NCBI GenBank assembly: GCA_017545865.1
Contig: JAFWXO010000003.1
Coordinates: forward strand, 42,751 to 106,750
Source: Clostridia bacterium
GTDB taxonomy: Bacteria; Bacillota; Clostridia; Christensenellales; Borkfalkiaceae
Reading direction: 5' to 3'
DNA: 64,000 nucleotides
Shown here one piece after another: positions 1-64,000 of the stretch (its first letter is position 1; each line of letters starts with the position of its first letter). Made by a program: the position numbers and the translations under genes. Under the pieces are notes generated by a model. It searched no databases and had not been told where the DNA came from. It worked only from the letters and a program-made list of their open reading frames with translations.

Positions 1-2
1 GA

Positions 3-1058
3 TACAACACCATTAAAAAAAGAGTAGACAATTTATGTAATTTGTTTAATTTATCTGAAGAAAAATGTATAGAACTTATTATACAAAATCCGAGGTGGAT
101 ATATCATCAAAAAGCACGGTTGAATAAACATTTCGCAGAAGCAGCAAGATATTGGGAATTAGAAATAACTATTGATAACGAATCAAAGTTGTATAACGCA
201 TACTTTTTGATTAAAGAGCAAGAAAAAGTTGAACAAAGTATAAATCGTTTGGCAGAGTATTATCAAGTTGAAAAAAGTTTAATAAAAAAATTAATGATAG
301 AACACCCGTTTATGCTATCATTGGGTATCGAGTTTTTTATAAAAAATAAAATAACCAGAGAGATTTTTGAAAAACCATGGTTGTTATCATGTTTTACGGT
401 TTATTCTTACGGATTATTTGGGGGATATAAAACTTTTGAAAACTTAATATTAACTATAAATCAGATAGAAAAAAGCTTTGGTCAGATTGTTGATTTGGTA
501 CGAACAGAAGAATACGATTGCGAGTTTTTAGGTGTAATCACAAAAAAAGAAGATGATTATTATTTGGTTTCACTTGGTTCAAATTGTTTTGATAAGAACG
601 AAAGAAAAAGAAGGAAGCTAGCACTTAATTCAAAGATTGAAGAAAGTGAAAAAATAATGTCTGGAATATTTGGTAATGAGTTCAGTATTAACGTTGAGGC
701 ACACCAAGAAGGATATCTTCACCATGAATATTTTTCAAAGGTTGAAAATTGTGAATTTGAAACAATAATAAACAACGTGTGCTCCATTCTTGACTCTTCA
801 AAAAATAGTAGAAATTATCCTATGTGTGTTTTTGACTGTAATTCTAATATGACTGAAAATTCAGAGCAGGCGGAATCATTGTGCATTAACGAGAGACGCT
901 TATTTGTGTGTTTTCTAGGTATAAATTATAAATACGAATCAAAAAAAGTACACGTAGTAGATTTTGATTCAGACAATATGTTCGATGACTTTGATGATTT
1001 AGAATGTTTTGATTCAGGCAATATGTTCGATGACTTTGATGATCAAAAAAATAAATAG
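3..1058 (+). CDS. Partial unknown protein with mTERF-like helical repeats and acidic tail
   Basis: The reading frame is open to the left edge, so the gene very probably starts outside the window. A TTG at 42 could be an internal start, but the residues before it continue the same repeat pattern. Two helical repeats can be seen. Each has a hydrophobic helix ending in a pattern like LF-LSEE and then LIIQNP or LMIEHP, which recalls the mTERF repeat (two or three helices closed by a proline). The middle is Lys/Glu-rich without obvious motifs. The C-terminus is very acidic and repeats the motif NMFDDFDD twice. AT content is higher than in the metabolic genes nearby, which may mean recent acquisition. 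No signal peptide or membrane segment is seen in the visible part. I do not recognise a function. The mTERF likeness is by eye and weak. Confidence 0.6.
   Translation, partial: YNTIKKRVDNLCNLFNLSEEKCIELIIQNPRWIYHQKARLNKHFAEAARYWELEITIDNESKLYNAYFLIKEQEKVEQSINRLAEYYQVEKSLIKKLMIEHPFMLSLGIEFFIKNKITREIFEKPWLLSCFTVYSYGLFGGYKTFENLILTINQIEKSFGQIVDLVRTEEYDCEFLGVITKKEDDYYLVSLGSNCFDKNERKRRKLALNSKIEESEKIMSGIFGNEFSINVEAHQEGYLHHEYFSKVENCEFETIINNVCSILDSSKNSRNYPMCVFDCNSNMTENSEQAESLCINERRLFVCFLGINYKYESKKVHVVDFDSDNMFDDFDDLECFDSGNMFDDFDDQKNK
966..1043 (+). repeat. 45-bp tandem repeat, about 1.7 copies, coding
   Basis: Two near-identical 33-bp blocks start at 966 and 1011 (period 45 bp, in frame) and encode the duplicated acidic motif DS-NMFDDFDD. 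They differ at one base (agacaa or aggcaa). Confidence 0.8.
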
Positions 1059-1091
1059 TTCGTTTTACGCTCAAATTGGGTCACCACGAAT

Positions 1092-1121
1092 AAAAGCACA
1101 GGTTAGTTCCTGTGCTTTTTT
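1092..1121 (+). terminator. Rho-independent terminator
   Basis: Stem AAAAGCACAGG with CCTGTGCTTTT, 6-nt loop, then T residues. It ends the truncated gene on its left. Confidence 0.8.
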
Positions 1122-1197
1122 CATGCTCTTAACGATAGTGTTGATAAACGTTAAAAAACGTGCTAAAATAAACATATCAAACAAAAGAAAAATAAAC

Positions 1198-1231
1198 AAC
1201 AAAAAAACGGCTTGGAGAACCAAGCCGTTTT
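1198..1231 (-). terminator. Terminator of the TRAP operon
   Basis: A 12-bp perfect stem (AAAACGGCTTGG with its complement, AGAA loop). On the minus strand it is followed by a T-run, 14 bp after the permease stop codon. Confidence 0.75.
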
Positions 1232-1244
1232 AATTTAAATTTGT

Positions 1245-3386
1245 TTAGGCAACCGCCTTTTGTTTTTTAGATTTTATAAACGAGTATACGCAAACGCTTG
1301 CTACTAAAACAAGACCGATAACGTCGGTTATAATTCCCGGGATAATTAAGAGCAAACCGCCAACTGCGGAAACGATTCTTAAAATAACGGGGATTTTGCC
1401 GAAAGCATAACCTTGCAAGCCAACGGAAATACCGAACATACCAACAAGCGAAGAAACGATAGTTAAAATAACGTCATACCAAACTGTGTTGATAAACAGC
1501 ATTGATGGGTTGAGCGCGAATATATACGGAATTATGAACGCGCCGATTGCAAGTTTTGATGCCGTGAAGCCCGTTTTTAGCGGGTTAGATTTCGCTATTG
1601 CCGAGCCTGCGTAAGCGGCGAGAGCAACGGGCGGGGTAATATCTGCCACGATACCGAAATAGAACACGAACATGTGCGCGGCAAGAATTTCAACGCCCAT
1701 ATTAGTTAAAATAGGAGCGGTGATAGTTGCCATAATAACGTAGTTCGCGGTGGTGGGAACGCCCATACCTAATACGATACAGCAAAGCATCGTTAAGAAA
1801 AGCGCTAAGATAATAGACTTTTCAGCCAAGGGAACGATCAACGTGATAAGGGTTGAACCAAGCCCCGTCATAGCGACAACGCCTGAAATTATACCTGCCA
1901 TAGCGCACGCGATAACAACGCCGATAGAGTTGTTTGCGCCACCGTAGAAGGCTTCGCCAACGAGCTTGGTGTCTAACGGGCAGTTGGTTTTAAGGAATTT
2001 GGTAAGTACCGAGCAAATCGTTGCAACCGCCATAGCGATAAATAACGCTCTTGAAGTTGCCGATTTTTCAAGCACTAACGAGAAGATAACGTAAGTTAAA
2101 ACGGGGATAATTGCAATCGCAAGGCTCTTAACCGCAGTTAAAATATTTTGCTTGTTTTTGGAGAGTAAGTGTTCAACAACGTCAACGTCGATTAAACTAA
2201 TGGTCATAGCAAACAAAATAGCAAAGCAAGCGGATAATGCAGGCGTGTATTTATTCATACAAACAACGAGCACTATAATCGGAACTAACAAATATCCTTT
2301 TCTAAGAATTAACTTGAAAAAGTTCGGGATAGTTTCTTTGGGAAGACCTTTAAGCCCCATTTTCTTTGCTTCAAGGTGAACCATTATGAAAATGCCCGTA
2401 AAGTATAAAATTGCAGGCAAGATAGCGCAAACCACGATTACCGAATAGGAAAAGCCTGTGATTTGGCTCATAAGGAACGCCGCCGCGCCCATAATAGGTG
2501 GCATAATTTGACCGCCCGTAGACGCTGCCGCTTCAACCGCCGCTGCAAATTCCGGGCGATAGCCCGTGCTTTTCATAACGGGGATAGTGATTGAGCCAGA
2601 GCCAACGGTGTTTGCAACCGAAGAGCCCGAGTACATACCTTCAAGCGCAGATGAGATAACCGCAACTTTTGCAGGACCGCCCGCAGCCGAGCCAACGAGT
2701 GAGTTTGCAAGGTCAACGAAGAACGTGCCGATACCCGTTTTTTCAAGGAAAGAACCGAATATGATAAAAATTACGATAAAACTTGAACATACTGCAACGG
2801 GGGTTGAGAAAATACCACAGTTTAAGTTATAGAACAAATTAAATATTAAATTTCTAACGACGGTTTCGGGGTTGTTGTTGAAAAGCCAGTAGATAGCGTA
2901 AGCGATAAAACAGCCCGCAACTACCATAAGCGGAATACCGATTGCGCGCCTGCAAAGTTCAAACAAGCAGAGAATAAACACCAAGCCAACGATGATTTGT
3001 TCTCTTTCGATAATGCCACCCATATAGATGATTTCGTTTTGTTTTAAAACGTAATACAAGCAACAGGAAAGGGAGATTATCGCAAGCAAAACGTCATACC
3101 AAGGAACGTAAGCTTTTCTTGACGCTTTTTCGCAAGCGGGGAATTTTAAGTATCCAAGCACCATTATAATGCCTAAGAATAAGGGGAGTTTAGTAAACTC
3201 CGTCATACCCTCGGATAGAAGTGAAACGAATAAGATATAAACTGCAAAGGCGATTAAGAGAGCGCCGTAAATATATTTAAGCGGACCTGTTAAATTACGG
3301 CTTTTGCTATCCTTATCGAACTTTTTCATCAACTCTTCAGCAGATAAAATCTCTTCGTTTGCATTTTGAGTTTTTGTTTTAGTCAT
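1245..3386 (-). CDS. TAXI-type TRAP transporter, fused 4TM/12TM permease
   Basis: This is a 713-aa polytopic membrane protein. It has the length and hydrophobic pattern of TRAP permeases in which the small DctQ-like part (about residues 35-200) is fused to the large DctM-like part (about 200-690). The conserved glycine-rich stretch GSGSITIPVMKSTGY and the segment STGGQIMPPIMGAAAF are typical of the TAXI branch. It uses an ion gradient to import the substrate captured by the lipoprotein encoded just upstream (3454-4494), with which it forms an operon. The gap between them holds a stable hairpin. The substrate is not evident. TAXI systems handle dicarboxylates or amino acids in known cases, and the neighbouring uronate genes suggest, but do not show, an organic acid. 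The N-terminus is cytoplasmic and charged. Confidence 0.9.
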   Translation of the reverse strand: MTKTKTQNANEEILSAEELMKKFDKDSKSRNLTGPLKYIYGALLIAFAVYILFVSLLSEGMTEFTKLPLFLGIIMVLGYLKFPACEKASRKAYVPWYDVLLAIISLSCCLYYVLKQNEIIYMGGIIEREQIIVGLVFILCLFELCRRAIGIPLMVVAGCFIAYAIYWLFNNNPETVVRNLIFNLFYNLNCGIFSTPVAVCSSFIVIFIIFGSFLEKTGIGTFFVDLANSLVGSAAGGPAKVAVISSALEGMYSGSSVANTVGSGSITIPVMKSTGYRPEFAAAVEAAASTGGQIMPPIMGAAAFLMSQITGFSYSVIVVCAILPAILYFTGIFIMVHLEAKKMGLKGLPKETIPNFFKLILRKGYLLVPIIVLVVCMNKYTPALSACFAILFAMTISLIDVDVVEHLLSKNKQNILTAVKSLAIAIIPVLTYVIFSLVLEKSATSRALFIAMAVATICSVLTKFLKTNCPLDTKLVGEAFYGGANNSIGVVIACAMAGIISGVVAMTGLGSTLITLIVPLAEKSIILALFLTMLCCIVLGMGVPTTANYVIMATITAPILTNMGVEILAAHMFVFYFGIVADITPPVALAAYAGSAIAKSNPLKTGFTASKLAIGAFIIPYIFALNPSMLFINTVWYDVILTIVSSLVGMFGISVGLQGYAFGKIPVILRIVSAVGGLLLIIPGIITDVIGLVLVASVCVYSFIKSKKQKAVA

Positions 3387-3405
3387 AATAATCCTTTTAC
3401 AATAT

Positions 3406-3428
3406 AAAGCGGGATAAAATCCCGCTTT
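3406..3428 (-). other. Intercistronic hairpin between TAXI receptor and permease
   Basis: A 9-bp perfect stem (AAAGCGGGA and complement) with a 5-nt loop and no T-run after it on the minus strand. Such hairpins protect the 3' end of the upstream message. Here that would favour excess binding protein over permease (inference). Confidence 0.55.
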
Positions 3429-3453
3429 GAATATTCAATTTTTGTTTTAAGCG

Positions 3454-4494
3454 TTAGATTTGAGCAACGTTGTCAACAGTTAAACCGATTTCTCTATAAT
3501 ACTTAGCAGCGCCGGGGTGAACGGGAACGTTACCGATAGTAACGAAAGCGTAATCGGTGTTCATAGTAGATTCAACGCTGTGGCCGATAGAACCCTTAGA
3601 TTCCCAAATTGCCTTAGTAATATTGTAAACGATTTCTTCGCTTAAACTGTTAGCGATAATGTAAGTTGCGCTAACGCCGATAGTGTAAACGGGAGCGTTT
3701 GCAGGGATAAAGCTGTATTGAGCGTTGGTGATGGGTTGAACGGAATAAACGTCGTATTTATTGTCGATTTTGTTTTCAGCAATAAATTCAGCCATAACTT
3801 CTTCGCTTAAACCAAGCATATAAACGCTCTTAGCAAGCGCGATTTCAGTAATAGAAGTTGCAGGAGCACCAGAAGTAAAGAAGAACACGCTAAGCTTATT
3901 GTCCTTCATAGCTTCAGCAGACTTAGCAACGGAAAGGTTTTGAATAGTAATGTCGGTAGAAGTGTACTTTTTGCTACCTTCGTCAAAAGTAATGTCAACG
4001 CCGTATTTCTTCAAAAGAGCAACTGCGTTTGCTTCAACGCCAGAGCCAACGTCACCGATAGAAACGCTCTTTTTAGAACCTTTAAGGTCTGCAAGAGTTT
4101 TAATGCTTGGATCATCAGTTACGATTTGGATAACTTCGGGGTAAACTTGACCGATAACGGAGAAGTTTTTGATAGCGCCAGTTTGAGCGAAGTTGTTGGT
4201 AAAGCCGTTGTAAGCGTTAACCATAGTATCGTTTTGAACGATTGCCATTTTACAGTCGCCACTTTGCATTGCTTTAAGGTTAGCAACCGAGCCACCAGTA
4301 TCGCCAACTACGGTGAAATTGTAGTCGGTTTTCTTAGAAAGTTGGGTTTGCAAACCGTTAGTGAATGCATAGTAAGTACCGCCAGTACCACCAGTATAGA
4401 TAGTAATGTTAGTTTTTTTGCCACCGCAACCAGCCATAGCAACAACGCCAAGGGCCATAATTGCAGTCATCAAGATAGTGATGAGTTTTTTCAT
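3454..4494 (-). CDS. TAXI family TRAP solute-binding lipoprotein
   Basis: Extracytoplasmic receptor of the TRAP transporter encoded downstream. I start it at the ATG at 4494, not the longer frame at 4599, because AAGGAG lies just before this ATG and the product then opens with a lipoprotein signal (MKKLITILMT, hydrophobic core, lipobox ending AGC with Cys23). The mature part begins with the TAXI pattern ITIYTGGTGGTYYAFTNGL. GVGSGVEANA-like glycine motifs and the usual C-terminal Pro/His-rich end (VPVHPGAAKYYRE) follow. The length of 346 aa is normal. Protein and permease are co-transcribed and should be expressed unequally (see the hairpin between them). Confidence 0.92.
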   Translation of the reverse strand: MKKLITILMTAIMALGVVAMAGCGGKKTNITIYTGGTGGTYYAFTNGLQTQLSKKTDYNFTVVGDTGGSVANLKAMQSGDCKMAIVQNDTMVNAYNGFTNNFAQTGAIKNFSVIGQVYPEVIQIVTDDPSIKTLADLKGSKKSVSIGDVGSGVEANAVALLKKYGVDITFDEGSKKYTSTDITIQNLSVAKSAEAMKDNKLSVFFFTSGAPATSITEIALAKSVYMLGLSEEVMAEFIAENKIDNKYDVYSVQPITNAQYSFIPANAPVYTIGVSATYIIANSLSEEIVYNITKAIWESKGSIGHSVESTMNTDYAFVTIGNVPVHPGAAKYYREIGLTVDNVAQI

Positions 4495-4529
4495 AATTTG
4501 TAACTCCTTAAAAAAAATCAATATGTTAT

Positions 4530-4581
4530 AGTTTATCACAAAATTTAACTTTTGGCAAACTATATAATTGCTAATTATATA
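4530..4581 (-). promoter_or_regulatory. Predicted TRAP operon promoter with upstream palindrome
   Basis: On the minus strand TTGCCA (4553-4558) and TAAACT (4530-4535) are 17 bp apart. Directly upstream lies a perfect 9-bp inverted repeat, TATATAATT and complement around GCT (4561-4581), which could be an operator. Confidence 0.45.
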
Positions 4582-4738
4582 AAAACATTTACTTTTCAAC
4601 GATATATTTGCAATTTCATATTGATTGCAGTTAAAATGAGTGCTACAATAAATGCATTAAAACTAACGCCAAAACTTGCTAAGTGGCGTTTAAAATAAGA
4701 AAAAAATAGAGAAGACGCCTTTATATGTTTGCAATTGC

Positions 4739-4767
4739 TTGACTTTATTTTGCTTTTTTGTTATAAT
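4739..4767 (+). promoter_or_regulatory. Strong sigma-A promoter of the SAM-riboswitch transcript
   Basis: TTGACT (4739-4744), 17-bp spacer, TATAAT (4762-4767). The expected start near 4774 lies just ahead of the first riboswitch stem. Confidence 0.85.
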
Positions 4768-4775
4768 AAAAATAT

Positions 4776-4905
4776 CCATAAAGAGTGCGTTAGGGACAGC
4801 CCCTTTGACCGCACAGCAACCTACCGTAAGGTAAGGTGCTAAAGGCTGAATGATGGGGAGATTTCTTTATAGTAATAAACCCATCTGTGATGGGTTTTTC
4901 TTTTT
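4776..4905 (+). promoter_or_regulatory. SAM riboswitch (SAM-I/IV clan) with terminator
   Basis: The core contains AGGGACAGCCCC, CAGCAACC, a short P3 hairpin, and AAGGTGCTAAAGGCTG, which are the conserved parts of SAM-I-type aptamers. P1 closes between ATAAAGA near 4778 and TCTTTAT (4863-4869). CAGCC in the P2 loop can pair with GGCTG for the pseudoknot. There is no P4 arm between the pseudoknot strand and P1, which fits the SAM-I/IV variant better than classic SAM-I. A terminator hairpin (AAACCCATC with GATGGGTTT, 4877-4897, then Ts) follows. GATGGG at 4852-4857 could compete for CCCATC and act as antiterminator. SAM binding should therefore turn the downstream gene off. Confidence 0.85.
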
Positions 4906-4940
4906 GCCTCTTTATGAGATATTTATAGGAGGCTTTTATT

Positions 4941-5225
4941 ATGCAAAATTTTAAAGACGTGCGTGGCAACGATAACGCCGTTTGGTTTGAAATACAGCCA
5001 AGCGAGTGCGAAAAATTTCTTAAATGGGCAAAAAGTTTAGGGTGCGTTTGGTTGAGCGGAAGGGAAATCGATTGTTGCGAACGGATAGCGTTCACCCACC
5101 TTTCTATCAATAATGAAGGAAAGTTAGGCTTAGTTCCTATTTCGGTTTGGGTATCAAAACAACCTGAGTTTCAAAATATAAAACGATACGTGTTTTGTGA
5201 GTTTATTAAGGGCGCTAAAATATAA
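4941..5225 (+). CDS. Small SAM-riboswitch-controlled protein of unknown function
   Basis: A 94-aa soluble protein starting 36 bp after the riboswitch terminator, with a good AGGAGG site. It has no signal peptide or membrane segment. It is rich in aromatic residues (several Trp) and has four Cys, with LGCVWLSGREIDCCER as its most distinctive part. I recognise no family. The riboswitch places it in methionine, SAM or sulfur metabolism. It is alone in its transcript, because the next gene (uxuA) has its own promoter. No clear terminator follows it. Confidence 0.75.
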   Translation: MQNFKDVRGNDNAVWFEIQPSECEKFLKWAKSLGCVWLSGREIDCCERIAFTHLSINNEGKLGLVPISVWVSKQPEFQNIKRYVFCEFIKGAKI

Positions 5226-5331
5226 AAGTTTTGCTTTTTTGAAAATTAAGGCTACTATGAATAGCGCGTATCTTACGACCAGAGTATATTTAAAGTTTAG
5301 AAAATTTAATGTTTTTGTTTATTTTCGTTTA

Positions 5332-5360
5332 TTTACTTTTCTAAAAGTAAGGTATATAAT
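5332..5360 (+). promoter_or_regulatory. Predicted uxu operon promoter
   Basis: TTTACT (5332-5337), 17-bp spacer, TATAAT (5355-5360). Repeated GTTTATTTTCG/GTTTATTTAC just upstream could be a regulator site. Confidence 0.7.
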
Positions 5361-5382
5361 GTACTTATAGGAGAATAAAATT

Positions 5383-6459
5383 ATGCAAATGACTTTTAGA
5401 TGGTACGGCGAAGGAAACGACCGTATTAAATTATCAGACATCAAGCAAATTCCCGGCGTTACGGGTATAGTTTGGGCGTTGCACGATAAAATGCCCGGCG
5501 AAGTTTGGAGTGAAGAAGAAATTGCCAAAGTTAAATCTCAATGCGATAAATACGGGTTTAATATTGACGTTGTTGAATCCGTTAACGTGCATGACGATAT
5601 TAAGATAGGTCTTCCCACTCGCGATAAATACATTGAAAATTATAAGCAAACGATAAAAAATCTTTCTAAGTTTGGCGTAAAGGTAATCTGCTATAACTTT
5701 ATGCCCATTTTCGACTGGACGAGAAGTAACCTTTTCCACGAAGTTGGCGACGGCTCTACTGCGTTATTCTATGAAAAGAATATGATTCAAGACGATTATA
5801 ACGCTATGGCGAAATATATTCTCGACTTTACCGAAAAGTTCAACATGACTTTCCCCGGTTGGGAGCCTGAGCGTATGGCTAAACTTGACGAACTTTTCAA
5901 AGCGTATGCTGACGTTGACAAGGAAAAGTTATGGGCTAACCTTAAATACTTCCTTGAAGCAATTATGCCCACTTGCCGTGAGTGCGATATAAAAATGGCT
6001 ATCCACATGGACGATCCGCCGTGGGATATTTTCGGTCTTCCAAGGCTTTTGGTAGACGAAAAGAGCATTGAAAGATTTTTGAATATGGTTGACGACGAGT
6101 ATAACTGTTTAACCTTGTGTTCCGGTAGCTTAAACGCCAACCCTGAAAACGACGTTGCTAAGATCGTTAGAAGATTTTGCGACAGAATAGCGTTCGCTCA
6201 CATTAGAAACGTTAAGCACTTTGAAAACGGTGACTTTTCCGAGGCAAGCCACCGCGATTGCGACGGGGATACGGGCATTATCAACATTTTAAAAGCATAC
6301 CACGACTGTGGCTTTAAAGGCTATATCCGCCCCGACCACGGCAGGCACTTATGGGATGAAAAACCGGGCACTGTTCGCCCAGGCTACGGGCTTTACGATA
6401 GAGCGCTTGGCATAATGTATATGCTCGGCGTTTGGGACACGCTTGACAAGTCAAAATAA
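5383..6459 (+). CDS. uxuA: Mannonate dehydratase
   Basis: UxuA removes water from D-mannonate to give 2-keto-3-deoxy-D-gluconate in the glucuronate branch of uronate breakdown, in the cytoplasm with Mn2+ or Fe2+. The protein is 358 aa, like the Bacillus-type enzymes. It has the family signatures RWYGEGNDRI at the N-terminus, GIVWALHDKMPGEVWSEEEI, CYNFMPIFDWTR, MAIHMDDPPWDIFGLPR and the C-terminal metal-site motif YIRPDHGRHLWDE. An AGGAG site precedes the ATG at 5383. It is followed after 29 bp by the mannonate oxidoreductase gene, so the two form an operon that makes the last two steps of the pathway. The isomerase UxaC is about 40 kb away in this window (44.7 kb). Confidence 0.95.
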   Translation: MQMTFRWYGEGNDRIKLSDIKQIPGVTGIVWALHDKMPGEVWSEEEIAKVKSQCDKYGFNIDVVESVNVHDDIKIGLPTRDKYIENYKQTIKNLSKFGVKVICYNFMPIFDWTRSNLFHEVGDGSTALFYEKNMIQDDYNAMAKYILDFTEKFNMTFPGWEPERMAKLDELFKAYADVDKEKLWANLKYFLEAIMPTCRECDIKMAIHMDDPPWDIFGLPRLLVDEKSIERFLNMVDDEYNCLTLCSGSLNANPENDVAKIVRRFCDRIAFAHIRNVKHFENGDFSEASHRDCDGDTGIINILKAYHDCGFKGYIRPDHGRHLWDEKPGTVRPGYGLYDRALGIMYMLGVWDTLDKSK

Positions 6460-6488
6460 TAAAAACGAGCCTATAAGGAGATAAAGTA

Positions 6489-7334
6489 ATGATTAAACTT
6501 CCTATCAATATCGATTATAAAGATAAAGTTGTTGTAATAACGGGCGCTGGCGGTCTTATCTGTGGCGCTATGGCAAGAGCATTTGCTCAAAGCGGAGCGA
6601 AAGTTGCCGCGCTTGACCTTAATGAAGAAGCGGTTAAAAAACTTGCCGATGAACTTAATAAAGAAGGTTTCGTTTGCAAAGGTTACAAGGCAAACGTTTT
6701 AGACCCCGAAAATTTAGAAGCAGTTCACCAAGCCGTTTTAAATGATTTTGGCGGTTGCGATATTTTGGTTAACGGCGCAGGCGGTAATAACCCAAGAGCC
6801 ACCACCGATAACGAATATCAACACGAAGCGAAAGAAGGCGGTAAATCTTTCTTTGATCTTGACGCGAGTGGCGTTGATTTCGTGTTCAAACTTAACTTCC
6901 AAGGCACGCTCCTTCCAACTCAAGCGTTTGCAAAAGATATGGTAGCGAAGAAAAAGGGCGCAATCTTGAATATTTCTTCAATGAACGCTTACACTCCGCT
7001 CACTAAAATCCCCGCGTATTCCGCAGCAAAGGCAGGTATTTCCAACTTTACCGAGTGGCTTGCAACTCACTTTGCAGGCACGGGTATTCGCTGTAACGCA
7101 ATCGCTCCTGGATTTTTAGTTTCCGCTCAAAACAAATCGCTTTTGTTTAACGACGACGGAACGCCAACCGCAAGAAGCCAAAAGATTTTAAACGGAACGC
7201 CGATGGGCAGATTCGTTGATGCTAGCGAACTTTTAGGCGCAACCTTATTCTTGTGTGACGATAATTCCGCTTCCGCAATCACGGGCGTGGTGTTGCCGAT
7301 TGACTGTGGCTTCGCGTCTTATAGTGGCGTTTAA
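6489..7334 (+). CDS. SDR-family D-mannonate oxidoreductase (fructuronate reductase)
   Basis: Short-chain dehydrogenase of 281 aa. The nucleotide-binding motif TGAGGLICG is at residues 19-27, NGAGG at about 95-99, and the catalytic residues are Ser163/164, Tyr177 and Lys181 (YSAAK). Its place directly after uxuA and the sequence style (long insert between the NAG motif and the active site) match the SDR-type mannonate oxidoreductases of Bacillota such as Bacillus YjmF. These replace the unrelated UxuB of enterobacteria. It should reduce D-fructuronate to D-mannonate with NAD(P)H. A related role with another uronate-derived keto sugar is possible. A terminator follows at 7349. Confidence 0.85.
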   Translation: MIKLPINIDYKDKVVVITGAGGLICGAMARAFAQSGAKVAALDLNEEAVKKLADELNKEGFVCKGYKANVLDPENLEAVHQAVLNDFGGCDILVNGAGGNNPRATTDNEYQHEAKEGGKSFFDLDASGVDFVFKLNFQGTLLPTQAFAKDMVAKKKGAILNISSMNAYTPLTKIPAYSAAKAGISNFTEWLATHFAGTGIRCNAIAPGFLVSAQNKSLLFNDDGTPTARSQKILNGTPMGRFVDASELLGATLFLCDDNSASAITGVVLPIDCGFASYSGV

Positions 7335-7348
7335 AACTTAAAACGTAT

Positions 7349-7375
7349 AAAAGACTGCTTTATAGCAGTCTTTTT
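7349..7375 (+). terminator. uxu operon terminator
   Basis: An 11-bp stem (AAAAGACTGCT and complement), TTAT loop, followed by Ts. Confidence 0.85.
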
Positions 7376-7394
7376 AATTAAAAAAGTTTACGGC

Positions 7395-7423
7395 TTGTAA
7401 TAGCGATAGCGTTGTGGTATAAT
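7395..7423 (+). promoter_or_regulatory. Predicted promoter of first YwaF-like gene
   Basis: TTGTAA (7395-7400), 17 bp, TATAAT (7418-7423). Confidence 0.65.
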
Positions 7424-7476
7424 AGTAGAAATAAAAGTTTTAAAAATTGATAAACTTATACTAAGGAGAATTAGTT

Positions 7477-8346
7477 GTGATTATTAAACTTGGCAATTTT
7501 TGGTACTTTTTTTGGCTGATACTTTCAGTGGGCGCGATAGTCGGTTTATATTTTGGGCTTAAAAGAACTAAAGAGCGCACTCAAAAAATAGTTTTATTTT
7601 CCCTTTTGGCGTTCGGCTTTTTGCTCCACTTTTTAAAGAACTTTATCCCGCCGTATTCGGTGAACGAAACGGTAAAGTTAAGAGAATCTTGGTTCGTTAA
7701 CATTTGTGGCGCAAATATCGGGTTGTTCCCTTTCTTATATTTAATAAAGAGCAAGCGAGTTAAAGACTATATGTTTTATATCGGCGTTATAAGTGGCGCA
7801 ATCGCTCTCCTTTATCCCGTTGAGCCGATGGAAAAAGCTGATAAGATAGGCGAAACTTTAGATACGATAAGGTTTTACTATCATCACTGGATGGTAATGG
7901 GTGTTCCGCTCCTTATGGTGCTTTTAAAACACCACACCCTTTCTTGGAAGCGTGTTTTGTGGGCTCCAACGGGCTTGCTCCTTTTAATGCCGTTTATAAT
8001 GCTCAACCAACTCTTGCAGTCCGAACTTGGTTTCATCCCCCTTCGTGACGGTGACTTTTTAGACGTTAGTTATAAAAACAGTTCTTTAATTTGGGGGCCT
8101 GACCTTCCTGGGATAGGCTCAATCTTCGCTCCGTTTTGCCCAAAAATTTTCAAAACCGTTCCCGTTGGCGAGTTTAAAGGTCAAGAAAAATACTGGCCGT
8201 GGCTTTGGATGGTTTTCCCTGTCTACGTTTTGATAACCCCTATTGCTTTCGGCATATCAATGATATTCGACCATAAAAATTTCAAGGCGGATATGAAAAC
8301 TTATTTTGGAAAGATAAAAGGGCTTTTTACTAAACGTGAAAAATAG
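7477..8346 (+). CDS. YwaF-like multi-pass membrane protein, copy 1
   Basis: A 289-aa integral membrane protein with about six or seven hydrophobic segments and a GTG start at 7477 behind AAGGAG. The features FLLHFLK, SWFVNICGANIGLFPFLYL and FYYHHWMVMGVPLLM suggest the YwaF/TIGR02206 group of uncharacterised membrane proteins. The match is by eye. The neighbouring gene (8513-9439) is a clear paralog, about 65-70% identical by eye. Each copy has its own promoter and terminator, so they are separate units and not an operon. The loop between the last segments (PDLPGIGSIFAPFCPK) is shorter than in copy 2. Function unknown. Confidence 0.7.
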   Translation: MIIKLGNFWYFFWLILSVGAIVGLYFGLKRTKERTQKIVLFSLLAFGFLLHFLKNFIPPYSVNETVKLRESWFVNICGANIGLFPFLYLIKSKRVKDYMFYIGVISGAIALLYPVEPMEKADKIGETLDTIRFYYHHWMVMGVPLLMVLLKHHTLSWKRVLWAPTGLLLLMPFIMLNQLLQSELGFIPLRDGDFLDVSYKNSSLIWGPDLPGIGSIFAPFCPKIFKTVPVGEFKGQEKYWPWLWMVFPVYVLITPIAFGISMIFDHKNFKADMKTYFGKIKGLFTKREK

Positions 8347-8354
8347 AAAGCGTA

Positions 8355-8384
8355 AAAAAGCGGTGATACGTATCACCGCTTTTT
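8355..8384 (+). terminator. Terminator after YwaF-like copy 1
   Basis: Stem AAAAAGCGGTGATA with full complement, 2-nt centre, ending in Ts. Confidence 0.85.
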
Positions 8385-8418
8385 AAATGTGAAAATTGTA
8401 GAAATGTGTTATAAAGGG

Positions 8419-8447
8419 TTGCAAAGCAAAATCATTTGTGTTACAAT
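8419..8447 (+). promoter_or_regulatory. Predicted promoter of second YwaF-like gene
   Basis: TTGCAA (8419-8424), 17 bp, TACAAT (8442-8447). Confidence 0.65.
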
Positions 8448-8512
8448 ATGTGAAAACTGTGTGAAAACGCAAGTGTATTTTTATCCACTTTTAACTTAGG
8501 AGGCTTAGTTTT

Positions 8513-9439
8513 ATGATTATTAAAATGGGTAACCTTTGGTACTTCTTTTGGCTACTTCTTTCGGCTGGCGCGGTAGTTGGGTTATACTACGGGCTTAGGA
8601 ATAGAAAGTTGCGCACGCAAAAAATAGTTTTATTCTCTCTTTTAGCGTTCGGGCTTTTGCTCCACTTTTTAAAAGTGTTTATTCCCCCGTATTCCGTTGA
8701 CGAAGCGCGCATGCTTAGAGATTCTTGGTTTGTTAACATTTGTGGCGCAAATATTGCTCTTTTCCCCTTTATTTATCTTATGAAGAATAAAAAGGCGAAA
8801 GACTATATGTTCTATATCGGCGTGTTGAGTGGTCTTATTGCGCTCGTTTATCCGCAAGAACCGCTTGCAAAATCTAACCAAGCAGGCGAAATGTTGGATA
8901 TTATTAGGTTTTACTACCATCACTGGATGGTAATGGGCGTTCCGCTCCTTATGGTGCTTTTAAAACACCACGTTCTTTCTTGGAAACGTGTTTTATGGGC
9001 TCCCACGGGATTGTTGCTCGTAATGCTCTTTATTATTTTAAATCAATATTTTCAATCGGAACTCGGCTTTATTCCCATTAGAGGCGCGCAAGGTTTCGAT
9101 CACGTTATGGGCGAAGATTACTGGTCTGCGTTTTATGACGTTAACTGGAAGAATACGTCCTACATTTACGGCCCTGACCTTCCTGACGCTATCGGCAAAG
9201 TGTTTGCTATTTTCTGCCCCAAATTCTTCACGAAAGTTCCCGCAGGGCCTTACAAAGGTCAAGTAAAATACTGGCCGTGGTTCTGGATGATTTTCCCCGC
9301 GTATATTATGGTAACTCCGCTTGCTTTCGGGCTTTCAATGATATTCGATAGTAAGAATTTCAAGGCGGATATGAAAACTTATTACGGAAAAGTTAAAGAG
9401 TTTTTCGCAAAACTTAAAAACAAAAAAACTGAAAAGTAA
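8513..9439 (+). CDS. YwaF-like multi-pass membrane protein, copy 2
   Basis: A 308-aa paralog of the preceding gene with the same order of membrane segments and the same conserved FYYHHWMVMGVPLLMVLLKHH region (residues about 138-158). The main difference is a longer extracytoplasmic-type loop with an insert around GAQGFDHVMGEDYWSAFYDV before the shared PDLP motif. The C-terminus is basic (KLKNKKTEK). AGGAGG precedes the ATG. The tandem arrangement with separate promoters suggests a duplication followed by divergence in regulation or partner binding. No function is known to me. Confidence 0.7.
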   Translation: MIIKMGNLWYFFWLLLSAGAVVGLYYGLRNRKLRTQKIVLFSLLAFGLLLHFLKVFIPPYSVDEARMLRDSWFVNICGANIALFPFIYLMKNKKAKDYMFYIGVLSGLIALVYPQEPLAKSNQAGEMLDIIRFYYHHWMVMGVPLLMVLLKHHVLSWKRVLWAPTGLLLVMLFIILNQYFQSELGFIPIRGAQGFDHVMGEDYWSAFYDVNWKNTSYIYGPDLPDAIGKVFAIFCPKFFTKVPAGPYKGQVKYWPWFWMIFPAYIMVTPLAFGLSMIFDSKNFKADMKTYYGKVKEFFAKLKNKKTEK

Positions 9440-9443
9440 AATT

Positions 9444-9471
9444 AAAGCGACGGCTAACCCGTCGCTTTTTG
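9444..9471 (+). terminator. Terminator after YwaF-like copy 2
   Basis: A 10-bp stem AAAGCGACGG with complement, 5-nt loop, then Ts. Confidence 0.85.
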
Positions 9472-9561
9472 CTTTTCAAAACAAAAGTTTTAAAAATTAA
9501 CTTTAAGTTAACCTTATTATGTTATATTTTTTATATAAATTTAATTAAAAGGGAGAAACTA

Positions 9562-10449
9562 ATGAACAAATTTGTTATTGTTAGCGATTCTTGCTGTGAT
9601 TTAGGTTTAGAGCTTAGAAAAAAATACGATATTGAATATTTACCGATGTCCGTTGCGTATGACGACGTGACTATGGTTGCTTCTTTAGACTGGGAAGAAA
9701 CTTCCGCTAAAGAGTATTATGGCGTTATGCGCCAAGGAAAGAGAGTTTTCACTTCTCAAGTTCCCCCCGCAGAATATAAAGAAAGATTTGAAAAATATAT
9801 TAGCGAAGGTTACGATATTTTATCTATTTCTTGCTCGTCTATGTTATCAGCGTCGGTAAAGGCAAGTTACGTTGTTCGTGATGAACTTAAAGAAAAATAT
9901 CCAAATTCCGAAATTATTTGTATTGACTCGCTTATTTCAGGTGGCGGTCTTGGCTTGCTTTGTATTTACGCTAGCATTTTAAGAGCGGAAGGTAAAACCA
10001 TCAAAGAAGTTGCTTCTTCGGTTGAAAAAATCAAAATGATTGCCAACCAAGCAGGCACGGTTGGCGACCTTAAATATTTGAAAATGGCAGGCAGAATTTC
10101 CGCTGGTAAGGCGTTCTTCGGCACGATTATGAACGTTAAGCCCTTAATTATTTCTAACGTAAAAGGTGAAAACGTTTCCGTTGATAAGGCTAAAGGTAGA
10201 GCAAAATCTATCCGCTTGCTTGCAGATAATTTCTTTGCAAACTACACAGGTAAAGGAGTTGACGATATTTTGGTTTCTCAAGCGGACTGTGAAGAAGACG
10301 CTAACGTTTTAATCGCTATGATTAAAGAAAAAATGCCCGAAGCAAAAATCACGTTGGGAACGCTCAACCCCGTAATGGGCGCGTCTTGCGGTCCTGATAC
10401 TCTTATCGTTTACTTTATCGGTAAGGATAAGCCAAACACCGATGAATAA
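9562..10449 (+). CDS. degV: DegV family fatty-acid-binding protein
   Basis: DegV proteins bind a long-chain fatty acid and present it to fatty acid kinase FakA in Gram-positive bacteria. The start is set at the ATG at 9562, behind GGGAG, because the family begins with a strand like FVIVSDSCCDLG. The upstream extension of the open frame is hydrophobic noise overlapping the previous terminator. The 295-aa product shows the N-terminal SDSxxDL motif, FTSQVPPAEYKERFE, CIDSLISGGGLGLL, and a C-terminal domain with the ASCGPDTLIVYF ending (usual form GPGTLGLVY). No fakA is in the window. The next gene overlaps by 8 bp and is translationally coupled. Confidence 0.92.
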   Translation: MNKFVIVSDSCCDLGLELRKKYDIEYLPMSVAYDDVTMVASLDWEETSAKEYYGVMRQGKRVFTSQVPPAEYKERFEKYISEGYDILSISCSSMLSASVKASYVVRDELKEKYPNSEIICIDSLISGGGLGLLCIYASILRAEGKTIKEVASSVEKIKMIANQAGTVGDLKYLKMAGRISAGKAFFGTIMNVKPLIISNVKGENVSVDKAKGRAKSIRLLADNFFANYTGKGVDDILVSQADCEEDANVLIAMIKEKMPEAKITLGTLNPVMGASCGPDTLIVYFIGKDKPNTDE

Positions 10450-11140
10450 TAGAGATAAAGTTAAAAATATAATAGCGCCGTCGTTCGTTTTTGTGATGAC
10501 GGCGCTTTGGATTATCATACTTTTCGTTTCGAGCAATAGGTTTATCTCTTATGCGGGCGTTGTGGCGTGCTTTGCTTTTTCGCTTTTGTTTATAAACCGA
10601 ACGAACTTGGTTTTAGTTCAGGTTTTAGCGTTCGCGTTTACAGTGATTGCAGATTTCTTTCTCATCTTGCTTGAAGGCGAACATAAAACGATAGCCATGC
10701 TTTCTTTTTTAATCGCTCAGGGGTTTTACGCGTTAAAAACCATGCTTTACGCCAAGAGTAAAAGAGAAAAGCATGTTCAACTGATTTTAAGGCTTGCGCT
10801 TTCCATTGTCGGTGGCGCTTTGGTGTTTATCGTTTTAAAATCTCAAGCGCAGGCGCTGTTTGTAATATCCGTTGTTTATTACGTCAACTTAATTTTAAGC
10901 GTAATTTTCTCGTATATGCACTTTAAGGACGGTAAAAACCAAAAGTTAACGGCAATAGGCTTGAGCTTATTTTCCCTTTGCGATATAACGATAGGGTTTG
11001 ACTTTTTGATAGATATATTCTCTCTCGGCGCGTCAAGTTTAATTTACAAAATAGTAAGTTTGCCGATAAATCTCGTTCACTTTTTCTACTACCCGTCACA
11101 AACCTTGCTTGCCGTGAGCGTTTTAACCAAGAATAAATAA
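10442..11140 (+). CDS. YhhN/TMEM86-like membrane protein
   Basis: A 232-aa protein with about eight transmembrane segments. It overlaps degV by 8 bp, so the two are co-translated. FTVIADFFLILLEGEH followed by SFLIAQGFYALK, and later LFSLCDITIGFDFL, resemble the two Asp-containing motifs of the YhhN/TMEM86 family, whose animal members hydrolyse lysoplasmalogen. Clostridia can contain plasmalogens, so lipid remodelling together with the fatty-acid-binding DegV would make sense. That link is an inference, and the family call itself is moderate. Confidence 0.6.
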   Translation: MNNRDKVKNIIAPSFVFVMTALWIIILFVSSNRFISYAGVVACFAFSLLFINRTNLVLVQVLAFAFTVIADFFLILLEGEHKTIAMLSFLIAQGFYALKTMLYAKSKREKHVQLILRLALSIVGGALVFIVLKSQAQALFVISVVYYVNLILSVIFSYMHFKDGKNQKLTAIGLSLFSLCDITIGFDFLIDIFSLGASSLIYKIVSLPINLVHFFYYPSQTLLAVSVLTKNK

Positions 11141-11142
11141 AC

Positions 11143-11172
11143 AAAACCGCTTGACTATCCAAGCGGTTTTTT
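11143..11172 (+). terminator. Terminator of degV operon
   Basis: An 11-bp stem AAAACCGCTTG with complement, 6-nt loop, then a T-run. Confidence 0.85.
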
Positions 11173-11183
11173 CTAAATTAAAA

Positions 11184-11246
11184 ACCCGTAAGATAAACTT
11201 GCGGGCTTGGTGGTAGGCGTTTTGTTCATAGGGGGAGAACAAAACG
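11184..11246. other. Two adjacent hairpins in an intergenic region
   Basis: CCCGTAAG pairs with CTTGCGGG around 11184-11204. CGTTTTGTTC (11218-11227) pairs perfectly with GAACAAAACG (11237-11246), leaving a loop with GGGGGA. Neither has the T-run of a terminator. The rest of the 263-bp gap 11141-11403 shows only the promoter of the next gene. Confidence 0.5.
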
Positions 11247-11345
11247 ATTTTTACTCTTTCATTATACTCAAAATAACCGATAAAAGCAAGCATTTTAAGT
11301 GTTGGTAGCGTAAAAAGTTTGGGAAATTTATTTTACTTTTAGTTA

Positions 11346-11374
11346 TTGCAATTACGGTTAGTATATGTTAAAAT
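11346..11374 (+). promoter_or_regulatory. Predicted GH28 promoter
   Basis: TTGCAA (11346-11351), 17 bp, TAAAAT (11369-11374). Confidence 0.6.
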
Positions 11375-11403
11375 AAATAAAAACCATATATAAGGAAACT
11401 ATA

Positions 11404-12693
11404 ATGTTAAATTTAAAAGACTTTTTAACCGGTGATGAAGTTTTATATACCGAAGCATTTCAAAAAGCCGTTGACACCGCAAGCGCAAAAAAGGAAACTT
11501 TGTTCGTTCCCGTAGGCACGTATTTGCTCGGCACGGTTGAACTTAGAAACGACACGTCTATTTTGTTTGAAGACGGCGCAACCTTGCTCGGCTCTACCAA
11601 CCTTGATGATTTTTCCCCCGATAACTTTTTATCCGAGCCAAGATATCAAGACGTTTCGCACAGCAGTTACGCAAAATCTCTCTTTTACGCGAGTGACGTT
11701 AAGAATATCTCTTTAAAAGGTAGAGCAAACATTGATATGCAATCTAAGTGGGAAGATGAAAACACACGTGGCGCATACCACCGTGGCGCAAAGGCTATCG
11801 CTATTAAAAATTCTGAAAATATAACGATAACCGACCTTCAAATTCACAACGCAACCGATATTGCAATGCTACTTGGTCGTTGCAAAACGGTGTTTATTCG
11901 CGGAATTTATATGAGAACTCATATTGACGGTATTAGCCCTGACGGTTGCGAGAACGTTATTATTTCCGATTGTAACCTTTTCTGTGGTGACGATGCTCTC
12001 GTGTTTAAAACCTCAACTTACGACGGTAAGGTTGCCCCTTGCAAGCACATAACCGTAACAAACTGCGTTATATCTTCAAGGTGCAACGCTATTAAGTTTG
12101 GCACGGAAACGACTGGCGATATGAAATATATCACCATTTCCAACTGCACTATCTATAACGTTAGATGCACGGGTATTTCCATAGAGTCAATCGACGGGGC
12201 TAACATTGAAGCCGTTAACATTTCAAATATTATGATGGAAAACGTTACTTGCCCTATCTTTATGATTCTCGGCAGGCGTATGCGCGCTCCCGAAGGAACG
12301 CCCATCGGTTCTATTAAAAATATCAACCTTTCTAATATTTACGCCGACAATAATAACGAAAGATATAAGTCCATTGACTTTTGGTATACTGCTATCGGCG
12401 AAGGCAGTGAATATCAAACCAACGAGTGTATAACTAGCAATATCGTTAACATGACGGACAATCCGTTTGAGAACGTAACGCTCACTAACGTTCACTTAAA
12501 GGTTATGGGTGGTAAAACGATTGCCGAAAGCAGTTTCACCGCCAACCCCACAGGTTATGCAGACGGGGCAATGTTTGGCAAAATCTTACCCTCTAGCGGG
12601 CTTTTCGTTAAGAACGTTAAAAACGCTCTTTTACAAAACGTTACCGTTGAAACGGTTAATAAAGACGAGCGCCCCACAATCTTAGTAGAGTAA
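11404..12693 (+). CDS. GH28 family glycoside hydrolase (polygalacturonase-like), cytoplasmic
   Basis: A right-handed beta-helix enzyme of 429 aa with no signal peptide, so it works on imported oligosaccharides. The GH28 core is visible as HIDGISPDGCENVIISDC (residues 173-190) followed by FCGDDALVFK (193-202), which gives the catalytic Asp residues 175, 196 and 197. The usual GH motif His and the RIK triad are not seen at the expected places. Those positions read SRCNAIKFGTE and GISIES. This pattern occurs in GH28 members that are not classical endo-polygalacturonases, so the substrate may be a modified or rhamnose-containing pectic fragment. It is the only gene of its transcript. Confidence 0.88.
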   Translation: MLNLKDFLTGDEVLYTEAFQKAVDTASAKKETLFVPVGTYLLGTVELRNDTSILFEDGATLLGSTNLDDFSPDNFLSEPRYQDVSHSSYAKSLFYASDVKNISLKGRANIDMQSKWEDENTRGAYHRGAKAIAIKNSENITITDLQIHNATDIAMLLGRCKTVFIRGIYMRTHIDGISPDGCENVIISDCNLFCGDDALVFKTSTYDGKVAPCKHITVTNCVISSRCNAIKFGTETTGDMKYITISNCTIYNVRCTGISIESIDGANIEAVNISNIMMENVTCPIFMILGRRMRAPEGTPIGSIKNINLSNIYADNNNERYKSIDFWYTAIGEGSEYQTNECITSNIVNMTDNPFENVTLTNVHLKVMGGKTIAESSFTANPTGYADGAMFGKILPSSGLFVKNVKNALLQNVTVETVNKDERPTILVE

Positions 12694-12696
12694 AAT

Positions 12697-12725
12697 AAAA
12701 AACCACCTAAGTGGTGGTTTTTTTA
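12697..12725. terminator. Bidirectional terminator between GH28 and SGNH hydrolase genes
   Basis: Stem AACCACC/GGTGGTT flanked by A-run on one side and T-run on the other. It serves both converging genes. Confidence 0.8.
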
Positions 12726-12739
12726 TTTTGCTTTGAAAA

Positions 12740-13822
12740 CTATTTATTCAAAATTTTGTTAAGTACGGGGTATATGCCTTTCGCCATATATAACGAGCCA
12801 AGATCGTTCGGATGGCAAAGGTCAACCGTGCAGTAATCTCTGTCTTCTTCGCCAAAGAACGTTCCACCGTCAATAAAGTAAACGTTCTTATCGCCACACG
12901 CTACCGCTTGCTTGTACACGTCGTAAATAATCTCTTTGCGCTCCTTTCCATGATACATAAACTCAGGGTTTGGCGACGTTATCATCACTATCGGTGTGTC
13001 GGGGTGTTTTGCCCTTATTCCGTCAAAAAGTGGCTTATAGGTCGATTTTAAGTGTTCTTCGTTAGGAGAATTATGGTCGTAATCTAAAACGAAAACGCTA
13101 GGAGATAGGCTTGCGAGATAGTCTATCATAGTAGGCTCTGCCTTGGCGCTACCTGAGAAACCTAAGTTTATATAATCGGTGTCAAGCATACGAGATAGTA
13201 TTGCCGTATATTCGTTTCCAGCGTGAGAAACGCAACCGCCTTGGGTTATCGACGAGCCGTAATAGATAACGGGTTGTTCGTGCTTGTATTTTTTAGGCGG
13301 TAAGAGTTTACTTCCTTCTTTAACGCCGATAAAGAGTTTGTTTACAGCGTTGTATAAGGGAAAGTCAATTTCAATCTCTCTTTCTTTAAAGAACTCATCG
13401 TATCGAAGTGATGAAGAGAACGCCATAACGTTCGGCTTAGCCTTCCAAACGTCCTTTTCTTCCATGCAAAAAGAATTAGTATACTTTCCGTCAACGTAAA
13501 GCCCAAACCCGTGCGAGCCGAACATAGGCATGCGGTTGAGCATGTTTTCAGACGGAGAAGAGAACTTGATTGCAATATACGGACTGTCGGTAATAAACCT
13601 AATTCTTCCGCCAACGCCGTAGGTTGAACCGTATAAAACGCCGTTGTTTACCGTTTCGGCAACGGCTTTGGGCATACGGCGGTAAACGCCGTTTTCATCG
13701 TCGTAATAAACGCCGTGAAGTGAAAAGGGAGCGGACTCGGCGTCATACCACACAACGTCGTTTTCCTTAACGCCGGTAACGGCAAAGTTTTTATCAAAAT
13801 CTGAAACTTTAATTTTAGCCAC
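12740..13822 (-). CDS. SGNH/GDSL hydrolase with N-terminal beta-sandwich domain
   Basis: A 360-aa cytoplasmic esterase-like protein. Residues about 20-175 form the jelly-roll domain that precedes the catalytic part in SGNH enzymes of carbohydrate loci. The catalytic block follows: YYGSSITQGG (nucleophile Ser191), NLGFSGSA, DYDHNSP and the DLCHPND motif that supplies Asp334 and His337. Such enzymes remove acetyl or similar groups from sugars. Its convergent neighbour is a GH28 gene, which suggests de-esterification of pectic oligosaccharides (inference). AGGAG lies before the ATG. The gene is monocistronic and diverges from glpK. Confidence 0.85.
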   Translation of the reverse strand: MAKIKVSDFDKNFAVTGVKENDVVWYDAESAPFSLHGVYYDDENGVYRRMPKAVAETVNNGVLYGSTYGVGGRIRFITDSPYIAIKFSSPSENMLNRMPMFGSHGFGLYVDGKYTNSFCMEEKDVWKAKPNVMAFSSSLRYDEFFKEREIEIDFPLYNAVNKLFIGVKEGSKLLPPKKYKHEQPVIYYGSSITQGGCVSHAGNEYTAILSRMLDTDYINLGFSGSAKAEPTMIDYLASLSPSVFVLDYDHNSPNEEHLKSTYKPLFDGIRAKHPDTPIVMITSPNPEFMYHGKERKEIIYDVYKQAVACGDKNVYFIDGGTFFGEEDRDYCTVDLCHPNDLGSLYMAKGIYPVLNKILNK

Positions 13823-13874
13823 GATTAAATCTCCTTGAAAACTACTACGTTTATTATATAAATAATAAAAATTT

Positions 13875-13902
13875 TTGTCAATATTGAAAAGTTAATTATA
13901 AT
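13875..13902 (+). promoter_or_regulatory. Predicted glpK promoter with very short leader
   Basis: TTGTCA (13875-13880), 16 bp, TATAAT (13897-13902). The expected start near 13909 leaves only about 10 nt before the ATG at 13919 and no Shine-Dalgarno sequence. Confidence 0.55.
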
Positions 13903-13918
13903 ATGATATTATAAAATT

Positions 13919-15400
13919 ATGAAAGATAAATACATTTTGGCGCTTGACGAAGGAACGACTAGCGCAAGAGCAATCTTATTCGATAAAAACCTAACCCCCG
14001 TTTGCATAACGAGTAGAGAAATTTCGGAAACATATCCATACCCCAGTTGGGTGCAACAAAACGCCGTTGAAATTTACGCTAATCAGTACTCCGCTATTAC
14101 CGAGTGTATTGCAAAGAGTGGGATAAGCGTTAAAGATATAGCCTGTGTTGGCATAACCAACCAACGCGAAACGACTATAGTTTGGGATAGGCAAACTGGC
14201 GAACCTGTGTACGACGCTATCGTGTGGCAATGCCGTCGCACTGCGGATATTTGTAAGCGTATCGAAAGCCAAGGATACGGCGATTATATTTTAGACGCAA
14301 CTGGGCTTAAGATTGACGCGTACTTTTCCGCAAGCAAAATAGCCTGGATATTAGATAACGTTCAAGGCGCGAGAGAACGCGCCGAAAAAGGCGAACTTTT
14401 ATTTGGCACGGTTGACAGTTATCTTTTGTGGAAACTATCCGATAAAAAACTGCACGTAACCGATTATACAAACGCTTCAAGAACAATGCTTTTTAATATA
14501 AAAACGGGGCTATGGGACGATAAACTTTTGGAAATCTTTAATATTCCAAGGGTGATGCTACCTATCGTTGAGCCGTCTTCTAAAGTTTACGGAAACGTTT
14601 TAATTATGGGCGAAGAAATTCCCGTTTCGGCAATTGCCGGCGATCAGCAGTCGGCGCTATTTGGGCAAGGTTGCTTTAATGAAGGGGAGTTAAAATGCAC
14701 TTACGGCACGGGTTGTTTTTTGCTTGTGAACGCTGGGCGCAAAATACCAAAATCTTCGCACGGGCTTATAACAACTTTATCGGCAGTTTGCGAAAACCAA
14801 CCGCTTGAATACGCGCTTGAAGGTAGCGTTTTCGTCGGTGGCGACGTTATTAAGTGGGTGAGAGATAAACTTAAACTCATTGAAAGTTCTAGCGATAGCG
14901 AAGCCGTTTCTAACAGTTTAGTCGGTAACGACGGAGTGTATTTCGTTCCCGCATTTTCCGGGCTTGGCGCTCCGCATTGGGATATGGACGCGCGCGGAAT
15001 TATTACGGGAATTACCGCTAGAACGACTCGCGAGCATATCGTTCGTTCGGCGCTTGAATCGATAGCCTATCAAGTTAGCGACGTTATTTTTGCTATGCAA
15101 AAGGACTTAAATACAAAATTATCTTCGTTAAAAGTTGACGGCGGAGCGTCGCAAAACGATTTTTTAATGCAGTTTCAGTCGGATATATCAAGGCTTAAAG
15201 TCGAAAAACCTAGTTGCCACGAAGCAACCGCTTTGGGCGTTGCGATGCTTGCAGGTTTGGCGGTTGGAGTATTTAAGTCAAAAGAAGAAATTAAAGAAAA
15301 ATTGACTATCAAAAAAACCTTTTCGCCTATTATGGCTGAAGATAAAGCGCACGCGCTAATTTTAGGCTGGCAAAACGCCGTTAAAAAAGCAAGGAGTTAA
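13919..15400 (+). CDS. glpK: Glycerol kinase
   Basis: GlpK phosphorylates glycerol to sn-glycerol 3-phosphate with ATP. The 493-aa protein has the FGGY-family fold with family motifs in order: LALDEGTTSARAILFD, GITNQRETT, AIVWQCRRT, DSYLLWKL, AGDQQSALFGQG, GTGCFLLVN and the C-terminal VDGGASQNDFLMQ. Length and motifs are those of a functional enzyme. No ribosome site is visible before the ATG, and the promoter is close, so it may be translated from a nearly leaderless message. The lipase-like gene follows after 1 bp. Together they would release and capture glycerol from monoacylglycerols. Confidence 0.95.
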   Translation: MKDKYILALDEGTTSARAILFDKNLTPVCITSREISETYPYPSWVQQNAVEIYANQYSAITECIAKSGISVKDIACVGITNQRETTIVWDRQTGEPVYDAIVWQCRRTADICKRIESQGYGDYILDATGLKIDAYFSASKIAWILDNVQGARERAEKGELLFGTVDSYLLWKLSDKKLHVTDYTNASRTMLFNIKTGLWDDKLLEIFNIPRVMLPIVEPSSKVYGNVLIMGEEIPVSAIAGDQQSALFGQGCFNEGELKCTYGTGCFLLVNAGRKIPKSSHGLITTLSAVCENQPLEYALEGSVFVGGDVIKWVRDKLKLIESSSDSEAVSNSLVGNDGVYFVPAFSGLGAPHWDMDARGIITGITARTTREHIVRSALESIAYQVSDVIFAMQKDLNTKLSSLKVDGGASQNDFLMQFQSDISRLKVEKPSCHEATALGVAMLAGLAVGVFKSKEEIKEKLTIKKTFSPIMAEDKAHALILGWQNAVKKARS

Positions 15401-15401
15401 A

Positions 15402-16316
15402 ATGGAAATAACTATTTTAAATAAACAAGTTCCGTCTTCTGACGGCGTTCACCTTTTAAAAGGCAAACTGTATATCCCAAGCGGTGAGATTAAGGGGTAT
15501 TTCCACGTCGTTCACGGCATGACCGAGCATATCGGTAGATACGACGAATTTTTAAAGGAAATTGCTAAAAACGGATATCTTGCGTTTGCCTTTGATAACC
15601 TTGGGCACGGGCTTACTGCAAACGATAAAAGCGAACTTGGCTTTATTGCTCATAAGAACGGTTACAAACTGCTTTGTGAAGATTTAAAAGTGTTCTATAA
15701 GGCGGTTAAAGACGAGTACGGCGATAAGCCCTACTACCTTTTAGGTCACAGTATGGGAAGTTTTATAGTTCGCGTTGCCGTAAACAACACCGTTTTCCCC
15801 GATAAACTTATCGTTATGGGCACGGGTGGTAAAAACAATATGGCGGGCGTTGGAATTGCGCTTATTAAGTTTTTAAAAATCTTTAAGGGCGACCGCCACG
15901 TTTCCAAGTTTATGGATAAAATGGCGTTCGGCGCGTATAACAAAAAATTTGTGAGCGAAGGAAGTAACAGAAGTTGGCTCACGACCGACGTGTCCGTTCG
16001 CGAGCGTTACGATAACGACGAGTTTTGTAATTACCGCTTCGGTTTATCCGCCATGCAAGACCTTATAACCCTTAACAAGATTGCAAACTCGAAAAAACGT
16101 TACAAAACTTTTGGAAACGTTAAAACTCTTTTAGTTTCAGGTAATGACGATCCTGTTGGAAATTACGGAAAAGGCGTAACTGAAGTTTATAACAAACTTT
16201 TAAAGCACGGCGTGCCGTGTGAAATGAAACTTTATAACGGCAGGCACGAAATCTTAAACGAGCCAAGCGTAAAGAAAACCGTTATTGAAGATATATTAAA
16301 ATTTATAGAAGAATAA
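15402..16316 (+). CDS. Alpha/beta hydrolase, monoacylglycerol-lipase-like
   Basis: A 304-aa serine hydrolase of the lysophospholipase/monoglyceride lipase group. The signature HGMTEHIGRYDEF near residue 39 and the nucleophile elbow GHSMGS (Ser117) are clear. The Asp (NDDPVG) and His (NGRHEILNE) of the triad follow near the C-terminus. No signal peptide is present, so it acts inside the cell. The start ATG lies 1 bp after the glpK stop, with AAGGAG inside the glpK end, which implies strict co-expression. The pairing suggests hydrolysis of glycerol esters with the glycerol passed to GlpK. Confidence 0.85.
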   Translation: MEITILNKQVPSSDGVHLLKGKLYIPSGEIKGYFHVVHGMTEHIGRYDEFLKEIAKNGYLAFAFDNLGHGLTANDKSELGFIAHKNGYKLLCEDLKVFYKAVKDEYGDKPYYLLGHSMGSFIVRVAVNNTVFPDKLIVMGTGGKNNMAGVGIALIKFLKIFKGDRHVSKFMDKMAFGAYNKKFVSEGSNRSWLTTDVSVRERYDNDEFCNYRFGLSAMQDLITLNKIANSKKRYKTFGNVKTLLVSGNDDPVGNYGKGVTEVYNKLLKHGVPCEMKLYNGRHEILNEPSVKKTVIEDILKFIEE

Positions 16317-16320
16317 AAAT

Positions 16321-16348
16321 AAAACACGGCAATCGCCGTGTTTTTTTA
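16321..16348 (+). terminator. Terminator of glpK operon (overlaps end of convergent araC-type gene)
   Basis: Stem ACACGGC/GCCGTGT, 4-nt loop, seven Ts. Confidence 0.85.
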
Positions 16349-17101
16349 ATTTTTAAGTTTTGCTTTAACCCTATAATAAGTTTGTTCACTTTTAAACCCC
16401 GCTTGATATAAAAGCGCGCTTATAGGTCGGTTATCTCCGTTTTTTATCATATCGTCAACGTGTTTTAATCTAAGAACGTTTGAAAATGAAGATATGCTAA
16501 CGTTTAAATATCTATGAAAAACGTGAGAGATATAACCTTCGGTATAACCAAGGGTTTTGGCGATAGTTTGTCGTGAAACGTCGCCTTGATAATTTTCGTA
16601 AATGAAAGACAAAATCTTTTTAAGAAGATCAACGTCGTCCTTTTCGTTTTCGGTTGAAAAGGCAAGGTGTTCTTTTAGTAGTGAGCAAATCAAAACGATT
16701 GCTCCGTCTTTAACTTGCTTTGGCTTGTTAACGATATATTCTTCAATTAGAGAAATAAGTTTAGCGGATAGCGTTCCGTTAGTTATAACGTGGCGGTCAA
16801 TCTTATGCTTATCGCTCGGAACTAAAAACCGCCTAAACTCGTAAGGAATTAAAAGCGCGGCGCTATTTTCTTCTAACTTAGCCTTAAAATCGTATGAGTG
16901 AATTTCATAACTGTCAACCACGGCGATTGAGCCTGCGGTTAAGTTGATTTGCGCGCCGTTGATAGTAAGAGTGAAAAAACCCTTTTTCAAAATAAAAACT
17001 TCAATCCCTGCGTGAAAGTGCGGTGGATACACGGGGTTGTTATCAATTTTATAATAAAGTTCGTTTTCCTTATCTCTAAAATACTCGTAAAAGTTGTTCA
17101 T
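16346..17101 (-). CDS. AraC family transcriptional regulator
   Basis: A 251-aa regulator. The ATG at 17101 (MNNFYEYF) is chosen because the frame beyond it encodes an unlikely extension running into the promoter of the divergent GH3 gene. The N-terminal cupin sensor (PPHFHAGIEVFILKKG, residues about 25-110) is of the sugar-sensing type. The C-terminal half carries two HTH motifs (SRQTIAKTLGYTEGYISHVFHRY and the AraC signature ISALLYQAGFKSEQTYYRVKAK). It diverges from the GH3 beta-glucosidase gene across 103 bp and probably controls it in response to a sugar released by that enzyme. Confidence 0.85.
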   Translation of the reverse strand: MNNFYEYFRDKENELYYKIDNNPVYPPHFHAGIEVFILKKGFFTLTINGAQINLTAGSIAVVDSYEIHSYDFKAKLEENSAALLIPYEFRRFLVPSDKHKIDRHVITNGTLSAKLISLIEEYIVNKPKQVKDGAIVLICSLLKEHLAFSTENEKDDVDLLKKILSFIYENYQGDVSRQTIAKTLGYTEGYISHVFHRYLNVSISSFSNVLRLKHVDDMIKNGDNRPISALLYQAGFKSEQTYYRVKAKLKN

Positions 17102-17153
17102 AATAGTATTATAGCACATTTTGAGAGTAAAAAACAATATTTTGCTATATATT

Positions 17154-17181
17154 TTGATAATTTTTTGTGTCAAAATATAAT
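17154..17181 (+). promoter_or_regulatory. Predicted GH3 promoter
   Basis: TTGATA (17154-17159), 16 bp, TATAAT (17176-17181), in the region shared with the divergent AraC-type gene. Confidence 0.6.
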
Positions 17182-17204
17182 TATCAACCCAAGGGGGACA
17201 AATT

Positions 17205-19202
17205 ATGAAAAAAACGGTTAAAGACTTTACGATAGACGAGAAGATTTTACTACTCGTTGGTAAAGACACCTGGTCCACTGAAGATTTAAACGGTAAACTT
17301 CCAAAACTTAGGATGAGTGACGGGCCTAACGGGCTTAGGTTCGTTACGTCGGTAGATAACGGCCTTGGCGCTACGGGCACGTCTTCATTAGTTACCGCGC
17401 CCGCAACGGCTATACCTAACGTTTCAAGCTTAGCAAACACATGGGATAAAGAACTTTGCTATTTAGCTGGTAGCACTATTGCAGACGATTGCATCGATTA
17501 CGGCGTTGACGTTTTGCTTGCGCCCGGCGTTAATATTAAAAGAACGCCCGCGGGCGGCAGAAACTTTGAATATTTTTCTGAAGATCCGTTACTTGCGGGC
17601 GAACTTTCTAAAAGTTACGTTGAAGGTGTTCAAGATAAAGGCGTTTTAGCAACGGTTAAGCATTTTTGCTTGAATAACCGCGAATACGATAGAGTTTCGC
17701 AATCGAGCGAGATTGACGAGAGAACGCTTAGAGAAATTTATCTTCCTGCGTTTGAAAAGGCGCTTGAAGCAAAGCCCGCCGCTATTATGTGCGCTTACAA
17801 TCCTATAAACGGCGTATTCACCGCTGAAAACAAAGTTATCTTAAACGATTTGTTGCGGGAAGAAATGGCGTTTGACGGGCTTATTATGTCCGACTGGTGC
17901 GCCGTTAAAAATATGTGGCGTTCAATCAAGGCAACGCTTGATCTTGAAATGCCTCTTAGATACAAGGCGTGGGATGAAATTAAATATGGGCTTGAAAAGG
18001 GTTATATAACCGAAGAGGATATTGACGAAAGAGCCCAAAAAGTTATTGATTTTATCTATAAAACTCAAAACGACAAGAAGAAAACCACCTTTACTAAGGA
18101 AGAACGCCACGAAAACGCCGTTAAAATAGCGCGTGAAAGTATGGTTTTACTTAAAAACGACGGCGCATTGCCGATAACGAGCGGTAAAGTTGCCGTTGCA
18201 GGTAGGCCGAGCCTTGGCGGTGGTGGTAGCGCGTTCGTTAAAACCGATTACGTTCAAAAACCGCTTGAAGAACTTATTAACGAAAAATCAAACGGCTCGG
18301 TTGTTGCATCGGCAAGCAGCATGGGTATCGTAGTTCATTATCCGCTTTGCACCACCAAGTTAAAGAGTTTTTACGAACTTTCATATAAGAGCGATTACGC
18401 AGTGCTTGTAATGAGCACGGGTATGATTATCGAAGGCGAAGGCTTTGACCGCGAGTCGATTAAGCTTACTGAAAAACAAGAAGAAATTATTCTTACCACT
18501 GCAAAATATTGCAAGAACGTTATCGTTGTGCTTAACTCCGGCAGCCCGATTGACGTTAGCAACTGGGCAGATAGCGTTTCCGCAATCGTTCAAGGTGGTT
18601 TTGCAGGCGAAGGCTTTAACGAAGCGCTTGCAGATATCTTGCTCGGTAATTTCTCGCCGTGCGCTAAACTTTCTGAAACTTATCCGTTGGCGTTTGAAGA
18701 TTGCCCTGCAAAGTATAGCGGCGATGGTTTTGTTGATAGATATTGCGACGGGGTTTACGTTGGTTATAGATACTACGATACCTTTGGCGTTCCTGTTGCT
18801 TATCCGTTCGGCCACGGCTTGTCTTACGCGGAATTTGAATATAGTGATTTAAAGGTGACCGGCAAGGAAACCGCCTTAAAGGTAAGTTTTACAGTTAAAA
18901 ACGTTTCCGATATAGATGCTAACGAAGTTTGCCAAGTTTACGTTAAAGACGTGTTTGCTTCCGTTTCTCGCCCCGAAAAAGAACTTAAAGGCTTTAAGAA
19001 AGTATTCTTAAAAGCAGGTGAAGAAAAGAGGGTTGAAATTGAGCTTGACGATAGAGCGCTTGCCTTCTATAGTCCGATACTTAAAAAGTGGCATATCGAG
19101 AATGGTGACTTTGAAATTCTCGTAGGCTCATCTTCTCAAGATATTAGGTTAGTAGAAAATTTAAAAGTTGAACTTGATGAGTTAGAACAATATTCATATT
19201 AA
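17205..19202 (+). CDS. GH3 family beta-glucosidase-type glycoside hydrolase
   Basis: A cytoplasmic 665-aa retaining exo-glycosidase. The domains in order are a TIM barrel (about 1-285), with DVLLAPGVNIKRTPAGGRNFEYFSEDP and the nucleophile motif GLIMSDWCAV (Asp230), an alpha/beta sandwich (about 300-520), with VMSTGMIIEGEGFDRESI likely carrying the acid/base residue, and a C-terminal fibronectin-III-like domain (about 550-650). No signal peptide is present. The sequence is that of beta-glucosidase or beta-xylosidase types. The exact sugar is not readable. The gene is divergent from an AraC regulator and ends in a bidirectional terminator. Confidence 0.92.
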   Translation: MKKTVKDFTIDEKILLLVGKDTWSTEDLNGKLPKLRMSDGPNGLRFVTSVDNGLGATGTSSLVTAPATAIPNVSSLANTWDKELCYLAGSTIADDCIDYGVDVLLAPGVNIKRTPAGGRNFEYFSEDPLLAGELSKSYVEGVQDKGVLATVKHFCLNNREYDRVSQSSEIDERTLREIYLPAFEKALEAKPAAIMCAYNPINGVFTAENKVILNDLLREEMAFDGLIMSDWCAVKNMWRSIKATLDLEMPLRYKAWDEIKYGLEKGYITEEDIDERAQKVIDFIYKTQNDKKKTTFTKEERHENAVKIARESMVLLKNDGALPITSGKVAVAGRPSLGGGGSAFVKTDYVQKPLEELINEKSNGSVVASASSMGIVVHYPLCTTKLKSFYELSYKSDYAVLVMSTGMIIEGEGFDRESIKLTEKQEEIILTTAKYCKNVIVVLNSGSPIDVSNWADSVSAIVQGGFAGEGFNEALADILLGNFSPCAKLSETYPLAFEDCPAKYSGDGFVDRYCDGVYVGYRYYDTFGVPVAYPFGHGLSYAEFEYSDLKVTGKETALKVSFTVKNVSDIDANEVCQVYVKDVFASVSRPEKELKGFKKVFLKAGEEKRVEIELDDRALAFYSPILKKWHIENGDFEILVGSSSQDIRLVENLKVELDELEQYSY

Positions 19203-19208
19203 AATAAG

Positions 19209-19233
19209 AAAACCTCGGCTAAGCCGAGGTTTT
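19209..19233. terminator. Bidirectional terminator between GH3 and AEC transporter genes
   Basis: An 11-bp perfect stem (AAAACCTCGGC) with TAA loop. Confidence 0.85.
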
Positions 19234-19243
19234 AAAATGCAGT

Positions 19244-20233
19244 TTATAATAAAACGGTAAAGAGTAGGAACATAAGCGGTATCGTTAGTATGCACGCCAT
19301 ACACGATAACAAAACGTAAGCCGAAGCGGATTTTGAATCGCCACCGTAAATTATCGGTAAAAGCGCAGTACTCGTTGCGCAAGGCATTGAGAGTAAGAAC
19401 ACTAAAACGTATTTAATCGTTTCGGCAATCGGCAAGAAGGAAACGCAAAGCATAGTAAGAATTGACATTACTATGAGTTTGAAAAAGCAAACGACGTATC
19501 CCCATTTATCAAGGAACAAGTCTTTAAGGTTAGCCCTTGCAAGTTTCATACCGATAACGGTCATTGAAAGAGGGGTTACTAAGTCGCCTATAACGTCAAG
19601 GCTTGCGATGAGTTTTGAAACGATTAAATTTGTGGTCGTGCCTTCCTTCGTAAGGCTAACGAAAGGAACTTTGATCGTTAAGAAGAATATAAAGCCTAAA
19701 ATAATTGCGATAATCGTGGGGTTTAAGATAACCTTTTTTAAAGATATTTTACTTTTATCGCCGGTTATTATGTAAACGCCGAGCGTCCAGTTAATAAACA
19801 AGAAAACGGAAACTAAAACGGCGGCGTAAATCATCGCTTCGCCAAGCACGGGGCTATCTGCAAACACTATTTGCAAAAATGGGAAACCCATAAAGCCTGC
19901 ATTAGAAAACATAGATCCGTATCTTACAACGCTTTTCTTTGCCGTGTCGCCTTTATTTTTGATTACGAGCATCATTATAACCGCCATAATCAAGTGAATA
20001 ACGATGGTAAGACCTGCTACGATTAAAACGTTTTTGCCTATTTTAGCGCTAAAACTCGTGTTTTGAAAACTCATTAAAACCATTATCGGTTGAGCGCCGT
20101 ATAAAACAAGGTTAGAAAAAGCGCCTTCTGATTTTTCGTTTAAAAGTTTTGTTTTAACTAATAAAAAACCTGGAACGGCTAAAATAACTAGTGAAACAAC
20201 CGCTATTAAAACGGTTAAAAAACTTATTTGCAT
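19244..20233 (-). CDS. AEC family transporter (auxin efflux carrier type)
   Basis: A 329-aa membrane protein with about ten hydrophobic segments in two halves, as usual for the AEC family. The N-terminal half includes PGFLLVKTKLL and a long segment with NAGFMGFPF, the family hallmark (normally NxGFxGxP). The C-terminal half includes MPCATSTALLPIIYGGDSKSA. Bacterial AEC proteins move organic acids such as malate or malonate. The substrate here is open. It overlaps the PAP2 gene upstream by 10 bp and is transcribed with it. Confidence 0.88.
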   Translation of the reverse strand: MQISFLTVLIAVVSLVILAVPGFLLVKTKLLNEKSEGAFSNLVLYGAQPIMVLMSFQNTSFSAKIGKNVLIVAGLTIVIHLIMAVIMMLVIKNKGDTAKKSVVRYGSMFSNAGFMGFPFLQIVFADSPVLGEAMIYAAVLVSVFLFINWTLGVYIITGDKSKISLKKVILNPTIIAIILGFIFFLTIKVPFVSLTKEGTTTNLIVSKLIASLDVIGDLVTPLSMTVIGMKLARANLKDLFLDKWGYVVCFFKLIVMSILTMLCVSFLPIAETIKYVLVFLLSMPCATSTALLPIIYGGDSKSASAYVLLSCMACILTIPLMFLLFTVLL

Positions 20234-20886
20234 AATTTATCCTTTAATATAAGTATTGTCGTGTAAAAGAGTGAAACGAGAGCAAGGGATAATATAATTC
20301 CACCCAAAATATCCGTAAACCAATGAACGCCAGATATAAGCCTACCAACAACCATAACCGCCATTAAGACTGCTCCAACGATAAAAGCCGTGATTTTAAG
20401 CGGTTTATTTTTAATCAAATCTTTCAAAACGATTATCGCAGAAGATACAACGCAAATGGAAAGTAGAGTGTGGGAAGACGGGTAAGACGCTTCAAGTTCA
20501 CCGTCAATAAGCACGGGGCGGTAGTTGATAATCACAATTTCAAACAAAACGTAAAAGGCTAAAACTATAACGTAAAACGCGCCGAGCGCCCAAATTTTAT
20601 AGTCAACGCTTTTAAAACTTTTACCTTTTATGAGTTGAACGAGACCTAAAACAACGAAAGCACCCATAATTAAAAAGGTAAAAAGCCCTAACTTTTCAGT
20701 TACGCCGTACATCGTTTGGTTAACGCCGAGTTTTAAAAAGATTTTTGCGTTAAGGCTTGCAAAACCTATTTTAGAGCCGAGCGGACCAACGGGTTGAACG
20801 CCAACGATTTTAACGAGTAAAGTAAAGATGATAAAAAGCAAAAACAAGGAGGCAGTTATTAAGGAAAAGAGTTTAGATTTCTTCAT
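20224..20886 (-). CDS. PAP2 superfamily membrane phosphatase
   Basis: A 220-aa protein with about six membrane segments and the three PAP2 motifs: NYRPVLID, then SYPSSHT, then GRLISGVHWFTDILGG with the catalytic His and Asp. Family members dephosphorylate phosphatidate, undecaprenyl or phosphatidylglycerol phosphates at the membrane. In motif 1 the consensus Lys seven residues before Arg is Glu (EIVIINYRP), which is unusual, so either activity is altered or another residue substitutes. It is the first gene of a two-gene operon with its own strong promoter. Confidence 0.88.
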   Translation of the reverse strand: MKKSKLFSLITASLFLLFIIFTLLVKIVGVQPVGPLGSKIGFASLNAKIFLKLGVNQTMYGVTEKLGLFTFLIMGAFVVLGLVQLIKGKSFKSVDYKIWALGAFYVIVLAFYVLFEIVIINYRPVLIDGELEASYPSSHTLLSICVVSSAIIVLKDLIKNKPLKITAFIVGAVLMAVMVVGRLISGVHWFTDILGGIILSLALVSLFYTTILILKDKLCK

Positions 20887-20923
20887 TTTTCACCCCTTAG
20901 TAAGAGTTATAAACGTTGTAAAA

Positions 20924-20952
20924 ATTATATCACTTTAAATAGATATAGTCAA
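20924..20952 (-). promoter_or_regulatory. Predicted PAP2-AEC operon promoter
   Basis: On the minus strand TTGACT (20947-20952), 17 bp, TATAAT (20924-20929). Confidence 0.8.
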
Positions 20953-20965
20953 TAAAACACGGGTA

Positions 20966-20994
20966 TTGACTTTAACAAAATAATTTATTAAAAT
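20966..20994 (+). promoter_or_regulatory. Predicted promoter of nucleotide-sugar dehydratase
   Basis: TTGACT (20966-20971), 17 bp, TAAAAT (20989-20994). Confidence 0.7.
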
Positions 20995-21029
20995 AAATTG
21001 TAGCAATATGGAGCGAGCGCAATAGACTT

Positions 21030-22148
21030 ATGAGAATTAAAAACAATACTAATAGAAAACCTATATTTTTTGTGACCGACGATGATATTAAAGACCTTTT
21101 GGGTAGAGATCAAGTTAAAGTTGACCTTGACCAAATTAAAGGATATATAAAGAATAAAGTTGTTTTGGTAACGGGTGGCGGTGGATCTATCGGCAGCGAA
21201 CTTTGCCGTCAAATAGCAACCTTTGATCCTAAAAAACTTATCATACTTGATTATTACGAAAATAACGCTTACGATATCGAGCAAGAACTTTTAAGAAAAC
21301 ACCCCGAAATAAATCTCGTAACGCTTATTGCAAACGTTAGAGAAAAGGATAAAATTAGAAAAGTATTCGAAACCTATCGCCCGCAAATCGTTTTCCACGC
21401 CGCAGCGCACAAACACGTTCCGCTAATGGAAACAAGCCCCAACGAAGCGGTTAAGAACAACGTGTTCGGAACGCTCAACGTTGCAAGAGCTGCCGATGAG
21501 TTCAATGCCGAAACTTTCGTTCAAATATCTACCGATAAGGCGGTTAATCCCACTAATATTATGGGCGCAACCAAGCGCATTTGCGAAATGATTATTCAAA
21601 CGATAGGTCGCCATAGTAAAAACACGAAGTTCGTTGCCGTTAGGTTTGGAAACGTTCTTGGCTCTAACGGTTCGGTTATTCCGTTATTTAAAAAGCAAAT
21701 AGAAGAAGGTGGCCCAGTAACCGTTACCCATAAAGACGTTGTAAGATATTTTATGACGATAAAGGAAGCCGTATCCTTAGTTTTACAAGCAGGCGCATTT
21801 GCAAAGAGTGGGCAAATATTCGTTTTAGATATGGGCGAACAGGTTAAGATTTACGACTTGGCTGTTAACCTTATCAAACTTTCAGGCTTAGAGCCAAACG
21901 TTGATATTGATATAGTTTGCACGGGGCTTAGACCTGGCGAAAAGCTTTACGAAGAGCGTTTAATGGAAGAAGAAGGCTTGCAAAAGACTGCAAACGGGCT
22001 TATCTCTATCGCAAGACCTATCGCTCTTGACGAGAAAAAACTTTGGGCAATTTTAGATAGGCTTTATATTGAAGCGTATTCTGAAGCGGACGATATGAAA
22101 CGCTTAGTAAAAGAACTCGTTGATACTTATACCATCGATGAAAGATAA
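21030..22148 (+). CDS. Nucleotide-sugar 4,6-dehydratase/epimerase (CapD/FlaA1-type)
   Basis: A 372-aa soluble enzyme of the extended SDR class that acts on UDP-GlcNAc-type sugars. The NAD-binding motif VTGGGGSIGSELCRQ lies at about residues 49-62, FHAAAHKHVPLME follows, and the catalytic Thr-Asp-Lys block is STDKAVNPTNIMGATKR. Large CapD proteins have four N-terminal membrane segments. This one lacks them and begins with a short domain (DDDIKDLLGRDQVKVD) that in long homologs links membrane and catalytic parts. It therefore resembles a catalytic-only form. No other polysaccharide genes adjoin it. A 13-bp bidirectional terminator follows. Confidence 0.9.
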   Translation: MRIKNNTNRKPIFFVTDDDIKDLLGRDQVKVDLDQIKGYIKNKVVLVTGGGGSIGSELCRQIATFDPKKLIILDYYENNAYDIEQELLRKHPEINLVTLIANVREKDKIRKVFETYRPQIVFHAAAHKHVPLMETSPNEAVKNNVFGTLNVARAADEFNAETFVQISTDKAVNPTNIMGATKRICEMIIQTIGRHSKNTKFVAVRFGNVLGSNGSVIPLFKKQIEEGGPVTVTHKDVVRYFMTIKEAVSLVLQAGAFAKSGQIFVLDMGEQVKIYDLAVNLIKLSGLEPNVDIDIVCTGLRPGEKLYEERLMEEEGLQKTANGLISIARPIALDEKKLWAILDRLYIEAYSEADDMKRLVKELVDTYTIDER

Positions 22149-22166
22149 AAAGGCTTCAATTAGCCA

Positions 22167-22206
22167 AAAAAACAAAGCGCGGTCAAAAATAACCGCGCTT
22201 TGTTTT
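22167..22206. terminator. Bidirectional terminator closing the dehydratase gene and the microcompartment operon
   Basis: A 13-bp perfect stem AACAAAGCGCGGT with complement, flanked by A-run and T-run. Confidence 0.9.
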
Positions 22207-22237
22207 GCTGTGTAAATATATAAAATTTTATAAGGAA

Positions 22238-22627
22238 TTAAAGTAAGTATACGGGAAGTTCTTCGCCACAAGCAAAGATCTTTCCGTTTTTGTTTTCAAC
22301 CTTTTTTGCAGGCTTTTTAACCGCTTTTTCAGCCTTTACGGGCTCTTCTTTAACGGGAGCGGGTTTTTCTTCGATAACCGTTTCAACGGGCTTTTCAACC
22401 TTTTTTACCGTCGTTTTAATAGCGGTAGGCTTTTTAGCCGTGGTAGTTTTAGTAGCGGTAGGTTTTTTAGCGGTGGTAGATTTAGCCACTTGCTTTTCAA
22501 CCATATCCATAACTTGCTCGTCGGTTGCGCCGATAACGGTGCTATTTATCATATCGGGCGCTTCGGTTTTAACCTTGCTATATCCGTTGTTTTCAACTCT
22601 TTTGATTGCGTTTTTACCTATTGACAT
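22238..22627 (-). CDS. Disordered Lys/Thr/Pro-rich microcompartment protein, possible McdB-like partner
   Basis: A 129-aa protein, last gene of the microcompartment operon. The ATG at 22627 is preferred because AAAGGAG stands before it. It overlaps the parA stop by 14 bp, which implies tight coupling to ParA. Residues 1-45 are mixed. Residues about 46-115 are low complexity with an internal repeat (TTAKKPTATKT, TTAKKPTAIKT) and then Pro/Glu/Lys runs. It ends in a hydrophobic tail, ACGEELPVYLL. The composition is that of an intrinsically disordered, positively charged protein, as in McdB proteins that pair with ParA-like McdA on carboxysomes. The last three residues YLL also end the EutP-like protein (23421-23927). 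Function is inferred. Confidence 0.7.
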   Translation of the reverse strand: MSIGKNAIKRVENNGYSKVKTEAPDMINSTVIGATDEQVMDMVEKQVAKSTTAKKPTATKTTTAKKPTAIKTTVKKVEKPVETVIEEKPAPVKEEPVKAEKAVKKPAKKVENKNGKIFACGEELPVYLL

Positions 22628-23405
22628 AACTTTCAATCTCCTTTGTAAGCGCAATGTATTCTTGCGCGCTCCTACTTGATTTTTTAAACGCTACTACGGG
22701 AACGGAATTGTCTTGCGACCACTCGATAGTGCTGTCAACTCTAACGTAGGTATCGAAAAGTCTAACGCCGTCCATTTCTTTGAGTGTTTCAAGTGTTTGT
22801 TTGAAGTATTTTTTTCTTTCGTCAGCCTTAGTAACGGCAATTCCTAAAATTTCGAGTTTTGGCGAAATTTCTTTAACTTGCTCGGTGAACTCAAACATAT
22901 TAGCAAGGCCGAATAAACCCCAAGGGCTTGCTTCAACGGGGATAATGAGATAGTCGCTTGCGCATAAAACGTTCATAACCCAACCGCCGAGCGTTGGAGG
23001 AGCGTCGATCAAGATATAATCGTAATATCCTCTTGCTCTAACGGGTTCTAAAATCTTTTTAAACACCGTTTCGCGTTGCCATTTTGAAAAGAGTTCAAAC
23101 TCAATTCCGCTCATAAGCGAAGAAGACGGAACGAGATCAAGCCCTTCGTATTCAGTTTCGGCAATGCAAGAAGAAAGGTCTTTACCGTCCTTAATCGCCG
23201 AGTAAATATTTTTACCGCCTTCGGCAAAGGATAAAGCCTTTTCTTCGTCAAAATACGATATGGTAAGGTTGAGTTGCATATCGCCGTCAATCATTAAAAC
23301 CTTTTTGCCGTCAAGCGCCAAAGCGCAGGCAACGTTTGAACAAGTGGTAGTCTTTCCGCTACCGCCTTTATTGTTGGCAAATGCAATAACTTTCGTTTTG
23401 CTCAT
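22614..23405 (-). CDS. ParA/MinD-family ATPase in microcompartment operon (McdA-like)
   Basis: A 263-aa ATPase with the deviant Walker A motif NNKGGSGKTT (residues 11-20, signature lysine present), MIDGDMQLN for A', and Walker B in DYILIDAPPTLG. The length and motifs fit ParA proteins that form gradients on the nucleoid. No ParB or parS-like context is near. Instead it sits between a EutP-like GTPase and a disordered Lys-rich protein at the end of a microcompartment operon. By analogy with McdA of carboxysomes it may spread microcompartments along the cell (inference). Nitrogenase-like or plasmid roles are unlikely from the context. Confidence 0.88.
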   Translation of the reverse strand: MSKTKVIAFANNKGGSGKTTTCSNVACALALDGKKVLMIDGDMQLNLTISYFDEEKALSFAEGGKNIYSAIKDGKDLSSCIAETEYEGLDLVPSSSLMSGIEFELFSKWQRETVFKKILEPVRARGYYDYILIDAPPTLGGWVMNVLCASDYLIIPVEASPWGLFGLANMFEFTEQVKEISPKLEILGIAVTKADERKKYFKQTLETLKEMDGVRLFDTYVRVDSTIEWSQDNSVPVVAFKKSSRSAQEYIALTKEIESYVNR

Positions 23406-23420
23406 AAGTTCTCCGTTTAT

Positions 23421-23927
23421 TTATAAAAGATAAGTTTCAACCGACTTGTTGTTAGCGGTTACTTTTGGTTTTTCGTTTTGCATAGAAGTTTGTTTAGTCG
23501 GCTTTTCATTTAAAAAGTCAACTAACTCTTGAACTCCTTCGCCCGTTATTGAACTTACTGGGAAAATCTTTTTGCACCCAGCGAGTTTAAGCCAGTTTGC
23601 AACGCGCGTAACGTTAGCGTCAGGCTTATCGATGCCCGTTATAATTCCGATAGCCTCACGGTTAACCATGCTCGTTAAACAAGGTGAGAAAATGGAATAT
23701 GGCTCGTTTGCCGAAAGTACCAAGCCAACAACGTCCGCCTCGTAAGCGTAAAGGGCGAGCGCGCCACTCGTTTCACGGCGTTCGGTGTATTCGCCGGGGG
23801 TGTCGATAACGGTATCAAAATAGTAAACGTATTGAGTTTTATCGTATTTAATCTCTTCGCCGAGTAGCGCTTGCTTTAAGGTTGTTTTGCCTGCTCCCAC
23901 TCTGCCAAATAGCATTATTTTTTTCAT
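23421..23927 (-). CDS. EutP/PduV-like small GTPase of the microcompartment
   Basis: A 168-aa Ras-like P-loop protein. The G1 motif GRVGAGKTT is at residues 8-16, DTPGEY (G3) at 42-47, and the G4 position reads TGIDKPDAN, as in the EutP/PduV family. PduV associates with the outside of Pdu microcompartments and influences their movement, which suits the ParA next door. After the domain (to about residue 145) it has a flexible tail that ends KSVETYLL. The same three terminal residues occur in the disordered protein two genes on. The usual nucleotide preference of the family is not certain. Confidence 0.87.
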   Translation of the reverse strand: MKKIMLFGRVGAGKTTLKQALLGEEIKYDKTQYVYYFDTVIDTPGEYTERRETSGALALYAYEADVVGLVLSANEPYSIFSPCLTSMVNREAIGIITGIDKPDANVTRVANWLKLAGCKKIFPVSSITGEGVQELVDFLNEKPTKQTSMQNEKPKVTANNKSVETYLL

Positions 23928-23950
23928 AAAAACCGACTTATAGGGTAGTT

Positions 23951-24310
23951 TTAGGTTTTAGTAACGTCGCAACAAATATATCCGAGCTTATTTTTAAAAT
24001 AGTCGTTAATAGCGTTGAAAGCAGCTTCAACGGAAGAAACGCTACCAGTTATTATCAAAGTGCCCGTAAATCTATCAACGAATCCAACTTCCGCTCCTGA
24101 AGATTTCATAGCGATGTCCGCTGCGATAACCGCGCTTTCGTAAGGGATAACGGTGAAAACACCGATTGCGCTACGAGTATAATCGCCAGTCGGGTCTAAG
24201 CCAAGTTTAGTATAAAGAGTTTCGCCGGGGTTTGCGATAATGTGGCAAAGGGTTATTTGTTTGCCCGGAACGAACTCTTGAATTATTCTCATTTTATCGT
24301 GCATTTCCAT
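23951..24310 (-). CDS. Permuted BMC-H shell protein, EutS/PduU type
   Basis: A 119-aa shell protein of the circularly permuted BMC-H class. The opening RIIQEFVPGKQITLCHIIANPG and the later IGVFTVIPYESAVIAADIAMKSSGAEVGFVDRFTGTLIITG are hallmarks of EutS/PduU, where strand order is permuted and a small beta-barrel covers one face of the hexamer. It lies between the activase and EutP genes. An 81-bp gap upstream contains the palindrome GTTAAAATT/AATTTTAAC. PduU is known to be a docking site for PduV, and here both genes are adjacent, which supports a conserved pairing. Confidence 0.92.
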   Translation of the reverse strand: MEMHDKMRIIQEFVPGKQITLCHIIANPGETLYTKLGLDPTGDYTRSAIGVFTVIPYESAVIAADIAMKSSGAEVGFVDRFTGTLIITGSVSSVEAAFNAINDYFKNKLGYICCDVTKT

Positions 24311-24391
24311 ATAGTCACCTATAATATAAAATCAATCCACAACTTTTTGGCTGCGTCAAAAAAGATAACTGTTAAAATTTTAATTTTAACT

Positions 24392-25180
24392 TTAACCGCC
24401 GATTTGAATTTTAAGCCCGCTTTCTTCCGCAACGGACTTTAAATATTCCATTTTTTCTTTGGTTGGCGGTTCAATATCTTTAAGGGCGTAATTTCTGTGA
24501 AGCCCCGTGTATTTATCTTGCCCAAGCCTATGGTATGGGAGCAAGTGGTGTTCCTTAACGCCTTTTAAAGTCGACGCGAACTTGGAGATTGCTTTAATTT
24601 CTTCAGCCGTGTCGTTAAAGGTTGGAATAACGGGCGTTCTAATAATGAGTTCAACTCCGCTTTCCGCTATCTTTTTGGCGTTTTCAAGTATCCTTTCGTT
24701 GCCAGACGTTGTGTATTCCTTATGCTTTTTGCTATCCATATGCTTAATATCCATAAGGCAAAGATCAAGATAGGGAAGAACGCTTTCAATCACTTCAAAC
24801 GGAGCGTTTGCCGTCGTTTCAATAGCCGTGTGCAAACCTTCGTTTTTAAAAGCTCTTAATAAATCTCTTGCAAACTCGGGTTGAGCAAGCACTTCGCCAC
24901 CGGATAAAGTAACGCCACCGCCACTCCTTCTATAAAAGGGAACGTCTGCTAAAACTTCGGGGATAAGGTCTTTAACCAAAACGTCTTTTCCAACGGTTTT
25001 TGGCGAGCCGTTTTCGTAAAGAGTTTCAATATCGTAACGTTGGGATTCTGGGTTGCAACACCAAGCGCAACGCATAAAACAACCCTTTAAAAAAACGATC
25101 GTTCTAATGCCAGGTCCGTCGTGAATAGAGAACCTTTGAATATTAAATATTCTGCCTTTGGTGTTTAAGTAATCCATCAA
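24392..25180 (-). CDS. Glycyl radical enzyme activase (radical SAM)
   Basis: A 262-aa enzyme that uses S-adenosylmethionine and a [4Fe-4S] cluster to install the glycyl radical on the dehydratase encoded just upstream (stop and start are adjacent). The cluster ligands are Cys34, Cys38 and Cys41 (CFMRCAWC). The activase signature GRIFNIQRFSIHDGPGIRT is at the N-terminus, and GGVTLSGGEVLAQPEF follows. Many activases of dehydratase-type glycyl radical enzymes have an extra ferredoxin-like insert with two more clusters after the first motif. It is absent here, so this is a short, PFL-activase-like form. Confidence 0.93.
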   Translation of the reverse strand: MMDYLNTKGRIFNIQRFSIHDGPGIRTIVFLKGCFMRCAWCCNPESQRYDIETLYENGSPKTVGKDVLVKDLIPEVLADVPFYRRSGGGVTLSGGEVLAQPEFARDLLRAFKNEGLHTAIETTANAPFEVIESVLPYLDLCLMDIKHMDSKKHKEYTTSGNERILENAKKIAESGVELIIRTPVIPTFNDTAEEIKAISKFASTLKGVKEHHLLPYHRLGQDKYTGLHRNYALKDIEPPTKEKMEYLKSVAEESGLKIQIGG

Positions 25181-27712
25181 TTAAAATCCTTGTTCAGTTC
25201 TTGCGATAATATCGTCTTGCAACGATTTGCTAAGCGAAGTAAAGAGTGCTGAATAACCTGCAACTCTAACTACTAAAGTTTTGTAGTTTTCAGGGTTTTG
25301 TTGCGCGTCAAGAAGAGTTTCTCTCGTTACAACGTTAAATTGAACGTGCATGCCTTTTTGGTCAAAGTAAGAGCGAATAAGCGCAACGAACTTTGCAAGA
25401 CCTTGCGCGCCTTGAAGCGCGGACGGGTGGAATTTTTGGTTGAGAAGCGTGCCGTTACTTGCAACGTCTTGTTCAAGTTTTGCAACCGAGTTAGCAGTAG
25501 CCGTCGGGCCTTTTTTATCTCTACCCGACGCTGGGCCGATACCGTCTGCAATCGGAGTGAACGCAAGCCTACCGTCAGGCGTTGCGCCCGTTTGAGTGCC
25601 GAGCGGAACGTTAGCGGAAACGGGATATAAGCCTGCTTGGAACACACCGCCACGTGGGTTGCGGTACTTTTCAACTTCCTTGGTATAGGTATTCGCAACG
25701 TCGCGCGCAAACATATCAATTTCAAAAATATCGTTGCCGTATTTGGGGCAATCTTCATCTATAAGGCGTTTAACTTCGCGATATTTGCGTTTTTCGCCGT
25801 CGGTAAGAGTTCCGGCGGTTGTAACGCTACGATAGATTGCGGAAACGATTTCTTCGTTTACGGGGATACCTTTCTTAGCAAGTTCATTAGCGATATCTTT
25901 GGTAAGGTTAATTGCGCCTGCGCCCGTGTAACCGTAACCAAAGTTGTTGTCCATCGCTTCTTTAAACTCGCGCATAGTGAGTTTTTTATCGTCAAACACG
26001 AGTTTTCTAATAGCAACTAAACCGTCGGTATTGTTTGCGATACCAAAGCCTTGCGGACCTGTAAAGTTATAAATTGCGCCACCTTCTTGCAAGGACTTAC
26101 CCCTACCGATACAGTCTGAAACCATTGAAGATTGGAAGGGAAGGGGGCATCTTTTTGCGTGAGCAACGTCGATAGCGTTGTTGGCGTTTACTAAGAGTTT
26201 GATAAAGTACGCTTGTTGTTCTTTATACGCATCGTAGAACTCTTCGAACGAAGTCATTTCATAAACGGACTTAGTTCTTGGACCTATTTGTTTACCCTTG
26301 TCAACGCCTTGAGTAAACACGAGTTCCATAGGTCTACACATATTGAAGAAAGCAGCGTCGTGCCAGCCGTCAGTCTTACCGCCCTTTTGCGGTTCAACGC
26401 AACCGATAATGCAGTAATCTCTTGCATCTTCAAGCGTAACGCCACGGCTCATAATAGACGGGATAATAACTTCGTCGTTATAATACGCCGGAAGCCCAGT
26501 ACCTAAGCGAGTTAAAGCGGCTGCTTTAATGAGTAAATCTTGTGGAGAACCGTTCCAAACTCTAATGGAGATAGACGGTTGTGGAAGGGGAACGTGCATT
26601 GACGCTTCTAAGCACATAAACGACAAATCGTTAGTAGCATCGATACCTCTAACGTCTTGACCGCCTACGATAAGGTTTTGGAACATACCGTAACCGGCAA
26701 AGCCGTCGGCGGAAACGGCGTCACGCACTTTATTGATATCGTTGAGTTTAACCCAAATGCAGTCAATAAGTTCTTGCGCCTTTTCAACGGTAATTTTGCC
26801 TTCATCTAAATCCTTTTTGTAGAAAGGATACATATATTGATCGAAACGACCTGGGCTTATTGAGTGACCGCTTGATTCAACTTGAAGTAAAAGTTGGATA
26901 AACCAGAAAGATTGACACGCTTCGTAGAAATTAGTTGCGCCAAATTCTGGAACGCGTTCGCAGTTTTTAGCAATTTCTAAAAGTTCTTGACGGCGAGTGT
27001 AATCTCTTTCTTTTTCCGCAAGTTCGTATGCAAGTTCACTATATCTCTTAGCGTATAAAATAACGGCTTCGGCGCTTTCGATAACTGCGTCAAGGAAGTT
27101 GATTCTCTGCATATATTCAGGGCAGTAAACTTCAACTTTATCCTTTGCCTTTTTCGCTTCTTCAATAATACCGCGGTAACCGATTTTTAAAATCTTTTCG
27201 TAATTAACGTTAACGTGGCCTATGCCGTTGTAGAAATAGTTACCCGGCGTGAACATACCGTGAGTAACGAAAGCTTCGTAAGCGCGCTCGTCCATATAAG
27301 ACTTAGCAAGATCGCTCGTCGTTTTGCCTTTCCAGTACTTATACGCTTCGCGAAGTTCTTTTTTGGTTTGCTCGCTAATATAGAAAGGGTCAGCCGCGCG
27401 AGTTTCAACCGTATCAAATTCCGCTTCAAGCCACTCAAACGAGTATTCGGGGAATACTTGGCAACCGCGAGGATGAACCGTTGCGCTACCAACGATAAGT
27501 TCCCTATCGCGAATAACAATGGGAATATTTTTTAAAATATGGCTAAAACAAGCGCTTCTACGCTTGATGATAGGCAAGTTTTCCGTTTGCTTATAACTTT
27601 CCGTTACGAGTAGACCGCGAGCGGACTCGATTTCGGGCATGTTCTCATAAAGGTCGTCTATCAATTTTTGAATTCTTGAACTTTTTTCAATAACGAATTT
27701 AACGTTTTCCAT
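25181..27712 (-). CDS. B12-independent propanediol dehydratase-type glycyl radical enzyme
   Basis: The core catalyst of the microcompartment, about 843 aa. The likely ATG start is at 27712 (a GTG lies two codons earlier); neither has a clear ribosome site. The thiyl cysteine lies in IIGCVEPQ (Cys438, with catalytic Glu440), and the radical glycine in VVRVAGYSALF (Gly819). GCVEP marks the dehydratase/eliminase branch, not pyruvate formate-lyase. An aldolase, PduP-like aldehyde dehydrogenase and PduL in the same operon point to (S)-1,2-propanediol from fucose or rhamnose as substrate, giving propionaldehyde. Glycerol and choline enzymes are close relatives and cannot be fully excluded from sequence by eye. 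No N-terminal encapsulation extension is seen. Confidence 0.92.
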   Translation of the reverse strand: MENVKFVIEKSSRIQKLIDDLYENMPEIESARGLLVTESYKQTENLPIIKRRSACFSHILKNIPIVIRDRELIVGSATVHPRGCQVFPEYSFEWLEAEFDTVETRAADPFYISEQTKKELREAYKYWKGKTTSDLAKSYMDERAYEAFVTHGMFTPGNYFYNGIGHVNVNYEKILKIGYRGIIEEAKKAKDKVEVYCPEYMQRINFLDAVIESAEAVILYAKRYSELAYELAEKERDYTRRQELLEIAKNCERVPEFGATNFYEACQSFWFIQLLLQVESSGHSISPGRFDQYMYPFYKKDLDEGKITVEKAQELIDCIWVKLNDINKVRDAVSADGFAGYGMFQNLIVGGQDVRGIDATNDLSFMCLEASMHVPLPQPSISIRVWNGSPQDLLIKAAALTRLGTGLPAYYNDEVIIPSIMSRGVTLEDARDYCIIGCVEPQKGGKTDGWHDAAFFNMCRPMELVFTQGVDKGKQIGPRTKSVYEMTSFEEFYDAYKEQQAYFIKLLVNANNAIDVAHAKRCPLPFQSSMVSDCIGRGKSLQEGGAIYNFTGPQGFGIANNTDGLVAIRKLVFDDKKLTMREFKEAMDNNFGYGYTGAGAINLTKDIANELAKKGIPVNEEIVSAIYRSVTTAGTLTDGEKRKYREVKRLIDEDCPKYGNDIFEIDMFARDVANTYTKEVEKYRNPRGGVFQAGLYPVSANVPLGTQTGATPDGRLAFTPIADGIGPASGRDKKGPTATANSVAKLEQDVASNGTLLNQKFHPSALQGAQGLAKFVALIRSYFDQKGMHVQFNVVTRETLLDAQQNPENYKTLVVRVAGYSALFTSLSKSLQDDIIARTEQGF

Positions 27713-27731
27713 AATCACAAATTATTAAAAA

Positions 27732-28277
27732 TTATAATTGTTCCCAAATACCTTGGTGGGGGGATGCGATAACCGAAGTTGCAGAAAGTTGACCTAAGCC
27801 TTTAGCGTAATCAGCGCCAGCTTCAATAGCGGCTGTAACGTCGCCAACTTCACCGGTGAGCATTACTACGCCTTTACCGCCTAAGCCCCTTGCAACTCTA
27901 AGATCGAAGATTTCAACTTTAGCAGTCTTAACTGCAATATCAGCAGCTTTTATAATAGTTGCCGCGGAATACGTTTCTAAAACGCCAAGAGAACCGCTCT
28001 TAGTTCCAACGCCCGTTCCAAAGAGCGCGGAGATAACTTGGGGGTCGATTCTACCCATAATAGCGGAGTCGATAACGTATCCGTCAAATTTTTGATTAAC
28101 GTGATTAACTGCTGCAGTTACGTTTGATATTGAGCCCGTTAAAATAATCTCGTATTTACCTGGGCAAGAGGGGTGGGAAGACACCATTTCAATGCCTGCG
28201 CTTTTTAAAGCGTCGTCTGCAGCCTCAATGCCCTTGGGCACGTTTTTAAGTTCAATCACGCCGATTGAGTTGTACAT
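27732..28277 (-). CDS. BMC-T tandem-domain shell protein, PduT type
   Basis: A 181-aa protein with two BMC domains (about 4-90 and 96-178) that forms trimers. The residue pattern HPSCPGKYEIILTG places a cysteine at position 38. This is the same position as the pore cysteine of PduT, which binds a [4Fe-4S] cluster on the three-fold axis. It is adjacent to the PduS-like iron-sulfur protein gene, so electrons could pass from the inside to the outside of the shell. The second half (GSLGVLETYSAATIIKAADIAVKTAKVEIFD) is a standard BMC fold. Confidence 0.92.
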   Translation of the reverse strand: MYNSIGVIELKNVPKGIEAADDALKSAGIEMVSSHPSCPGKYEIILTGSISNVTAAVNHVNQKFDGYVIDSAIMGRIDPQVISALFGTGVGTKSGSLGVLETYSAATIIKAADIAVKTAKVEIFDLRVARGLGGKGVVMLTGEVGDVTAAIEAGADYAKGLGQLSATSVIASPHQGIWEQL

Positions 28278-28290
28278 TGCTAATTACCTA

Positions 28291-29607
28291 CTACTTATTT
28301 TCTATCACTATTTTTTGGTTTTCATAAACCGTAACTTCGCCGTCGATTGACGCGTGTTGCGGTAAGGATAAACCTTCGTTTGCATTTGCTATAATTTGCC
28401 CTTTAACCACCCTATCACCCGTTTTTACACACGGAACGGAAGGAGCGCCTATATGCTGGCGAAGGTTGATTTCAACCTTGTTAAAATCGAGTTTTTCGCC
28501 GATAAAGGTTGCTAAGCGGTCAAACTTTTTAACGCCTAAAACCGATTGCCAACGGTCTGATGGGATCATGCGGTATTCCCTTTCTTTGTGGGGAGTAACT
28601 TCTTCTTTGCCAACGAATCTAAGTTTGTTTTGAGCGAGCAAAACTTTATATTCATTGATAACCGCTTTTGGCGAAATGCCTTGGCAACAAGCGAGTGTTT
28701 CGCATACTCCGCAACCGCAACAAAGGGTTGCTGAAATAACCATTTCAGGCGAGAGTTTAACCGCGCCTTTTGCAGTTCTAACTATCTTGTGTGGTTCTAA
28801 GGGATAACCTAAAAGCCCTCTTGGGCAAAGGTCAGTGCATCTCGTACATTGACAGCACGCCGTTTCCGCTCTTGCAACCGATTTTTTGCCGTCTATAAAC
28901 TTGCTTTCAATCGCGGGGATATTCTTCGGAAGAATTAAAAGCCCCTTGGTAGTTTTAGTGATAACCGCTTGTTCGAGGCTGATCACTTTGCCCATCGACG
29001 GACCGCCGTCTAATAAAACGTGGTTATCGTCAACGGTGATACCCAAACTTTTAAAAAGGTCTTCAACCTTAGTTCCGAGCGGAACTTTGGTAACGATAGG
29101 CTCTTTTATATCTCCGCCAACGGTAAGCCACTTTTCAGTGAGCGGTTTTCCTAAAATCAAAGCGTTTGCAACGTTTAAACAAGTTTCAACGTTATAAACG
29201 ATAACGCCTGCGGAAATGGGGAGATTGCCGGGTTTTACCACCTTGCCCGTCGCTTGATAGATAAGGCTAATTTCATCGCCCATAGGATAAACGTCGGGCA
29301 GGACTTTAAGCGAAATTTTATCGGCAAGAATAGCGCCGTCTTGAATATTTAATTTTTTTGCGGTGTGATCTTTCACGCACAAAAGCGCTTTTCCTACCGA
29401 AAGGTAGTCTAAAACTGCTTTGATGCCCGAAAGCACTCCGTCTAACTCTTTTTTTAAGAGAATATAATCAGTGTAGAGAAGGGGCTCGCACTCTGCGCCG
29501 TTGATAACGAGAACTTCAGCGCCTTCAGCAAGTTTTGCGTAAGACGGAAAGCCTGCGCCACCCGCGCCGACGATGCCCGCGTCCCTCATCTTTGTTTTCA
29601 AGTCCAT
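28291..29607 (-). CDS. PduS/RnfC-like iron-sulfur flavoprotein
   Basis: A 438-aa electron-transfer protein with the RnfC/Nqo1-type N-terminal domain. This includes the glycine-rich GIVGAGGAGFPSYAKL (residues 11-26), NGAECEPLL (36-44) and GDEISLIYQATGK (110-122). Two ferredoxin-like cluster motifs follow at Cys251-261 and Cys296-308, and an SLBB/RnfC C-terminal part is present. In the Pdu system the homolog reduces cobalamin. Here no B12 enzyme exists, so it more likely moves electrons between the cofactor pool and ferredoxin or recycles NAD+ in the lumen, through the PduT-type shell protein encoded next to it. Confidence 0.9.
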   Translation of the reverse strand: MDLKTKMRDAGIVGAGGAGFPSYAKLAEGAEVLVINGAECEPLLYTDYILLKKELDGVLSGIKAVLDYLSVGKALLCVKDHTAKKLNIQDGAILADKISLKVLPDVYPMGDEISLIYQATGKVVKPGNLPISAGVIVYNVETCLNVANALILGKPLTEKWLTVGGDIKEPIVTKVPLGTKVEDLFKSLGITVDDNHVLLDGGPSMGKVISLEQAVITKTTKGLLILPKNIPAIESKFIDGKKSVARAETACCQCTRCTDLCPRGLLGYPLEPHKIVRTAKGAVKLSPEMVISATLCCGCGVCETLACCQGISPKAVINEYKVLLAQNKLRFVGKEEVTPHKEREYRMIPSDRWQSVLGVKKFDRLATFIGEKLDFNKVEINLRQHIGAPSVPCVKTGDRVVKGQIIANANEGLSLPQHASIDGEVTVYENQKIVIENK

Positions 29608-29624
29608 AATAATTTATAAATTAG

Positions 29625-29873
29625 TTAGTCAACTATACCAACGATAACCGCATCGCAAGGCGCGTTGCTGTTTGCAAGAGCAAGCCTTGCCGAACTACCC
29701 GTAGTAACGAGCACCGTTTCGCCTATGCCTGCGCCAACGGAATCGATGGCTATTAAATACTTATCGGTGATAGCGCCGTTTTCAATAATTTGAACTTCCA
29801 TAAACTTAGCGCCGACAAGTTCTTCTTTTTTTCTCGTGGAAACAACGTTTCCTCTAATAATACCTTTTAACAC
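29625..29873 (-). CDS. BMC-P pentamer vertex protein (EutN/CcmL family)
   Basis: An 82-aa protein of the EutN/CcmL family that closes the vertices of the shell as pentamers. It begins MLKGIIRGNVVSTRKKEELVG, contains LIAIDSVGAGIGETVLVTTGSSAR and ends with VIVGIVD, all typical. It is the only pentamer gene of the locus. It is closely packed between pduL (3 bp) and the PduS-like gene (17 bp). Confidence 0.93.
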   Translation of the reverse strand: MLKGIIRGNVVSTRKKEELVGAKFMEVQIIENGAITDKYLIAIDSVGAGIGETVLVTTGSSARLALANSNAPCDAVIVGIVD

Positions 29874-29876
29874 TTT

Positions 29877-30533
29877 TTACTCCTTGACGATTCTCACTTT
29901 TGCGCCGTTACCGATGCAAGTAGCGTTAGAGTCGTCTGTATCAATGTGCATTTCTAATCTGAAATCTTTGCTAACGCGGATTTGCACGTCATACCAACGT
30001 GTGTTCTTTTGCCCTACCACGTCAACCGTAACTTTATCCCCGTCTTTAACGCCGAAGAACTCCGCGTCAAACGGTGACATGTGAATATGCCTGTTGGCAA
30101 TAATGCAACCTTCTTTAAGATGAACCGCGCCTTTAGGTCCAACGATCGTAACGGGCGCAGAACCCTTTACGTTTCCCGATTCTCTAACGGGCGGGCGATT
30201 TTTAAGCACGAACGAGTCGGTTGCGGAAATTTCAACTTGCGAGTGGCTTCTAAGCGGTCCTAAAACTCTAACCTTTTCAATGGGGCGGAGCGAAGGGCCA
30301 ACGATAGTGAGCGTTTCTTTGCAAGCGTATTGTCCCGGTTGGGACAAGTCCTTAAACGGAGTGAGTTGATAATCTTTTCCGAACAACGCTTCAAGGTCTT
30401 GCTTATTAAGATGTATGTGTCTGTTAGATACGCCAACGGGTATTTCGCCGAGTTTGATGTTATCTTTATCGCGAACGATGGCGTCGAGAACTTTTTTAAC
30501 GAGTTCTTCAATTTGAGATTGAGTAACTATCAT
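29877..30533 (-). CDS. pduL: Phosphate propanoyltransferase PduL with N-terminal encapsulation peptide
   Basis: PduL converts propionyl-CoA and phosphate to propionyl phosphate inside the shell and regenerates CoA. The 218-aa protein carries zinc-ligand motifs SNRHIHL (about 36-42) and ANRHIHMSP, plus VRVLGPLRSHSQVEIS. Residues 1-20 (MIVTQSQIEELVKKVLDAIV) form an amphipathic helix with a linker before the enzyme, as known for encapsulated PduL. The same motif type is found on three other enzymes of the operon. A long hairpin (30583-30612) lies between this gene and the shell gene upstream of it in the transcript. Confidence 0.95.
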   Translation of the reverse strand: MIVTQSQIEELVKKVLDAIVRDKDNIKLGEIPVGVSNRHIHLNKQDLEALFGKDYQLTPFKDLSQPGQYACKETLTIVGPSLRPIEKVRVLGPLRSHSQVEISATDSFVLKNRPPVRESGNVKGSAPVTIVGPKGAVHLKEGCIIANRHIHMSPFDAEFFGVKDGDKVTVDVVGQKNTRWYDVQIRVSKDFRLEMHIDTDDSNATCIGNGAKVRIVKE

Positions 30534-30582
30534 AATTTTCTCCGTAAATTTGAGTGAGTGGGTTTACTTGTTAGAAAAACTC

Positions 30583-30612
30583 CCGAAGTATCCGACGCAT
30601 CGGATACTTCGG
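30583..30612 (-). other. 12-bp perfect hairpin inside the microcompartment operon (attenuator or processing site)
   Basis: CCGAAGTATCCG and CGGATACTTCGG flank a 6-nt loop. On the minus strand the stem is followed by GAGTTTTTC, a weak U-tract. Partial termination here would give more shell protein than downstream enzyme messages. Confidence 0.65.
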
Positions 30613-30634
30613 TAAATTCCTATGCTTTTAAAAA

Positions 30635-30910
30635 TTACTTAATAGCGGGAAGAAGTTTTTCTACGTCTGCGTGCGGTCTCGGGATAACGTGAGTAGCGAT
30701 AACTTCGCCGAGAGAAGTAGCAGCAGCCGAGCCTGCTTCAACAGCAGCCTTAACAGCGCCAACGTCACCGCGAACCATAACGCTTACAAGTCCGCTACCG
30801 ATTTTTTCGCTACCGATTAAAACAACGTTTGCTGCTTTAACCATAGCATCTGCTGCTTCAATAGCTGCAACAAGACCTCTGGTTTCAACCATACCTAATG
30901 CTTCCATCAT
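30635..30910 (-). CDS. BMC-H hexameric shell protein, copy A
   Basis: A 91-aa canonical BMC-H protein (PduA/PduJ/EutM type): [26 protein letters not shown], the pore segment KIGSGLVSV, and the C-terminal [15 protein letters not shown]. It is identical in protein sequence to copy B (31289-31564) except for the second residue. The DNA differs at only about a dozen mostly silent positions. It is preceded by an 89-bp gap with a hairpin. As the last shell gene before the attenuator it should be among the most abundant products of the operon. Confidence 0.95.
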
Positions 30911-30973
30911 AGTTGTAGTTCTCCTTATAAAAAATATTTGTTTTTAGGGTTTTACCCGAATAACTGTGTTAAG

Positions 30974-30997
30974 AACAAGTTAATAAATTAACTTGTT
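30974..30997 (-). other. 10-bp hairpin between two BMC-H genes
   Basis: AACAAGTTAA (30974-30983) pairs with TTAACTTGTT (30988-30997) across a 4-nt loop. There is no T-run, so mRNA processing or stabilisation is more likely than termination. Confidence 0.55.
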
Positions 30998-30999
30998 GA

Positions 31000-31272
31000 T
31001 TAGCCCGTCGTTAAAAATCTCATAACGTCGGGGTGTGGGCGCGCGATTACTTCGCGAACCTTAACGTTGCCAACTTCCGCCGCTGCCGCCGCGCCTGCTT
31101 CGAGCGCTGCGGTTACGGCTGAAACTTCACCTTCGACAACTACGGTTACAAGTCTACCGCCGAGCCTTTTTTCAACGTGAATAAGTTGTACGTTGGCGGC
31201 TTTAACCATGGCGTCAAGACCCGTAATGGCGGCAACCATAGCTTGAACCTCAAGTAACGCAATTGCTTTCAT
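31000..31272 (-). CDS. BMC-H hexameric shell protein, divergent copy
   Basis: A 90-aa BMC-H protein, clearly homologous to its neighbours but diverged: [28 protein letters not shown], then a different pore region (EKRLGGRLVTVVVEG) and an Ala-rich helix. A different pore loop suggests selectivity for another metabolite. It lies between the two nearly identical BMC-H copies, 16 bp after copy B in the transcript. Confidence 0.93.
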   Translation of the reverse strand: MKAIALLEVQAMVAAITGLDAMVKAANVQLIHVEKRLGGRLVTVVVEGEVSAVTAALEAGAAAAAEVGNVKVREVIARPHPDVMRFLTTG

Positions 31273-31288
31273 TTTAACTCCTCAATCC

Positions 31289-31564
31289 TTACTTAATAGC
31301 GGGAAGAAGTTTTTCTACGTCTGCGTGCGGTCTCGGGATAACGTGAGTAGCAATAACTTCGCCGAGAGAAGTAGCGGCAGCAGAGCCTGCTTCAACAGCA
31401 GCCTTAACAGCGCCAACGTCACCGCGAACCATAACGCTTACAAGACCGCTACCGATCTTTTCGCTACCGATTAAAACAACGTTTGCTGCTTTAACCATTG
31501 CGTCTGCCGCTTCAATAGCTGCAACTAAACCTCTGGTTTCTACCATTCCTAATGCTTCCTTCAT
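31289..31564 (-). CDS. BMC-H hexameric shell protein, copy B
   Basis: A 91-aa BMC-H protein with the same sequence as copy A (30635-30910) except Lys for Met at position 2. The near-identity at DNA level, including silent sites, points to a recent duplication or continuing gene conversion. Two genes for one protein are a simple way to raise the dose of the main shell tile. AGGAG stands in front of the ATG. Confidence 0.95.
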
Positions 31565-31588
31565 AATATTTCTCCTTTATAAAATATT

Positions 31589-31906
31589 TTATCTTAATTT
31601 ATCTTTGCCAAGAGCGTTGAGCCGTGCAAACCACTCAATCTCTGGACTTTGCCTTGCTATAACCTTGTGCGTAACGTAAAGTCCGCGCACTTCGGCTTCT
31701 TGTTTACCCGCTTCGATTGCCGATTCAACTGCGCCAACGTCCCCTTCAATCTTGATAGCCATAACCAAGGGAACTTTAGCATCGTCGCCAGCGGCGGGTT
31801 TGTTCTTATCGATAGCAACCACTTTAACGTCAGCGGATTTTGCCATCTTATCGGCCACAACGATTGCCGTTGCGAAACCGAAAACTTCTATCATACCTAA
31901 CGCCAT
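31589..31906 (-). CDS. BMC-H shell protein with extended pore loop
   Basis: A 105-aa BMC-H domain protein (ALGMIEVFGFATAIVVADKMAKSADVKVV). Compared with the other copies it has a longer insert in the middle (DKNKPAAGDDAKVPLVMAIKIEG), a region next to the pore, and a C-terminal extension (EWFARLNALGKDKLR). It may be a minor shell component with a larger or gated pore. It sits 12 bp after the alcohol dehydrogenase gene in the transcript. Confidence 0.92.
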   Translation of the reverse strand: MALGMIEVFGFATAIVVADKMAKSADVKVVAIDKNKPAAGDDAKVPLVMAIKIEGDVGAVESAIEAGKQEAEVRGLYVTHKVIARQSPEIEWFARLNALGKDKLR

Positions 31907-31918
31907 ACTAATCTCCTA

Positions 31919-33127
31919 TTAGTTGGGAACGTAGCAAATCTTAATGCCTTTTTGAGCAACGTTAACTTCCATAGCCTCGTTGAGTTTATCAAGCGGGAAG
32001 GTGTGAGTGATAAGTTCCTTAATGGGAATATTCATTTCACGCGCTTGACGAAGGAACGCCATAGTAGTCGGATAATCGTCTGCGCTGTAATCCCAAGAAC
32101 CAACTAAGGTGATTTCCTTATTGCACATTGCAAAGTGGGGGTTAACGTTGTATTCGCCGTTGTTAACGAAGAAGCCCATTTCGCAAAGACCGCCACCGCG
32201 ACGGATATATTCAAAAATGTCTTTCGCTGCCATAGGAGCGCCCGTGCATTGGAAAGCAAAGTCTGCGCCAACGCCGTTTGCAACGCTTTTTACGAGTTTA
32301 ACTCTTTCTTCTAAGGTTGAAACTTCTTTAAAGTTGATAACCGTCTTAGCGCCCATCTTTTTAGCCATTTCAAGTCTCATAGGAGTGCCGTCGATAGCGA
32401 TAATGTGATTAACGCCCGCTGCTCTTAACACTGCCGTCATAACAAGACCAACAGGGCCTAAGCCTTGAATTAACACTTTAGAGTTAAAGTTGATAAGACC
32501 CGTTGAGTTTGCTCTCTTTAACGCGTGAACGCAAACGCACGCAAGTTCTAAGAGCATTCTTTCTTGAAGGTCAAGATCGTTAACTACGAAGTAAGTTGAA
32601 CCTTTGCCTCTGATTAAAAGGTGGGTTGCAAACCAACCTGTTAAGGGGTTGGCGTCATTGTGGGGGATAAGACCGAATACGCCTTGCTTGTCGCAAAGGT
32701 TGGTGTTTGCAGGTTGGTTACGGCAAATATAGCAGTCACCGCAACTGATAACGCTCGTTACGATTTTATCGCCAACTTTAATGGGGTTACCAGCGGTATC
32801 CTTTTTAATGTTTTTACCAAGAGCGATGATTTCGCCAGTACCTTCGTGACCGAGAGTTACGGGGATAATGCCGAACGGGTCGCCTTTCCACTCGTGAACG
32901 TCAGTTCCGCAAATACCGCAACCTTCAATCTTAACTAAAATGTCGTCGTCTTGAAGGGCGGGAACGGGGAATTCTTTAACTTCGATATTCTTTTGAGCGG
33001 TAAGCATAGCAACTTTTGCAGTTTTGGGAATTTCACCGCAACTTGAACCGCAACAAGAACTACCGCAATTTATTTCGCCAAGTATTTTGCGAACGATGCT
33101 TTCTACTTGAGAAGAAGTAATATCCAT
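31919..33127 (-). CDS. Zinc alcohol dehydrogenase (MDR) with encapsulation peptide and Cys-rich linker
   Basis: A 402-aa medium-chain dehydrogenase that reduces propionaldehyde to propanol and recycles NAD+ inside the shell. Residues 1-18 (MDITSSQVESIVRKILGE) are an amphipathic encapsulation helix. A striking linker with four cysteines (CGSSCCGSSCG, residues 21-31) joins it to the enzyme. Catalytic zinc ligands are in GCGICGTDVHEWKG and GHEGTGE, and the structural zinc site is CGDCYICRNQPANTNLC. The nucleotide motif is GLGPVGLV. The MDR type instead of iron-type ADH is found in GRM5-like fucose/rhamnose loci. Confidence 0.92.
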   Translation of the reverse strand: MDITSSQVESIVRKILGEINCGSSCCGSSCGEIPKTAKVAMLTAQKNIEVKEFPVPALQDDDILVKIEGCGICGTDVHEWKGDPFGIIPVTLGHEGTGEIIALGKNIKKDTAGNPIKVGDKIVTSVISCGDCYICRNQPANTNLCDKQGVFGLIPHNDANPLTGWFATHLLIRGKGSTYFVVNDLDLQERMLLELACVCVHALKRANSTGLINFNSKVLIQGLGPVGLVMTAVLRAAGVNHIIAIDGTPMRLEMAKKMGAKTVINFKEVSTLEERVKLVKSVANGVGADFAFQCTGAPMAAKDIFEYIRRGGGLCEMGFFVNNGEYNVNPHFAMCNKEITLVGSWDYSADDYPTTMAFLRQAREMNIPIKELITHTFPLDKLNEAMEVNVAQKGIKICYVPN

Positions 33128-33153
33128 TGTGTTTCTCCTTTTCCTTATATATA

Positions 33154-34617
33154 TTAGATAATTCTAAAGTTGTCACTCATAACGCAACGGCGATATCTCG
33201 TGAAACTTCTTGCGCTCGTTAAACCTTCGCCAGTCGGGCCTGCGATAGTGAAAGTGGTGTGGCCTTCACCGCCAAAGCCGATACCTGCGTAAGACGGAGC
33301 GTTTTTAACGAAAATTGTCGTTTCAACGGCTCTTGCAAAACGGGTAAGGTGGTCGATGTTTTTAGAGTGCATGTGAGCGGTGTGGCGGTTTCCGTGTTCC
33401 GCTTTAACCGCAAGGTCAATTGCTTGGTCGATATTGTTTACTCTTACGATGGGTAATATCGGCATCATAAGTTCGTGTTGAACGAAATCGTGTTCAAAAT
33501 CTGTTTCGCAAATAATGCAACGAATATCGTCGCCTACCGTAACGCCGATTTTTTCAAGTAAAACCTTAGCGTCTCTACCAACGCAATCACGGCTAACCGT
33601 TTTCTTGGTGATGCCGGTTTTTGGGTTTTTAACTTCGGTAAGAACGATTTTTGAAAGCGCGTCCGCTTGTTGAGCGTTAATTTTGTAAGCGCCGTTTGCA
33701 AGCATAGAGTCGATAAGTTCGTCCGCAATATTCGCAAAGGCGAAAACTTCTTTTTCAGCGATACAGGGAAGGTTGTTATCAAAGGTGCAACCGTCGATAA
33801 TATCTTTGCCTGCCTTTCTAACGTCCGCCGTGTCGTCAACGATAACGGGGGGATTGCCCGCGCCCGCGCCGATTGCCTTTTTACCACTTGATAAAACGCT
33901 CTTAACAACGCCAGGGCCACCGGTACAAACTAAAAGCCTGATTGCGGGGTGCTTGTACATAATTTGAGCGGTGTCAAGCGTGGGTTTTACTACCGACGCA
34001 ACGAGTACTTTAGGACCGCCCGCATTAAAGCAAGCCCTGTTAACAAGGTCAACCGCGTAGTTAGAAGTTGCTATAGCGTTGGGGTGCGGGTTGAAAACAA
34101 CGCCGTTACCAGCCGCTATCATACCGATACTGTTGCAGATAACCGTTTCAGACGGGTTTGTGCTAGGAGTGATACTTCCAACAACTCCAAACGGAGCCAT
34201 TTCGGTAAGGGTAAGACCATAGTCGCCCGTCTTTACCGATGCAACAACGTCGGAAGTTCCGGGGGTTTTATCGGCAACGAGTATGTGCTTTGCGGTTTTA
34301 TGGTCAACTCTGCCCATTTTAGTTTCGGCAACGCCGAGTTTAGCCATAATAGGCGCTTCTTCACGGCAGAGTTTTCTAATTTCGGTTATAATTTTTTCAC
34401 GCTCTTCGATAGACATTGCGCGAACGGCTTTATATCCTGCCGTAGCCGCGTCGATAGCGTCGTTCATATCGGCGAAAACACCGATGAGTTTTCTTCCGTT
34501 ATATTGAGTTGAATCCCAACCGTTTGAACTTTCAACGGCTTTAGGGGAAACGCCCAAGTTTTTAATAACGGCGTTAACGACTTGTTCTATCTGAGCGTCA
34601 GTCCAGTTAATTGCCAT
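33154..34617 (-). CDS. CoA-acylating propionaldehyde dehydrogenase, PduP type
   Basis: A 487-aa enzyme converting propionaldehyde, CoA and NAD+ to propionyl-CoA. The N-terminal 21 residues (MAINWTDAQIEQVVNAVIKN) form an encapsulation helix, then a linker to about residue 40. The catalytic cysteine is Cys285 in FDNNLPCIAEKE, typical of PduP/EutE. The motifs PFGVVGSITPSTNP and GAGAGNPPVIVD are present. It stands 24 bp after the aldolase gene and 26 bp before the alcohol dehydrogenase gene, which are its partners in disproportionating the toxic aldehyde. Confidence 0.94.
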   Translation of the reverse strand: MAINWTDAQIEQVVNAVIKNLGVSPKAVESSNGWDSTQYNGRKLIGVFADMNDAIDAATAGYKAVRAMSIEEREKIITEIRKLCREEAPIMAKLGVAETKMGRVDHKTAKHILVADKTPGTSDVVASVKTGDYGLTLTEMAPFGVVGSITPSTNPSETVICNSIGMIAAGNGVVFNPHPNAIATSNYAVDLVNRACFNAGGPKVLVASVVKPTLDTAQIMYKHPAIRLLVCTGGPGVVKSVLSSGKKAIGAGAGNPPVIVDDTADVRKAGKDIIDGCTFDNNLPCIAEKEVFAFANIADELIDSMLANGAYKINAQQADALSKIVLTEVKNPKTGITKKTVSRDCVGRDAKVLLEKIGVTVGDDIRCIICETDFEHDFVQHELMMPILPIVRVNNIDQAIDLAVKAEHGNRHTAHMHSKNIDHLTRFARAVETTIFVKNAPSYAGIGFGGEGHTTFTIAGPTGEGLTSARSFTRYRRCVMSDNFRII

Positions 34618-34641
34618 GTTGTTTCTCCTTTTACGGCGAAA

Positions 34642-35397
34642 TTATTTATTAAGAGCGTCGAGAACCTTTTTGGTGATAGCGTCAACGAGTTCGTCTTTAG
34701 AAACGTTAACTGCGGTAGTGGTTTGGTCGCCGTAGTCAATACCGGGGTGACGACCGGGAAGGTTCATCTTCTTTCTAAGTTCCATAAGTTTTTTAAGTTG
34801 CGGACCGGGGATTTCGTGAACTGCGCCAAGTTCCATTGCGTGTTTGCAAATAACGGCGTTGAATTCAACTTCTTCCATAACGAAGAACGCTTTAGTAAGG
34901 TCGCAACCAACGGTTAACGCGCCGTGGTTTCTAAGTAAGAACGCGTCGTGATTTTGAATATACGGATCAAGTGAATCGGGGATTTCCATAGTGGACGGAG
35001 TACCGTAGTCACAGGTGGGAACGTCACCGATAGTTAAAACTGCTTCGGGAAGGATATATTGATCAAGGTCGATATCAGCAACGGTGAAAGCGGTAGATAC
35101 GGGAGGGTGAGCGTGAACTACTGCAGTAACGTCAGGGCGTTCACGATAAACTCTCATGTGCATCTTGATTTCTGAAGACGGATTGAGTTTACCTTCAAGT
35201 TTGTTACCGTTTTTGTCAACCTTAATAATCATATCGGGAGTTAAAGAACCCTTAGATACGCCAGTCGGGGTACATAAATATTCGTTTTCGTTAAGTTTAA
35301 CGGAAATGTTACCGTCGTTAGCGGCAACGAAACCTTTTAACCATAACTTGTGACCTACTTCGCAAATTTCCTTTCTAATTTCAAATGGTGATTTCAT
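34642..35397 (-). CDS. fucA: Class II aldolase (L-fuculose/rhamnulose-1-phosphate aldolase type) with C-terminal encapsulation peptide
   Basis: A 251-aa zinc aldolase splitting a deoxy-ketose 1-phosphate into lactaldehyde and DHAP. Family motifs: GNISVKLNENEYLCTPTGVSKG, AVVHAHPPVSTAF (two zinc His) and FLLRNHGALTVGCDL (third His). Residues 230-251 (VNVSKDELVDAITKKVLDAL) are a C-terminal amphipathic helix after a flexible linker, so this enzyme too is targeted to the shell. An aldolase in the operon is the mark of the fucose/rhamnose glycyl-radical loci (GRM5). Neither a fucose/rhamnose isomerase nor a kinase is in the window, so they must lie elsewhere. Confidence 0.9.
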   Translation of the reverse strand: MKSPFEIRKEICEVGHKLWLKGFVAANDGNISVKLNENEYLCTPTGVSKGSLTPDMIIKVDKNGNKLEGKLNPSSEIKMHMRVYRERPDVTAVVHAHPPVSTAFTVADIDLDQYILPEAVLTIGDVPTCDYGTPSTMEIPDSLDPYIQNHDAFLLRNHGALTVGCDLTKAFFVMEEVEFNAVICKHAMELGAVHEIPGPQLKKLMELRKKMNLPGRHPGIDYGDQTTTAVNVSKDELVDAITKKVLDALNK

Positions 35398-35435
35398 AAT
35401 TTTCTTTTCCTTTATATTATTTTATATATTTATTT

Positions 35436-36623
35436 TTATTTTGATAAATTTAAGGTGTCGAGAGCAATCATGTATTCTTCGTTGGTGGGGATAACGTAAA
35501 CTTTAACTTTACTATCCTTAGTGGTAATTTCACCAACCGTGCCCGACGGAATAGTGTCGTTAGCGTTCTTATCAAAGTCAACGCCGAGATAAGTTAGTTC
35601 GCTAGCAACTTCTTCGCGGAGCGCTCTGTCGTTTTCGCCGATACCTGCGGTGAACACGATAGCGTCAACGCCGTTCATTTCAGCAACGTAAGAACCGATA
35701 ATCTTTTTAATGTTGTGAACTAAAATCTTAAGCGCAAGTTTTGCTCTTTCGTTTCCTTCTTTCGCTGCTGCTCTAATATCACGGCAGTCGCTTGAAATAC
35801 CGGAAACACCTAAAAGTCCGCCTTGCTTAGTGATAAGTTTGTCTGCTTCTTCACCGCTAATGCCCATAACCTTTTCAATGTAAGGAACGATAGTCGGGTC
35901 GATTGCGCCGCTTCGAGTTCCCATGGGAACGCCGTCTTGCGGAGTAAAGCCCATTGAAGTGTCGATTGCTTCGCCGTTAAGGGTGGCGGTTATTGACGAG
36001 CCGTTTCCAAGGTGGCAAGTAATAATTTTAGAGTTTTTATTGCCGAGCATATCCATTGCAACGCCTGCAACGTATCTGTGTGAAGTTCCGTGGAAACCGT
36101 ATCTTCTAATTTTATATTTTTCGTAAAGTTCGTAAGGGATAGGATAAACGTAAGCGTGGGGTTTCATGGTTGAATAGTAAGAAGTGTCGAACACGCCAAC
36201 GTGGTTAACGTTCGGCATAACTTCCTTGCAAGCCTTGAAACCGCTGATTGCCGGCGGACCGTGTAAAGGATTGATACCCACGATGCTTTCAAGATATTTC
36301 ATTTCTTCATCGCCAAGAACGGTTGATTTTTTAATTTCGCCACCGTGAGCAAATCTGTGGCCAACCGCAACGATTTCATCAATAGAAGCGATAACGCCCT
36401 TTTCACTATCGGTTAAAAGTTCAAGTACGAGTTTGATTGCCGCTCTGTGATCGGGGAAGTCCGCATTAGTTTTGTAGTCGGGCTTGCCGGGGCATTTGTG
36501 AGTGATAACACCGTCAATACCGATGCGTTCACAGTTGCCTTTCGCTAAAACGGTGTTGCTTGCCATATCAAAAAGTTGATATTTAAGCGACGAACTGCCT
36601 GCGTTTACAACAAGAATTTTCAT
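35436..36623 (-). CDS. ackA: Acetate/propionate kinase
   Basis: A 395-aa kinase that makes ATP from acyl phosphate. It has the N-terminal MKILVVNAGSSSLKYQLFD, HRFAHGGE, HLGNGSS and FTAGIGEND motifs. As the first gene of the microcompartment operon, 38 bp before the aldolase gene, it would use the propionyl phosphate made by PduL. It lacks any encapsulation tail and acts in the cytoplasm. The ATG has AAGGAGT upstream. It diverges from the DeoR regulator across a 234-bp control region. Confidence 0.94.
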   Translation of the reverse strand: MKILVVNAGSSSLKYQLFDMASNTVLAKGNCERIGIDGVITHKCPGKPDYKTNADFPDHRAAIKLVLELLTDSEKGVIASIDEIVAVGHRFAHGGEIKKSTVLGDEEMKYLESIVGINPLHGPPAISGFKACKEVMPNVNHVGVFDTSYYSTMKPHAYVYPIPYELYEKYKIRRYGFHGTSHRYVAGVAMDMLGNKNSKIITCHLGNGSSITATLNGEAIDTSMGFTPQDGVPMGTRSGAIDPTIVPYIEKVMGISGEEADKLITKQGGLLGVSGISSDCRDIRAAAKEGNERAKLALKILVHNIKKIIGSYVAEMNGVDAIVFTAGIGENDRALREEVASELTYLGVDFDKNANDTIPSGTVGEITTKDSKVKVYVIPTNEEYMIALDTLNLSK

Positions 36624-36711
36624 TTAAGTCTACTCCTTTTTAGTTTTACTTTATATTGCTTTGCGCGTTTTTTGCTTAATTGAAAGTCTATATAAATACT
36701 CTCTTGTCGAT

Positions 36712-36740
36712 ATGATATCATAAATTTTCGTTTTTGTCCA
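36712..36740 (-). promoter_or_regulatory. Predicted microcompartment operon promoter
   Basis: Minus strand: TGGACA (36735-36740), 17 bp, TATCAT (36712-36717). A TGTTCA half-site (36745-36750) lies directly upstream. Confidence 0.7.
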
Positions 36741-36755
36741 TATATGTTCATTATG

Positions 36756-36811
36756 TTGACAAAAAAACTTTTTTATGCTATGATATGAACATAAATGAAC
36801 ACAAATGAACA
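36756..36811 (+). promoter_or_regulatory. deoR promoter with three 10-bp-phased TGAACA operators
   Basis: TTGACA (36756-36761), 17 bp, TATGAT (36779-36784). TGAACA occurs at 36786, 36796 and 36806, exactly 10 bp apart, over the expected transcription start. The same word in inverse orientation lies at 36745. This fits repression by the DeoR protein encoded downstream. Confidence 0.75.
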
Positions 36812-36857
36812 AAAAAGGGTGTTTTTTTAGGAAATTTTAGGAAAAGGAGGTATAGTC

Positions 36858-37595
36858 GTGGCGCTCAACGAAAGACAAGACGGAATTTTAGGCATAATTA
36901 AAGAGCAGAAAAAAGTTACGGTAACTGAACTTGCGAGCATATTTTTCGTAAGCGAAGCGACTATCCGCCGTGATTTATCCGAAATGAAGGATATGGGCTT
37001 GGTTGAAAGAAGCCACGGCGGCGCGTTCCTTCCTGAAAACTCTGAAGAAGTTTCGCTCTTTTACCGTATGGAAAGAAACCCCGGCGAAAAGGATAGGGCG
37101 GCGAGCAAAGCGCTTCCGCACATACCGCCTTTCAAATCGGTGTTTATAGATAGTTCTTCAACGGCGCTTGCCTTAGCCGAGAAGATGGACTTTTCTTATA
37201 AAACGGTAGTAACCAACAACTTGCAAACGGCAATTCAACTTTCCAAAAAGCCTAACGTAACGCTAATACTTCTTGGTGGAGCGGTGCAGTACAACACCAA
37301 CTCAACGCAGGGCAGTTGGACGGCTAAGCAACTTGAAGATTTCTCGTTTGACTTAATGCTCAGTTCTTGCGCTTGCGTTATCGGTGGGGCAACTCACGAA
37401 CGCTCGCTTGACCAAAAAGAGATAAAGAGAGTAGCGTTTGAACGTTCGCAAAAGAGAATACTTATTATTGACCATACTAAATTTGAAGCAAGCGCAACTT
37501 ATCGCGCAAAAGAACTTAAGGATTTCGACCTTGTCGTAACCGATAGTTTCCCACCGCCGGAACTCGACGACGGCTCAATTAACTTTGTTTATTAA
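36858..37595 (+). CDS. DeoR family transcriptional regulator
   Basis: A 245-aa sugar-phosphate-responsive repressor. The N-terminal winged HTH is VTVTELASIFFVSEATIRRDLSEM with GLVERSHGGA after it. The C-terminal DeoRC domain shows FIDSSSTALALAEKM and the VTNNLQTAI and LLGG motifs that bind a phosphosugar. It starts with a GTG at 36858 behind AAAGGAGG. It diverges from the microcompartment operon and is followed by the PHP and GH36 genes in a likely operon. The natural inducer would be a deoxy-ketose 1-phosphate or DHAP-like compound (inference). Confidence 0.92.
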   Translation: MALNERQDGILGIIKEQKKVTVTELASIFFVSEATIRRDLSEMKDMGLVERSHGGAFLPENSEEVSLFYRMERNPGEKDRAASKALPHIPPFKSVFIDSSSTALALAEKMDFSYKTVVTNNLQTAIQLSKKPNVTLILLGGAVQYNTNSTQGSWTAKQLEDFSFDLMLSSCACVIGGATHERSLDQKEIKRVAFERSQKRILIIDHTKFEASATYRAKELKDFDLVVTDSFPPPELDDGSINFVY

Positions 37596-37615
37596 GGAGG
37601 TTGCAAAAAGAGTTT

Positions 37616-38374
37616 ATGATAATTCAAGACTTACACGCTCATACTTATTACTCTTTCTGTTGCAGTGACAAGCCTGAAAAGGTTGTTGAAACTGCAATAG
37701 CGGGCGGTATTCAAATGCTCGGCATTTGCGACCACAGTTACGGGGTTGGTTGCGCAAGAAAAGAGTTCTGCTATGATAAAGGCACTAATCTCTCGGCTGA
37801 TTACGGTTTAACCCTTCAACGCTATTACGACCATATGAGCGCCGTTAGAGATAAGTATAGAAACAGAATAAAAATTCTTTGCGGTATTGAAGTTTCAACG
37901 CTTATGGGTAACGATAGTTACGCCCTTCCCGACGGGGCAGACGTTTCAATGTTCGATTTTGCCTTGGTTGAAAACTTAGACCAAATCGGTCGCTCAACGG
38001 CAAGGGGTGATATCTTCTCCTTTGCAAAAAGGCTTAAATGCCCAGTTGGTATCGCGCACACCGATATGTTTAGGTTTATCGACCGCTTGGGCGAAGATCC
38101 GCTTAGATATTTTAAAAAAATGGCGGAGATGGGAATTTTTTGGGAGATAAACGTTAACTTTGATTCCCTTCATCAGTTCAAAACCCACGATTACGTTACC
38201 GAGTTTTTCAAGAACAAACGCCAGCAGGAAATTATCAAGCAATCGGGCGTTAGATTGTCCGTTGGGTTTGACGGGCATAACGTTAGAGAATACAAAGCGC
38301 CAAGAGTTAAAAACGCTTGCAATATGCTCAAAAATATGGGCATACGCTTAGCGTTTGAAAATAGGCTTATTTAA
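37616..38374 (+). CDS. PHP-domain phosphoesterase
   Basis: A 252-aa metal-dependent hydrolase of the PHP superfamily. DLHAHTYYSFC near the N-terminus, GICDHSYG, GIEVSTL, IAHTDMFRF and VGFDGHN are the motifs that bind two or three metals. Histidinol phosphatase and DNA-polymerase PHP domains are relatives; the substrate is open. A TTG at 37601 directly abuts AGGAGG and is too close to be used, so the ATG at 37616 is preferred although its spacing (15 nt) is long. It lies between deoR and the alpha-galactosidase gene and may act on a sugar phosphate of the same pathway. Confidence 0.75.
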   Translation: MIIQDLHAHTYYSFCCSDKPEKVVETAIAGGIQMLGICDHSYGVGCARKEFCYDKGTNLSADYGLTLQRYYDHMSAVRDKYRNRIKILCGIEVSTLMGNDSYALPDGADVSMFDFALVENLDQIGRSTARGDIFSFAKRLKCPVGIAHTDMFRFIDRLGEDPLRYFKKMAEMGIFWEINVNFDSLHQFKTHDYVTEFFKNKRQQEIIKQSGVRLSVGFDGHNVREYKAPRVKNACNMLKNMGIRLAFENRLI

Positions 38375-38395
38375 CGATACTAAAAGGAGAATATT

Positions 38396-40396
38396 ATGAC
38401 TAACGAGTTTTACTTTAACAACTTAGAAAACGGCTGTGTTTTTGGCAATAACCAAATTGAACTCACGCTTGAAAAGGTGGGCGGTAAGGTTTTTTTAAAA
38501 AACCTTAAAAACAAAAAAACGGGTTACGTTTATACTAATAAGGAAGACAATCTTCCGATAGTTTATATCCCGGGTTTTGACTATGAAAAAGCGAGCGTTT
38601 CGTTTGAAAATACTCAAAATAAGTGTGAAGACGGTAGCGCAAAATTCGATCTTTTAATAACCTTTAAAACGGAAAACGCTAGCATTTTTTACACTCTTTC
38701 TCTTTACGAGAACTTACCCGTTTTAAACGCAAAATTTTCTCTTGACGGTCATTTTGATTGCCACCAAAACATCACCGAACAACTTATTCCAGACGGGGTT
38801 TTGGGCGGTAAAAAAGTTATTATGAAAGAGTGGATACCCGAAAACGCAACCATCGTTGGCGTCCCCTTTTACGAAAACCACTTAAACGTTACGAGAGTTG
38901 AACTTTTCGACGCGACTGACGATCATAACTTAGTAACTCGCGAAGAAACGTTCGAGCTTTTCAGCCCTTGGGCAAAAGATTACGCAGGCAATATTTTCAT
39001 CGTTGATAATTTCACTAAAAACCAAGCGTTAATGCTCGTAAAAGAAGCGCCTTGCAAAATTGCGCAAACGGGTTACAATAAGTTTGACTTCTTCTTTAAC
39101 AAACACCGCACCGTTGCGCTTACGGGCATAGGCTTATCTTTTGGCGAACCGTTTGATATCACGGCGGACGTTCCTTTATATTCGGCAACAGTTATAGTTG
39201 GCGATAAGAAGTCCGTTTTAAAAGATTATCACGAATATTATTTAAGGGGAGTATCACACGCGCAACGCTATCCGCAAATTTTATCTAACACTTGGGGCGA
39301 CAATCACGCCGACAGTTGTATCAACGAAGAGTTTATGCTAAAAGAACTCGATAGTGCAAAGGAACTTGGAGTTGACGTTGTTCAACTTGACGACGGCTGG
39401 CAAAAAGGCCACACCGCCGGCTCTTACGTTAAAAAGGGTGGCGCGCCCGTCGGCGAAGGTATGTACGACCAACAAAAAGACTTCTGGGACGTTAGAGATA
39501 CCTTCCCAAACGGCTTAGTTCCCGTTTTAGAAAAAGCAAAGGTAAACGGAACGGAAGTTGGCTTATGGTATTCGTGCGATGCGTCTGAAGATTACAAATA
39601 TCTTCAAACGGATATTAAAAATATCGTTGAACTTTACAACCGCCACGGCGTTTCAACTTTTAAAATCGACGGTGTAAGAATAAAAAATAAAAACTGCGAC
39701 AACAACGTATATAAAATCTTATCCGAAGTTAGAAAGGCAACGGATAACAAAATTAAAATCAATATGGATATAACGGCGGGCAAGCGTTTCGGCTACTTGT
39801 ACAATCGTGAGTTTGGCAATCTTTTTTTAGAAAACCGCTTTACGATGAGCAGAACGTACTATCCTTATAGAACTCTTAGAAACTTGTGGGATTTATCAAA
39901 ATACGTTCCCACTCAGCGTTTCCAAATAGAAGTTTGCAACGTTAGCGGTAATAAAGATAAATACGAGGGTGACGCGCTTGCGCCCAGCACTTACGGTCAA
40001 GATTACGCTTTCGCAGTCGCTATGGTTGCAAACCCGCTTATGTGGATGGAAATGCAAAACTTAAGCGTTCAAGATAAAGAAAAGTTAAAGGCTATAATTC
40101 CCGTTTACAAAAAGGAAAGAAATTCTTTGGCAGAGTGCTTTATCGAGCCTATCGGCGATAGGCCGTCAGGCGTAGGGTTCACGGGCTTTAAAGCAAGTGG
40201 CAAAGCGGGCGGATACTTATTACTCTTTAAAGAAAAAACTTGCGAAAACTCCTTTACGTATAACGTTAATTTAAAAGGTAAAAAACTCACCGTTCTCTAC
40301 TCGTCTGATAGCAGTTTAAAAGTTAAAAAGTCGGGCGATAAGGCGATTTTAAAGGGTGGTAAAGAAAATTCCTTCATATTCGTTAAGTACGAATAA
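38396..40396 (+). CDS. GH36-like alpha-galactosidase
   Basis: A 666-aa cytoplasmic glycosidase with an N-terminal beta-sandwich (about 1-285), a TIM barrel (about 300-580) and a C-terminal beta domain. VDVVQLDDGWQ (328-336) and the nucleophile motif STFKIDGVR (Asp425) are of the GH36/GH27 clan. The lack of a signal peptide means the substrate is imported. Being in the DeoR unit next to the microcompartment, it may release fucose, galactose or another sugar from oligosaccharides that feed the pathway. Exact specificity (alpha-galactose or alpha-N-acetylgalactosamine) is not readable. AGGAG precedes the ATG. Confidence 0.85.
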   Translation: MTNEFYFNNLENGCVFGNNQIELTLEKVGGKVFLKNLKNKKTGYVYTNKEDNLPIVYIPGFDYEKASVSFENTQNKCEDGSAKFDLLITFKTENASIFYTLSLYENLPVLNAKFSLDGHFDCHQNITEQLIPDGVLGGKKVIMKEWIPENATIVGVPFYENHLNVTRVELFDATDDHNLVTREETFELFSPWAKDYAGNIFIVDNFTKNQALMLVKEAPCKIAQTGYNKFDFFFNKHRTVALTGIGLSFGEPFDITADVPLYSATVIVGDKKSVLKDYHEYYLRGVSHAQRYPQILSNTWGDNHADSCINEEFMLKELDSAKELGVDVVQLDDGWQKGHTAGSYVKKGGAPVGEGMYDQQKDFWDVRDTFPNGLVPVLEKAKVNGTEVGLWYSCDASEDYKYLQTDIKNIVELYNRHGVSTFKIDGVRIKNKNCDNNVYKILSEVRKATDNKIKINMDITAGKRFGYLYNREFGNLFLENRFTMSRTYYPYRTLRNLWDLSKYVPTQRFQIEVCNVSGNKDKYEGDALAPSTYGQDYAFAVAMVANPLMWMEMQNLSVQDKEKLKAIIPVYKKERNSLAECFIEPIGDRPSGVGFTGFKASGKAGGYLLLFKEKTCENSFTYNVNLKGKKLTVLYSSDSSLKVKKSGDKAILKGGKENSFIFVKYE

Positions 40397-40411
40397 GAAA
40401 CAATTTTAATT

Positions 40412-40442
40412 AAAAAAAGCGGTGTTAAAACATCGCTTTTTT
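40412..40442 (+). terminator. Terminator of deoR operon
   Basis: Stem AAAAAAGCGGTG/CATCGCTTTTTT with 6-nt loop and one G-T pair. Confidence 0.8.
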
Positions 40443-40463
40443 AATGGGTGTTAATTTTTAACT

Positions 40464-40503
40464 TTTACAAATTCTTAACATTTTTCTAACAATTTGTTAT
40501 AAT
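40464..40503 (+). promoter_or_regulatory. Two-component operon promoter with 11-bp direct repeats
   Basis: TTAACA (40475-40480), 17 bp, TATAAT (40498-40503). TTTACA, TTAACA and CTAACA start at 40464, 40475 and 40486, i.e. every 11 bp, as for PhoP/OmpR-type dimers. Confidence 0.7.
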
Positions 40504-40540
40504 AAAAGGAGTACTATAATTACAAAAAAGGAGAGTTGTT

Positions 40541-41212
40541 ATGGTAAAGATTTTCGTTGTTGAAGATGATATTGATTTAAATCGTTTCGTTTCGGTAAGT
40601 CTTCGCGCGGTGGGGTACGATGTCGTTTCGTGTTTTGACGGGCTTGAAGCGTTAGAAAAACTTGAAAGTGAAAAGTGCGACCTTCTTCTTATGGATATAA
40701 TGATGCCCAAAATGAACGGTTTTGAACTTGCTGAGAGCGTTCGTTCCACCGATAAAACAACGCCCATTATCTTTATGACGGCAAAGGACGATAAGCCGTC
40801 TAAAATGCTCGGCTATAATATCGGGATCGACGAGTACGTTACGAAACCTTTTGATATGGATATACTTCTTATGTCTATAAAGGCAATACTTAGGCGCGCT
40901 AAGATAGAAACGGAAAAGGAGATAACTATCGGTAACTTTTCAATGAACGTTGAAGAGCGCACGGCAACTTTAAACGGTGAAGAAACGCCTTTTACCGTAA
41001 GGGAGTTTGATATTTTATTCAAAATGCTTTCCTATCCTAAAAAGACTTTCACTCGTTCAGCGCTTATGACGGAGTTTTGGGACTATGATTCTTCCGCAAC
41101 GAGTAGAACGGTTGACGTTTATATGGCAAAACTTCGCGAAAAGACTTCTCTTTGCGACGGGTTTGAAATCGTTACGGTGCACGGGCTTGGTTACAAGGTG
41201 GTATTAAAATGA
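40541..41212 (+). CDS. OmpR/PhoB-family response regulator
   Basis: A 223-aa regulator with a receiver domain (about 1-115) and a winged-helix DNA-binding domain (about 130-222). The phosphorylated residue is Asp52 in LLLMDIMMPKMNG, with the acidic pair at 9-10, the Thr of FMTAKD and the Lys of YVTKPFD. The output domain has FTVREFDILFKML and RTVDVYMAKLREK. It overlaps its histidine kinase gene by 4 bp. The 11-bp repeats at its own promoter and before 43723 are the expected binding sites, so it probably activates both units. Confidence 0.93.
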   Translation: MVKIFVVEDDIDLNRFVSVSLRAVGYDVVSCFDGLEALEKLESEKCDLLLMDIMMPKMNGFELAESVRSTDKTTPIIFMTAKDDKPSKMLGYNIGIDEYVTKPFDMDILLMSIKAILRRAKIETEKEITIGNFSMNVEERTATLNGEETPFTVREFDILFKMLSYPKKTFTRSALMTEFWDYDSSATSRTVDVYMAKLREKTSLCDGFEIVTVHGLGYKVVLK

Positions 41213-42267
41213 AAAAGGGTAGAGTTCGTTCGTCAAAAATAAACTGGGTGGGCGTCGTTTCCTTTTTCGTTTTGATAGCGTTCATTATGCAAATGGCGAT
41301 ACTTTGTTACGATTTTATAAGGGAAAAAACGTCAAACATATCCTTGATTGCCGTTTTAATTTTAATAGAAATCGTTATTTTGGCTACGTTTTGCACTTTT
41401 ATCGACTGGATAAGAAGAAAAATAATGATAGATAGACCAACCAAAAAGATTTTGCAAGCGACCGAGAAGATTGCGGAAGGCGATTTTACAACTCGCCTTG
41501 AAATAAAGCACGAATACGGTAAGTATAATCAATACGATTTGATTATGGAAAACTTAAACGTAATGTCTAGCGAACTTCAAAAAAACGAAGTTTTAAAAAC
41601 GGACTTTATCTCTAACGTTTCCCACGAGATTAAAACTCCACTTGCCGTTATTCAAAATTACGCAACGCTTCTTCAAGACGACACGCTCGATAGCGAAACG
41701 AGAAAAACTTATTCAAAAACTCTCGTTTCGGCATCTAAGCGAATTTCCGATTTAATTACCAACGTTTTAAAACTCAACAAACTTGAAAACCAACAAATTC
41801 AAGAAAAGCACGAGGCGTTTAACCTAACGGAATCTCTTTCCGAAATAGTTGTTGGGTTTGAATCTATAATCGAGAATAAAAACCTAAATCTCAACTGCGA
41901 TTTTGACGACGTTACCGTGTTTTCGTCTAAAAGTTTATTAGAAATCGTTTGGAATAACTTAATTTCCAACGCCATAAAGTTTACCGATAACGGCGGAAAA
42001 ATCGACGTTTCGCTAAAAAAGGTTGGCAGTAACGTTGAAGTTAGCGTTTTAGACACGGGCGTTGGTATGACGAGTGAAGTGGGCGCTAAAATCTTTGAAA
42101 AATTCTATCAGGGCGATACGTCGCACGCTAGCGCGGGTAACGGCTTAGGCCTTGCGCTCGTTAAAAAAGTTATAGATATTTTAGGCGGAGAGATTTCCGT
42201 TCAAAGTGAGATAAACAAAGGAAGCAAGTTTACGATTGTGTTAAAAGGCGTCGTTTATGAAGATTAA
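41209..42267 (+). CDS. Sensor histidine kinase with minimal extracellular loop
   Basis: A 352-aa kinase. Two membrane segments (about 13-34 and 44-66) are separated by only about nine residues, so there is no extracellular sensor domain. Then come a HAMP-like linker (about 75-125), the HisKA domain with His139 in NVSHEIKTP, and the ATPase domain with NLISNAIKFT, DTGVGM and GNGLGLALVKK. This is the layout of intramembrane-sensing kinases that respond to envelope stress or to a membrane partner. The polytopic protein encoded next, whose gene overlaps by 11 bp, is a candidate partner. Confidence 0.92.
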   Translation: MKKGRVRSSKINWVGVVSFFVLIAFIMQMAILCYDFIREKTSNISLIAVLILIEIVILATFCTFIDWIRRKIMIDRPTKKILQATEKIAEGDFTTRLEIKHEYGKYNQYDLIMENLNVMSSELQKNEVLKTDFISNVSHEIKTPLAVIQNYATLLQDDTLDSETRKTYSKTLVSASKRISDLITNVLKLNKLENQQIQEKHEAFNLTESLSEIVVGFESIIENKNLNLNCDFDDVTVFSSKSLLEIVWNNLISNAIKFTDNGGKIDVSLKKVGSNVEVSVLDTGVGMTSEVGAKIFEKFYQGDTSHASAGNGLGLALVKKVIDILGGEISVQSEINKGSKFTIVLKGVVYED

Positions 42268-43192
42268 CTTTGATAGGCTTTTCAAAAAAATACTATATCC
42301 GCCAACGTGGGCAAAAGTTCTAACCTTTATTGTAACCGTAATAACGGCGGTCGGCGCGCTACTTATATTGTTAGTCGACTATCAAACGGGTTTTCTTTCT
42401 ATCGTTTCTTATTCTTTGTTCGGGGTGGCAGGGCTATCTCTTGCATATAGCGTTTATTTAATAATTCCGCTTATTCCAAAAATGCGAAAAAGCTTTATAA
42501 CGCTAATGGAAAAAAACGAATTTACCTATTTAATTTTAAGAAATTTTGGGTTTAGAACGCTAATTTTTGCTATCGGCTCGTTTACTATGAGCGTGCTATT
42601 TAGCGCTTTTAACGCCTTTACGGCGATCAAAAACCGCTCCATTTGGTATGGCGCGCTTGCAGGGTTTTATATCGCGCTTGCCTTTCTTCGCGGTGGCGTT
42701 TTAGGATATCACAAAAATAGAATAGGCAAGAGAGAAGTAAAGGAAAACGAAGGTTATTTAAAGGCAAAAATTTATAGAAATAGCGGTATTATTACGCTTA
42801 TTTTAAATATTGCGCTTTCATCGGCTATTGCTCAAATGATTTTTTCGGGCGCGCACTTTTCGTATATGGGGCTTGGCGTTTTTGCTTACGCGCTTTACGC
42901 TTTTTTCAAAATAACCGTTTCAATAATAGGGTTAATAAGAGCGCATAAACAAACCGATTTAACCGTTAGAGCAATAAGAAACATAAACTTAGTTGACGCG
43001 TTCGTAGCAATTCTTGCCTTACAAACTGCGCTACTCACGTCGTTTAGCAAGGGCGAGATAAATATTTCTTTAATGAATACTTTTACCGGCGTTATAGTTA
43101 GCGCCATATCCGTTGCAATCGGAATAGGCATGATAATAGTTGGTAACAAAACGATAAAAAAACTAAAAAAGGAAAAAGAAACTAATGAGTAA
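42257..43192 (+). CDS. Unknown polytopic membrane protein in two-component operon
   Basis: A 311-aa protein with about eight membrane segments in two groups and a conserved-looking central cytoplasmic loop (YHKNRIGKREVKENEGYLKAKIYR). I recognise no family. Its start overlaps the kinase gene by 11 bp and its end overlaps the next gene by 8 bp, so all four genes are translationally coupled. It could be the sensory partner of the kinase or an envelope-stress effector (inference). Confidence 0.75.
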   Translation: MKINFDRLFKKILYPPTWAKVLTFIVTVITAVGALLILLVDYQTGFLSIVSYSLFGVAGLSLAYSVYLIIPLIPKMRKSFITLMEKNEFTYLILRNFGFRTLIFAIGSFTMSVLFSAFNAFTAIKNRSIWYGALAGFYIALAFLRGGVLGYHKNRIGKREVKENEGYLKAKIYRNSGIITLILNIALSSAIAQMIFSGAHFSYMGLGVFAYALYAFFKITVSIIGLIRAHKQTDLTVRAIRNINLVDAFVAILALQTALLTSFSKGEINISLMNTFTGVIVSAISVAIGIGMIIVGNKTIKKLKKEKETNE

Positions 43193-43568
43193 TCAATTTA
43201 ATTTTAAATACACCGCTCCAACTGAAGAAGAAAGAAGAGAAATCGATAGTATTCGCCGTCAATACTCCCCAAGAGAACAAACGGAAACTAAGATAGACCG
43301 CCTTCGCCGATTAGACGCTAAGGTTAAAAACACCGCTATTATTTGGGGTTTAGTTTTAGGCGTTGTTGGCTTGCTTGTTTTCGGCATGGGGCTTACGATG
43401 GTTTTAGAGTGGAGCATTTGGTTTTGGGGAATTACCCTTATGGTTATAGGTAGCGTGCCGATAGCCTTGGCGTATCCCACGTATTTAAACGTTCTTCAAA
43501 AATATAAAAACCGTTACGGCGAAGAAATCTTGCGCCTATCAGAAGAACTCCTAAATGAAGAAAAATAA
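43185..43568 (+). CDS. Small two-TM protein, paralog of 43723-44061
   Basis: A 127-aa protein: a charged N-terminal coil (EEERREIDSIRRQYSPREQTE), two membrane segments (about 52-73 and 78-98), then a charged tail with YPTYLNVLQKYKNRYGEEILRLSEELLN. The protein at 43723 has the same order of parts and a closely similar tail. I recognise no function. Last gene of the two-component operon, followed by a terminator. Confidence 0.75.
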   Translation: MSNQFNFKYTAPTEEERREIDSIRRQYSPREQTETKIDRLRRLDAKVKNTAIIWGLVLGVVGLLVFGMGLTMVLEWSIWFWGITLMVIGSVPIALAYPTYLNVLQKYKNRYGEEILRLSEELLNEEK

Positions 43569-43582
43569 ATAAACGTATATTT

Positions 43583-43609
43583 AAAATTCGGGCGATTTGC
43601 CCGAATTTT
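43583..43609 (+). terminator. Two-component operon terminator
   Basis: An 11-bp perfect stem AAAATTCGGGC with complement and a 5-nt loop. The 3' arm ends in TTTT. Confidence 0.8.
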
Positions 43610-43612
43610 ATT

Positions 43613-43688
43613 TTTACAAAACGTTTACAAAAACTTTGCAAATCGTTTACTAAACTTTATAAAAATTTAAACAACCCTTGCGTATAAT
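43613..43688 (+). promoter_or_regulatory. Array of 11-bp direct repeats (response regulator sites) plus -10 box
   Basis: TTTACA-like words start at 43613, 43624, 43635 and 43646, with a weaker one at 43657, all 11 bp apart. The -10 TATAAT is at 43683-43688 but there is no good -35. This is the layout of a promoter activated by an OmpR/PhoB-type regulator bound over the -35 region. Confidence 0.75.
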
Positions 43689-43722
43689 GGTGGTACAAAG
43701 TTAAAGAAAAGGAGAAATTATT

Positions 43723-44061
43723 ATGACTGAAACAAAAACCATTGAAAAAATTCGCGCAAACTATTTAGAAAAAGAAAACACTAAGTTTGATGAACTTAAG
43801 GCGCTCAACAAAAAGGTAAAACGCCCCGCGGAAACGTTCGCTTACGTTTTCGGCTCGATATCTTCACTCGTTCTCGGCTTTGGTATGAGCCTTGCAATGA
43901 AAGTTATCGGAAACAGTATGGCGCTCGGCGTAGGCGTTGGCGTGTTAGGAATTTTACTAGTTTCTATAAATTATCCTATCTACAAGGCAATACTTAATAG
44001 AAGAAAGCAAAAATATTCAAAACAAATCATTGAACTTAGCAATGAGTTATTAAATAAATAA
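43723..44061 (+). CDS. Small two-TM protein, second paralog
   Basis: A 112-aa protein with a charged N-terminal helix, two membrane segments (about 41-60 and 67-87, glycine-rich) and the tail NYPIYKAILNRRKQKYSKQIIELSNELLN. It is homologous to the protein at 43185-43568. The promoter carries an array of response regulator sites, so it is a probable target of the neighbouring two-component system. AAGGAG precedes the ATG. Function unknown. Confidence 0.75.
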   Translation: MTETKTIEKIRANYLEKENTKFDELKALNKKVKRPAETFAYVFGSISSLVLGFGMSLAMKVIGNSMALGVGVGVLGILLVSINYPIYKAILNRRKQKYSKQIIELSNELLNK

Positions 44062-44075
44062 TAAGGAGTAATATT

Positions 44076-44384
44076 ATGGGTATCAAACAATTTTTCAAAA
44101 ACGCATTTTCGGATATGAAGGCAAGCGCAAAGGCGCAACACGAAGTTGACAAGGCTAATTTTGCCGCTGCAAAGGCAGAATCAAAGGCAAACTTTGAAGA
44201 AAATAGATTTCACAACACTTATGCAAAGGCAAAAGAACAAGGCAAAAAGAGTTGGGACGACGCTCATTTAAGCCCCAGTGAAAGAAACGCAAAAATGCAA
44301 GAAGAACGCGAAAAGCAAATTGCCGAGGCAAACAAGAGAAAAGAAGAAGCTGAAGCAAGATACGAAAACGCGAAGAAAAAATAA
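44076..44384 (+). CDS. Small charged helical protein of unknown function
   Basis: A 102-aa soluble protein almost entirely made of Ala/Lys/Glu-rich helix (NFAAAKAESKANFEENRFHN, later EREKQIAEANKRKEEAEARY), likely a coiled coil. It begins with MGIKQFFKNAFSDMK, an amphipathic helix that could touch the membrane. It follows the two-TM protein by 14 bp in the same stress-type unit. A copy of its last 14 codons lies 130 bp downstream (44472-44516). No family recognised. Confidence 0.72.
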   Translation: MGIKQFFKNAFSDMKASAKAQHEVDKANFAAAKAESKANFEENRFHNTYAKAKEQGKKSWDDAHLSPSERNAKMQEEREKQIAEANKRKEEAEARYENAKKK

Positions 44385-44401
44385 TAAACTAAAAACCTTA
44401 T

Positions 44402-44549
44402 CCCCTTAAAGATTAAGGGGAGTAAAATAAAAAGGTTGTCCACAGCGCAAGCCTAAGGCTTGCATTTAGCGTTGGCAGAAGCAAACGCTCGTTACGAACA
44501 AGCGAAGAAGAAATAAACTAAAATCCCTATCCCCTTAAAGATTAAGGGG
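44402..44549. repeat. Duplicated gene-end plus hairpin, period 129 bp
   Basis: The perfect hairpin CCCCTTAAAGATTAAGGGG occurs at 44402-44420 and 44531-44549. In both places it follows a similar gene end (ARYE-AKKK stop) and TAAACTAAAA. Confidence 0.8.
44472..44516 (+). pseudogene. Remnant of the 3' end of the 44076 gene
   Basis: Fourteen codons (LAEANARYEQAKKK and stop) match the C-terminus of the preceding gene. There is no start or body, so it is a duplicated fragment. Confidence 0.7.
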
Positions 44550-44640
44550 TGTCAACAAAGTTGACAAGGGGTTTTGAGGAGTTTTGTGGTTAGGGGTAAA
44601 TAGGGGGAAGGGGCACATTCGGAAAACGACTCTTCCCCCT
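44550..44640. other. Further hairpins in a 340-bp gene-free stretch
   Basis: GTCAAC aaa GTTGAC at 44551-44565, and AGGGGGAAG (44602-44610) pairing with CTTCCCCCT (44632-44640). No coding sense is visible between 44385 and 44680. Confidence 0.5.
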
Positions 44641-44680
44641 ATTAAATAAATACAAAAACATTGACTTGCTTTTGCAGTAA

Positions 44681-44712
44681 AAAGCCGTGGCAAAAATGCC
44701 ACGGCCTTTGTA
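44681..44712 (-). terminator. uxa operon terminator
   Basis: Stem GCCGTGGCA/TGCCACGGC with a 4-nt loop. On the minus strand it is followed by TTTTTA. Confidence 0.85.
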
Positions 44713-44724
44713 TTGTTTTAAAGA

Positions 44725-46083
44725 TTAAAATTTAAAGTAGTTTTTAGCGTTTTCATACGCTATTCCTTTAACGATTTTTTCAAGGTAGTTAAAGTCATCA
44801 GGATATTCGCCGTCTTCAACCCACTCTCCGATTAAATTACACATTATTCTTCTAAAATATTCGTGGCGGGTGTAAGAAACGAAACTTCTACTGTCGGTAA
44901 GCATACCAACGAAACGCGCTATCATGCCAAGGTTTGCAAGCGAGCGCATTTGGTCGAGCATACCGTCGCGTTGGTCGTTGAACCACCAGCCCGAGCCAAA
45001 CTGAATTTTGCCTGGAATATCGCCGTTTTGGAAGTTGCCGAGCATAGTTGCTAAAACATAATTATCTTTGGGGTTAAGAGTGTATAAAATAGTTTTGGGG
45101 AGTACGTTGTCCTTTTCCAAAGAGTTTAGGAATTTTGCAAGGTTTTCAGCGATGCAAAGGTCGTTAATACTGTCAAACCCAACGTCAGGTCCTAAGCGGT
45201 CGTACATCTTAGAATTGTTGTTTCTAAGCGCGCCGATATGAAGTTGCATAGCCCAACCGTACTTAACGTATTCCTTAGCGCAAATCTTTAAGATAGAGCA
45301 CTTATAAGCGTCAATTTCCGCCTTATCGAGCGGTTTTCCGCTCATAAACTTGTTAAACGCTTGTTCGGGATCGCCTTCCGCGTAAGGCACGTATTCAAGC
45401 GCGTGGTCGGAAAGACGGCAACCGTGATCGTTAAAGAATTTAATTCTATCGATTATGAATTTTTCAATTTCAGCATACGTTGAAACGCCTATTTGTTCAA
45501 GGTAGGGTTTAAACGTCAACTGGTCGATATTCATAAGTTTATCGGGGCGCATAGTGGGGAGTATCTTAACGGGGAAATCCGCTAATTTTTCGTGATATTC
45601 CAAACTGTCGGCAGGGTCGTCAGTCGTGCAGATAACTTCAACGTTAGAACGCTTGATAAGACCTTGCGCTCTAAATTCTTCCTTTGCTAAGCACTCGTTA
45701 ACTTTATCCCAAACTTCTTTAGCGTTATCGGGGGTTAAAACTTCGTCAATACCAAAATAACGCTTAAGTTCTAAATGAGTCCAGTGATAAAGTGGGTTGC
45801 CGATAAGAAGGGGGAGAGTTTCGGCAAATTTTTTAAATTTTTCAAACTCGTCCTTATCGCCAGTAACGAAGTCTTCGGTAACGCCGTTAGTTCTCATTTG
45901 ACGCCACTTGTAGTGGTCACCGCCAAGGAAAAGGTCGAAAGCGTTTCTAAATTGATAGTTTTCGGCAATCATTTTTGGGTTTAAATGGCAGTGATAGTCG
46001 ATAATCGGCAAATCTTTAACCATATCGTAAAGTTTTTTCGCCGTTTCGTTTTTAAGCATAAAATTATCGTTGATAAAACTCAT
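44725..46083 (-). CDS. uxaC: Glucuronate/galacturonate isomerase
   Basis: UxaC converts D-glucuronate to D-fructuronate or D-galacturonate to D-tagaturonate. The 452-aa protein is slightly shorter than the E. coli enzyme. It carries DLPIIDYHCHLNPKMIAEN at the start (metal-binding His pair), FLGGDHYKWRQMRTNGV, CTTDDPADSLEYH, the MQLHIGALRNNN motif and FGSGWWFNDQRDGM. It is the last gene of uxaB-uxaA-uxaC and overlaps uxaA by 4 bp. It also feeds the uxuA branch located 39 kb away. Confidence 0.96.
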   Translation of the reverse strand: MSFINDNFMLKNETAKKLYDMVKDLPIIDYHCHLNPKMIAENYQFRNAFDLFLGGDHYKWRQMRTNGVTEDFVTGDKDEFEKFKKFAETLPLLIGNPLYHWTHLELKRYFGIDEVLTPDNAKEVWDKVNECLAKEEFRAQGLIKRSNVEVICTTDDPADSLEYHEKLADFPVKILPTMRPDKLMNIDQLTFKPYLEQIGVSTYAEIEKFIIDRIKFFNDHGCRLSDHALEYVPYAEGDPEQAFNKFMSGKPLDKAEIDAYKCSILKICAKEYVKYGWAMQLHIGALRNNNSKMYDRLGPDVGFDSINDLCIAENLAKFLNSLEKDNVLPKTILYTLNPKDNYVLATMLGNFQNGDIPGKIQFGSGWWFNDQRDGMLDQMRSLANLGMIARFVGMLTDSRSFVSYTRHEYFRRIMCNLIGEWVEDGEYPDDFNYLEKIVKGIAYENAKNYFKF

Positions 46084-47450
46084 AAGGTAACACCGTCCTT
46101 AAATATTGATATTTCACGGTAATCGTGAATTTCGTTTTTGGTTTGCTTTCCGTTTGCAACGGAGATAACGTATTCTAAAATCTCGTCGGTCAAGGGGTTG
46201 CCGTCGAGCACCGGGCTAGCGTCAAAGTCAATCCACTCGGGTTTTCTAACCGCTAAGGAGTGGTTCGTTGCAATTTTAACGGTAGGAACGGGCGCGCCAA
46301 CGGGCGTACCGCGACCGGTAGTGAATAAAATGATATGAACGCCTGCTGCCATAAGGTTAGTTATCGCAACGATGTCGTTTCCAGGTCCGTTGAGTAGAGA
46401 TAAGCCGTTTTTCGTTAAAACGTCACCGTAATCTAAAACGTCAACTACTTTTGAAAGACCGCCTTTTTGAATACAGCCGAGCGACTTTTCTTCCAAAGTG
46501 GTTATACCGCCTTTCTTGTTACCAGGCGACGGGTTTTCGTAAATAACTTGGTTGTGGCGAGTGTAGTAGTCTTTGAAATCGTTGATAAGTTTAACCGTTT
46601 TATCAAAAACTTCCCTATTTTCGCACCTTTGCATTAAAAGGTGTTCCGCGCCGAACATTTCGGGAACTTCCGTTAAAACGCAACTACCGCCCATAGAGAT
46701 AAGTTTATCTGAAAGCCTACCAACTAAGGGGTTTGCGGTAATTCCGCTATAACCGTCGCTACCACCGCATTTAAGCCCAAGTTTGAGTTTGGAAATCGGA
46801 ACGGGTTGGCGTTTAAATTTCTTAGCGTATTTTTGAAGTTGTTTAACGAGTTTAACACCTTCTTTAACGTCGTTAGAAACGTCTTGAGTAACTAAGAACT
46901 TAACGCGGTTATCGTCCCACGTGCCAAGCACTTTTTTGAATACTTCAATATTGTTGTTTTCGCACCCTAAGCCGAGAACTAACACGCCCGCAGCGTTGGG
47001 GTGATTAACCATACCTTTAAGTATTGTTTGAGTAGTCGCTTGGTCGTCGCCAAGTTGAGAGCAACCAAACGGGTGAGGGAAATACCTTGCCCCAGTCTTT
47101 TTAGCGATTGCCTCTGAAACTTTGTTAACGCAACCAACGGTGTTTACTATCCACACTTCGTTTCTAATACCAACGTCACCGTTATCTCTAACGTAACCCA
47201 TAAAAGTACGAGTGCTATCGCCCTTTTCAGTATCGTAAAATTTAGGCTCGTAATTATACTCAATATTGCCCGATAGGTTGGTTTTTACGTTGTGAGTGTG
47301 AACGTGCTCACCTTTTTTAATGTCTTCAGTAGCGTGCCCTATCGGGTTGCCGTACTTAATGATATTTTCGCCTTTTTGAATATCGCGAAGGGCGTACTTA
47401 TGCCCGTCACTAAGGTTAACTTCAACGTTGTCAAGCTTATTTATTAACAT
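46080..47450 (-). CDS. uxaA: Altronate dehydratase
   Basis: UxaA dehydrates D-altronate to 2-keto-3-deoxygluconate with iron. The 456-aa single-chain form has an N-terminal SAF-like domain (about 1-75, with HTHNVKTNL), then GYVRDNGDVGIRNEVWIVNTVGCVN and the large catalytic part with CGGSDGYSGITANPLVG, LTEVPEMFGAEHLLM and the late TTGRGTPVGAPVPTVKIATN. It overlaps its neighbours at both ends (14 bp with uxaB, 4 bp with uxaC), so the three enzymes are made together. Confidence 0.95.
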   Translation of the reverse strand: MLINKLDNVEVNLSDGHKYALRDIQKGENIIKYGNPIGHATEDIKKGEHVHTHNVKTNLSGNIEYNYEPKFYDTEKGDSTRTFMGYVRDNGDVGIRNEVWIVNTVGCVNKVSEAIAKKTGARYFPHPFGCSQLGDDQATTQTILKGMVNHPNAAGVLVLGLGCENNNIEVFKKVLGTWDDNRVKFLVTQDVSNDVKEGVKLVKQLQKYAKKFKRQPVPISKLKLGLKCGGSDGYSGITANPLVGRLSDKLISMGGSCVLTEVPEMFGAEHLLMQRCENREVFDKTVKLINDFKDYYTRHNQVIYENPSPGNKKGGITTLEEKSLGCIQKGGLSKVVDVLDYGDVLTKNGLSLLNGPGNDIVAITNLMAAGVHIILFTTGRGTPVGAPVPTVKIATNHSLAVRKPEWIDFDASPVLDGNPLTDEILEYVISVANGKQTKNEIHDYREISIFKDGVTL

Positions 47451-48723
47451 ACTTTTCTACCTCTTTGGTTAAGAAAGATAAGTCTTCGCCCCAAAGTTTA
47501 TCGTTAGCAAGAATTTCCTTAACGCTTGCGGTTTTCATAAACGCAACGACTTCCGGATCGTCGTTAGTCATATCGGTCTTGTAAAAATCAATGAGTTTTG
47601 CAAACGAGAACAAGAGCGTTTCGGGCATTTTGTTATAGCGTTTGATGTATTCGAGAATAGACGGTAAAACTCTAACTTTGAACTTGGAAACGGAGTTTAA
47701 CGCGATAGACGAAAGGTAGTGCTTGATATAAGGGTTAGCAAATCTACCGATAACGCCTTCAGCGTATTCGATAAGTTCGTCTTTAGGAAGGTCTAAGGTC
47801 GGGATAATTTCGTCAAATACGCAAGCGCGGATATGAGCGAGCATCTTTTCGCTATCGATACAAGATTTAACGGTGTCGTAACCTTCTAAAAGCGCGTAGG
47901 GAACGAGCGAAGTGTGAGCGCCGTTTAAAATTCTAACCTTTCTCGTTCTATACATAGAAAGTTTGTCTTTGGTAACGATTACGTTAAGACCTGCGGATTT
48001 AAACGGAAGTTCCTTTTCAAGGTCGTAATCACACTCGATAACCCAAAGGTGGAAATACTCCGAAGTGTTAACCATATTGTCTTCATAGCCAAGGTTGAGT
48101 TCTTCGCCACGGGGGTAACCAGTGTTAATGCGGTCAACGAGCGTGTTGCAGAACACGTTTTCCTTTTCAATCCAAGCTTTGAACTCGTCACCTAAATTCC
48201 AAAGGTCAGCATACGAAAGAACGCACTTTTTAAGGTTATCGCCGTTTCTATCGATAAGTTCGCAAGGAAGGAAGATAAAGCCTTTAAGCCCAAGTTCAAA
48301 TCTCTTTTTAAGTAAAAGGGTAAGTTTAGCAGGGAAGGTTTTGGGCGGAACGTCAGTCATCTTGTCTTCAGCGCTAAAAACGATACCAGATTCGGTGGTG
48401 TTAGAAACAACGAATCTAAAATCGGGGTTTTCAGCAAGCGCAAGGTAAGCGCCAAAATCATCGTAAGGTTTAACAGTTCTTGAAATAACGTTAATAACGC
48501 TCTTTTCAACGCCTTCAACGCCGCGGATTAAGTGAGTGTAAACGCAGTTTTGTTTTTCAAGCATATCGCACATGCCTTGTTCTATCGGTTGAACGACTAC
48601 AACGTTGCCTTCAAAACTGCCGTTATCGTTAAGTTTTTGGAGCATCCAGTCAACGAAACCGCGTAAAAAACCGCCTTCGCCAAATTGAATAATTCTTTCA
48701 GTTCTTTGCTTTTTTTCAAACAT
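47437..48723 (-). CDS. uxaB: Tagaturonate reductase (altronate oxidoreductase)
   Basis: UxaB reduces D-tagaturonate to D-altronate with NADH. The start at 48723 is set by AAAGGAG before the ATG and by the N-terminal ERIIQFGEGGFLRGFVDWMLQ dinucleotide motif. The longer frame to 48840 runs through the divergent promoter and is not coding. The protein is 428 aa. VVQPIEQGM, SNTTESGIVFS and VRILNGAHTSLVPYALL are typical of the mannitol-dehydrogenase-like family. First gene of the uxaBAC operon, divergent from an AraC regulator. Confidence 0.94.
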   Translation of the reverse strand: MFEKKQRTERIIQFGEGGFLRGFVDWMLQKLNDNGSFEGNVVVVQPIEQGMCDMLEKQNCVYTHLIRGVEGVEKSVINVISRTVKPYDDFGAYLALAENPDFRFVVSNTTESGIVFSAEDKMTDVPPKTFPAKLTLLLKKRFELGLKGFIFLPCELIDRNGDNLKKCVLSYADLWNLGDEFKAWIEKENVFCNTLVDRINTGYPRGEELNLGYEDNMVNTSEYFHLWVIECDYDLEKELPFKSAGLNVIVTKDKLSMYRTRKVRILNGAHTSLVPYALLEGYDTVKSCIDSEKMLAHIRACVFDEIIPTLDLPKDELIEYAEGVIGRFANPYIKHYLSSIALNSVSKFKVRVLPSILEYIKRYNKMPETLLFSFAKLIDFYKTDMTNDDPEVVAFMKTASVKEILANDKLWGEDLSFLTKEVEKYVNK

Positions 48724-48824
48724 AATATTTCTCCTTTTACGGCTCAACGCCATATTTACGATTATATCATAAATCAAAACAATTATAATTTCCTTAATTT
48801 GATTGACGATTTTGCTAAAAAATC

Positions 48825-48853
48825 TTGATTTTTTTGACATTTGTTACTATAAT
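48825..48853 (+). promoter_or_regulatory. Promoter of AraC-type uxa regulator, predicted leaderless
   Basis: TTGATT (48825-48830), 17 bp, TATAAT (48848-48853). The expected start, about 7 nt on, coincides with the ATG at 48861, and no Shine-Dalgarno site exists. Confidence 0.55.
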
Positions 48854-48860
48854 ATATTAT

Positions 48861-49661
48861 ATGGAAGAAAAAAGGCTCGTTGAAGGCGGAGATTATTATT
48901 TCCAGCAAGGTTCAAAAATAAAAGGCAATAAATCGGTTAGTCACTATCACCCCGTTCTTGAAATATATTATATGAAAAGGGGAAGTTGCAACTACTTTAT
49001 TGACGATAAGTCGTATAGGGTGGAAACGGGCGATATCGTGTTTATTCCCAGCGGAATTATTCATAAGACCACTTACGACACTGAGTTTCACGACCGTTGG
49101 CTTATAAACTGTTCTGAGTTTTTTATTCCCGAAAGCGTCAGGGAAAAACTTTCGTTGTTACCGCATATCTTTAGAAAGTCCGAAGTCACTTTAGAGTGCG
49201 AAAAGGTTATGCAAAAAATAGCCAAGGAGTATAAGGCGAGCGACGAGTTTTCGGTTGACGCCTTAAAGGGCTTAACTTACGAACTGATATTTTTATTAGT
49301 AAGAAACGCTGGCGAGCAGACCGAAACCCCGTCGGGTAGCGCGTTCATTGAAAGCGCGGTAAAATATATTCAAGAAAATTACGCCCAAGAAGTAACTTTA
49401 TCGGGCGTTGCAAAAACCTTGTCGGTAAGCCCCGAACATTTGTCAAGAACGTTTAAAAAGCAAACGGGGTTTGGCTTTTCCGAGTATTTAACGCTCTATA
49501 GACTGCAAAAAGCCGAATACGTTTTGAAAAACGAGCCGGGGCGTTCGGTAAACGCCGTTGCTTTTGCCTGCGGATTTAACGATAGCAATTATTTTTCTTA
49601 CAAGTTTAAAAAGACGTATGGTTATCCGCCGAAAAAAATTTTAAAAAATGCAAAAAAATAG
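48861..49661 (+). CDS. AraC family regulator, likely of uronate genes
   Basis: A 266-aa regulator. I take the ATG at 48861 (MEEKRLVEGG) because the upstream extension lies in the promoter. The cupin sensor domain (YHPVLEIYYMKRGSCNYFID, residues about 28-100) should bind the inducer. The C-terminal part has the two HTH segments VTLSGVAKTLSVSPEHLSRTFKK and VNAVAFACGFNDSNYFSYKFKK. It diverges from uxaBAC over 137 bp and is the natural activator of that operon with a uronate as signal (inference). Confidence 0.9.
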   Translation: MEEKRLVEGGDYYFQQGSKIKGNKSVSHYHPVLEIYYMKRGSCNYFIDDKSYRVETGDIVFIPSGIIHKTTYDTEFHDRWLINCSEFFIPESVREKLSLLPHIFRKSEVTLECEKVMQKIAKEYKASDEFSVDALKGLTYELIFLLVRNAGEQTETPSGSAFIESAVKYIQENYAQEVTLSGVAKTLSVSPEHLSRTFKKQTGFGFSEYLTLYRLQKAEYVLKNEPGRSVNAVAFACGFNDSNYFSYKFKKTYGYPPKKILKNAKK

Positions 49662-49690
49662 TTGACAAGCAAAAAAGTAGGGTGTATAAT
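49662..49690 (+). promoter_or_regulatory. Consensus promoter of T-box leader 1
   Basis: TTGACA (49662-49667), 17 bp, TATAAT (49685-49690). It overlaps the stop codon region of the AraC-type gene. Confidence 0.9.
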
Positions 49691-49696
49691 CGCCTT

Positions 49697-49968
49697 AATT
49701 TAATAGCCCACAAAGACTGTGACGAAGAAAGGCTAAACGGGAGTTTACAGAGAGTTGACGGGTGGTGTGAGTCAACAACGAGCGTTTAACAACCTATCCC
49801 TTCCGAGTCGAAAACCCGAAATAATAGTAGACGTTTTCCGTGATTTCTGCGTTAATGAATAGGAATTGTTAGATTCTAAAGTGGCAATCTTGTGATTGCA
49901 ATTTGAGTGGTACCGCGGTTTACAAAAGCCGTCTCAAAGAAATTGTTTCTTTGCGACGGCTTTTTTAG
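49697..49968 (+). promoter_or_regulatory. T-box riboswitch 1 upstream of first HTH-cupin-acyl-CoA ligase
   Basis: All T-box parts are visible: the GA/kink-turn of stem I (GTGACGAAG with CTTCCGAG), the distal loops (ACAGAGA and GGTGGTGTGAG), the 14-nt T-box TGAGTGGTACCGCGG (49904-49918) that binds the tRNA CCA end, and a terminator (49924-49967, GCCGTC/GACGGC then Ts). In the specifier strand (49791-49800) the codon placed next to the lower stem is AUC (49796-49798, Ile). The reading two bases earlier would be CUA (Leu). An uncharged branched-chain tRNA should open expression. Confidence 0.9.
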
Positions 49969-49982
49969 TTCTTATAAACGGC

Positions 49983-50232
49983 GCAATACTGCGTTTCTGC
50001 TTTGACTTTGGACTTCAATGACCAAAAAGGTCTATTTCACCCCAAAGTCTTCGCGAGCCTTGTCTTGCTTGTTTCTAAAAACTAAAACGAGTAGATATTA
50101 TAAATTTCGCAATACTGCGTTTACTGCCAAGCCGTTCAATTACGACAACCAACAAGGTTGGTCGTAATCGCTCCGTCTTGCCGAGCCTTGTCTTGCTTGT
50201 TTCTAAAAACTAAAACGAGTAGATTTTATAAA
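49983..50232 (+). repeat. Two tandem ~126-bp structured repeats (family R, copies 1 and 2)
   Basis: Both begin GCAATACTGCGTTT (49983 and 50109) and end with the same 40-base tail starting GAGCCTTGTCTTGCTTG (50055 and 50183). The middle parts differ in sequence but each folds. Copy 1: GACTTTGG/CCAAAGTC enclosing GACC/GGTC. Copy 2: a longer stem around ACC-aacaa-GGT. They lie in the leader between the T-box terminator and the gene. No ORF is evident here. Confidence 0.8.
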
Positions 50233-50315
50233 GGAACAAACCCACAAAAACTTGTCTATAAGGCGATTGATCGCTTATAATATCAATTTTAAAATTTTTT
50301 AAGGAGGTAGCAACC

Positions 50316-52583
50316 ATGAACACCAACAACACTTTAAATCAGTTATCGGAGATCGCAACGAGAATTAAGGAGTTGCGTGAAATTATGGGCTTTTCCGTAT
50401 ATTCGATGGCTGAAAAAACCGACGTTACGTCAGACACTTATACGCTATACGAGAGCGGAAAAGTAGATATTCCTTTCTCTTTTATACATAAATGCGCTTT
50501 GGCGTTCGGCGTTGAAATGACCGAACTTTTAGAAGGTAAAACGGCAAAACTTTCCTCTTATACCGTAACTAGAAAAGGTCAAGGTCAAGAAACCGCCAAA
50601 GAAGACGGCATCAATATAGCAAACCTTGCTCCCAAGTTCAAAAATAAACTTGCCGAGCCTTACTACGTTAAGTACGAATATTCCGCTTCTCAACAAAACA
50701 AGCCTATCCACTTAACCACTCACTCAGGCCAAGAATTCGACCTTATTTTAAGTGGTAAACTCAAAGTTCAAGTAGGTGATCACGTTGAAGTTTTAAGTGA
50801 GGGCGACAGTATCTATTACAATTCTTCCACCCCTCACGGCATGATAGCCGTTGACGGTCAAGACTGCGTGTTCTGCGCGGTGGTAATGTCGGGCGACGAT
50901 ACCGAAGAAACGGTAGTTAGAAAGTCCGTTATGGCGGCTAAAAAGAGTGAAAGTTTGGTTTGCGAAAAGTTCGTTGACGCCGTTGAAGACGAACAAGGTA
51001 GACTTTTGTCAATCAACTTTAAAAACACCGAAACTTTCAACTTTGGCTTTGACGTCGTTGATGAAATCGCTAGAAAATACCCCGATAAACTTGCGATGCT
51101 TCACCTTGATAAAAATAAATTTGAACGTCGCTTTACCTTTAAGGATATAAAAACGGAATCTAACCGCGTTGCAAACTACTTCACGTCCTTAGGTATCAAG
51201 CGTGGCGACAAGGTTATGCTCGTTTTAAAACGCCACTATCAATTCTGGTTTGCAATGGTAGCCCTTCACAAACTCGGCGCGGTTGCAATTCCAGCGACTA
51301 ATCAACTTAAAGAACACGACTTTGAATATAGATATAACTCCGCAGGAGTTAAAGCAATCGTATGTACTGCCGACGGCGATACTTACCAGTTTGCCGAATC
51401 CGCTGCAAAAAAATGCCCTCAAGTAGAAAATCTCGTTATGGTTGGCGGTTGTAAAGAAGGTTGGAGAGATTTCGATAAAGAATACGCTTTATTCTCCGGC
51501 AAGTTTGAACGCGCGGAAGATAATTCCGCTGGTGACGATACCGCTCTTATGTTCTTCACTAGTGGAACGACTGGCAATCCCAAAATGGCAGCGCACAAGC
51601 ATACTTACGCATTAGGTCATTACGTAACCGCAAAATACTGGCACTGTTGCGAGCGTGACGGTTTGCACCTTACCATTTCCGACACGGGTTGGGGCAAATC
51701 GCTTTGGGGTAAACTTTACGGTCAATGGCTTTGCGAAGGCGCGGTATTCGTTTACGACTTTGATAAGTTTGACGAAAACGACATACTCCCGATGTTCGCA
51801 AAATACAACATCACAACTTTCTGCGCTCCACCGACTATGCTCCGTATGCTTATCCGTGGCGACCTTTCTAAATTCGACCTTTCGTCTATCCATCACATGA
51901 CGACTGCTGGCGAAGCGCTCAATCCCGAAGTGTTCACTCAATTCAAAGCCGCAACGGGCTTAGAAATAATGGAAGGCTTCGGTCAAACTGAAACGACCCT
52001 TGCAATAGCAAACCTTTACGGAACTACTCCTAAGGTTGGCGCTATGGGTAAAGCCTCTCCGCAATTCGACGTTGATATCGTTGACCCCGATGGAAAATCC
52101 CTTCCCGCTGGCGAAGTCGGCGAAATCGTTATCCATACCGACAAAAAAGCTCCCTGTGGTCTTTTCAAAGAATATTATCGTGACGAAGAAAAAACTCTCG
52201 AAGCTTGGCACGACGGAGTTTACCACACTGGTGACACCGCTTGGCGTGACGAAGACGGATATTTCTGGTACGTTGGCCGTGTTGACGACGTTATCAAGTC
52301 TTCTGGCTATCGTATCGGACCTTTTGAAATTGAGTCCGTTATCATGGAACTTCCCTACGTTTTAGAGTGTGGCGTTTCCGCCGTTCCCGACGAAGTTCGC
52401 GGTCAAGTCGTAAAGGCAAGTATCGTTTTAACCAAGGGTACAGTTCCTTCTGAAGAATTAAAGAAAGAAATTCAAAAATACGTAAAAGACCACACCGCTC
52501 CTTACAAGTATCCCAGAGTAGTAGTCTTCCGTGATGAACTTCCCAAGACTATAAGCGGTAAAATCCAAAGAAACAAGTTATAA
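50316..52583 (+). CDS. HTH-cupin-acyl-CoA ligase fusion, copy 1
   Basis: A 755-aa three-part protein. Residues 12-74 are an XRE-type HTH (SVYSMAEKTDVTSDTYTLYE). About 115-192 are a cupin (HSGQEFDLILSGKLKVQVGD, then STPHG). 235-755 are an AMP-forming acyl-CoA synthetase of the acetyl/medium-chain type. The ligase motifs are FFTSGTTGNPKMA (413-425), EGFGQTETT, YHTGDTAW and the catalytic Lys749 in TISGKIQRNK. It should activate a short or branched carboxylate with ATP and CoA. HTH-cupin is a usual repressor layout, so the enzyme may also sense and regulate, which is unproven. It is controlled by T-box 1, and AAGGAGG precedes the ATG. The paralog is at 55160. Pathway partners (VOR and aminotransferase) are downstream. 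Confidence 0.9.
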   Translation: MNTNNTLNQLSEIATRIKELREIMGFSVYSMAEKTDVTSDTYTLYESGKVDIPFSFIHKCALAFGVEMTELLEGKTAKLSSYTVTRKGQGQETAKEDGINIANLAPKFKNKLAEPYYVKYEYSASQQNKPIHLTTHSGQEFDLILSGKLKVQVGDHVEVLSEGDSIYYNSSTPHGMIAVDGQDCVFCAVVMSGDDTEETVVRKSVMAAKKSESLVCEKFVDAVEDEQGRLLSINFKNTETFNFGFDVVDEIARKYPDKLAMLHLDKNKFERRFTFKDIKTESNRVANYFTSLGIKRGDKVMLVLKRHYQFWFAMVALHKLGAVAIPATNQLKEHDFEYRYNSAGVKAIVCTADGDTYQFAESAAKKCPQVENLVMVGGCKEGWRDFDKEYALFSGKFERAEDNSAGDDTALMFFTSGTTGNPKMAAHKHTYALGHYVTAKYWHCCERDGLHLTISDTGWGKSLWGKLYGQWLCEGAVFVYDFDKFDENDILPMFAKYNITTFCAPPTMLRMLIRGDLSKFDLSSIHHMTTAGEALNPEVFTQFKAATGLEIMEGFGQTETTLAIANLYGTTPKVGAMGKASPQFDVDIVDPDGKSLPAGEVGEIVIHTDKKAPCGLFKEYYRDEEKTLEAWHDGVYHTGDTAWRDEDGYFWYVGRVDDVIKSSGYRIGPFEIESVIMELPYVLECGVSAVPDEVRGQVVKASIVLTKGTVPSEELKKEIQKYVKDHTAPYKYPRVVVFRDELPKTISGKIQRNKL

Positions 52584-52633
52584 AGCAAAAAAATAGAAAT
52601 TTGCTTGCAAGGATAGATATTTTTTTGCTTTGC

Positions 52634-52711
52634 AAACTTAAAGGTAAAACCGTTGGTTTTACGGCAAAACGCAGTTTTGTATTTTGTTAACAACAAAATT
52701 TCTTTAAGTTT
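52634..52711. other. 78-nt cloverleaf-like structure with perfect stems
   Basis: The outer stem AAACTTAAAG/CTTTAAGTTT (52634-52643 with 52702-52711) encloses three hairpins in a row: 8 bp (52644-52662, loop GTT), 6 bp (52665-52679, loop GCA) and 8 bp (52681-52699, loop AAC). All pairs are perfect. It starts 51 bp after the first ligase gene. Part of the 322-bp gap 52584-52905. Confidence 0.65.
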
Positions 52712-52730
52712 ATAAGTCGCTATTTCGGGC

Positions 52731-52812
52731 ATTATACTTCGTTCTGCTCCGCTTTGCTTACTCGCGTACAATAAAGTACGTCTCCTATCGCAAATGCTCG
52801 CACGCCTTGTCT
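52731..52812 (+). repeat. Degenerate member of repeat family R (copy 3)
   Basis: ATTATACTTCGTTCTGC at the start and CGCACGCCTTGTCT at the end match the ends of copies 1 and 2. The middle holds the palindrome CGTACaataaaGTACG. The remaining bases to 52905 show only a short hairpin (GTCGT/ACGAC). Confidence 0.55.
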
Positions 52813-52905
52813 AATACCCAAACTAACGCCTTATTAAATCTTCGCTATGCGTCGTTTTTACGACTACAACAACTAAAATAACCTTAATAAATATCATTTC
52901 GCATT

Positions 52906-54336
52906 ATGAAAAAAACTTTTGTTACGAATATGCCTAACCATATAGGATCGTTCTTAAAGGCTAGCAAATGTTTTTCTAAACTCGGCGTAAATATAACCAG
53001 AGTAAGTTACAATAAAGCGGTTGATTCTCACACCTTGTTTATAGACGTTGACGGTGAGCAATCTCAACTTGAAAAAGCAACTGAAATGCTCAAAGAAATA
53101 GGTTATCTTTCAAACGAACAAGAAAACAGTAAAATCGTTTTGCTTGAATTTCGTTTGGAAGATCGCCCGGGTAGCGTAACCGACGTTTTGGAACTTATTT
53201 ATAAGTTCAGTCTTAATATTTCCTATATAAGTTCGCAAGAAAACGGGAGCGGTTATCAGTTTTTCAAAATGGGTTTATACGTCAACGACGACTGCGCCTT
53301 GAATGACTTTTTGGCGCAGGCTCAACAACTGTGTGAAGTAAAAATTATAAACTATAACAACGCCGAAAAAGTCTTTGACAACAGCCTATTTTATAACGCT
53401 TACGTAGACGGGCTTGTAAAGACTATGGCGCTTGACCGCCAAAAAAAAGAAGATTTGCTAGTCAACGTAAATCTTGCTATGCAAACGCTTGACGAAACGG
53501 GTTTATCTCCGTACAAAACGTTTGATAGCATTAACAAATTCGCCGAACTTTTAGCAGGGAGTAAAGGCGAAAACTTTAAACCAAGGATAACTAAACACGT
53601 TATTTCTAATAACACAACGATTACTTTAATAGAACCCGATTGCGGTAGCAACACGGCGATTATCGAAAGTTACGGTGAAAGAATTTTTATAGATTCGGGT
53701 TACGCGTGCTATAAAAACGAAATGCTTAAACTTTTTAAAAGTTTAGTTCCCGATTTTAAAAATGAAACGATACTTTTAACCCATGCGGACGTTGACCACG
53801 CAGGCTTACTCGGTGAGTTTAGTAAAGTTATAGCAAGCCAAAGAACGGCTGAGTGCTTGTTTGCCGAAAAAGACGGTTTGCTCGGTTTTAGAGAAAGCAA
53901 TCTCTTGCATAAACCCTATATCAACATTTGCAAAATTTTAACTGAATACAAAGCGGTTGAAAAGGATAAAGTTTGCCCTGCTTGGAGTAAATCAAGTTTA
54001 AGTTCTCCACTTGAGCGAATAGGTGATTTTACCGTTGGCGAGTTAACCTTTGAAGTGTACGAAGGTAAGGGCGGTCATCTTGCAGGCGAGATAATTTTAA
54101 TTGATAAAAAACACAAAATCGCCTTTACGGGTGACGTTTTTATTAACGTTCACGGCCTTACTGAAACACAAGCAAACTACAATAAATACGCGCCTATCTT
54201 AATGACGTCGGTCGATACCGACAAAGATCTTTGCGCCTTAGAACGCTCTGAGTTTATTAAAAAATTAGACGGCGGAGTTTGGAGCATCTTCGGTGGGCAC
54301 GGCGGAAAGAAAGAGTATCTTTCTCAAAACGATTAG
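52906..54336 (+). CDS. ACT-domain metallo-beta-lactamase-fold protein
   Basis: A 476-aa protein. Residues about 1-75 and 80-150 are two ACT-like domains (FVTNMPNHIGSFLKASKCFSKLGVNI and LEFRLEDRPGSVTDVLELIYKFSLNI), the kind that bind amino acids. About 215-476 are a metallo-beta-lactamase fold with LLTHADVDHAG, GGHLAGEI, AFTGD and the closing FGGHGG, i.e. most zinc ligands of a hydrolase such as a thioesterase. The position between two T-box-controlled ligase genes suggests feedback by a branched-chain amino acid on hydrolysis of a CoA ester or similar (inference). No Shine-Dalgarno site is visible before the ATG. Confidence 0.8.
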   Translation: MKKTFVTNMPNHIGSFLKASKCFSKLGVNITRVSYNKAVDSHTLFIDVDGEQSQLEKATEMLKEIGYLSNEQENSKIVLLEFRLEDRPGSVTDVLELIYKFSLNISYISSQENGSGYQFFKMGLYVNDDCALNDFLAQAQQLCEVKIINYNNAEKVFDNSLFYNAYVDGLVKTMALDRQKKEDLLVNVNLAMQTLDETGLSPYKTFDSINKFAELLAGSKGENFKPRITKHVISNNTTITLIEPDCGSNTAIIESYGERIFIDSGYACYKNEMLKLFKSLVPDFKNETILLTHADVDHAGLLGEFSKVIASQRTAECLFAEKDGLLGFRESNLLHKPYINICKILTEYKAVEKDKVCPAWSKSSLSSPLERIGDFTVGELTFEVYEGKGGHLAGEIILIDKKHKIAFTGDVFINVHGLTETQANYNKYAPILMTSVDTDKDLCALERSEFIKKLDGGVWSIFGGHGGKKEYLSQND

Positions 54337-54343
54337 GAAAACT

Positions 54344-54790
54344 ATGTATTTTAACGAATTAAAAGTAGGCATGTCCGTAGATATAGAGCCTGCTGTGATT
54401 GAAAAACAAAAAATGCTGGACTTTGCAAGGGAGTACGATAATATTCCCCTTCACACCGATGAAAACTACGCAAAAAATACGCCGTTTGGAAAGTTGATTG
54501 CTCCGGGCGTAATGTCGTTTATGTCGGTTTGGGCAAAGTATTTAGAAGTGGATTTTTTCGGGGAAGAACTCCTTGCAGGCAAGTCCACCAAAATAGAGTG
54601 GATAAAGCCCGTTTTTGCAGGCGATAAATTAACTTCGAAAGCAACGATAACCAAATTAACCCCCAGAAACGATAAAAACGGCTTGGTAGAAGTTACGATA
54701 GAGGCGTATAATCAAAACGGCGAACTAGTTTTAACTGACGTTACCGAAGCAATCGTAAAAATAGACAAAAACGCTAAAAAAGACGGTTAA
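54344..54790 (+). CDS. MaoC-like hot-dog dehydratase/thioesterase
   Basis: A 148-aa single hot-dog protein. The ATG at 54344 is chosen, behind AGGAAA, 7 bp after the preceding stop. FAREYDNIPLHTDENYAKNTPFGKLIAPG is the MaoC signature (Asp/His hydratase residues and the (F)G..(I)APG turn). MaoC proteins hydrate enoyl-CoA or act as related CoA-ester enzymes. It is in one unit with the ACT-MBL gene and precedes T-box 2. A role in the branched-chain acyl-CoA pool fits the context, but the substrate is unknown. Confidence 0.85.
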   Translation: MYFNELKVGMSVDIEPAVIEKQKMLDFAREYDNIPLHTDENYAKNTPFGKLIAPGVMSFMSVWAKYLEVDFFGEELLAGKSTKIEWIKPVFAGDKLTSKATITKLTPRNDKNGLVEVTIEAYNQNGELVLTDVTEAIVKIDKNAKKDG

Positions 54791-54825
54791 TCGAGATAAA
54801 ATTTCGTTTTTGGCGATAAAAATCG

Positions 54826-54854
54826 TTGACAAGATTAAAAACAAGTGGTAAATT
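54826..54854 (+). promoter_or_regulatory. Promoter of T-box leader 2
   Basis: TTGACA (54826-54831), 17 bp, TAAATT (54849-54854). Confidence 0.75.
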
Positions 54855-54860
54855 TAATAT

Positions 54861-55128
54861 AATTAAATTAAAGGCTATGACGAAAAGTCCTTGTGTTTAA
54901 TTCGTTTACAGAGAACGGCGTTTGGTGCGAGCCGTAACGAGTGGATATTAGGTTGTAGTTTCCGAGCCGAGAAGAAGAAAGCCCAAAAGCGAGTAGAACT
55001 TCTCCGTGATTTCTGCGTTAATGAATAGGAATTGTTAGATTCTAAAGTGGCAGTCGTTTGACTGCAAATTGAGTGGTACCGCGGGATAAAACTCGTCTCA
55101 AAGCATTTTAGTTGAGACGGGTTTTTTG
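54861..55128 (+). promoter_or_regulatory. T-box riboswitch 2 upstream of second HTH-cupin-acyl-CoA ligase
   Basis: Same layout as T-box 1: kink-turn (ATGACGAAA with TTTCCGAG), ACAGAGA and TTTGGTGCGAG loops, T-box TGAGTGGTACCGCGG (55070-55084), and a terminator (GTCTCAA/TTGAGAC then Ts). A stretch of about 49 bases before the antiterminator is identical to T-box 1. The specifier codon in the same register as AUC of leader 1 is GUA (54955-54957, Val), followed by the expected purine. The alternative register gives UUG (Leu). Confidence 0.9.
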
Positions 55129-55159
55129 TTTAATTCGTCTCGTAATTACGGAGAGAAAA

Positions 55160-57442
55160 ATGGAACAACTTACTATCAAGATTCAAGAAATTGCAAACAG
55201 AATTAAAGAACTTCGCTTAATTGAAAACTTGTCAACTATTGAAATGGCAGCCTTGACGGGTGTTAGCGAAGAAGAATATTTAAACTGTGAGAACGGCAAA
55301 AGCGATTTAAACTTCGCTTTCATTTACCGTTGCGCAAACGCTTTAAAAGTTGACGTTACCGATATTATCGAAGGTTACAGCCCCAAACTTAAAGCGTTCA
55401 CCGTAACGAGAGCAGGCAACGGTCAAAACGTTGGTAACGCTCACGGTATGACTTACTATAACTTGGCAAGTTCGTTTAGATCAAGAATTGCCGAGCCTTT
55501 GTACGTCGTTAGCAAATATTCCGCTGACGAACAAGACAAGCCCTTAGAACTCACCACGCACGACGGGCAAGAGTGTGACATTATCGTTGACGGTAATTTA
55601 TTAGTTCAAGTTGGCAATCACAAAGTAGTTTTAAATCCCGGTGACAGTATTTATTACAATTCCGAAGCCCCCCACGGTTTAAGGGCGGTTGGCGGAAAAG
55701 ACTGTACCTTCTACGCAATCGTATTAAACCCCACCGGCGAGCCTATTCCAGAACTAAAAGAAAGCAAGATTATCGAGAGCAAGTCCAAACTTATCGACGA
55801 TGGTAAGAAACCGAGAATTTACAAAAATTACGTTGACGTTATTCGCAACGAAAACGGCACACCCACCAAAATCACCTTTAAAAATCACGAAAAGTTCAAC
55901 TTCGCCTTTGACGTTATGGACAAGATTGCCGAAAAAGACCCCGACAAACTTGCTATGCTCCATATCTCGAAAGACAAGACTGAACGTCGTTTCACTTTCA
56001 AAGATATCAAAAAGGAATCTAACCGCGCGGCAAACTACTTTAAGTCGCTCGGTATCAAAAAGGGCGATAGAGTTTTACTCGTTTTAAAACGCCACTATCA
56101 ATACTGGTTTTCAATGCTTGCGCTCAACAAACTTGGCGCGATAGGTATTCCCGCAACCAACCAACTTCAACCGCACGATTTTGAATATCGTTTCAATGCG
56201 GCGGGCGTTTCGGCGGTTATCTCCACTATGGATGATGAAATTCCAACTCGTATTGAACAAACCCTTTCCGCTTGCCCGAGCGTTACCACCAAGATTATAG
56301 TTAACGGCTCGCGTGAAGGCTGGCATAGTTTTGACGAAGAGTATAAACTTTTCTCCACCCACTTTGAAAGAACTGAAGACACCGCTTGCGGTGAAGACTT
56401 AATGCTTATGTTCTTCACTTCTGGAACGACGGGTTATCCCAAAATCGCATCTCACTCGCACACTTATCCGCTCGGTCATTTCCACACGGCAAAATACTGG
56501 CATAACGTTGACCCGAACGGTCTTCATTTCACCATTTCCGATACAGGTTGGGCAAAGGCGATGTGGGGTAAACTTTACGGTCAATGGCTTTGCGAAGCGG
56601 CTATCTTCGTTTACGATTTCGACCGCTTTGACGCTAGCGAAATTTTACCGATGTTTGCAAAACATCAAATCACTACCTTCTGCGCTCCGCCAACCATGCT
56701 CCGCATGCTCATAAAGGAAGATATCTCTAAATACGATTTATCGTCCGTTAAGCACATGACGACTGCAGGTGAAGCGTTAAACCCCGAAGTTTACCGTCAG
56801 TTTGAAAAGATAACTGGTCTTCAAATCATGGAAGGTTTCGGTCAAACGGAAAGCACTATGATTATCGGTAACATGACGGGCGCTCCGCACAAAATCGGCT
56901 CAATGGGTAAACCCGCGCCTATTTACGACGTTGATATCGTTGATGCAGACGGTAGGTCCGTAGAAGTTGGTGAAACGGGCGAAATAGTAGTTAGGGTAGC
57001 GGACGGCGCTCCTTGTGGCTTATTCAAAGGCTATTATCGTGACGAAGAAAAAACGCGTGAAGTTTGGCACGACGGTTACTATCATACGGGCGATACCGCT
57101 TGGCGCGATGAAGACGGTTTCTTCTGGTACGTCGGTCGTGTTGACGACGTTATCAAATCTAGTGGCTATCGTATCGGACCTTTTGAAATTGAGTCCGTTA
57201 TTATGGAACTTCCTTACGTTTTAGAGTGCGGTGTTTCCGCAGAACCCGATGAAGTTCGCGGTCAAGTAGTAAAAGCAAGTATCGTCTTAACTAAAGGCAC
57301 TGTTCCTTCCGAAGAATTAAAGAAAGAAATTCAAAAATACGTTAAGGATCACACCGCTCCCTATAAGTACCCAAGAATCGTAGTATTCCGTGATGAACTT
57401 CCCAAGACCATAAGCGGTAAAATCCAAAGAAACAAGTTATAA
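55160..57442 (+). CDS. HTH-cupin-acyl-CoA ligase fusion, copy 2
   Basis: A 760-aa paralog of the protein at 50316. The start ATG at 55160 (MEQLTIKIQ) follows GGAGAG and the T-box terminator. The order is the same: XRE HTH (about 15-75), cupin (about 118-195, DGQECDIIVDGNLLVQVGN and EAPHG) and AMP-forming ligase with FFTSGTTGYPKIA, EGFGQTEST, YHTGDTAW and SGKIQRNKL. Overall identity to copy 1 looks near 65%, but the last 120 residues are almost identical, a sign of gene conversion. Sequence differences in the middle suggest a different acid substrate. The downstream genes are the 2-oxoacid oxidoreductase operon. Confidence 0.9.
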   Translation: MEQLTIKIQEIANRIKELRLIENLSTIEMAALTGVSEEEYLNCENGKSDLNFAFIYRCANALKVDVTDIIEGYSPKLKAFTVTRAGNGQNVGNAHGMTYYNLASSFRSRIAEPLYVVSKYSADEQDKPLELTTHDGQECDIIVDGNLLVQVGNHKVVLNPGDSIYYNSEAPHGLRAVGGKDCTFYAIVLNPTGEPIPELKESKIIESKSKLIDDGKKPRIYKNYVDVIRNENGTPTKITFKNHEKFNFAFDVMDKIAEKDPDKLAMLHISKDKTERRFTFKDIKKESNRAANYFKSLGIKKGDRVLLVLKRHYQYWFSMLALNKLGAIGIPATNQLQPHDFEYRFNAAGVSAVISTMDDEIPTRIEQTLSACPSVTTKIIVNGSREGWHSFDEEYKLFSTHFERTEDTACGEDLMLMFFTSGTTGYPKIASHSHTYPLGHFHTAKYWHNVDPNGLHFTISDTGWAKAMWGKLYGQWLCEAAIFVYDFDRFDASEILPMFAKHQITTFCAPPTMLRMLIKEDISKYDLSSVKHMTTAGEALNPEVYRQFEKITGLQIMEGFGQTESTMIIGNMTGAPHKIGSMGKPAPIYDVDIVDADGRSVEVGETGEIVVRVADGAPCGLFKGYYRDEEKTREVWHDGYYHTGDTAWRDEDGFFWYVGRVDDVIKSSGYRIGPFEIESVIMELPYVLECGVSAEPDEVRGQVVKASIVLTKGTVPSEELKKEIQKYVKDHTAPYKYPRIVVFRDELPKTISGKIQRNKL

Positions 57443-57443
57443 A

Positions 57444-57540
57444 CTTCGTTATACTTTGTTACTGCGACTTTTTAACACTTCGTTGACCAGCAAGGTCTAA
57501 CTCAGCGTTAAAAAATCTTGTGCCTCGTCTAACTCGTTTC
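57444..57540 (+). repeat. Repeat family R, copy 4
   Basis: Starts CTTCGTTATACTTTGTTACTGCG. The inner hairpin GACC/GGTC (57485-57497) matches copy 1, but the enclosing stem is TTTTTAAC/GTTAAAAA (57469-57476, 57507-57514) where copy 1 has GACTTTGG/CCAAAGTC. Pairing is kept while the sequence differs. The tail GTGCCTCGTCTAACTCGTTTC corresponds to the family tail. Confidence 0.65.
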
Positions 57541-57641
57541 TAACTCGTTTCTTACAGAAACAAGTTGTTAGGAAAATCGTCCAAACATATAAGAAAAACA
57601 ATCATTAACTTAAATTATCTAGTGTGTTATTTTAAAATAAA

Positions 57642-58304
57642 ATGAAAGATTTAAAGAGAATAACGATTATATCGGGGCATTACGGTAGCGGTAAAACTAA
57701 TATCGCCGTCAATCTTGCAATAGATATTAAAAAGTCCTTTGACAAGGTGGCGGTTGCCGATCTTGATATAGTCAATCCCTATTTTAGAACGAAAGATAGT
57801 ATTTCCGATTTTGAAAAGAACGGGATACGCTTAATCTCGTCTGAATACGCGGGCTCTAACGTCGATATCCCCGCGCTCCCGCAAGATATGTACGCCATAA
57901 CGGACGATAAAAGTTATAAAATGATAGTCGACCTTGGCGGTGACGATAGGGGGGCTTTGGCGCTTGGGCGTTTAACTCCCGAAATTATAGCCGAAAACAA
58001 TTACGAAATGCTACTCGTAGTCAACAAATTCCGCCCGCTCACTCCCGACCTTGAAACGACAGTTCAAGTGGCAAGGGAAATCGAAACGGCGGGTAAAATC
58101 AAGTTTACTGGCGTTATCAACAATTCAAATCTCGGCGAGTTTACTACTGAAAGTGACGTTTTAGATTCCCTTTCATACGCTAATGAAATTGCAAACTGTA
58201 TGGGAATACCCGTCAAGTTCACGTCGGTTAAAGCCGATTTATATGAAAAACTTAAAAACAAGATAGAAAATTTGTACCCGCTTGTTTTACAAGCGAAGAT
58301 ATAA
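57642..58304 (+). CDS. MinD/ParA-like P-loop ATPase in the oxidoreductase operon
   Basis: A 220-aa P-loop NTPase with Walker A in ISGHYGSGKTNIAVNLA, VADLDIVNPYFRT after it, and VDLGGDDRGALALGRL in place of Walker B. Relatives (CobQ/MinD-like) often stand next to 2-oxoacid oxidoreductase genes in Clostridia. They may help insert or repair iron-sulfur clusters. No clear ribosome site precedes the ATG. It is 12 bp before the ferredoxin subunit gene and therefore co-transcribed. Confidence 0.82.
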   Translation: MKDLKRITIISGHYGSGKTNIAVNLAIDIKKSFDKVAVADLDIVNPYFRTKDSISDFEKNGIRLISSEYAGSNVDIPALPQDMYAITDDKSYKMIVDLGGDDRGALALGRLTPEIIAENNYEMLLVVNKFRPLTPDLETTVQVAREIETAGKIKFTGVINNSNLGEFTTESDVLDSLSYANEIANCMGIPVKFTSVKADLYEKLKNKIENLYPLVLQAKI

Positions 58305-58316
58305 AGGAGAAACATT

Positions 58317-58523
58317 ATGGCAAAACTTACAATCAACGTTGATAACTGCAAAGGCTGTGGTCTTTGCGTTGACGTTTGTCCCAAAAAAGTTTTGGAACTT
58401 TCGCCAAATAAAATCAATAAAAAGGGCCACAAGCCCGTTGAAGCGGTTAGGGAAGCAGACTGTATCGGTTGCGCGTTCTGCGCTACTATGTGCCCCGACT
58501 GCATCATTAAAGTAGAGAGATAA
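58317..58523 (+). CDS. 2-oxoacid:ferredoxin oxidoreductase, delta (ferredoxin) subunit
   Basis: A 68-aa protein with two [4Fe-4S] motifs (CKGCGLCVDVCP and CIGCAFCATMCP). It is the electron-carrying subunit of four-subunit VOR/KOR enzymes and passes electrons between the thiamine site and ferredoxin. AAAGGAG precedes it, and the alpha gene follows after 11 bp. Confidence 0.93.
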   Translation: MAKLTINVDNCKGCGLCVDVCPKKVLELSPNKINKKGHKPVEAVREADCIGCAFCATMCPDCIIKVER

Positions 58524-58534
58524 GGGGTGAAGTT

Positions 58535-59593
58535 ATGGCAAACAAAGTTTTAATGAAAGGTAACGAAGCAATCGCCGAAGCGGCAATCAAAGCAGGTTGC
58601 ATGCACTATTTCGGCTATCCTATCACTCCGCAAACGGAAATCGCTGCGTATATGGCAAAGCGTATGCCTAAAATCGGCGGTACTTTCTTACAAGCGGAAA
58701 GCGAAATTGCCGCTATCAATATGGTTTACGGCGTGTCCGCCGCTGGTTATAGAGTAATGACCAGTTCTTCAAGCCCGGGAATTTCCTTAAAGAGCGAAGG
58801 CATTTCTTACTTAGCCGGCGCTGACCTTCCCGCCGTTATTATTAACGTTCAACGCGGTGGCCCTGGTCTTGGCGGTATTCAACCTAGTCAATCGGACTAT
58901 TTCCAAGCAACTAAGGGTGGCGGTCACGGTGACTTCCATTTGATAGTTTTAGCGCCTGGTAACGTTCAAGAAATGGCGTCTTTAACGGTAAAGGCTTTCG
59001 AACTTGCCGATAAGTATAGAATGCCCGCTATGATTCTTGCCGACGGTACTATGGGTCAAATGATGGAACCCGTTGAATTTGATTTTGACGTTACTCCCGC
59101 GCCCGAAAAGCCTTGGGCAACTAACGGCACTAAAATGCAAAGAAAGCACAACATCGTTAACTCTTTATCGCTCGTTCCCGAAGAACTTGAAAAGTTCAAC
59201 TTTGAAAGATTTGAAAGATACGCTCAAGTTGAAGAAAACGAAGTTATGTACGACGAGTATTTGTGTGACGACGCTGAAATTTTAGTAACCGCTTACGGCA
59301 TCGCGTCAAGAGTTACCAAAAACGCCGTTGACGAAGCGAGAAAGAAAGGCATAAAAGTTGGTCTTATCCGTCCTATAACGGTATGGCCGTTCCCCAAAAA
59401 GCCGTTTGCTAAAATGGCTGAGAAAGTTAAACACGTTATCTGCGTTGAACTTTCAATGGGTCAAATGATTGAAGACGTTAAACTTGCGGTTGAGTGCAAA
59501 GTACCCGTTACTTTATGCAACCGTTCAGGCGGTATGATTCCGTCAACCGAGCAAATTCTTGCCGAAATTGAAAAATACGCAAAGGGGGAATAA
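58535..59593 (+). CDS. vorB: 2-oxoacid:ferredoxin oxidoreductase, alpha subunit (VorB type)
   Basis: A 352-aa subunit of the pyrimidine-binding (domain I and II) part: MKGNEAIAEAAIKAGCMHYFGYPITPQTE at the start, then SSSSPGISLKSEGISYLAGADLP and INVQRGGPGLGG. Such chains are commonly assigned to 3-methyl-2-oxobutanoate (valine-derived) oxidoreductase. The aminotransferase in the operon supports branched-chain 2-oxoacids, though 2-oxoglutarate enzymes are close relatives. The reaction is reversible with reduced ferredoxin, joining CO2 to an acyl-CoA. Confidence 0.9.
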   Translation: MANKVLMKGNEAIAEAAIKAGCMHYFGYPITPQTEIAAYMAKRMPKIGGTFLQAESEIAAINMVYGVSAAGYRVMTSSSSPGISLKSEGISYLAGADLPAVIINVQRGGPGLGGIQPSQSDYFQATKGGGHGDFHLIVLAPGNVQEMASLTVKAFELADKYRMPAMILADGTMGQMMEPVEFDFDVTPAPEKPWATNGTKMQRKHNIVNSLSLVPEELEKFNFERFERYAQVEENEVMYDEYLCDDAEILVTAYGIASRVTKNAVDEARKKGIKVGLIRPITVWPFPKKPFAKMAEKVKHVICVELSMGQMIEDVKLAVECKVPVTLCNRSGGMIPSTEQILAEIEKYAKGE

Positions 59594-59596
59594 AAA

Positions 59597-60349
59597 ATGG
59601 TAGTATTCGACAAACCTAAATCACTTGCAGATATATCAATGCACTATTGCCCCGGTTGTACCCACGGCATAGTTCACAGATTAGTTGCCGAAGTTATTGA
59701 CGAACTCGGCATTGAAGGCAGAACTATCGGTATCGCGCCCGTTGGTTGTTCCGTTATGGCTTACAACTACTTTAACTGCGATATGATTGAAGCCGCTCAC
59801 GGTAGAGCGCCTGCCGTTGCAACGGGCGTTAAAAGAGCAAATCCCGATGAGCATATCGTTTTCACTTACCAAGGCGACGGTGACTTAGCGTCTATCGGTA
59901 TGGCTGAAACAGTTCACTCTGCGGCTCGTAACGAAAATATAACTATTATCTTTATCAACAACGCAATTTACGGTATGACTGGCGGTCAAATGGCTCCCAC
60001 GTCCCTTCCTGGTCAAGTAACTCAAACTTCGCCTTACGGTAGAGACGTTAACGCTTGCGGTTTCCCCGTTAGAGTTTGCGAAATGCTCGCAACGCTTGAC
60101 GGTCCTGAATATTTAGAGCGCGTTACCGTAAACAGCGTAAAGGCTATCAAGAACGCTAAAAAGGCTATCAAGAAAGCCTTCCAAAACCAAATCGACAAAA
60201 AAGGTTTTTCACTCGTAGAAGTTTTATCTACTTGTCCTACCAACTGGGGTATGACTCCGAAGGACGCTTTAAAGTGGGTTGACGAAAAGATGATTCCGTA
60301 TTACCCCTTAGGCGTTTACAAAGATAGAAGCGCAAAGGAGGATAAGTAA
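59597..60349 (+). CDS. 2-oxoacid:ferredoxin oxidoreductase, beta (thiamine diphosphate) subunit
   Basis: A 250-aa subunit with the thiamine diphosphate motif [30 protein letters not shown] (Gly-Asp-Gly to Asn-Asn, Mg2+ and cofactor binding). [12 protein letters not shown] is near the N-terminus. It lies 3 bp after the alpha gene and 2 bp before the gamma gene. A slightly repetitive helix ([13 protein letters not shown]) precedes the C-terminus. It provides the carbanion chemistry in either direction. Confidence 0.93.
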
Positions 60350-60351
60350 TT

Positions 60352-60885
60352 ATGAAAACCACTAAGTATTTGTTCTCTGGCTTTGGCGGTCAAGGTATAC
60401 TTTTTTCTGGAAAGTTCTTGGCGTACAAGGGTTTAACTGAAGATAAGCAAGTAAGTTGGCTTCCTTCTTACGGCCCTGAAATGCGCGGTGGTACGGCAAG
60501 TTGCTCGGTAATTATTAGCGACGAACTTATCGGCTCACCCATCGTTGACAGTCCTGACGTTTTAGTTGCGATGAACCTTCCCTCGCTTGACAAGTTTGAA
60601 AAGACCGTTAAAGCGGGCGGTACTATCATTTTAGATAGCACGCTTATTGAAAGAAAAGTTGAAAGGACTGACGTTGAAGTTGTTTATCTTCCCGCAACCC
60701 GTTTAGCAAACGAAAACGGTTGCCCCACTTTAGCAAATATGATTATCGTTGGCAAACTTTTAAAAGTTGCCGGCGAATACGACGAAAAGTCGATTGAAGA
60801 AACCTTGAAAAAGGTAATTTCCGCTAAGCGCGCGGACATGCTTGAAGTTAACAAGAAAGCAATGCAAATCGGCGCTGAATTTTAA
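60352..60885 (+). CDS. 2-oxoacid:ferredoxin oxidoreductase, gamma subunit
   Basis: A 177-aa subunit with the family start [23 protein letters not shown], then [22 protein letters not shown] and [19 protein letters not shown]. It completes the four-subunit enzyme (delta, alpha, beta, gamma in gene order). The aminotransferase start follows after 18 bp. Confidence 0.93.
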
Positions 60886-60903
60886 TAGGGGAGAGTGAAA
60901 AAT

Positions 60904-61965
60904 ATGGAAATCAAAATAGTTAAAACCGCTAACAAGAAAGTTAAACCTGAAGATAGCGTTTTAGGTTTCGGTAAATATTTTACCGACCACATGGCTATGA
61001 TTACTTGGTCGGCAGAAAAAGGTTGGCACAACGCGAGAATCGTTCCGTTTGAAAACCTTTCTATCCACCCTGCAAGCACCGTTTTACATTACGGCGCTGA
61101 AATCTTCGAAGGCTTAAAGGCTTATAGAAGGGCAGACGGTAAAGTTCAAATGTTTAGACCTATGGAAAACGTTAAAAGACTTAACCGTTCGGCTGAAAGA
61201 CTTTGCCTTCCCACTATCGATGAGGATATCGCTTTTGAACTTCTCACCAAGTTCGTTGAAGTTGAACAAGAATGGACTCCATGCAGTAAGGGCACTTCCC
61301 TTTACTTAAGACCGTTCATGTTCGGTAACGACGAAGCGCTTGGCGTTCACGCCGTTCACAACGCTGAATTCGTTATTATCGCATCGCCCGTTGGCAGTTA
61401 CTATAAAGAAGGCATTAACCCCGTTAAGATTATGATTGAATCTGAAGACGTTAGAGCCGTTCGCGGTGGCACGGGTTACGCTAAGTGCGGTGGTAACTAC
61501 GCCGCTTCCACTCGCGCAGGAAAGCGCGCTGAAGACAAGGGCTACTCTCAAGTTTTATGGCTTGACGGTGTTGAAAGAAAGTATATCGAAGAAGTTGGCG
61601 CTATGAACGTTATGTTCAAGATTGACGGCAAGATTGTAACTCCCAAGCTTACAGGCTCAATTCTTCCTGGTATCACTCGTATGAGTTGTATTGAAGTTTT
61701 AAAGAGCAAGGGTTATGAGGTTGAAGAAAGGCTTTTATCCGTTGACGAGCTTATTGATGCCGTTAAAACTGGCAAACTTGAAGAAGCGTTCGGTTGCGGT
61801 ACTGCAGCGGTTGTATCTCCGATCGGAGAACTTATGTATGAAGATGTAAAATACCCCGTATCCGGCGGAAAAATCGGTGAAGTAACCCAAATGCTTTACG
61901 ACACTTTAACGGGTATTCAATGGGGCGTTCTTGACGACACGTTCGGTTGGACTTACAAAATCTAA
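60904..61965 (+). CDS. ilvE: Branched-chain amino acid aminotransferase
   Basis: A 353-aa fold-type IV PLP enzyme that exchanges the amino group between Leu/Ile/Val and 2-oxoglutarate. The ATG at 60904 is used (GGGGAG 10 nt before); a GTG at 60895 is less likely. Motifs: VLHYGAEIFEGLKAYR, YLRPFMFGNDEALGVH, GGTGYAKCGGNYAAS, the PLP lysine region VLWLDGVERKYIEEVGAMNVMF and the late EAFGCGTAAVVSPIG. It is the last gene of the operon. In the anabolic direction it aminates the 2-oxoacids made by the oxidoreductase. Confidence 0.95.
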   Translation: MEIKIVKTANKKVKPEDSVLGFGKYFTDHMAMITWSAEKGWHNARIVPFENLSIHPASTVLHYGAEIFEGLKAYRRADGKVQMFRPMENVKRLNRSAERLCLPTIDEDIAFELLTKFVEVEQEWTPCSKGTSLYLRPFMFGNDEALGVHAVHNAEFVIIASPVGSYYKEGINPVKIMIESEDVRAVRGGTGYAKCGGNYAASTRAGKRAEDKGYSQVLWLDGVERKYIEEVGAMNVMFKIDGKIVTPKLTGSILPGITRMSCIEVLKSKGYEVEERLLSVDELIDAVKTGKLEEAFGCGTAAVVSPIGELMYEDVKYPVSGGKIGEVTQMLYDTLTGIQWGVLDDTFGWTYKI

Positions 61966-61991
61966 TTTTCAATTTTATATCAATAAAGTTA

Positions 61992-62023
61992 AAAAAGCGT
62001 GGAGCATTTCGCTCCACGCTTTT
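61992..62023 (+). terminator. Terminator of the branched-chain operon
   Basis: Stem AAAAGCGTGGAGC/GCTCCACGCTTTT, ATTTC loop. It overlaps the end of the convergent XRE gene. Confidence 0.88.
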
Positions 62024-62231
62024 AATCTATTGAAAACAAATCGTTAGGTGTAATATTATATAAGTCGCACAATTCAAGTATTTGAGTGTAGTTAAGTTCA
62101 AAAATGCCATTTTCAAACCGACTGTATTGTTGTTGTGTCATATTAAACTTTTGTGCAACTTGTTGTTGGGTAAGACCAACGTCTTTACGTGCTTGCTTTA
62201 AGTTTGCACCAATTTTTTCTGCTATTTTCAT
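62022..62231 (-). CDS. Small XRE-family repressor
   Basis: A 69-aa single-domain HTH protein (LKQARKDVGLTQQQVAQKFNMTQQQYSRFENGIFELNYTQI), the size of phage- or toxin-type Cro/C1-like regulators. It diverges from the zinc-ribbon gene. The 83-bp region between them holds the inverted repeat TGATGTA/TACATCA over the -35 box of that gene. It probably represses its neighbour and perhaps itself. Confidence 0.88.
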   Translation of the reverse strand: MKIAEKIGANLKQARKDVGLTQQQVAQKFNMTQQQYSRFENGIFELNYTQILELCDLYNITPNDLFSID

Positions 62232-62251
62232 ATTTTTAACTTACCACAAAC

Positions 62252-62293
62252 TGATGTAATAATGTTGACATACATCACTAAAAGATGTAGAAT
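62252..62293 (+). promoter_or_regulatory. Promoter of zinc-ribbon gene with XRE operator
   Basis: TTGACA (62265-62270), 17 bp, TAGAAT (62288-62293). TGATGTA (62252-62258) and TACATCA (62271-62277) form an inverted repeat around the -35 box. A third GATGTA is at 62284-62289. Confidence 0.7.
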
Positions 62294-62314
62294 AATGTAA
62301 AAAGAGAGGTTTTT

Positions 62315-62875
62315 ATGAGAATTAGAGATATTAGGTGTCCGTCATGTGGGGCAAGGTTACATATTGACGAAGATATTATGTTTTGTCAGTATTGTGGTAG
62401 TGAACTTGAGGTTGTAGAAAAAAAGCAAATAACTATAAATAGGAATAGCTATAGTCGTTATACGAACGATGCAGATGTTATACGCGCTCAAAAAGAATAT
62501 GATGTTGCAATGTCTGACGAAAAACAACAAAACAAGAAAAGAATAACGACGATAGTAACGTTGCTAATAATATTTATTTTATTGCCTGTTTTAACTTTAG
62601 GTTCGTGTTCTATTTATAATTCACGTCAAAGAAACTTAGGTAAAATACAAGTGGGTTGTTATAGTGATGAGTTAGAAGGTGAGAGTTATCATACCGCAGT
62701 CGAGCAACTAAAGGCTTCTGGATTTACAAACATCGAACTTGTAGATTTAAATGATGACGGTTGGTTTAATCAAAGGAAAGATGAAGTTAAGAGTGTATCA
62801 ATAGGTGGAAAAACAAACTTTAATCCTAAGAAATGGTTTTACCCTGATGAAAAAGTGGTTATAAGTTATTATTAA
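62315..62875 (+). CDS. Zinc-ribbon membrane protein with C-terminal PASTA-like domain
   Basis: A 186-aa protein. Residues 8-31 form a zinc ribbon with two CxxC knuckles (CPSCG and CQYCG). A charged linker follows, then one membrane segment (about 78-100), then an extracytoplasmic part with YHTAVEQLKASGFTNIELV and a closing VVISYY, which resembles a single PASTA repeat. The topology puts the ribbon inside and the PASTA-like domain outside. AT-rich composition and the paired XRE gene suggest an accessory module next to the integration hot spot. Function unknown. Confidence 0.75.
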   Translation: MRIRDIRCPSCGARLHIDEDIMFCQYCGSELEVVEKKQITINRNSYSRYTNDADVIRAQKEYDVAMSDEKQQNKKRITTIVTLLIIFILLPVLTLGSCSIYNSRQRNLGKIQVGCYSDELEGESYHTAVEQLKASGFTNIELVDLNDDGWFNQRKDEVKSVSIGGKTNFNPKKWFYPDEKVVISYY

Positions 62876-62912
62876 AAAGCGTGGAGCATTTTATTTCGCT
62901 CCACGCTTTTTA
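62874..62912 (+). terminator. Terminator of zinc-ribbon gene
   Basis: Stem AAAAAGCGTGGAGC/GCTCCACGCTTTTT with a 10-nt loop. The stem is the same as in the terminator at 61992, so it is a duplicated element flanking the XRE/zinc-ribbon pair. Confidence 0.88.
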
Positions 62913-63081
62913 ATTGTATCTAAAATATAGTATTTAGTTATGGCAAAATCAAAATAAAGATTCGCAGTTGCATATTATTAAAATGGTATCATGATAACAA
63001 AATTGCATTTAAAACGTAAATCTTTCAAACTTTGATATTGTTAGTGTTTATTGTTATTTTTCTTGTAATAGGTTTATTTAG

Positions 63082-63110
63082 TTGATATTTTTAATTATAT
63101 ATAGTAAAAT
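63082..63110 (+). promoter_or_regulatory. Promoter at the start of the tRNA-derived repeat array
   Basis: TTGATA (63082-63087), 17 bp, TAAAAT (63105-63110). The expected start near 63117 falls at the first base of the first tRNA-like copy (63119). Between 62913 and 63081 I see nothing else. Confidence 0.6.
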
Positions 63111-63118
63111 AAACGTAT

Positions 63119-63399
63119 GCTTCCATAGTTAAATGGATATATTGTGCTGTGCACAATGGCGTTCGCGTATTTCATACGCTCGGCTAAACAAGTTCTATCC
63201 ATTAAAAACTAATCACTTGCAAAAACAGTGCTGGTAAACCAATTTAATACACATACGCTTCCATAGTTAAATGGATATTTGAACTAGCGTTCAACACGTT
63301 CGCGAACTGCGTTTGCTCGGTTCAACAGACACTGTTATCTCCATTTAACGATATACTTAATTTCATATCCTATGCTTCCTTAGTTAAATGGATATAACA
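63119..63399 (+). repeat. Three truncated tRNA-Arg 5'-half copies
   Basis: The first 22 bases of the tRNA-Arg gene (GCTTCCATAGTTAAATGGAT, then AT) recur at 63119, 63257 and, with one change, 63374. Copies 1 and 2 continue into different hairpins and end in a partial reverse complement of the D-arm (TATCCATTAAAAACTA near 63196; ATCTCCATTTAACGATA near 63337). Copy 3 keeps the anticodon-loop word CTCCTAA but no T-arm. None can fold as a full tRNA. Confidence 0.75.
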
Positions 63400-63549
63400 G
63401 TCCCCTCCTAAACGCTTGGTCTATCCGTCTAATGTACCTGAAATCAATACTTTTTATGGTAAAAACGGGCGAAAATAGCCACTTTTTAAGGTGTGAAAAG
63501 TTTTAGGAATAATTTTAGGAATAAAAATAAAATAAATTTTATACATTTT

Positions 63550-63624
63550 GCTTCCATAGTTAAATGGATATAACAAGCCCCTCCTAAGGGCTAGTTGTGG
63601 GTTCGATTCCCGCTGGGAGTACCA
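63550..63624 (+). tRNA. tRNA-Arg (anticodon CCU)
   Basis: The cloverleaf is complete: acceptor GCTTCCA with TGGGAGT, D-arm AGTTAAATGGAT, anticodon arm AGCCC-CTCCTAA-GGGCT (anticodon CCU), T-arm GTGGGTTCGATTCCCGC, encoded CCA at 63622-63624. It reads AGG codons. A terminator follows directly. Its 3' end is the likely integration site of the element whose integrase begins to the right. Confidence 0.93.
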
Positions 63625-63651
63625 AAAAAACCACATTTTTTGTGGTTTTTT
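63625..63651 (+). terminator. tRNA-Arg terminator
   Basis: Stem AAAAAACCACA/TGTGGTTTTTT with T-rich loop. Confidence 0.85.
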
Positions 63652-63731
63652 ACTATTTTTAGGGCAAAAATCGGTCGTTTTTGGAATAATTTTGAACTAT
63701 TCCACTATATCCACCCCAAGAGAAAAGATAA

Positions 63732-63768
63732 GGGATACCCATAATCAAGTGAGTATCCCAATTTTTTA
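63732..63768. terminator. Hairpin after the integrase gene
   Basis: GGGATAC (63732-63738) pairs with GTATCCC (63753-63759). T-rich on both sides, so it may stop transcription from either direction. Confidence 0.55.
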
Positions 63769-63771
63769 TTC

Positions 63772-64000
63772 CTAAAATAGGTTATTTAGTGCGTTTAATG
63801 CCTTTTCTTGTGTGTCGGGGATAAAGTGGCTGTAAACCTGTAAGGTGATGGTTGAGTCGCTATGTCCCATATACTTGCTAACCGTTTGTAAGGGAACGTT
63901 TTGCGATAACAGTAAACTGCAATACGTGTGGCGTAGTCCGTGACAACAAACTCGTTTGAAACCTTTTTCGTCTTGAAACTTTTTAAGCCATCCACCAACC
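63772..64000 (-). CDS. Tyrosine recombinase (phage-type integrase), C-terminal part
   Basis: The gene runs off the right edge; only about 75 C-terminal residues are visible, ending at the TAG at 63772. The catalytic pattern is clear: HGLRHTYCSLLL (His and Arg), VSKYMGHSDSTITLQVYSHF (GH and the nucleophilic Tyr), then IPDTQEKALNALNNLF. It is of the Tn916/phage integrase type. Its position 148 bp from a tRNA-Arg gene, reading toward it, is typical of an integrated element with its attachment site in the tRNA 3' end. The open frame at 63795 on the same strand is a different, non-coding frame. Confidence 0.9.
   Translation of the reverse strand, partial: VGGWLKKFQDEKGFKRVCCHGLRHTYCSLLLSQNVPLQTVSKYMGHSDSTITLQVYSHFIPDTQEKALNALNNLF

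Follow-up and report, generated by a model that had tools for sequence, protein, structure and literature searches.

A candidate T-box regulon for branched-chain amino acid synthesis from branched short-chain acids in a member of the Borkfalkiaceae

Related systems and the organisation of the locus

Branched-chain volatile acids had been described as growth factors for ruminococci by 1962 (reference in PMC7356843), and rumen carboxylation of isovalerate to leucine, isobutyrate to valine and 2-methylbutyrate to isoleucine was reported by Allison, Robinson and Peel between 1962 and 1971 (as cited in PMC7356843). We propose the same three conversions here and, beyond the earlier work, assign them candidate genes, a ligase for each amino acid and control by tRNA sensing. 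The biochemistry is classical, and the genes and the regulon are what is added: candidate genes for a pathway that labelling work of the 1960s revealed in the rumen. Classical branched-chain amino acid T-box regulons likewise carry Ile, Val or Leu specifiers in front of branched-chain amino acid genes, and leuA is a known target (PMC2494555; PMC3766115). The words 'ferredoxin' and 'oxidoreductase' do not occur in the main texts of these two papers, nor does 'acyl' in the main text of PMC2494555. The literature searched yielded no named gene set for converting branched acids to amino acids and no such regulon, in agreement with the initial annotation, which knew of no T-box regulon of this composition.

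We analysed a 64,000-nt stretch of DNA (the window) from a Clostridia bacterium of the Borkfalkiaceae (GCA_017545865.1, contig JAFWXO010000003.1, 42,751–106,750, forward strand). The T-boxes, specifier codons, gene families, conservation and missing standard-pathway matches described below were computed here. All features of the run are on the + strand and are numbered by window position. Between 49662 and 61965 lie, in order, T-box 1, the acyl-CoA ligase LIG1, T-box 2, a second ligase (LIG2), a P-loop ATPase, the four subunit genes of a VOR-type 2-oxoacid:ferredoxin oxidoreductase (VorDABC) and a branched-chain aminotransferase; the 12-kb run that the initial annotation had recognised (two T-boxes, two ligases, four-subunit VOR, aminotransferase) was confirmed gene by gene.

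It is very probable that the locus belongs to a regulon for biosynthesis in which each branched-chain amino acid has a tRNA-switched ligase of its own, while VOR and the aminotransferase are shared. We infer the ligase substrates, the direction of flux and the induction of the regulon by starvation. The cell would import 2-methylbutyrate, isobutyrate and isovalerate from gut fluid and convert them to isoleucine, valine and leucine. Uncharged tRNA would pair with its own T-box, and transcription would then reach the gene of the ligase that activates the corresponding acid, so that LIG1 (Ile T-box) would form 2-methylbutyryl-CoA and LIG2 (Val T-box) isobutyryl-CoA; a Leu T-box on another contig would control a LeuA-derived protein without catalytic motifs together with an isovaleryl-CoA ligase. 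The shared VOR, running backwards with reduced ferredoxin and CO2, would turn the acyl-CoAs into 2-oxoacids, from which the aminotransferase would make the amino acids.

Conservation was assessed in the best 80 of 592 confirmed candidate loci from a single scan with LIG1 as query, 47 of which extend at least 8.5 kb downstream (the long loci). VorDABC is found in 38 of the 47 long loci and is accompanied by the aminotransferase in 34; LIG2, the ATPase, VorDABC and the aminotransferase occur together in 31. VorA is absent downstream on the same strand in 9/47 long loci and lies on the opposite strand in two of these nine. The combination of T-box, ligase, VOR and aminotransferase, for which the initial annotation had suggested a conservation check, is thereby seen to be kept in many relatives.

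Specifier codons and the standard pathway

A promoter-like element (TTGACA-17-TATAAT, by direct reading; 49662–49690) precedes T-box 1 (49710–49939; 104.7 bits, E 4.6e-22), and both T-box 1 and T-box 2 (54868–55103; 97.4 bits, E 3.6e-20) exceed the Rfam RF00230 gathering score of 93. Stem I pairing places the specifiers at 49796–49798 (AUC, Ile) and 54955–54957 (GUA, Val). A terminator hairpin followed by a U-run is present in both leaders, at 49924–49964 (−22.9 kcal/mol, z −4.98, 0/200 shuffles equally good) and at 55088–55125 (z −2.77, 2/200); the isolated antiterminators are weaker (T-box 1, z −2.16, 9/200 shuffles; T-box 2, z −0.53, 50/200). The specifiers match the downstream pathway, AUC for LIG1 and GUA for LIG2, and are not codons for unrelated amino acids.

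Among the 80 related loci (best 80 of 592), the script read both ligase T-boxes in 37, and in all of these Ile comes first and Val (GUA or GUC) second, with none reversed. A strict script applied to 139 ligase T-boxes, taken from loci L013–L135 and partly redundant, gave 81 AUC, 46 GUA, 4 GUC and 8 without a call, six of which had been called AUC by an earlier, less strict script. The T-box of L014 is truncated by the contig start, and that of L016 carries a variant motif. The first script made a wrong call or none for some T-boxes, and five were re-read by eye: L027 9873 (AUC), L044 12535 (GUA), L129 10164 (GUA), L072 5606 (CUG) and L082 5566 (CUG). This genome has eight T-boxes, on three of which the strict script is silent. 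As a control, the script returned the expected amino acid for two of five T-boxes of the same genome outside branched-chain metabolism, those of the TrpB-like gene (UGG) and pheST (UUC). It made no call for cysE/cysS, read UCA for the PaaK operon and made a wrong, low-scoring call for thrS; these three fit only by eye (UGC, UUC and ACC).

T-boxes turn on transcription when the cognate tRNA is uncharged, and every ligase specifier that could be read codes for Ile or Val. Both points weigh against a catabolic, Stickland-like use of the locus, in which VOR would oxidise transaminated branched-chain amino acids to acyl-CoA and the ligases would run toward acid and ATP. Peptide-fermenting archaea do use these enzyme types catabolically, and VOR and aminotransferase can in principle run either way, but AMP-forming ligases are ill suited to ATP recovery and the locus is found mostly in genomes without ilvC. 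We consider a catabolic role very improbable. The initial annotation's view of a dedicated biosynthetic salvage route and not a fermentative one is supported, as far as sequence can indicate, by the Ile and Val specifiers, the 2-methylbutyrate preference of the ligases' nearest solved relative, the lack of ilvBCD matches and the conserved arrangement.

For the biosynthetic reading, a search for the standard pathway elsewhere in the genome had been suggested; neither this genome nor any of the eight others searched from the same genus contains a match to ilvB, ilvC or ilvD at E 0.001. We then compared 31 genomes, 15 with the fused ligase (at least 57% identity, HTH-cupin part covered; one of them, G008, has a stop in both copies) and 16 without. 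ilvC, ilvD and ilvB score over cut-off in 0, 0 and 0 of the 15 versus 8, 9 and 9 of the 16 (ilvC, Fisher p 0.0024, related genomes not being independent samples). VOR (at least 69% identity) occurs in 14/15 versus 0/16 and a LeuA-like protein in 13/15 versus 0/16. Three fused-ligase genomes have weak ilvB-like matches below cut-off (G028, 219.5 bits; G030, 179.6; G014, 20.4), and G028 has an ilvC match of 27 bits. PF00682 alone is uninformative, being present in 31/31 genomes.

Across the order (248 genomes, among the matches listed), ilvC was found in 5 of 53 genomes with an unbroken fused ligase, defined as a listed match starting in the first 25 residues with no internal stop, versus 70 of 195 without (p 9e-5, with the same dependence among relatives); G115, which runs into a contig end, was retained. 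The exclusion is imperfect, and four of the five ilvC-bearing fused-ligase genomes belong to one genus. Fifteen genomes with only a stop-containing match, six of which have ilvC, stand outside this count; counting such matches as well, in which the stop separates the HTH-cupin part from the ligase part, gives 11/68 versus 64/180 (p 0.003, among the matches listed). The locus could serve as a marker for uncultured gut bacteria that may rely on other organisms to release these acids. If the biosynthetic reading is true, annotating such organisms as branched-chain amino acid auxotrophs from missing ilvCD would be wrong.

The acyl-CoA ligases

LIG1 (50316–52583) and LIG2 (55160–57442) are AMP-forming acyl-CoA ligases, both fused to an N-terminal XRE helix-turn-helix (HTH) and a cupin domain (Pfam). 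Their best solved match by far is 3ETC (LIG1, 630.8 bits, next 350.4; LIG2, 636.9 bits, next 372), MacsMa of Methanosarcina acetivorans, whose preferred acid is 2-methylbutyrate (PMC10455477). Unlike MacsMa, they carry the N-terminal domains and have T-boxes in front. Their best NCBIfam model is MbcS (NF047394; 443.8 and 451.3 bits), and neither reaches its equivalog cut-off of 850. MbcS of Staphylococcus aureus is likewise an AMP-forming ligase, which accepts 2-methylbutyrate and isobutyrate, uses isovalerate poorly and differs in serving fatty acid synthesis (PMC10026030); LIG1 and LIG2 have domains in addition to the ligase. We propose that LIG1 is a 2-methylbutyryl-CoA ligase and LIG2 an isobutyryl-CoA ligase.

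The ligase-domain column most informative on the specifier is residue 460, near the acyl pocket: Ile-switched ligases carry Gly (78 of 79) and Val-switched ones Ala (47 of 47), the exception (L045) being Ile-switched with the Val-type residue. At this position MacsMa agrees with LIG1 in having Gly, and LIG2 has Ala. Nearby, Trp464 is present in all 126 (79/79 and 47/47) and corresponds by numbering offset to MacsMa Trp259 (Trp259 from PMC10455477). The table and a tree were built from 163 ligase ORFs, reduced to 159 (four short ones dropped) and 146 (13 identical ones dropped); in the table, six specifiers lacking a strict call were entered as AUC from the first script, and the 79 and 47 exclude 20 sequences whose specifier could not be read. 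Two clean clades for LIG1 and LIG2 had been expected, and the tree did not give them: the largest Val-only clade holds 30/47 and the largest Ile-only clade 53/79. Specifier codons offer a prediction of which ligase takes which acid.

The resemblance to MbcS, which feeds branched fatty acid synthesis in Staphylococcus (PMC10026030), and a MaoC-like gene close by (54293–54790, start uncertain; Pfam) would also fit ligases that supply branched acyl-CoA for membrane fatty acids, with VOR a separate 2-oxoacid enzyme. The MaoC-like gene occurs in only 2/80 loci (best 80 of 592), however, and the ligases stand behind amino-acid-specific T-boxes in conserved linkage to VorDABC and the aminotransferase, and we give a lipid role very little credence. 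Before the MaoC-like gene lies one for an ACT plus metallo-beta-lactamase protein (52906–54336; Pfam), found in 4/80 loci (best 80 of 592). The HTH-cupin fusions and the ACT-metallo-beta-lactamase, MaoC-like and CbiA/ParA-type genes of the run go beyond the initial annotation.

The oxidoreductase, the leucine branch and a wider reading

The VOR-type enzyme is encoded by VorD (58317–58523; ferredoxin-type delta subunit, best matches 2-oxoacid oxidoreductase delta subunits), VorA (58535–59593; alpha subunit, 'VorB' in NCBI naming), VorB (59597–60349; TPP-binding subunit, Pfam TPP_enzyme_C) and VorC (60352–60885; gamma subunit, Pfam POR). VorA scores 554.7 bits against a cut-off of 399 for NF005507, and VorB, VorC and VorD fall below family cut-offs, some being closer to 2-oxoglutarate enzymes. 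That the enzyme works chiefly as a 2-oxoglutarate or pyruvate synthase, its amino acid link a regulatory coincidence, is extremely unlikely: the best matches of VorB and VorD are 2-oxoglutarate subunits (below cut-off), and the PDB entry closest to VorA bears no more specific name than 2-keto acid enzyme, but NF005507 is the 3-methyl-2-oxobutanoate family, and the genes at C4:101599–106580, if their presumed roles are right, could supply 2-oxoglutarate. The aminotransferase (60895–61965) exceeds the cut-offs of NF009897 (477.3 versus 307 bits) and TIGR01123 (393.8 versus 250.05). A conserved companion, a CbiA/ParA-type P-loop NTPase (57642–58304), is present in 38/47 long loci. Pfam CbiA is found in 36 of 39 members, and no PDB sequence matches the protein at E 0.01; our guess is an Fe-S or cofactor maturation factor.

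Leucine has its own T-box outside the run and probably its own ligase. The initial annotation had linked the 12-kb run to branched-chain amino acids in general; the run itself directly covers isoleucine and valine and provides the shared VOR and aminotransferase. On another contig, a Leu (CUC) T-box precedes a LeuA-like protein and a third acyl-CoA ligase, the presumed leucine ligase. This ligase has no near solved relative and is proposed to be an isovaleryl-CoA ligase. The LeuA-like protein resembles 2-isopropylmalate synthase LeuA in its HMGL-like barrel, LeuA_dimer domain and Leu T-box, and differs in lacking RDGxQ, HxHN/D and GERxGN, which we take to be the catalytic motifs of that enzyme: they are absent from 31/31 distinct homologs and present in 6/6 canonical LeuA. 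In its alignment (A2), 28 of 39 invariant columns fall at residues 302–454, and the protein may have a leucine-sensing role. A recognised T-box precedes 17 of 34 copies (13 CUC, 4 CUG), and the other half have none recognised; the full set of 18 LeuA-type T-boxes (14 CUC, 4 CUG) includes that of a canonical LeuA (L116, CUC) and that of this genome (L122).

Synthesis of leucine by leuABCD from VOR-made 2-oxoisovalerate was set aside for this genome, because the sole aconitase and isocitrate-dehydrogenase-like gene found adjoin an HMGL-type gene (C4:101599–106580), consistent with a TCA arm; no separate leuB or leuC was seen. G029, with a 50% ligase match containing one stop, has LeuA-, LeuB- and LeuC-like matches and neither ilvC over cut-off nor ilvD, so that a leuABCD route from the VOR product may exist there.

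A wider reading, in which a three-branch, tRNA-addressed salvage system uses ligases with built-in sensing, is tentative, and as a whole we find it somewhat doubtful. Each branched-chain amino acid would have such a ligase: LIG1 and LIG2 would combine enzyme and regulator, with DNA and a ligand bound by the HTH-cupin part. The isovaleryl-CoA ligase would be held in check by a LeuA that has lost catalysis and persists for its leucine-binding domain. Whether a ligase uses C5 or C4 acids would depend on the single Gly/Ala change near the pocket, and the same logic would extend to phenylalanine. In this genome, a T-box read by eye as Phe (UUC) precedes a symporter, a phenylacetate-CoA ligase and an ACT protein.

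Two T-box leaders with isoleucine and valine specifiers

The assembly containing the window comprises 1.59 Mb at 95% completeness, with the window on contig 29. Two T-box leaders, both above the Rfam threshold and each followed on its 3' side by a terminator hairpin, head the branched-chain amino acid (BCAA) locus. Downstream of T-box 1 lie, in order, the ligase LIG1 (a proposed 2-methylbutyryl-CoA ligase), an ACT-metallo-beta-lactamase protein and a MaoC-like protein. T-box 2 is followed by the ligase LIG2 (a proposed isobutyryl-CoA ligase), a CbiA/ParA-type ATPase, the four 2-oxoacid:ferredoxin oxidoreductase (VOR) genes VorD, VorA, VorB and VorC, and a branched-chain aminotransferase. Rfam scores and gene families bear out the initial annotation, which had placed T-boxes, two ligases, VOR and aminotransferase in one run. 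In both LIG1 and LIG2 the AMP-forming ligase is fused to an N-terminal XRE helix-turn-helix and cupin. Between T-box 1 and LIG1 (window 49966-50232) are direct repeats of 58 nt at 95% and 31 nt at 84%. Elsewhere the window carries a SAM riboswitch (4773-4859, 54.5 bits) and a tRNA-Arg (CCT; 63550-63624).

Under a working rule that places the specifier codon one base ahead of the lower Stem I helix's 3' strand, two scripts agree on AUC (Ile) for T-box 1 and GUA (Val) for T-box 2, branched-chain rather than unrelated amino acids. The genome contains eight T-box matches, six over the cut-off, and its five non-BCAA T-boxes served as a control. The first script read UGG (Trp) at a TrpB-like gene (L125, G000:C27:60000-66500) and UUC at pheS/pheT, both as expected, made no call at cysE/cysS and a wrong, low-scoring call at thrS, and read UCA at a phenylacetate-CoA ligase operon (L123). 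A visual reading made in knowledge of the expected answer fits UGC, ACC and UUC (Phe) at the last three, so the control is supportive and not blind. Conservation across loci is the stronger evidence for the specifiers.

A scan for relatives of LIG1 confirmed 592 candidates, of which we analyzed the best 80; their records are labelled mainly as gut and rumen Clostridia (two are Erysipelotrichaceae, one Sphaerochaetaceae). The ligase T-boxes of these 80 loci gave 65 AUC, 38 GUA and 4 GUC specifiers, with 8 lacking a script reading, and Ile precedes Val in all 37 loci in which both were read (reversed in none). Among the 47 of the 80 with at least 8.5 kb downstream, VorDABC is present in 38 and the whole set of LIG2, ATPase, VorDABC and aminotransferase in 31. 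Because the loci are kin, these counts are not of independent events, and some loci from other assemblies duplicate named ones. The CbiA/ParA-type ATPase, a P-loop NTPase (window 57642-58304), adjoins VorD in 38 of the 47. Of the two genes behind LIG1 (window 52906-54790), the ACT-metallo-beta-lactamase gene occurs in 4 of the 80 loci and the MaoC-like gene in 2. The gene set in the Sphaerochaetaceae record (L055), where no T-box was found at the Rfam threshold, may reflect transfer or a binning error.

A residue near the acyl pocket that follows the specifier

The closest solved match to both ligases, far above the next, is MacsMa (3ETC). According to the available text of PMC10455477, MacsMa prefers 2-methylbutyrate, and its Trp259 replaces the tryptophan responsible for the limit in acetyl-CoA synthetase. 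When MacsMa Gly459-Tyr460-Lys461 is located in the alignment, the numbering offset comes to 23, so that MacsMa Trp259 corresponds to LIG1 Trp464, which has an equivalent in all 126 ligases compared. The most informative column lies four positions before, at residue 460 (LIG1 numbering). Of the 79 ligases behind Ile T-boxes, 78 have Gly there, as does MacsMa, whereas all 47 behind Val T-boxes have Ala. A reasonable reading of the alignment is that Ala460 would narrow the pocket for a four-carbon acid. The sole exception among the 79, the ligase of L045, carries the Val-type Ala behind an Ile T-box.

Absence of the standard pathway

The fused ligase is present in 15 of 31 genomes (our own and 30 relatives), including one (G008) in which both copies have an internal stop, and is lacking in the other 16. 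The initial annotation had proposed looking for ilvBCD and leuABCD elsewhere in the genome; across the 31 genomes searched, none of ilvB, ilvC and ilvD scored over the cut-off in our own or any other fused-ligase genome (0/15 each). Weak matches below the cut-off comprise ilvB in G014, G028 and G030 and ilvC in G028. Among the 16 genomes without the fusion, ilvC, ilvD and ilvB were found in 8, 9 and 9, and control genomes were positive in 14/14 for each search. VOR of at least 69% identity occurs in 14/15 fused-ligase genomes but in 0/16 of the others; G025, the one fused-ligase genome left, has matches of only 56-62%, as do 4 of the 16, with G029 among the genomes concerned. Across 248 genomes of the order, ilvC is present in 5/53 with an unbroken fused ligase versus 70/195 without (p 9e-5), or 11/68 versus 64/180 when stop-split matches are also counted (p 0.003).

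Among the matches listed, the sole full-length fused-ligase match contains an internal stop in 15 genomes (e.g. G029:C63:590-2788), 6 of which have ilvC. In these genomes the HTH-cupin and the ligase may thus be encoded by two adjacent genes, a kind of pair from which the fusion may have arisen. Our own genome yielded one aconitase and one isocitrate-dehydrogenase-like gene, both next to an HMGL-type gene, which fits a TCA arm. One fused-ligase genome (G030) has an Iso_dh match (309.5 bits) that might be LeuB.

We infer the ligase substrates, flux direction and induction. Rumen biochemistry has long known the three branched-acid conversions (isovalerate to leucine, isobutyrate to valine and 2-methylbutyrate to isoleucine) as well as that of phenylacetate into phenylalanine (cited in PMC7356843, available text). 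The initial annotation knew of no T-box regulon of this composition; likewise, we found no description of a BCAA-ligase T-box regulon in a search of mostly open-access literature, including the accessible parts of two T-box surveys, and one may already be in print elsewhere.

A leucine T-box and a possible phenylalanine counterpart

A third BCAA T-box, on contig C27 (123.6 bits, specifier CUC), precedes a 458-aa HMGL-like and LeuA_dimer protein, an 839-aa TIM-barrel-ligase fusion and an amidohydrolase. The LeuA-like gene occurs in at least 29 of the 80 loci, at least 25 of which also have a relative of the ligase fusion, both lower bounds because flanks are limited. It is present in 13/15 fused-ligase genomes versus 0/16 others. 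T-boxes were recognised at 17 of its 34 copies, with the specifier CUC in 13 and CUG in 4, and at none of the other 17. Three LeuA motifs, all retained in 6/6 canonical LeuAs, are absent from 31/31 distinct aligned homologs, and conservation is mainly in the C-terminal domain. These features suggest that the LeuA-like protein is a leucine sensor and the 839-aa fusion an isovaleryl-CoA ligase. A leucine-branch ligase from another family fits the report that MbcS, the Staphylococcus aureus acyl-CoA ligase that is the nearest family model of LIG1 and LIG2, barely uses isovalerate (PMC10026030, available text).

At L123 (G000:C12:43000-50500), the T-box (5907, minus strand) lies ahead of a sodium:solute symporter, the phenylacetate-CoA ligase and an ACT pair, a possible phenylacetate-to-phenylalanine analogue of the BCAA branches.
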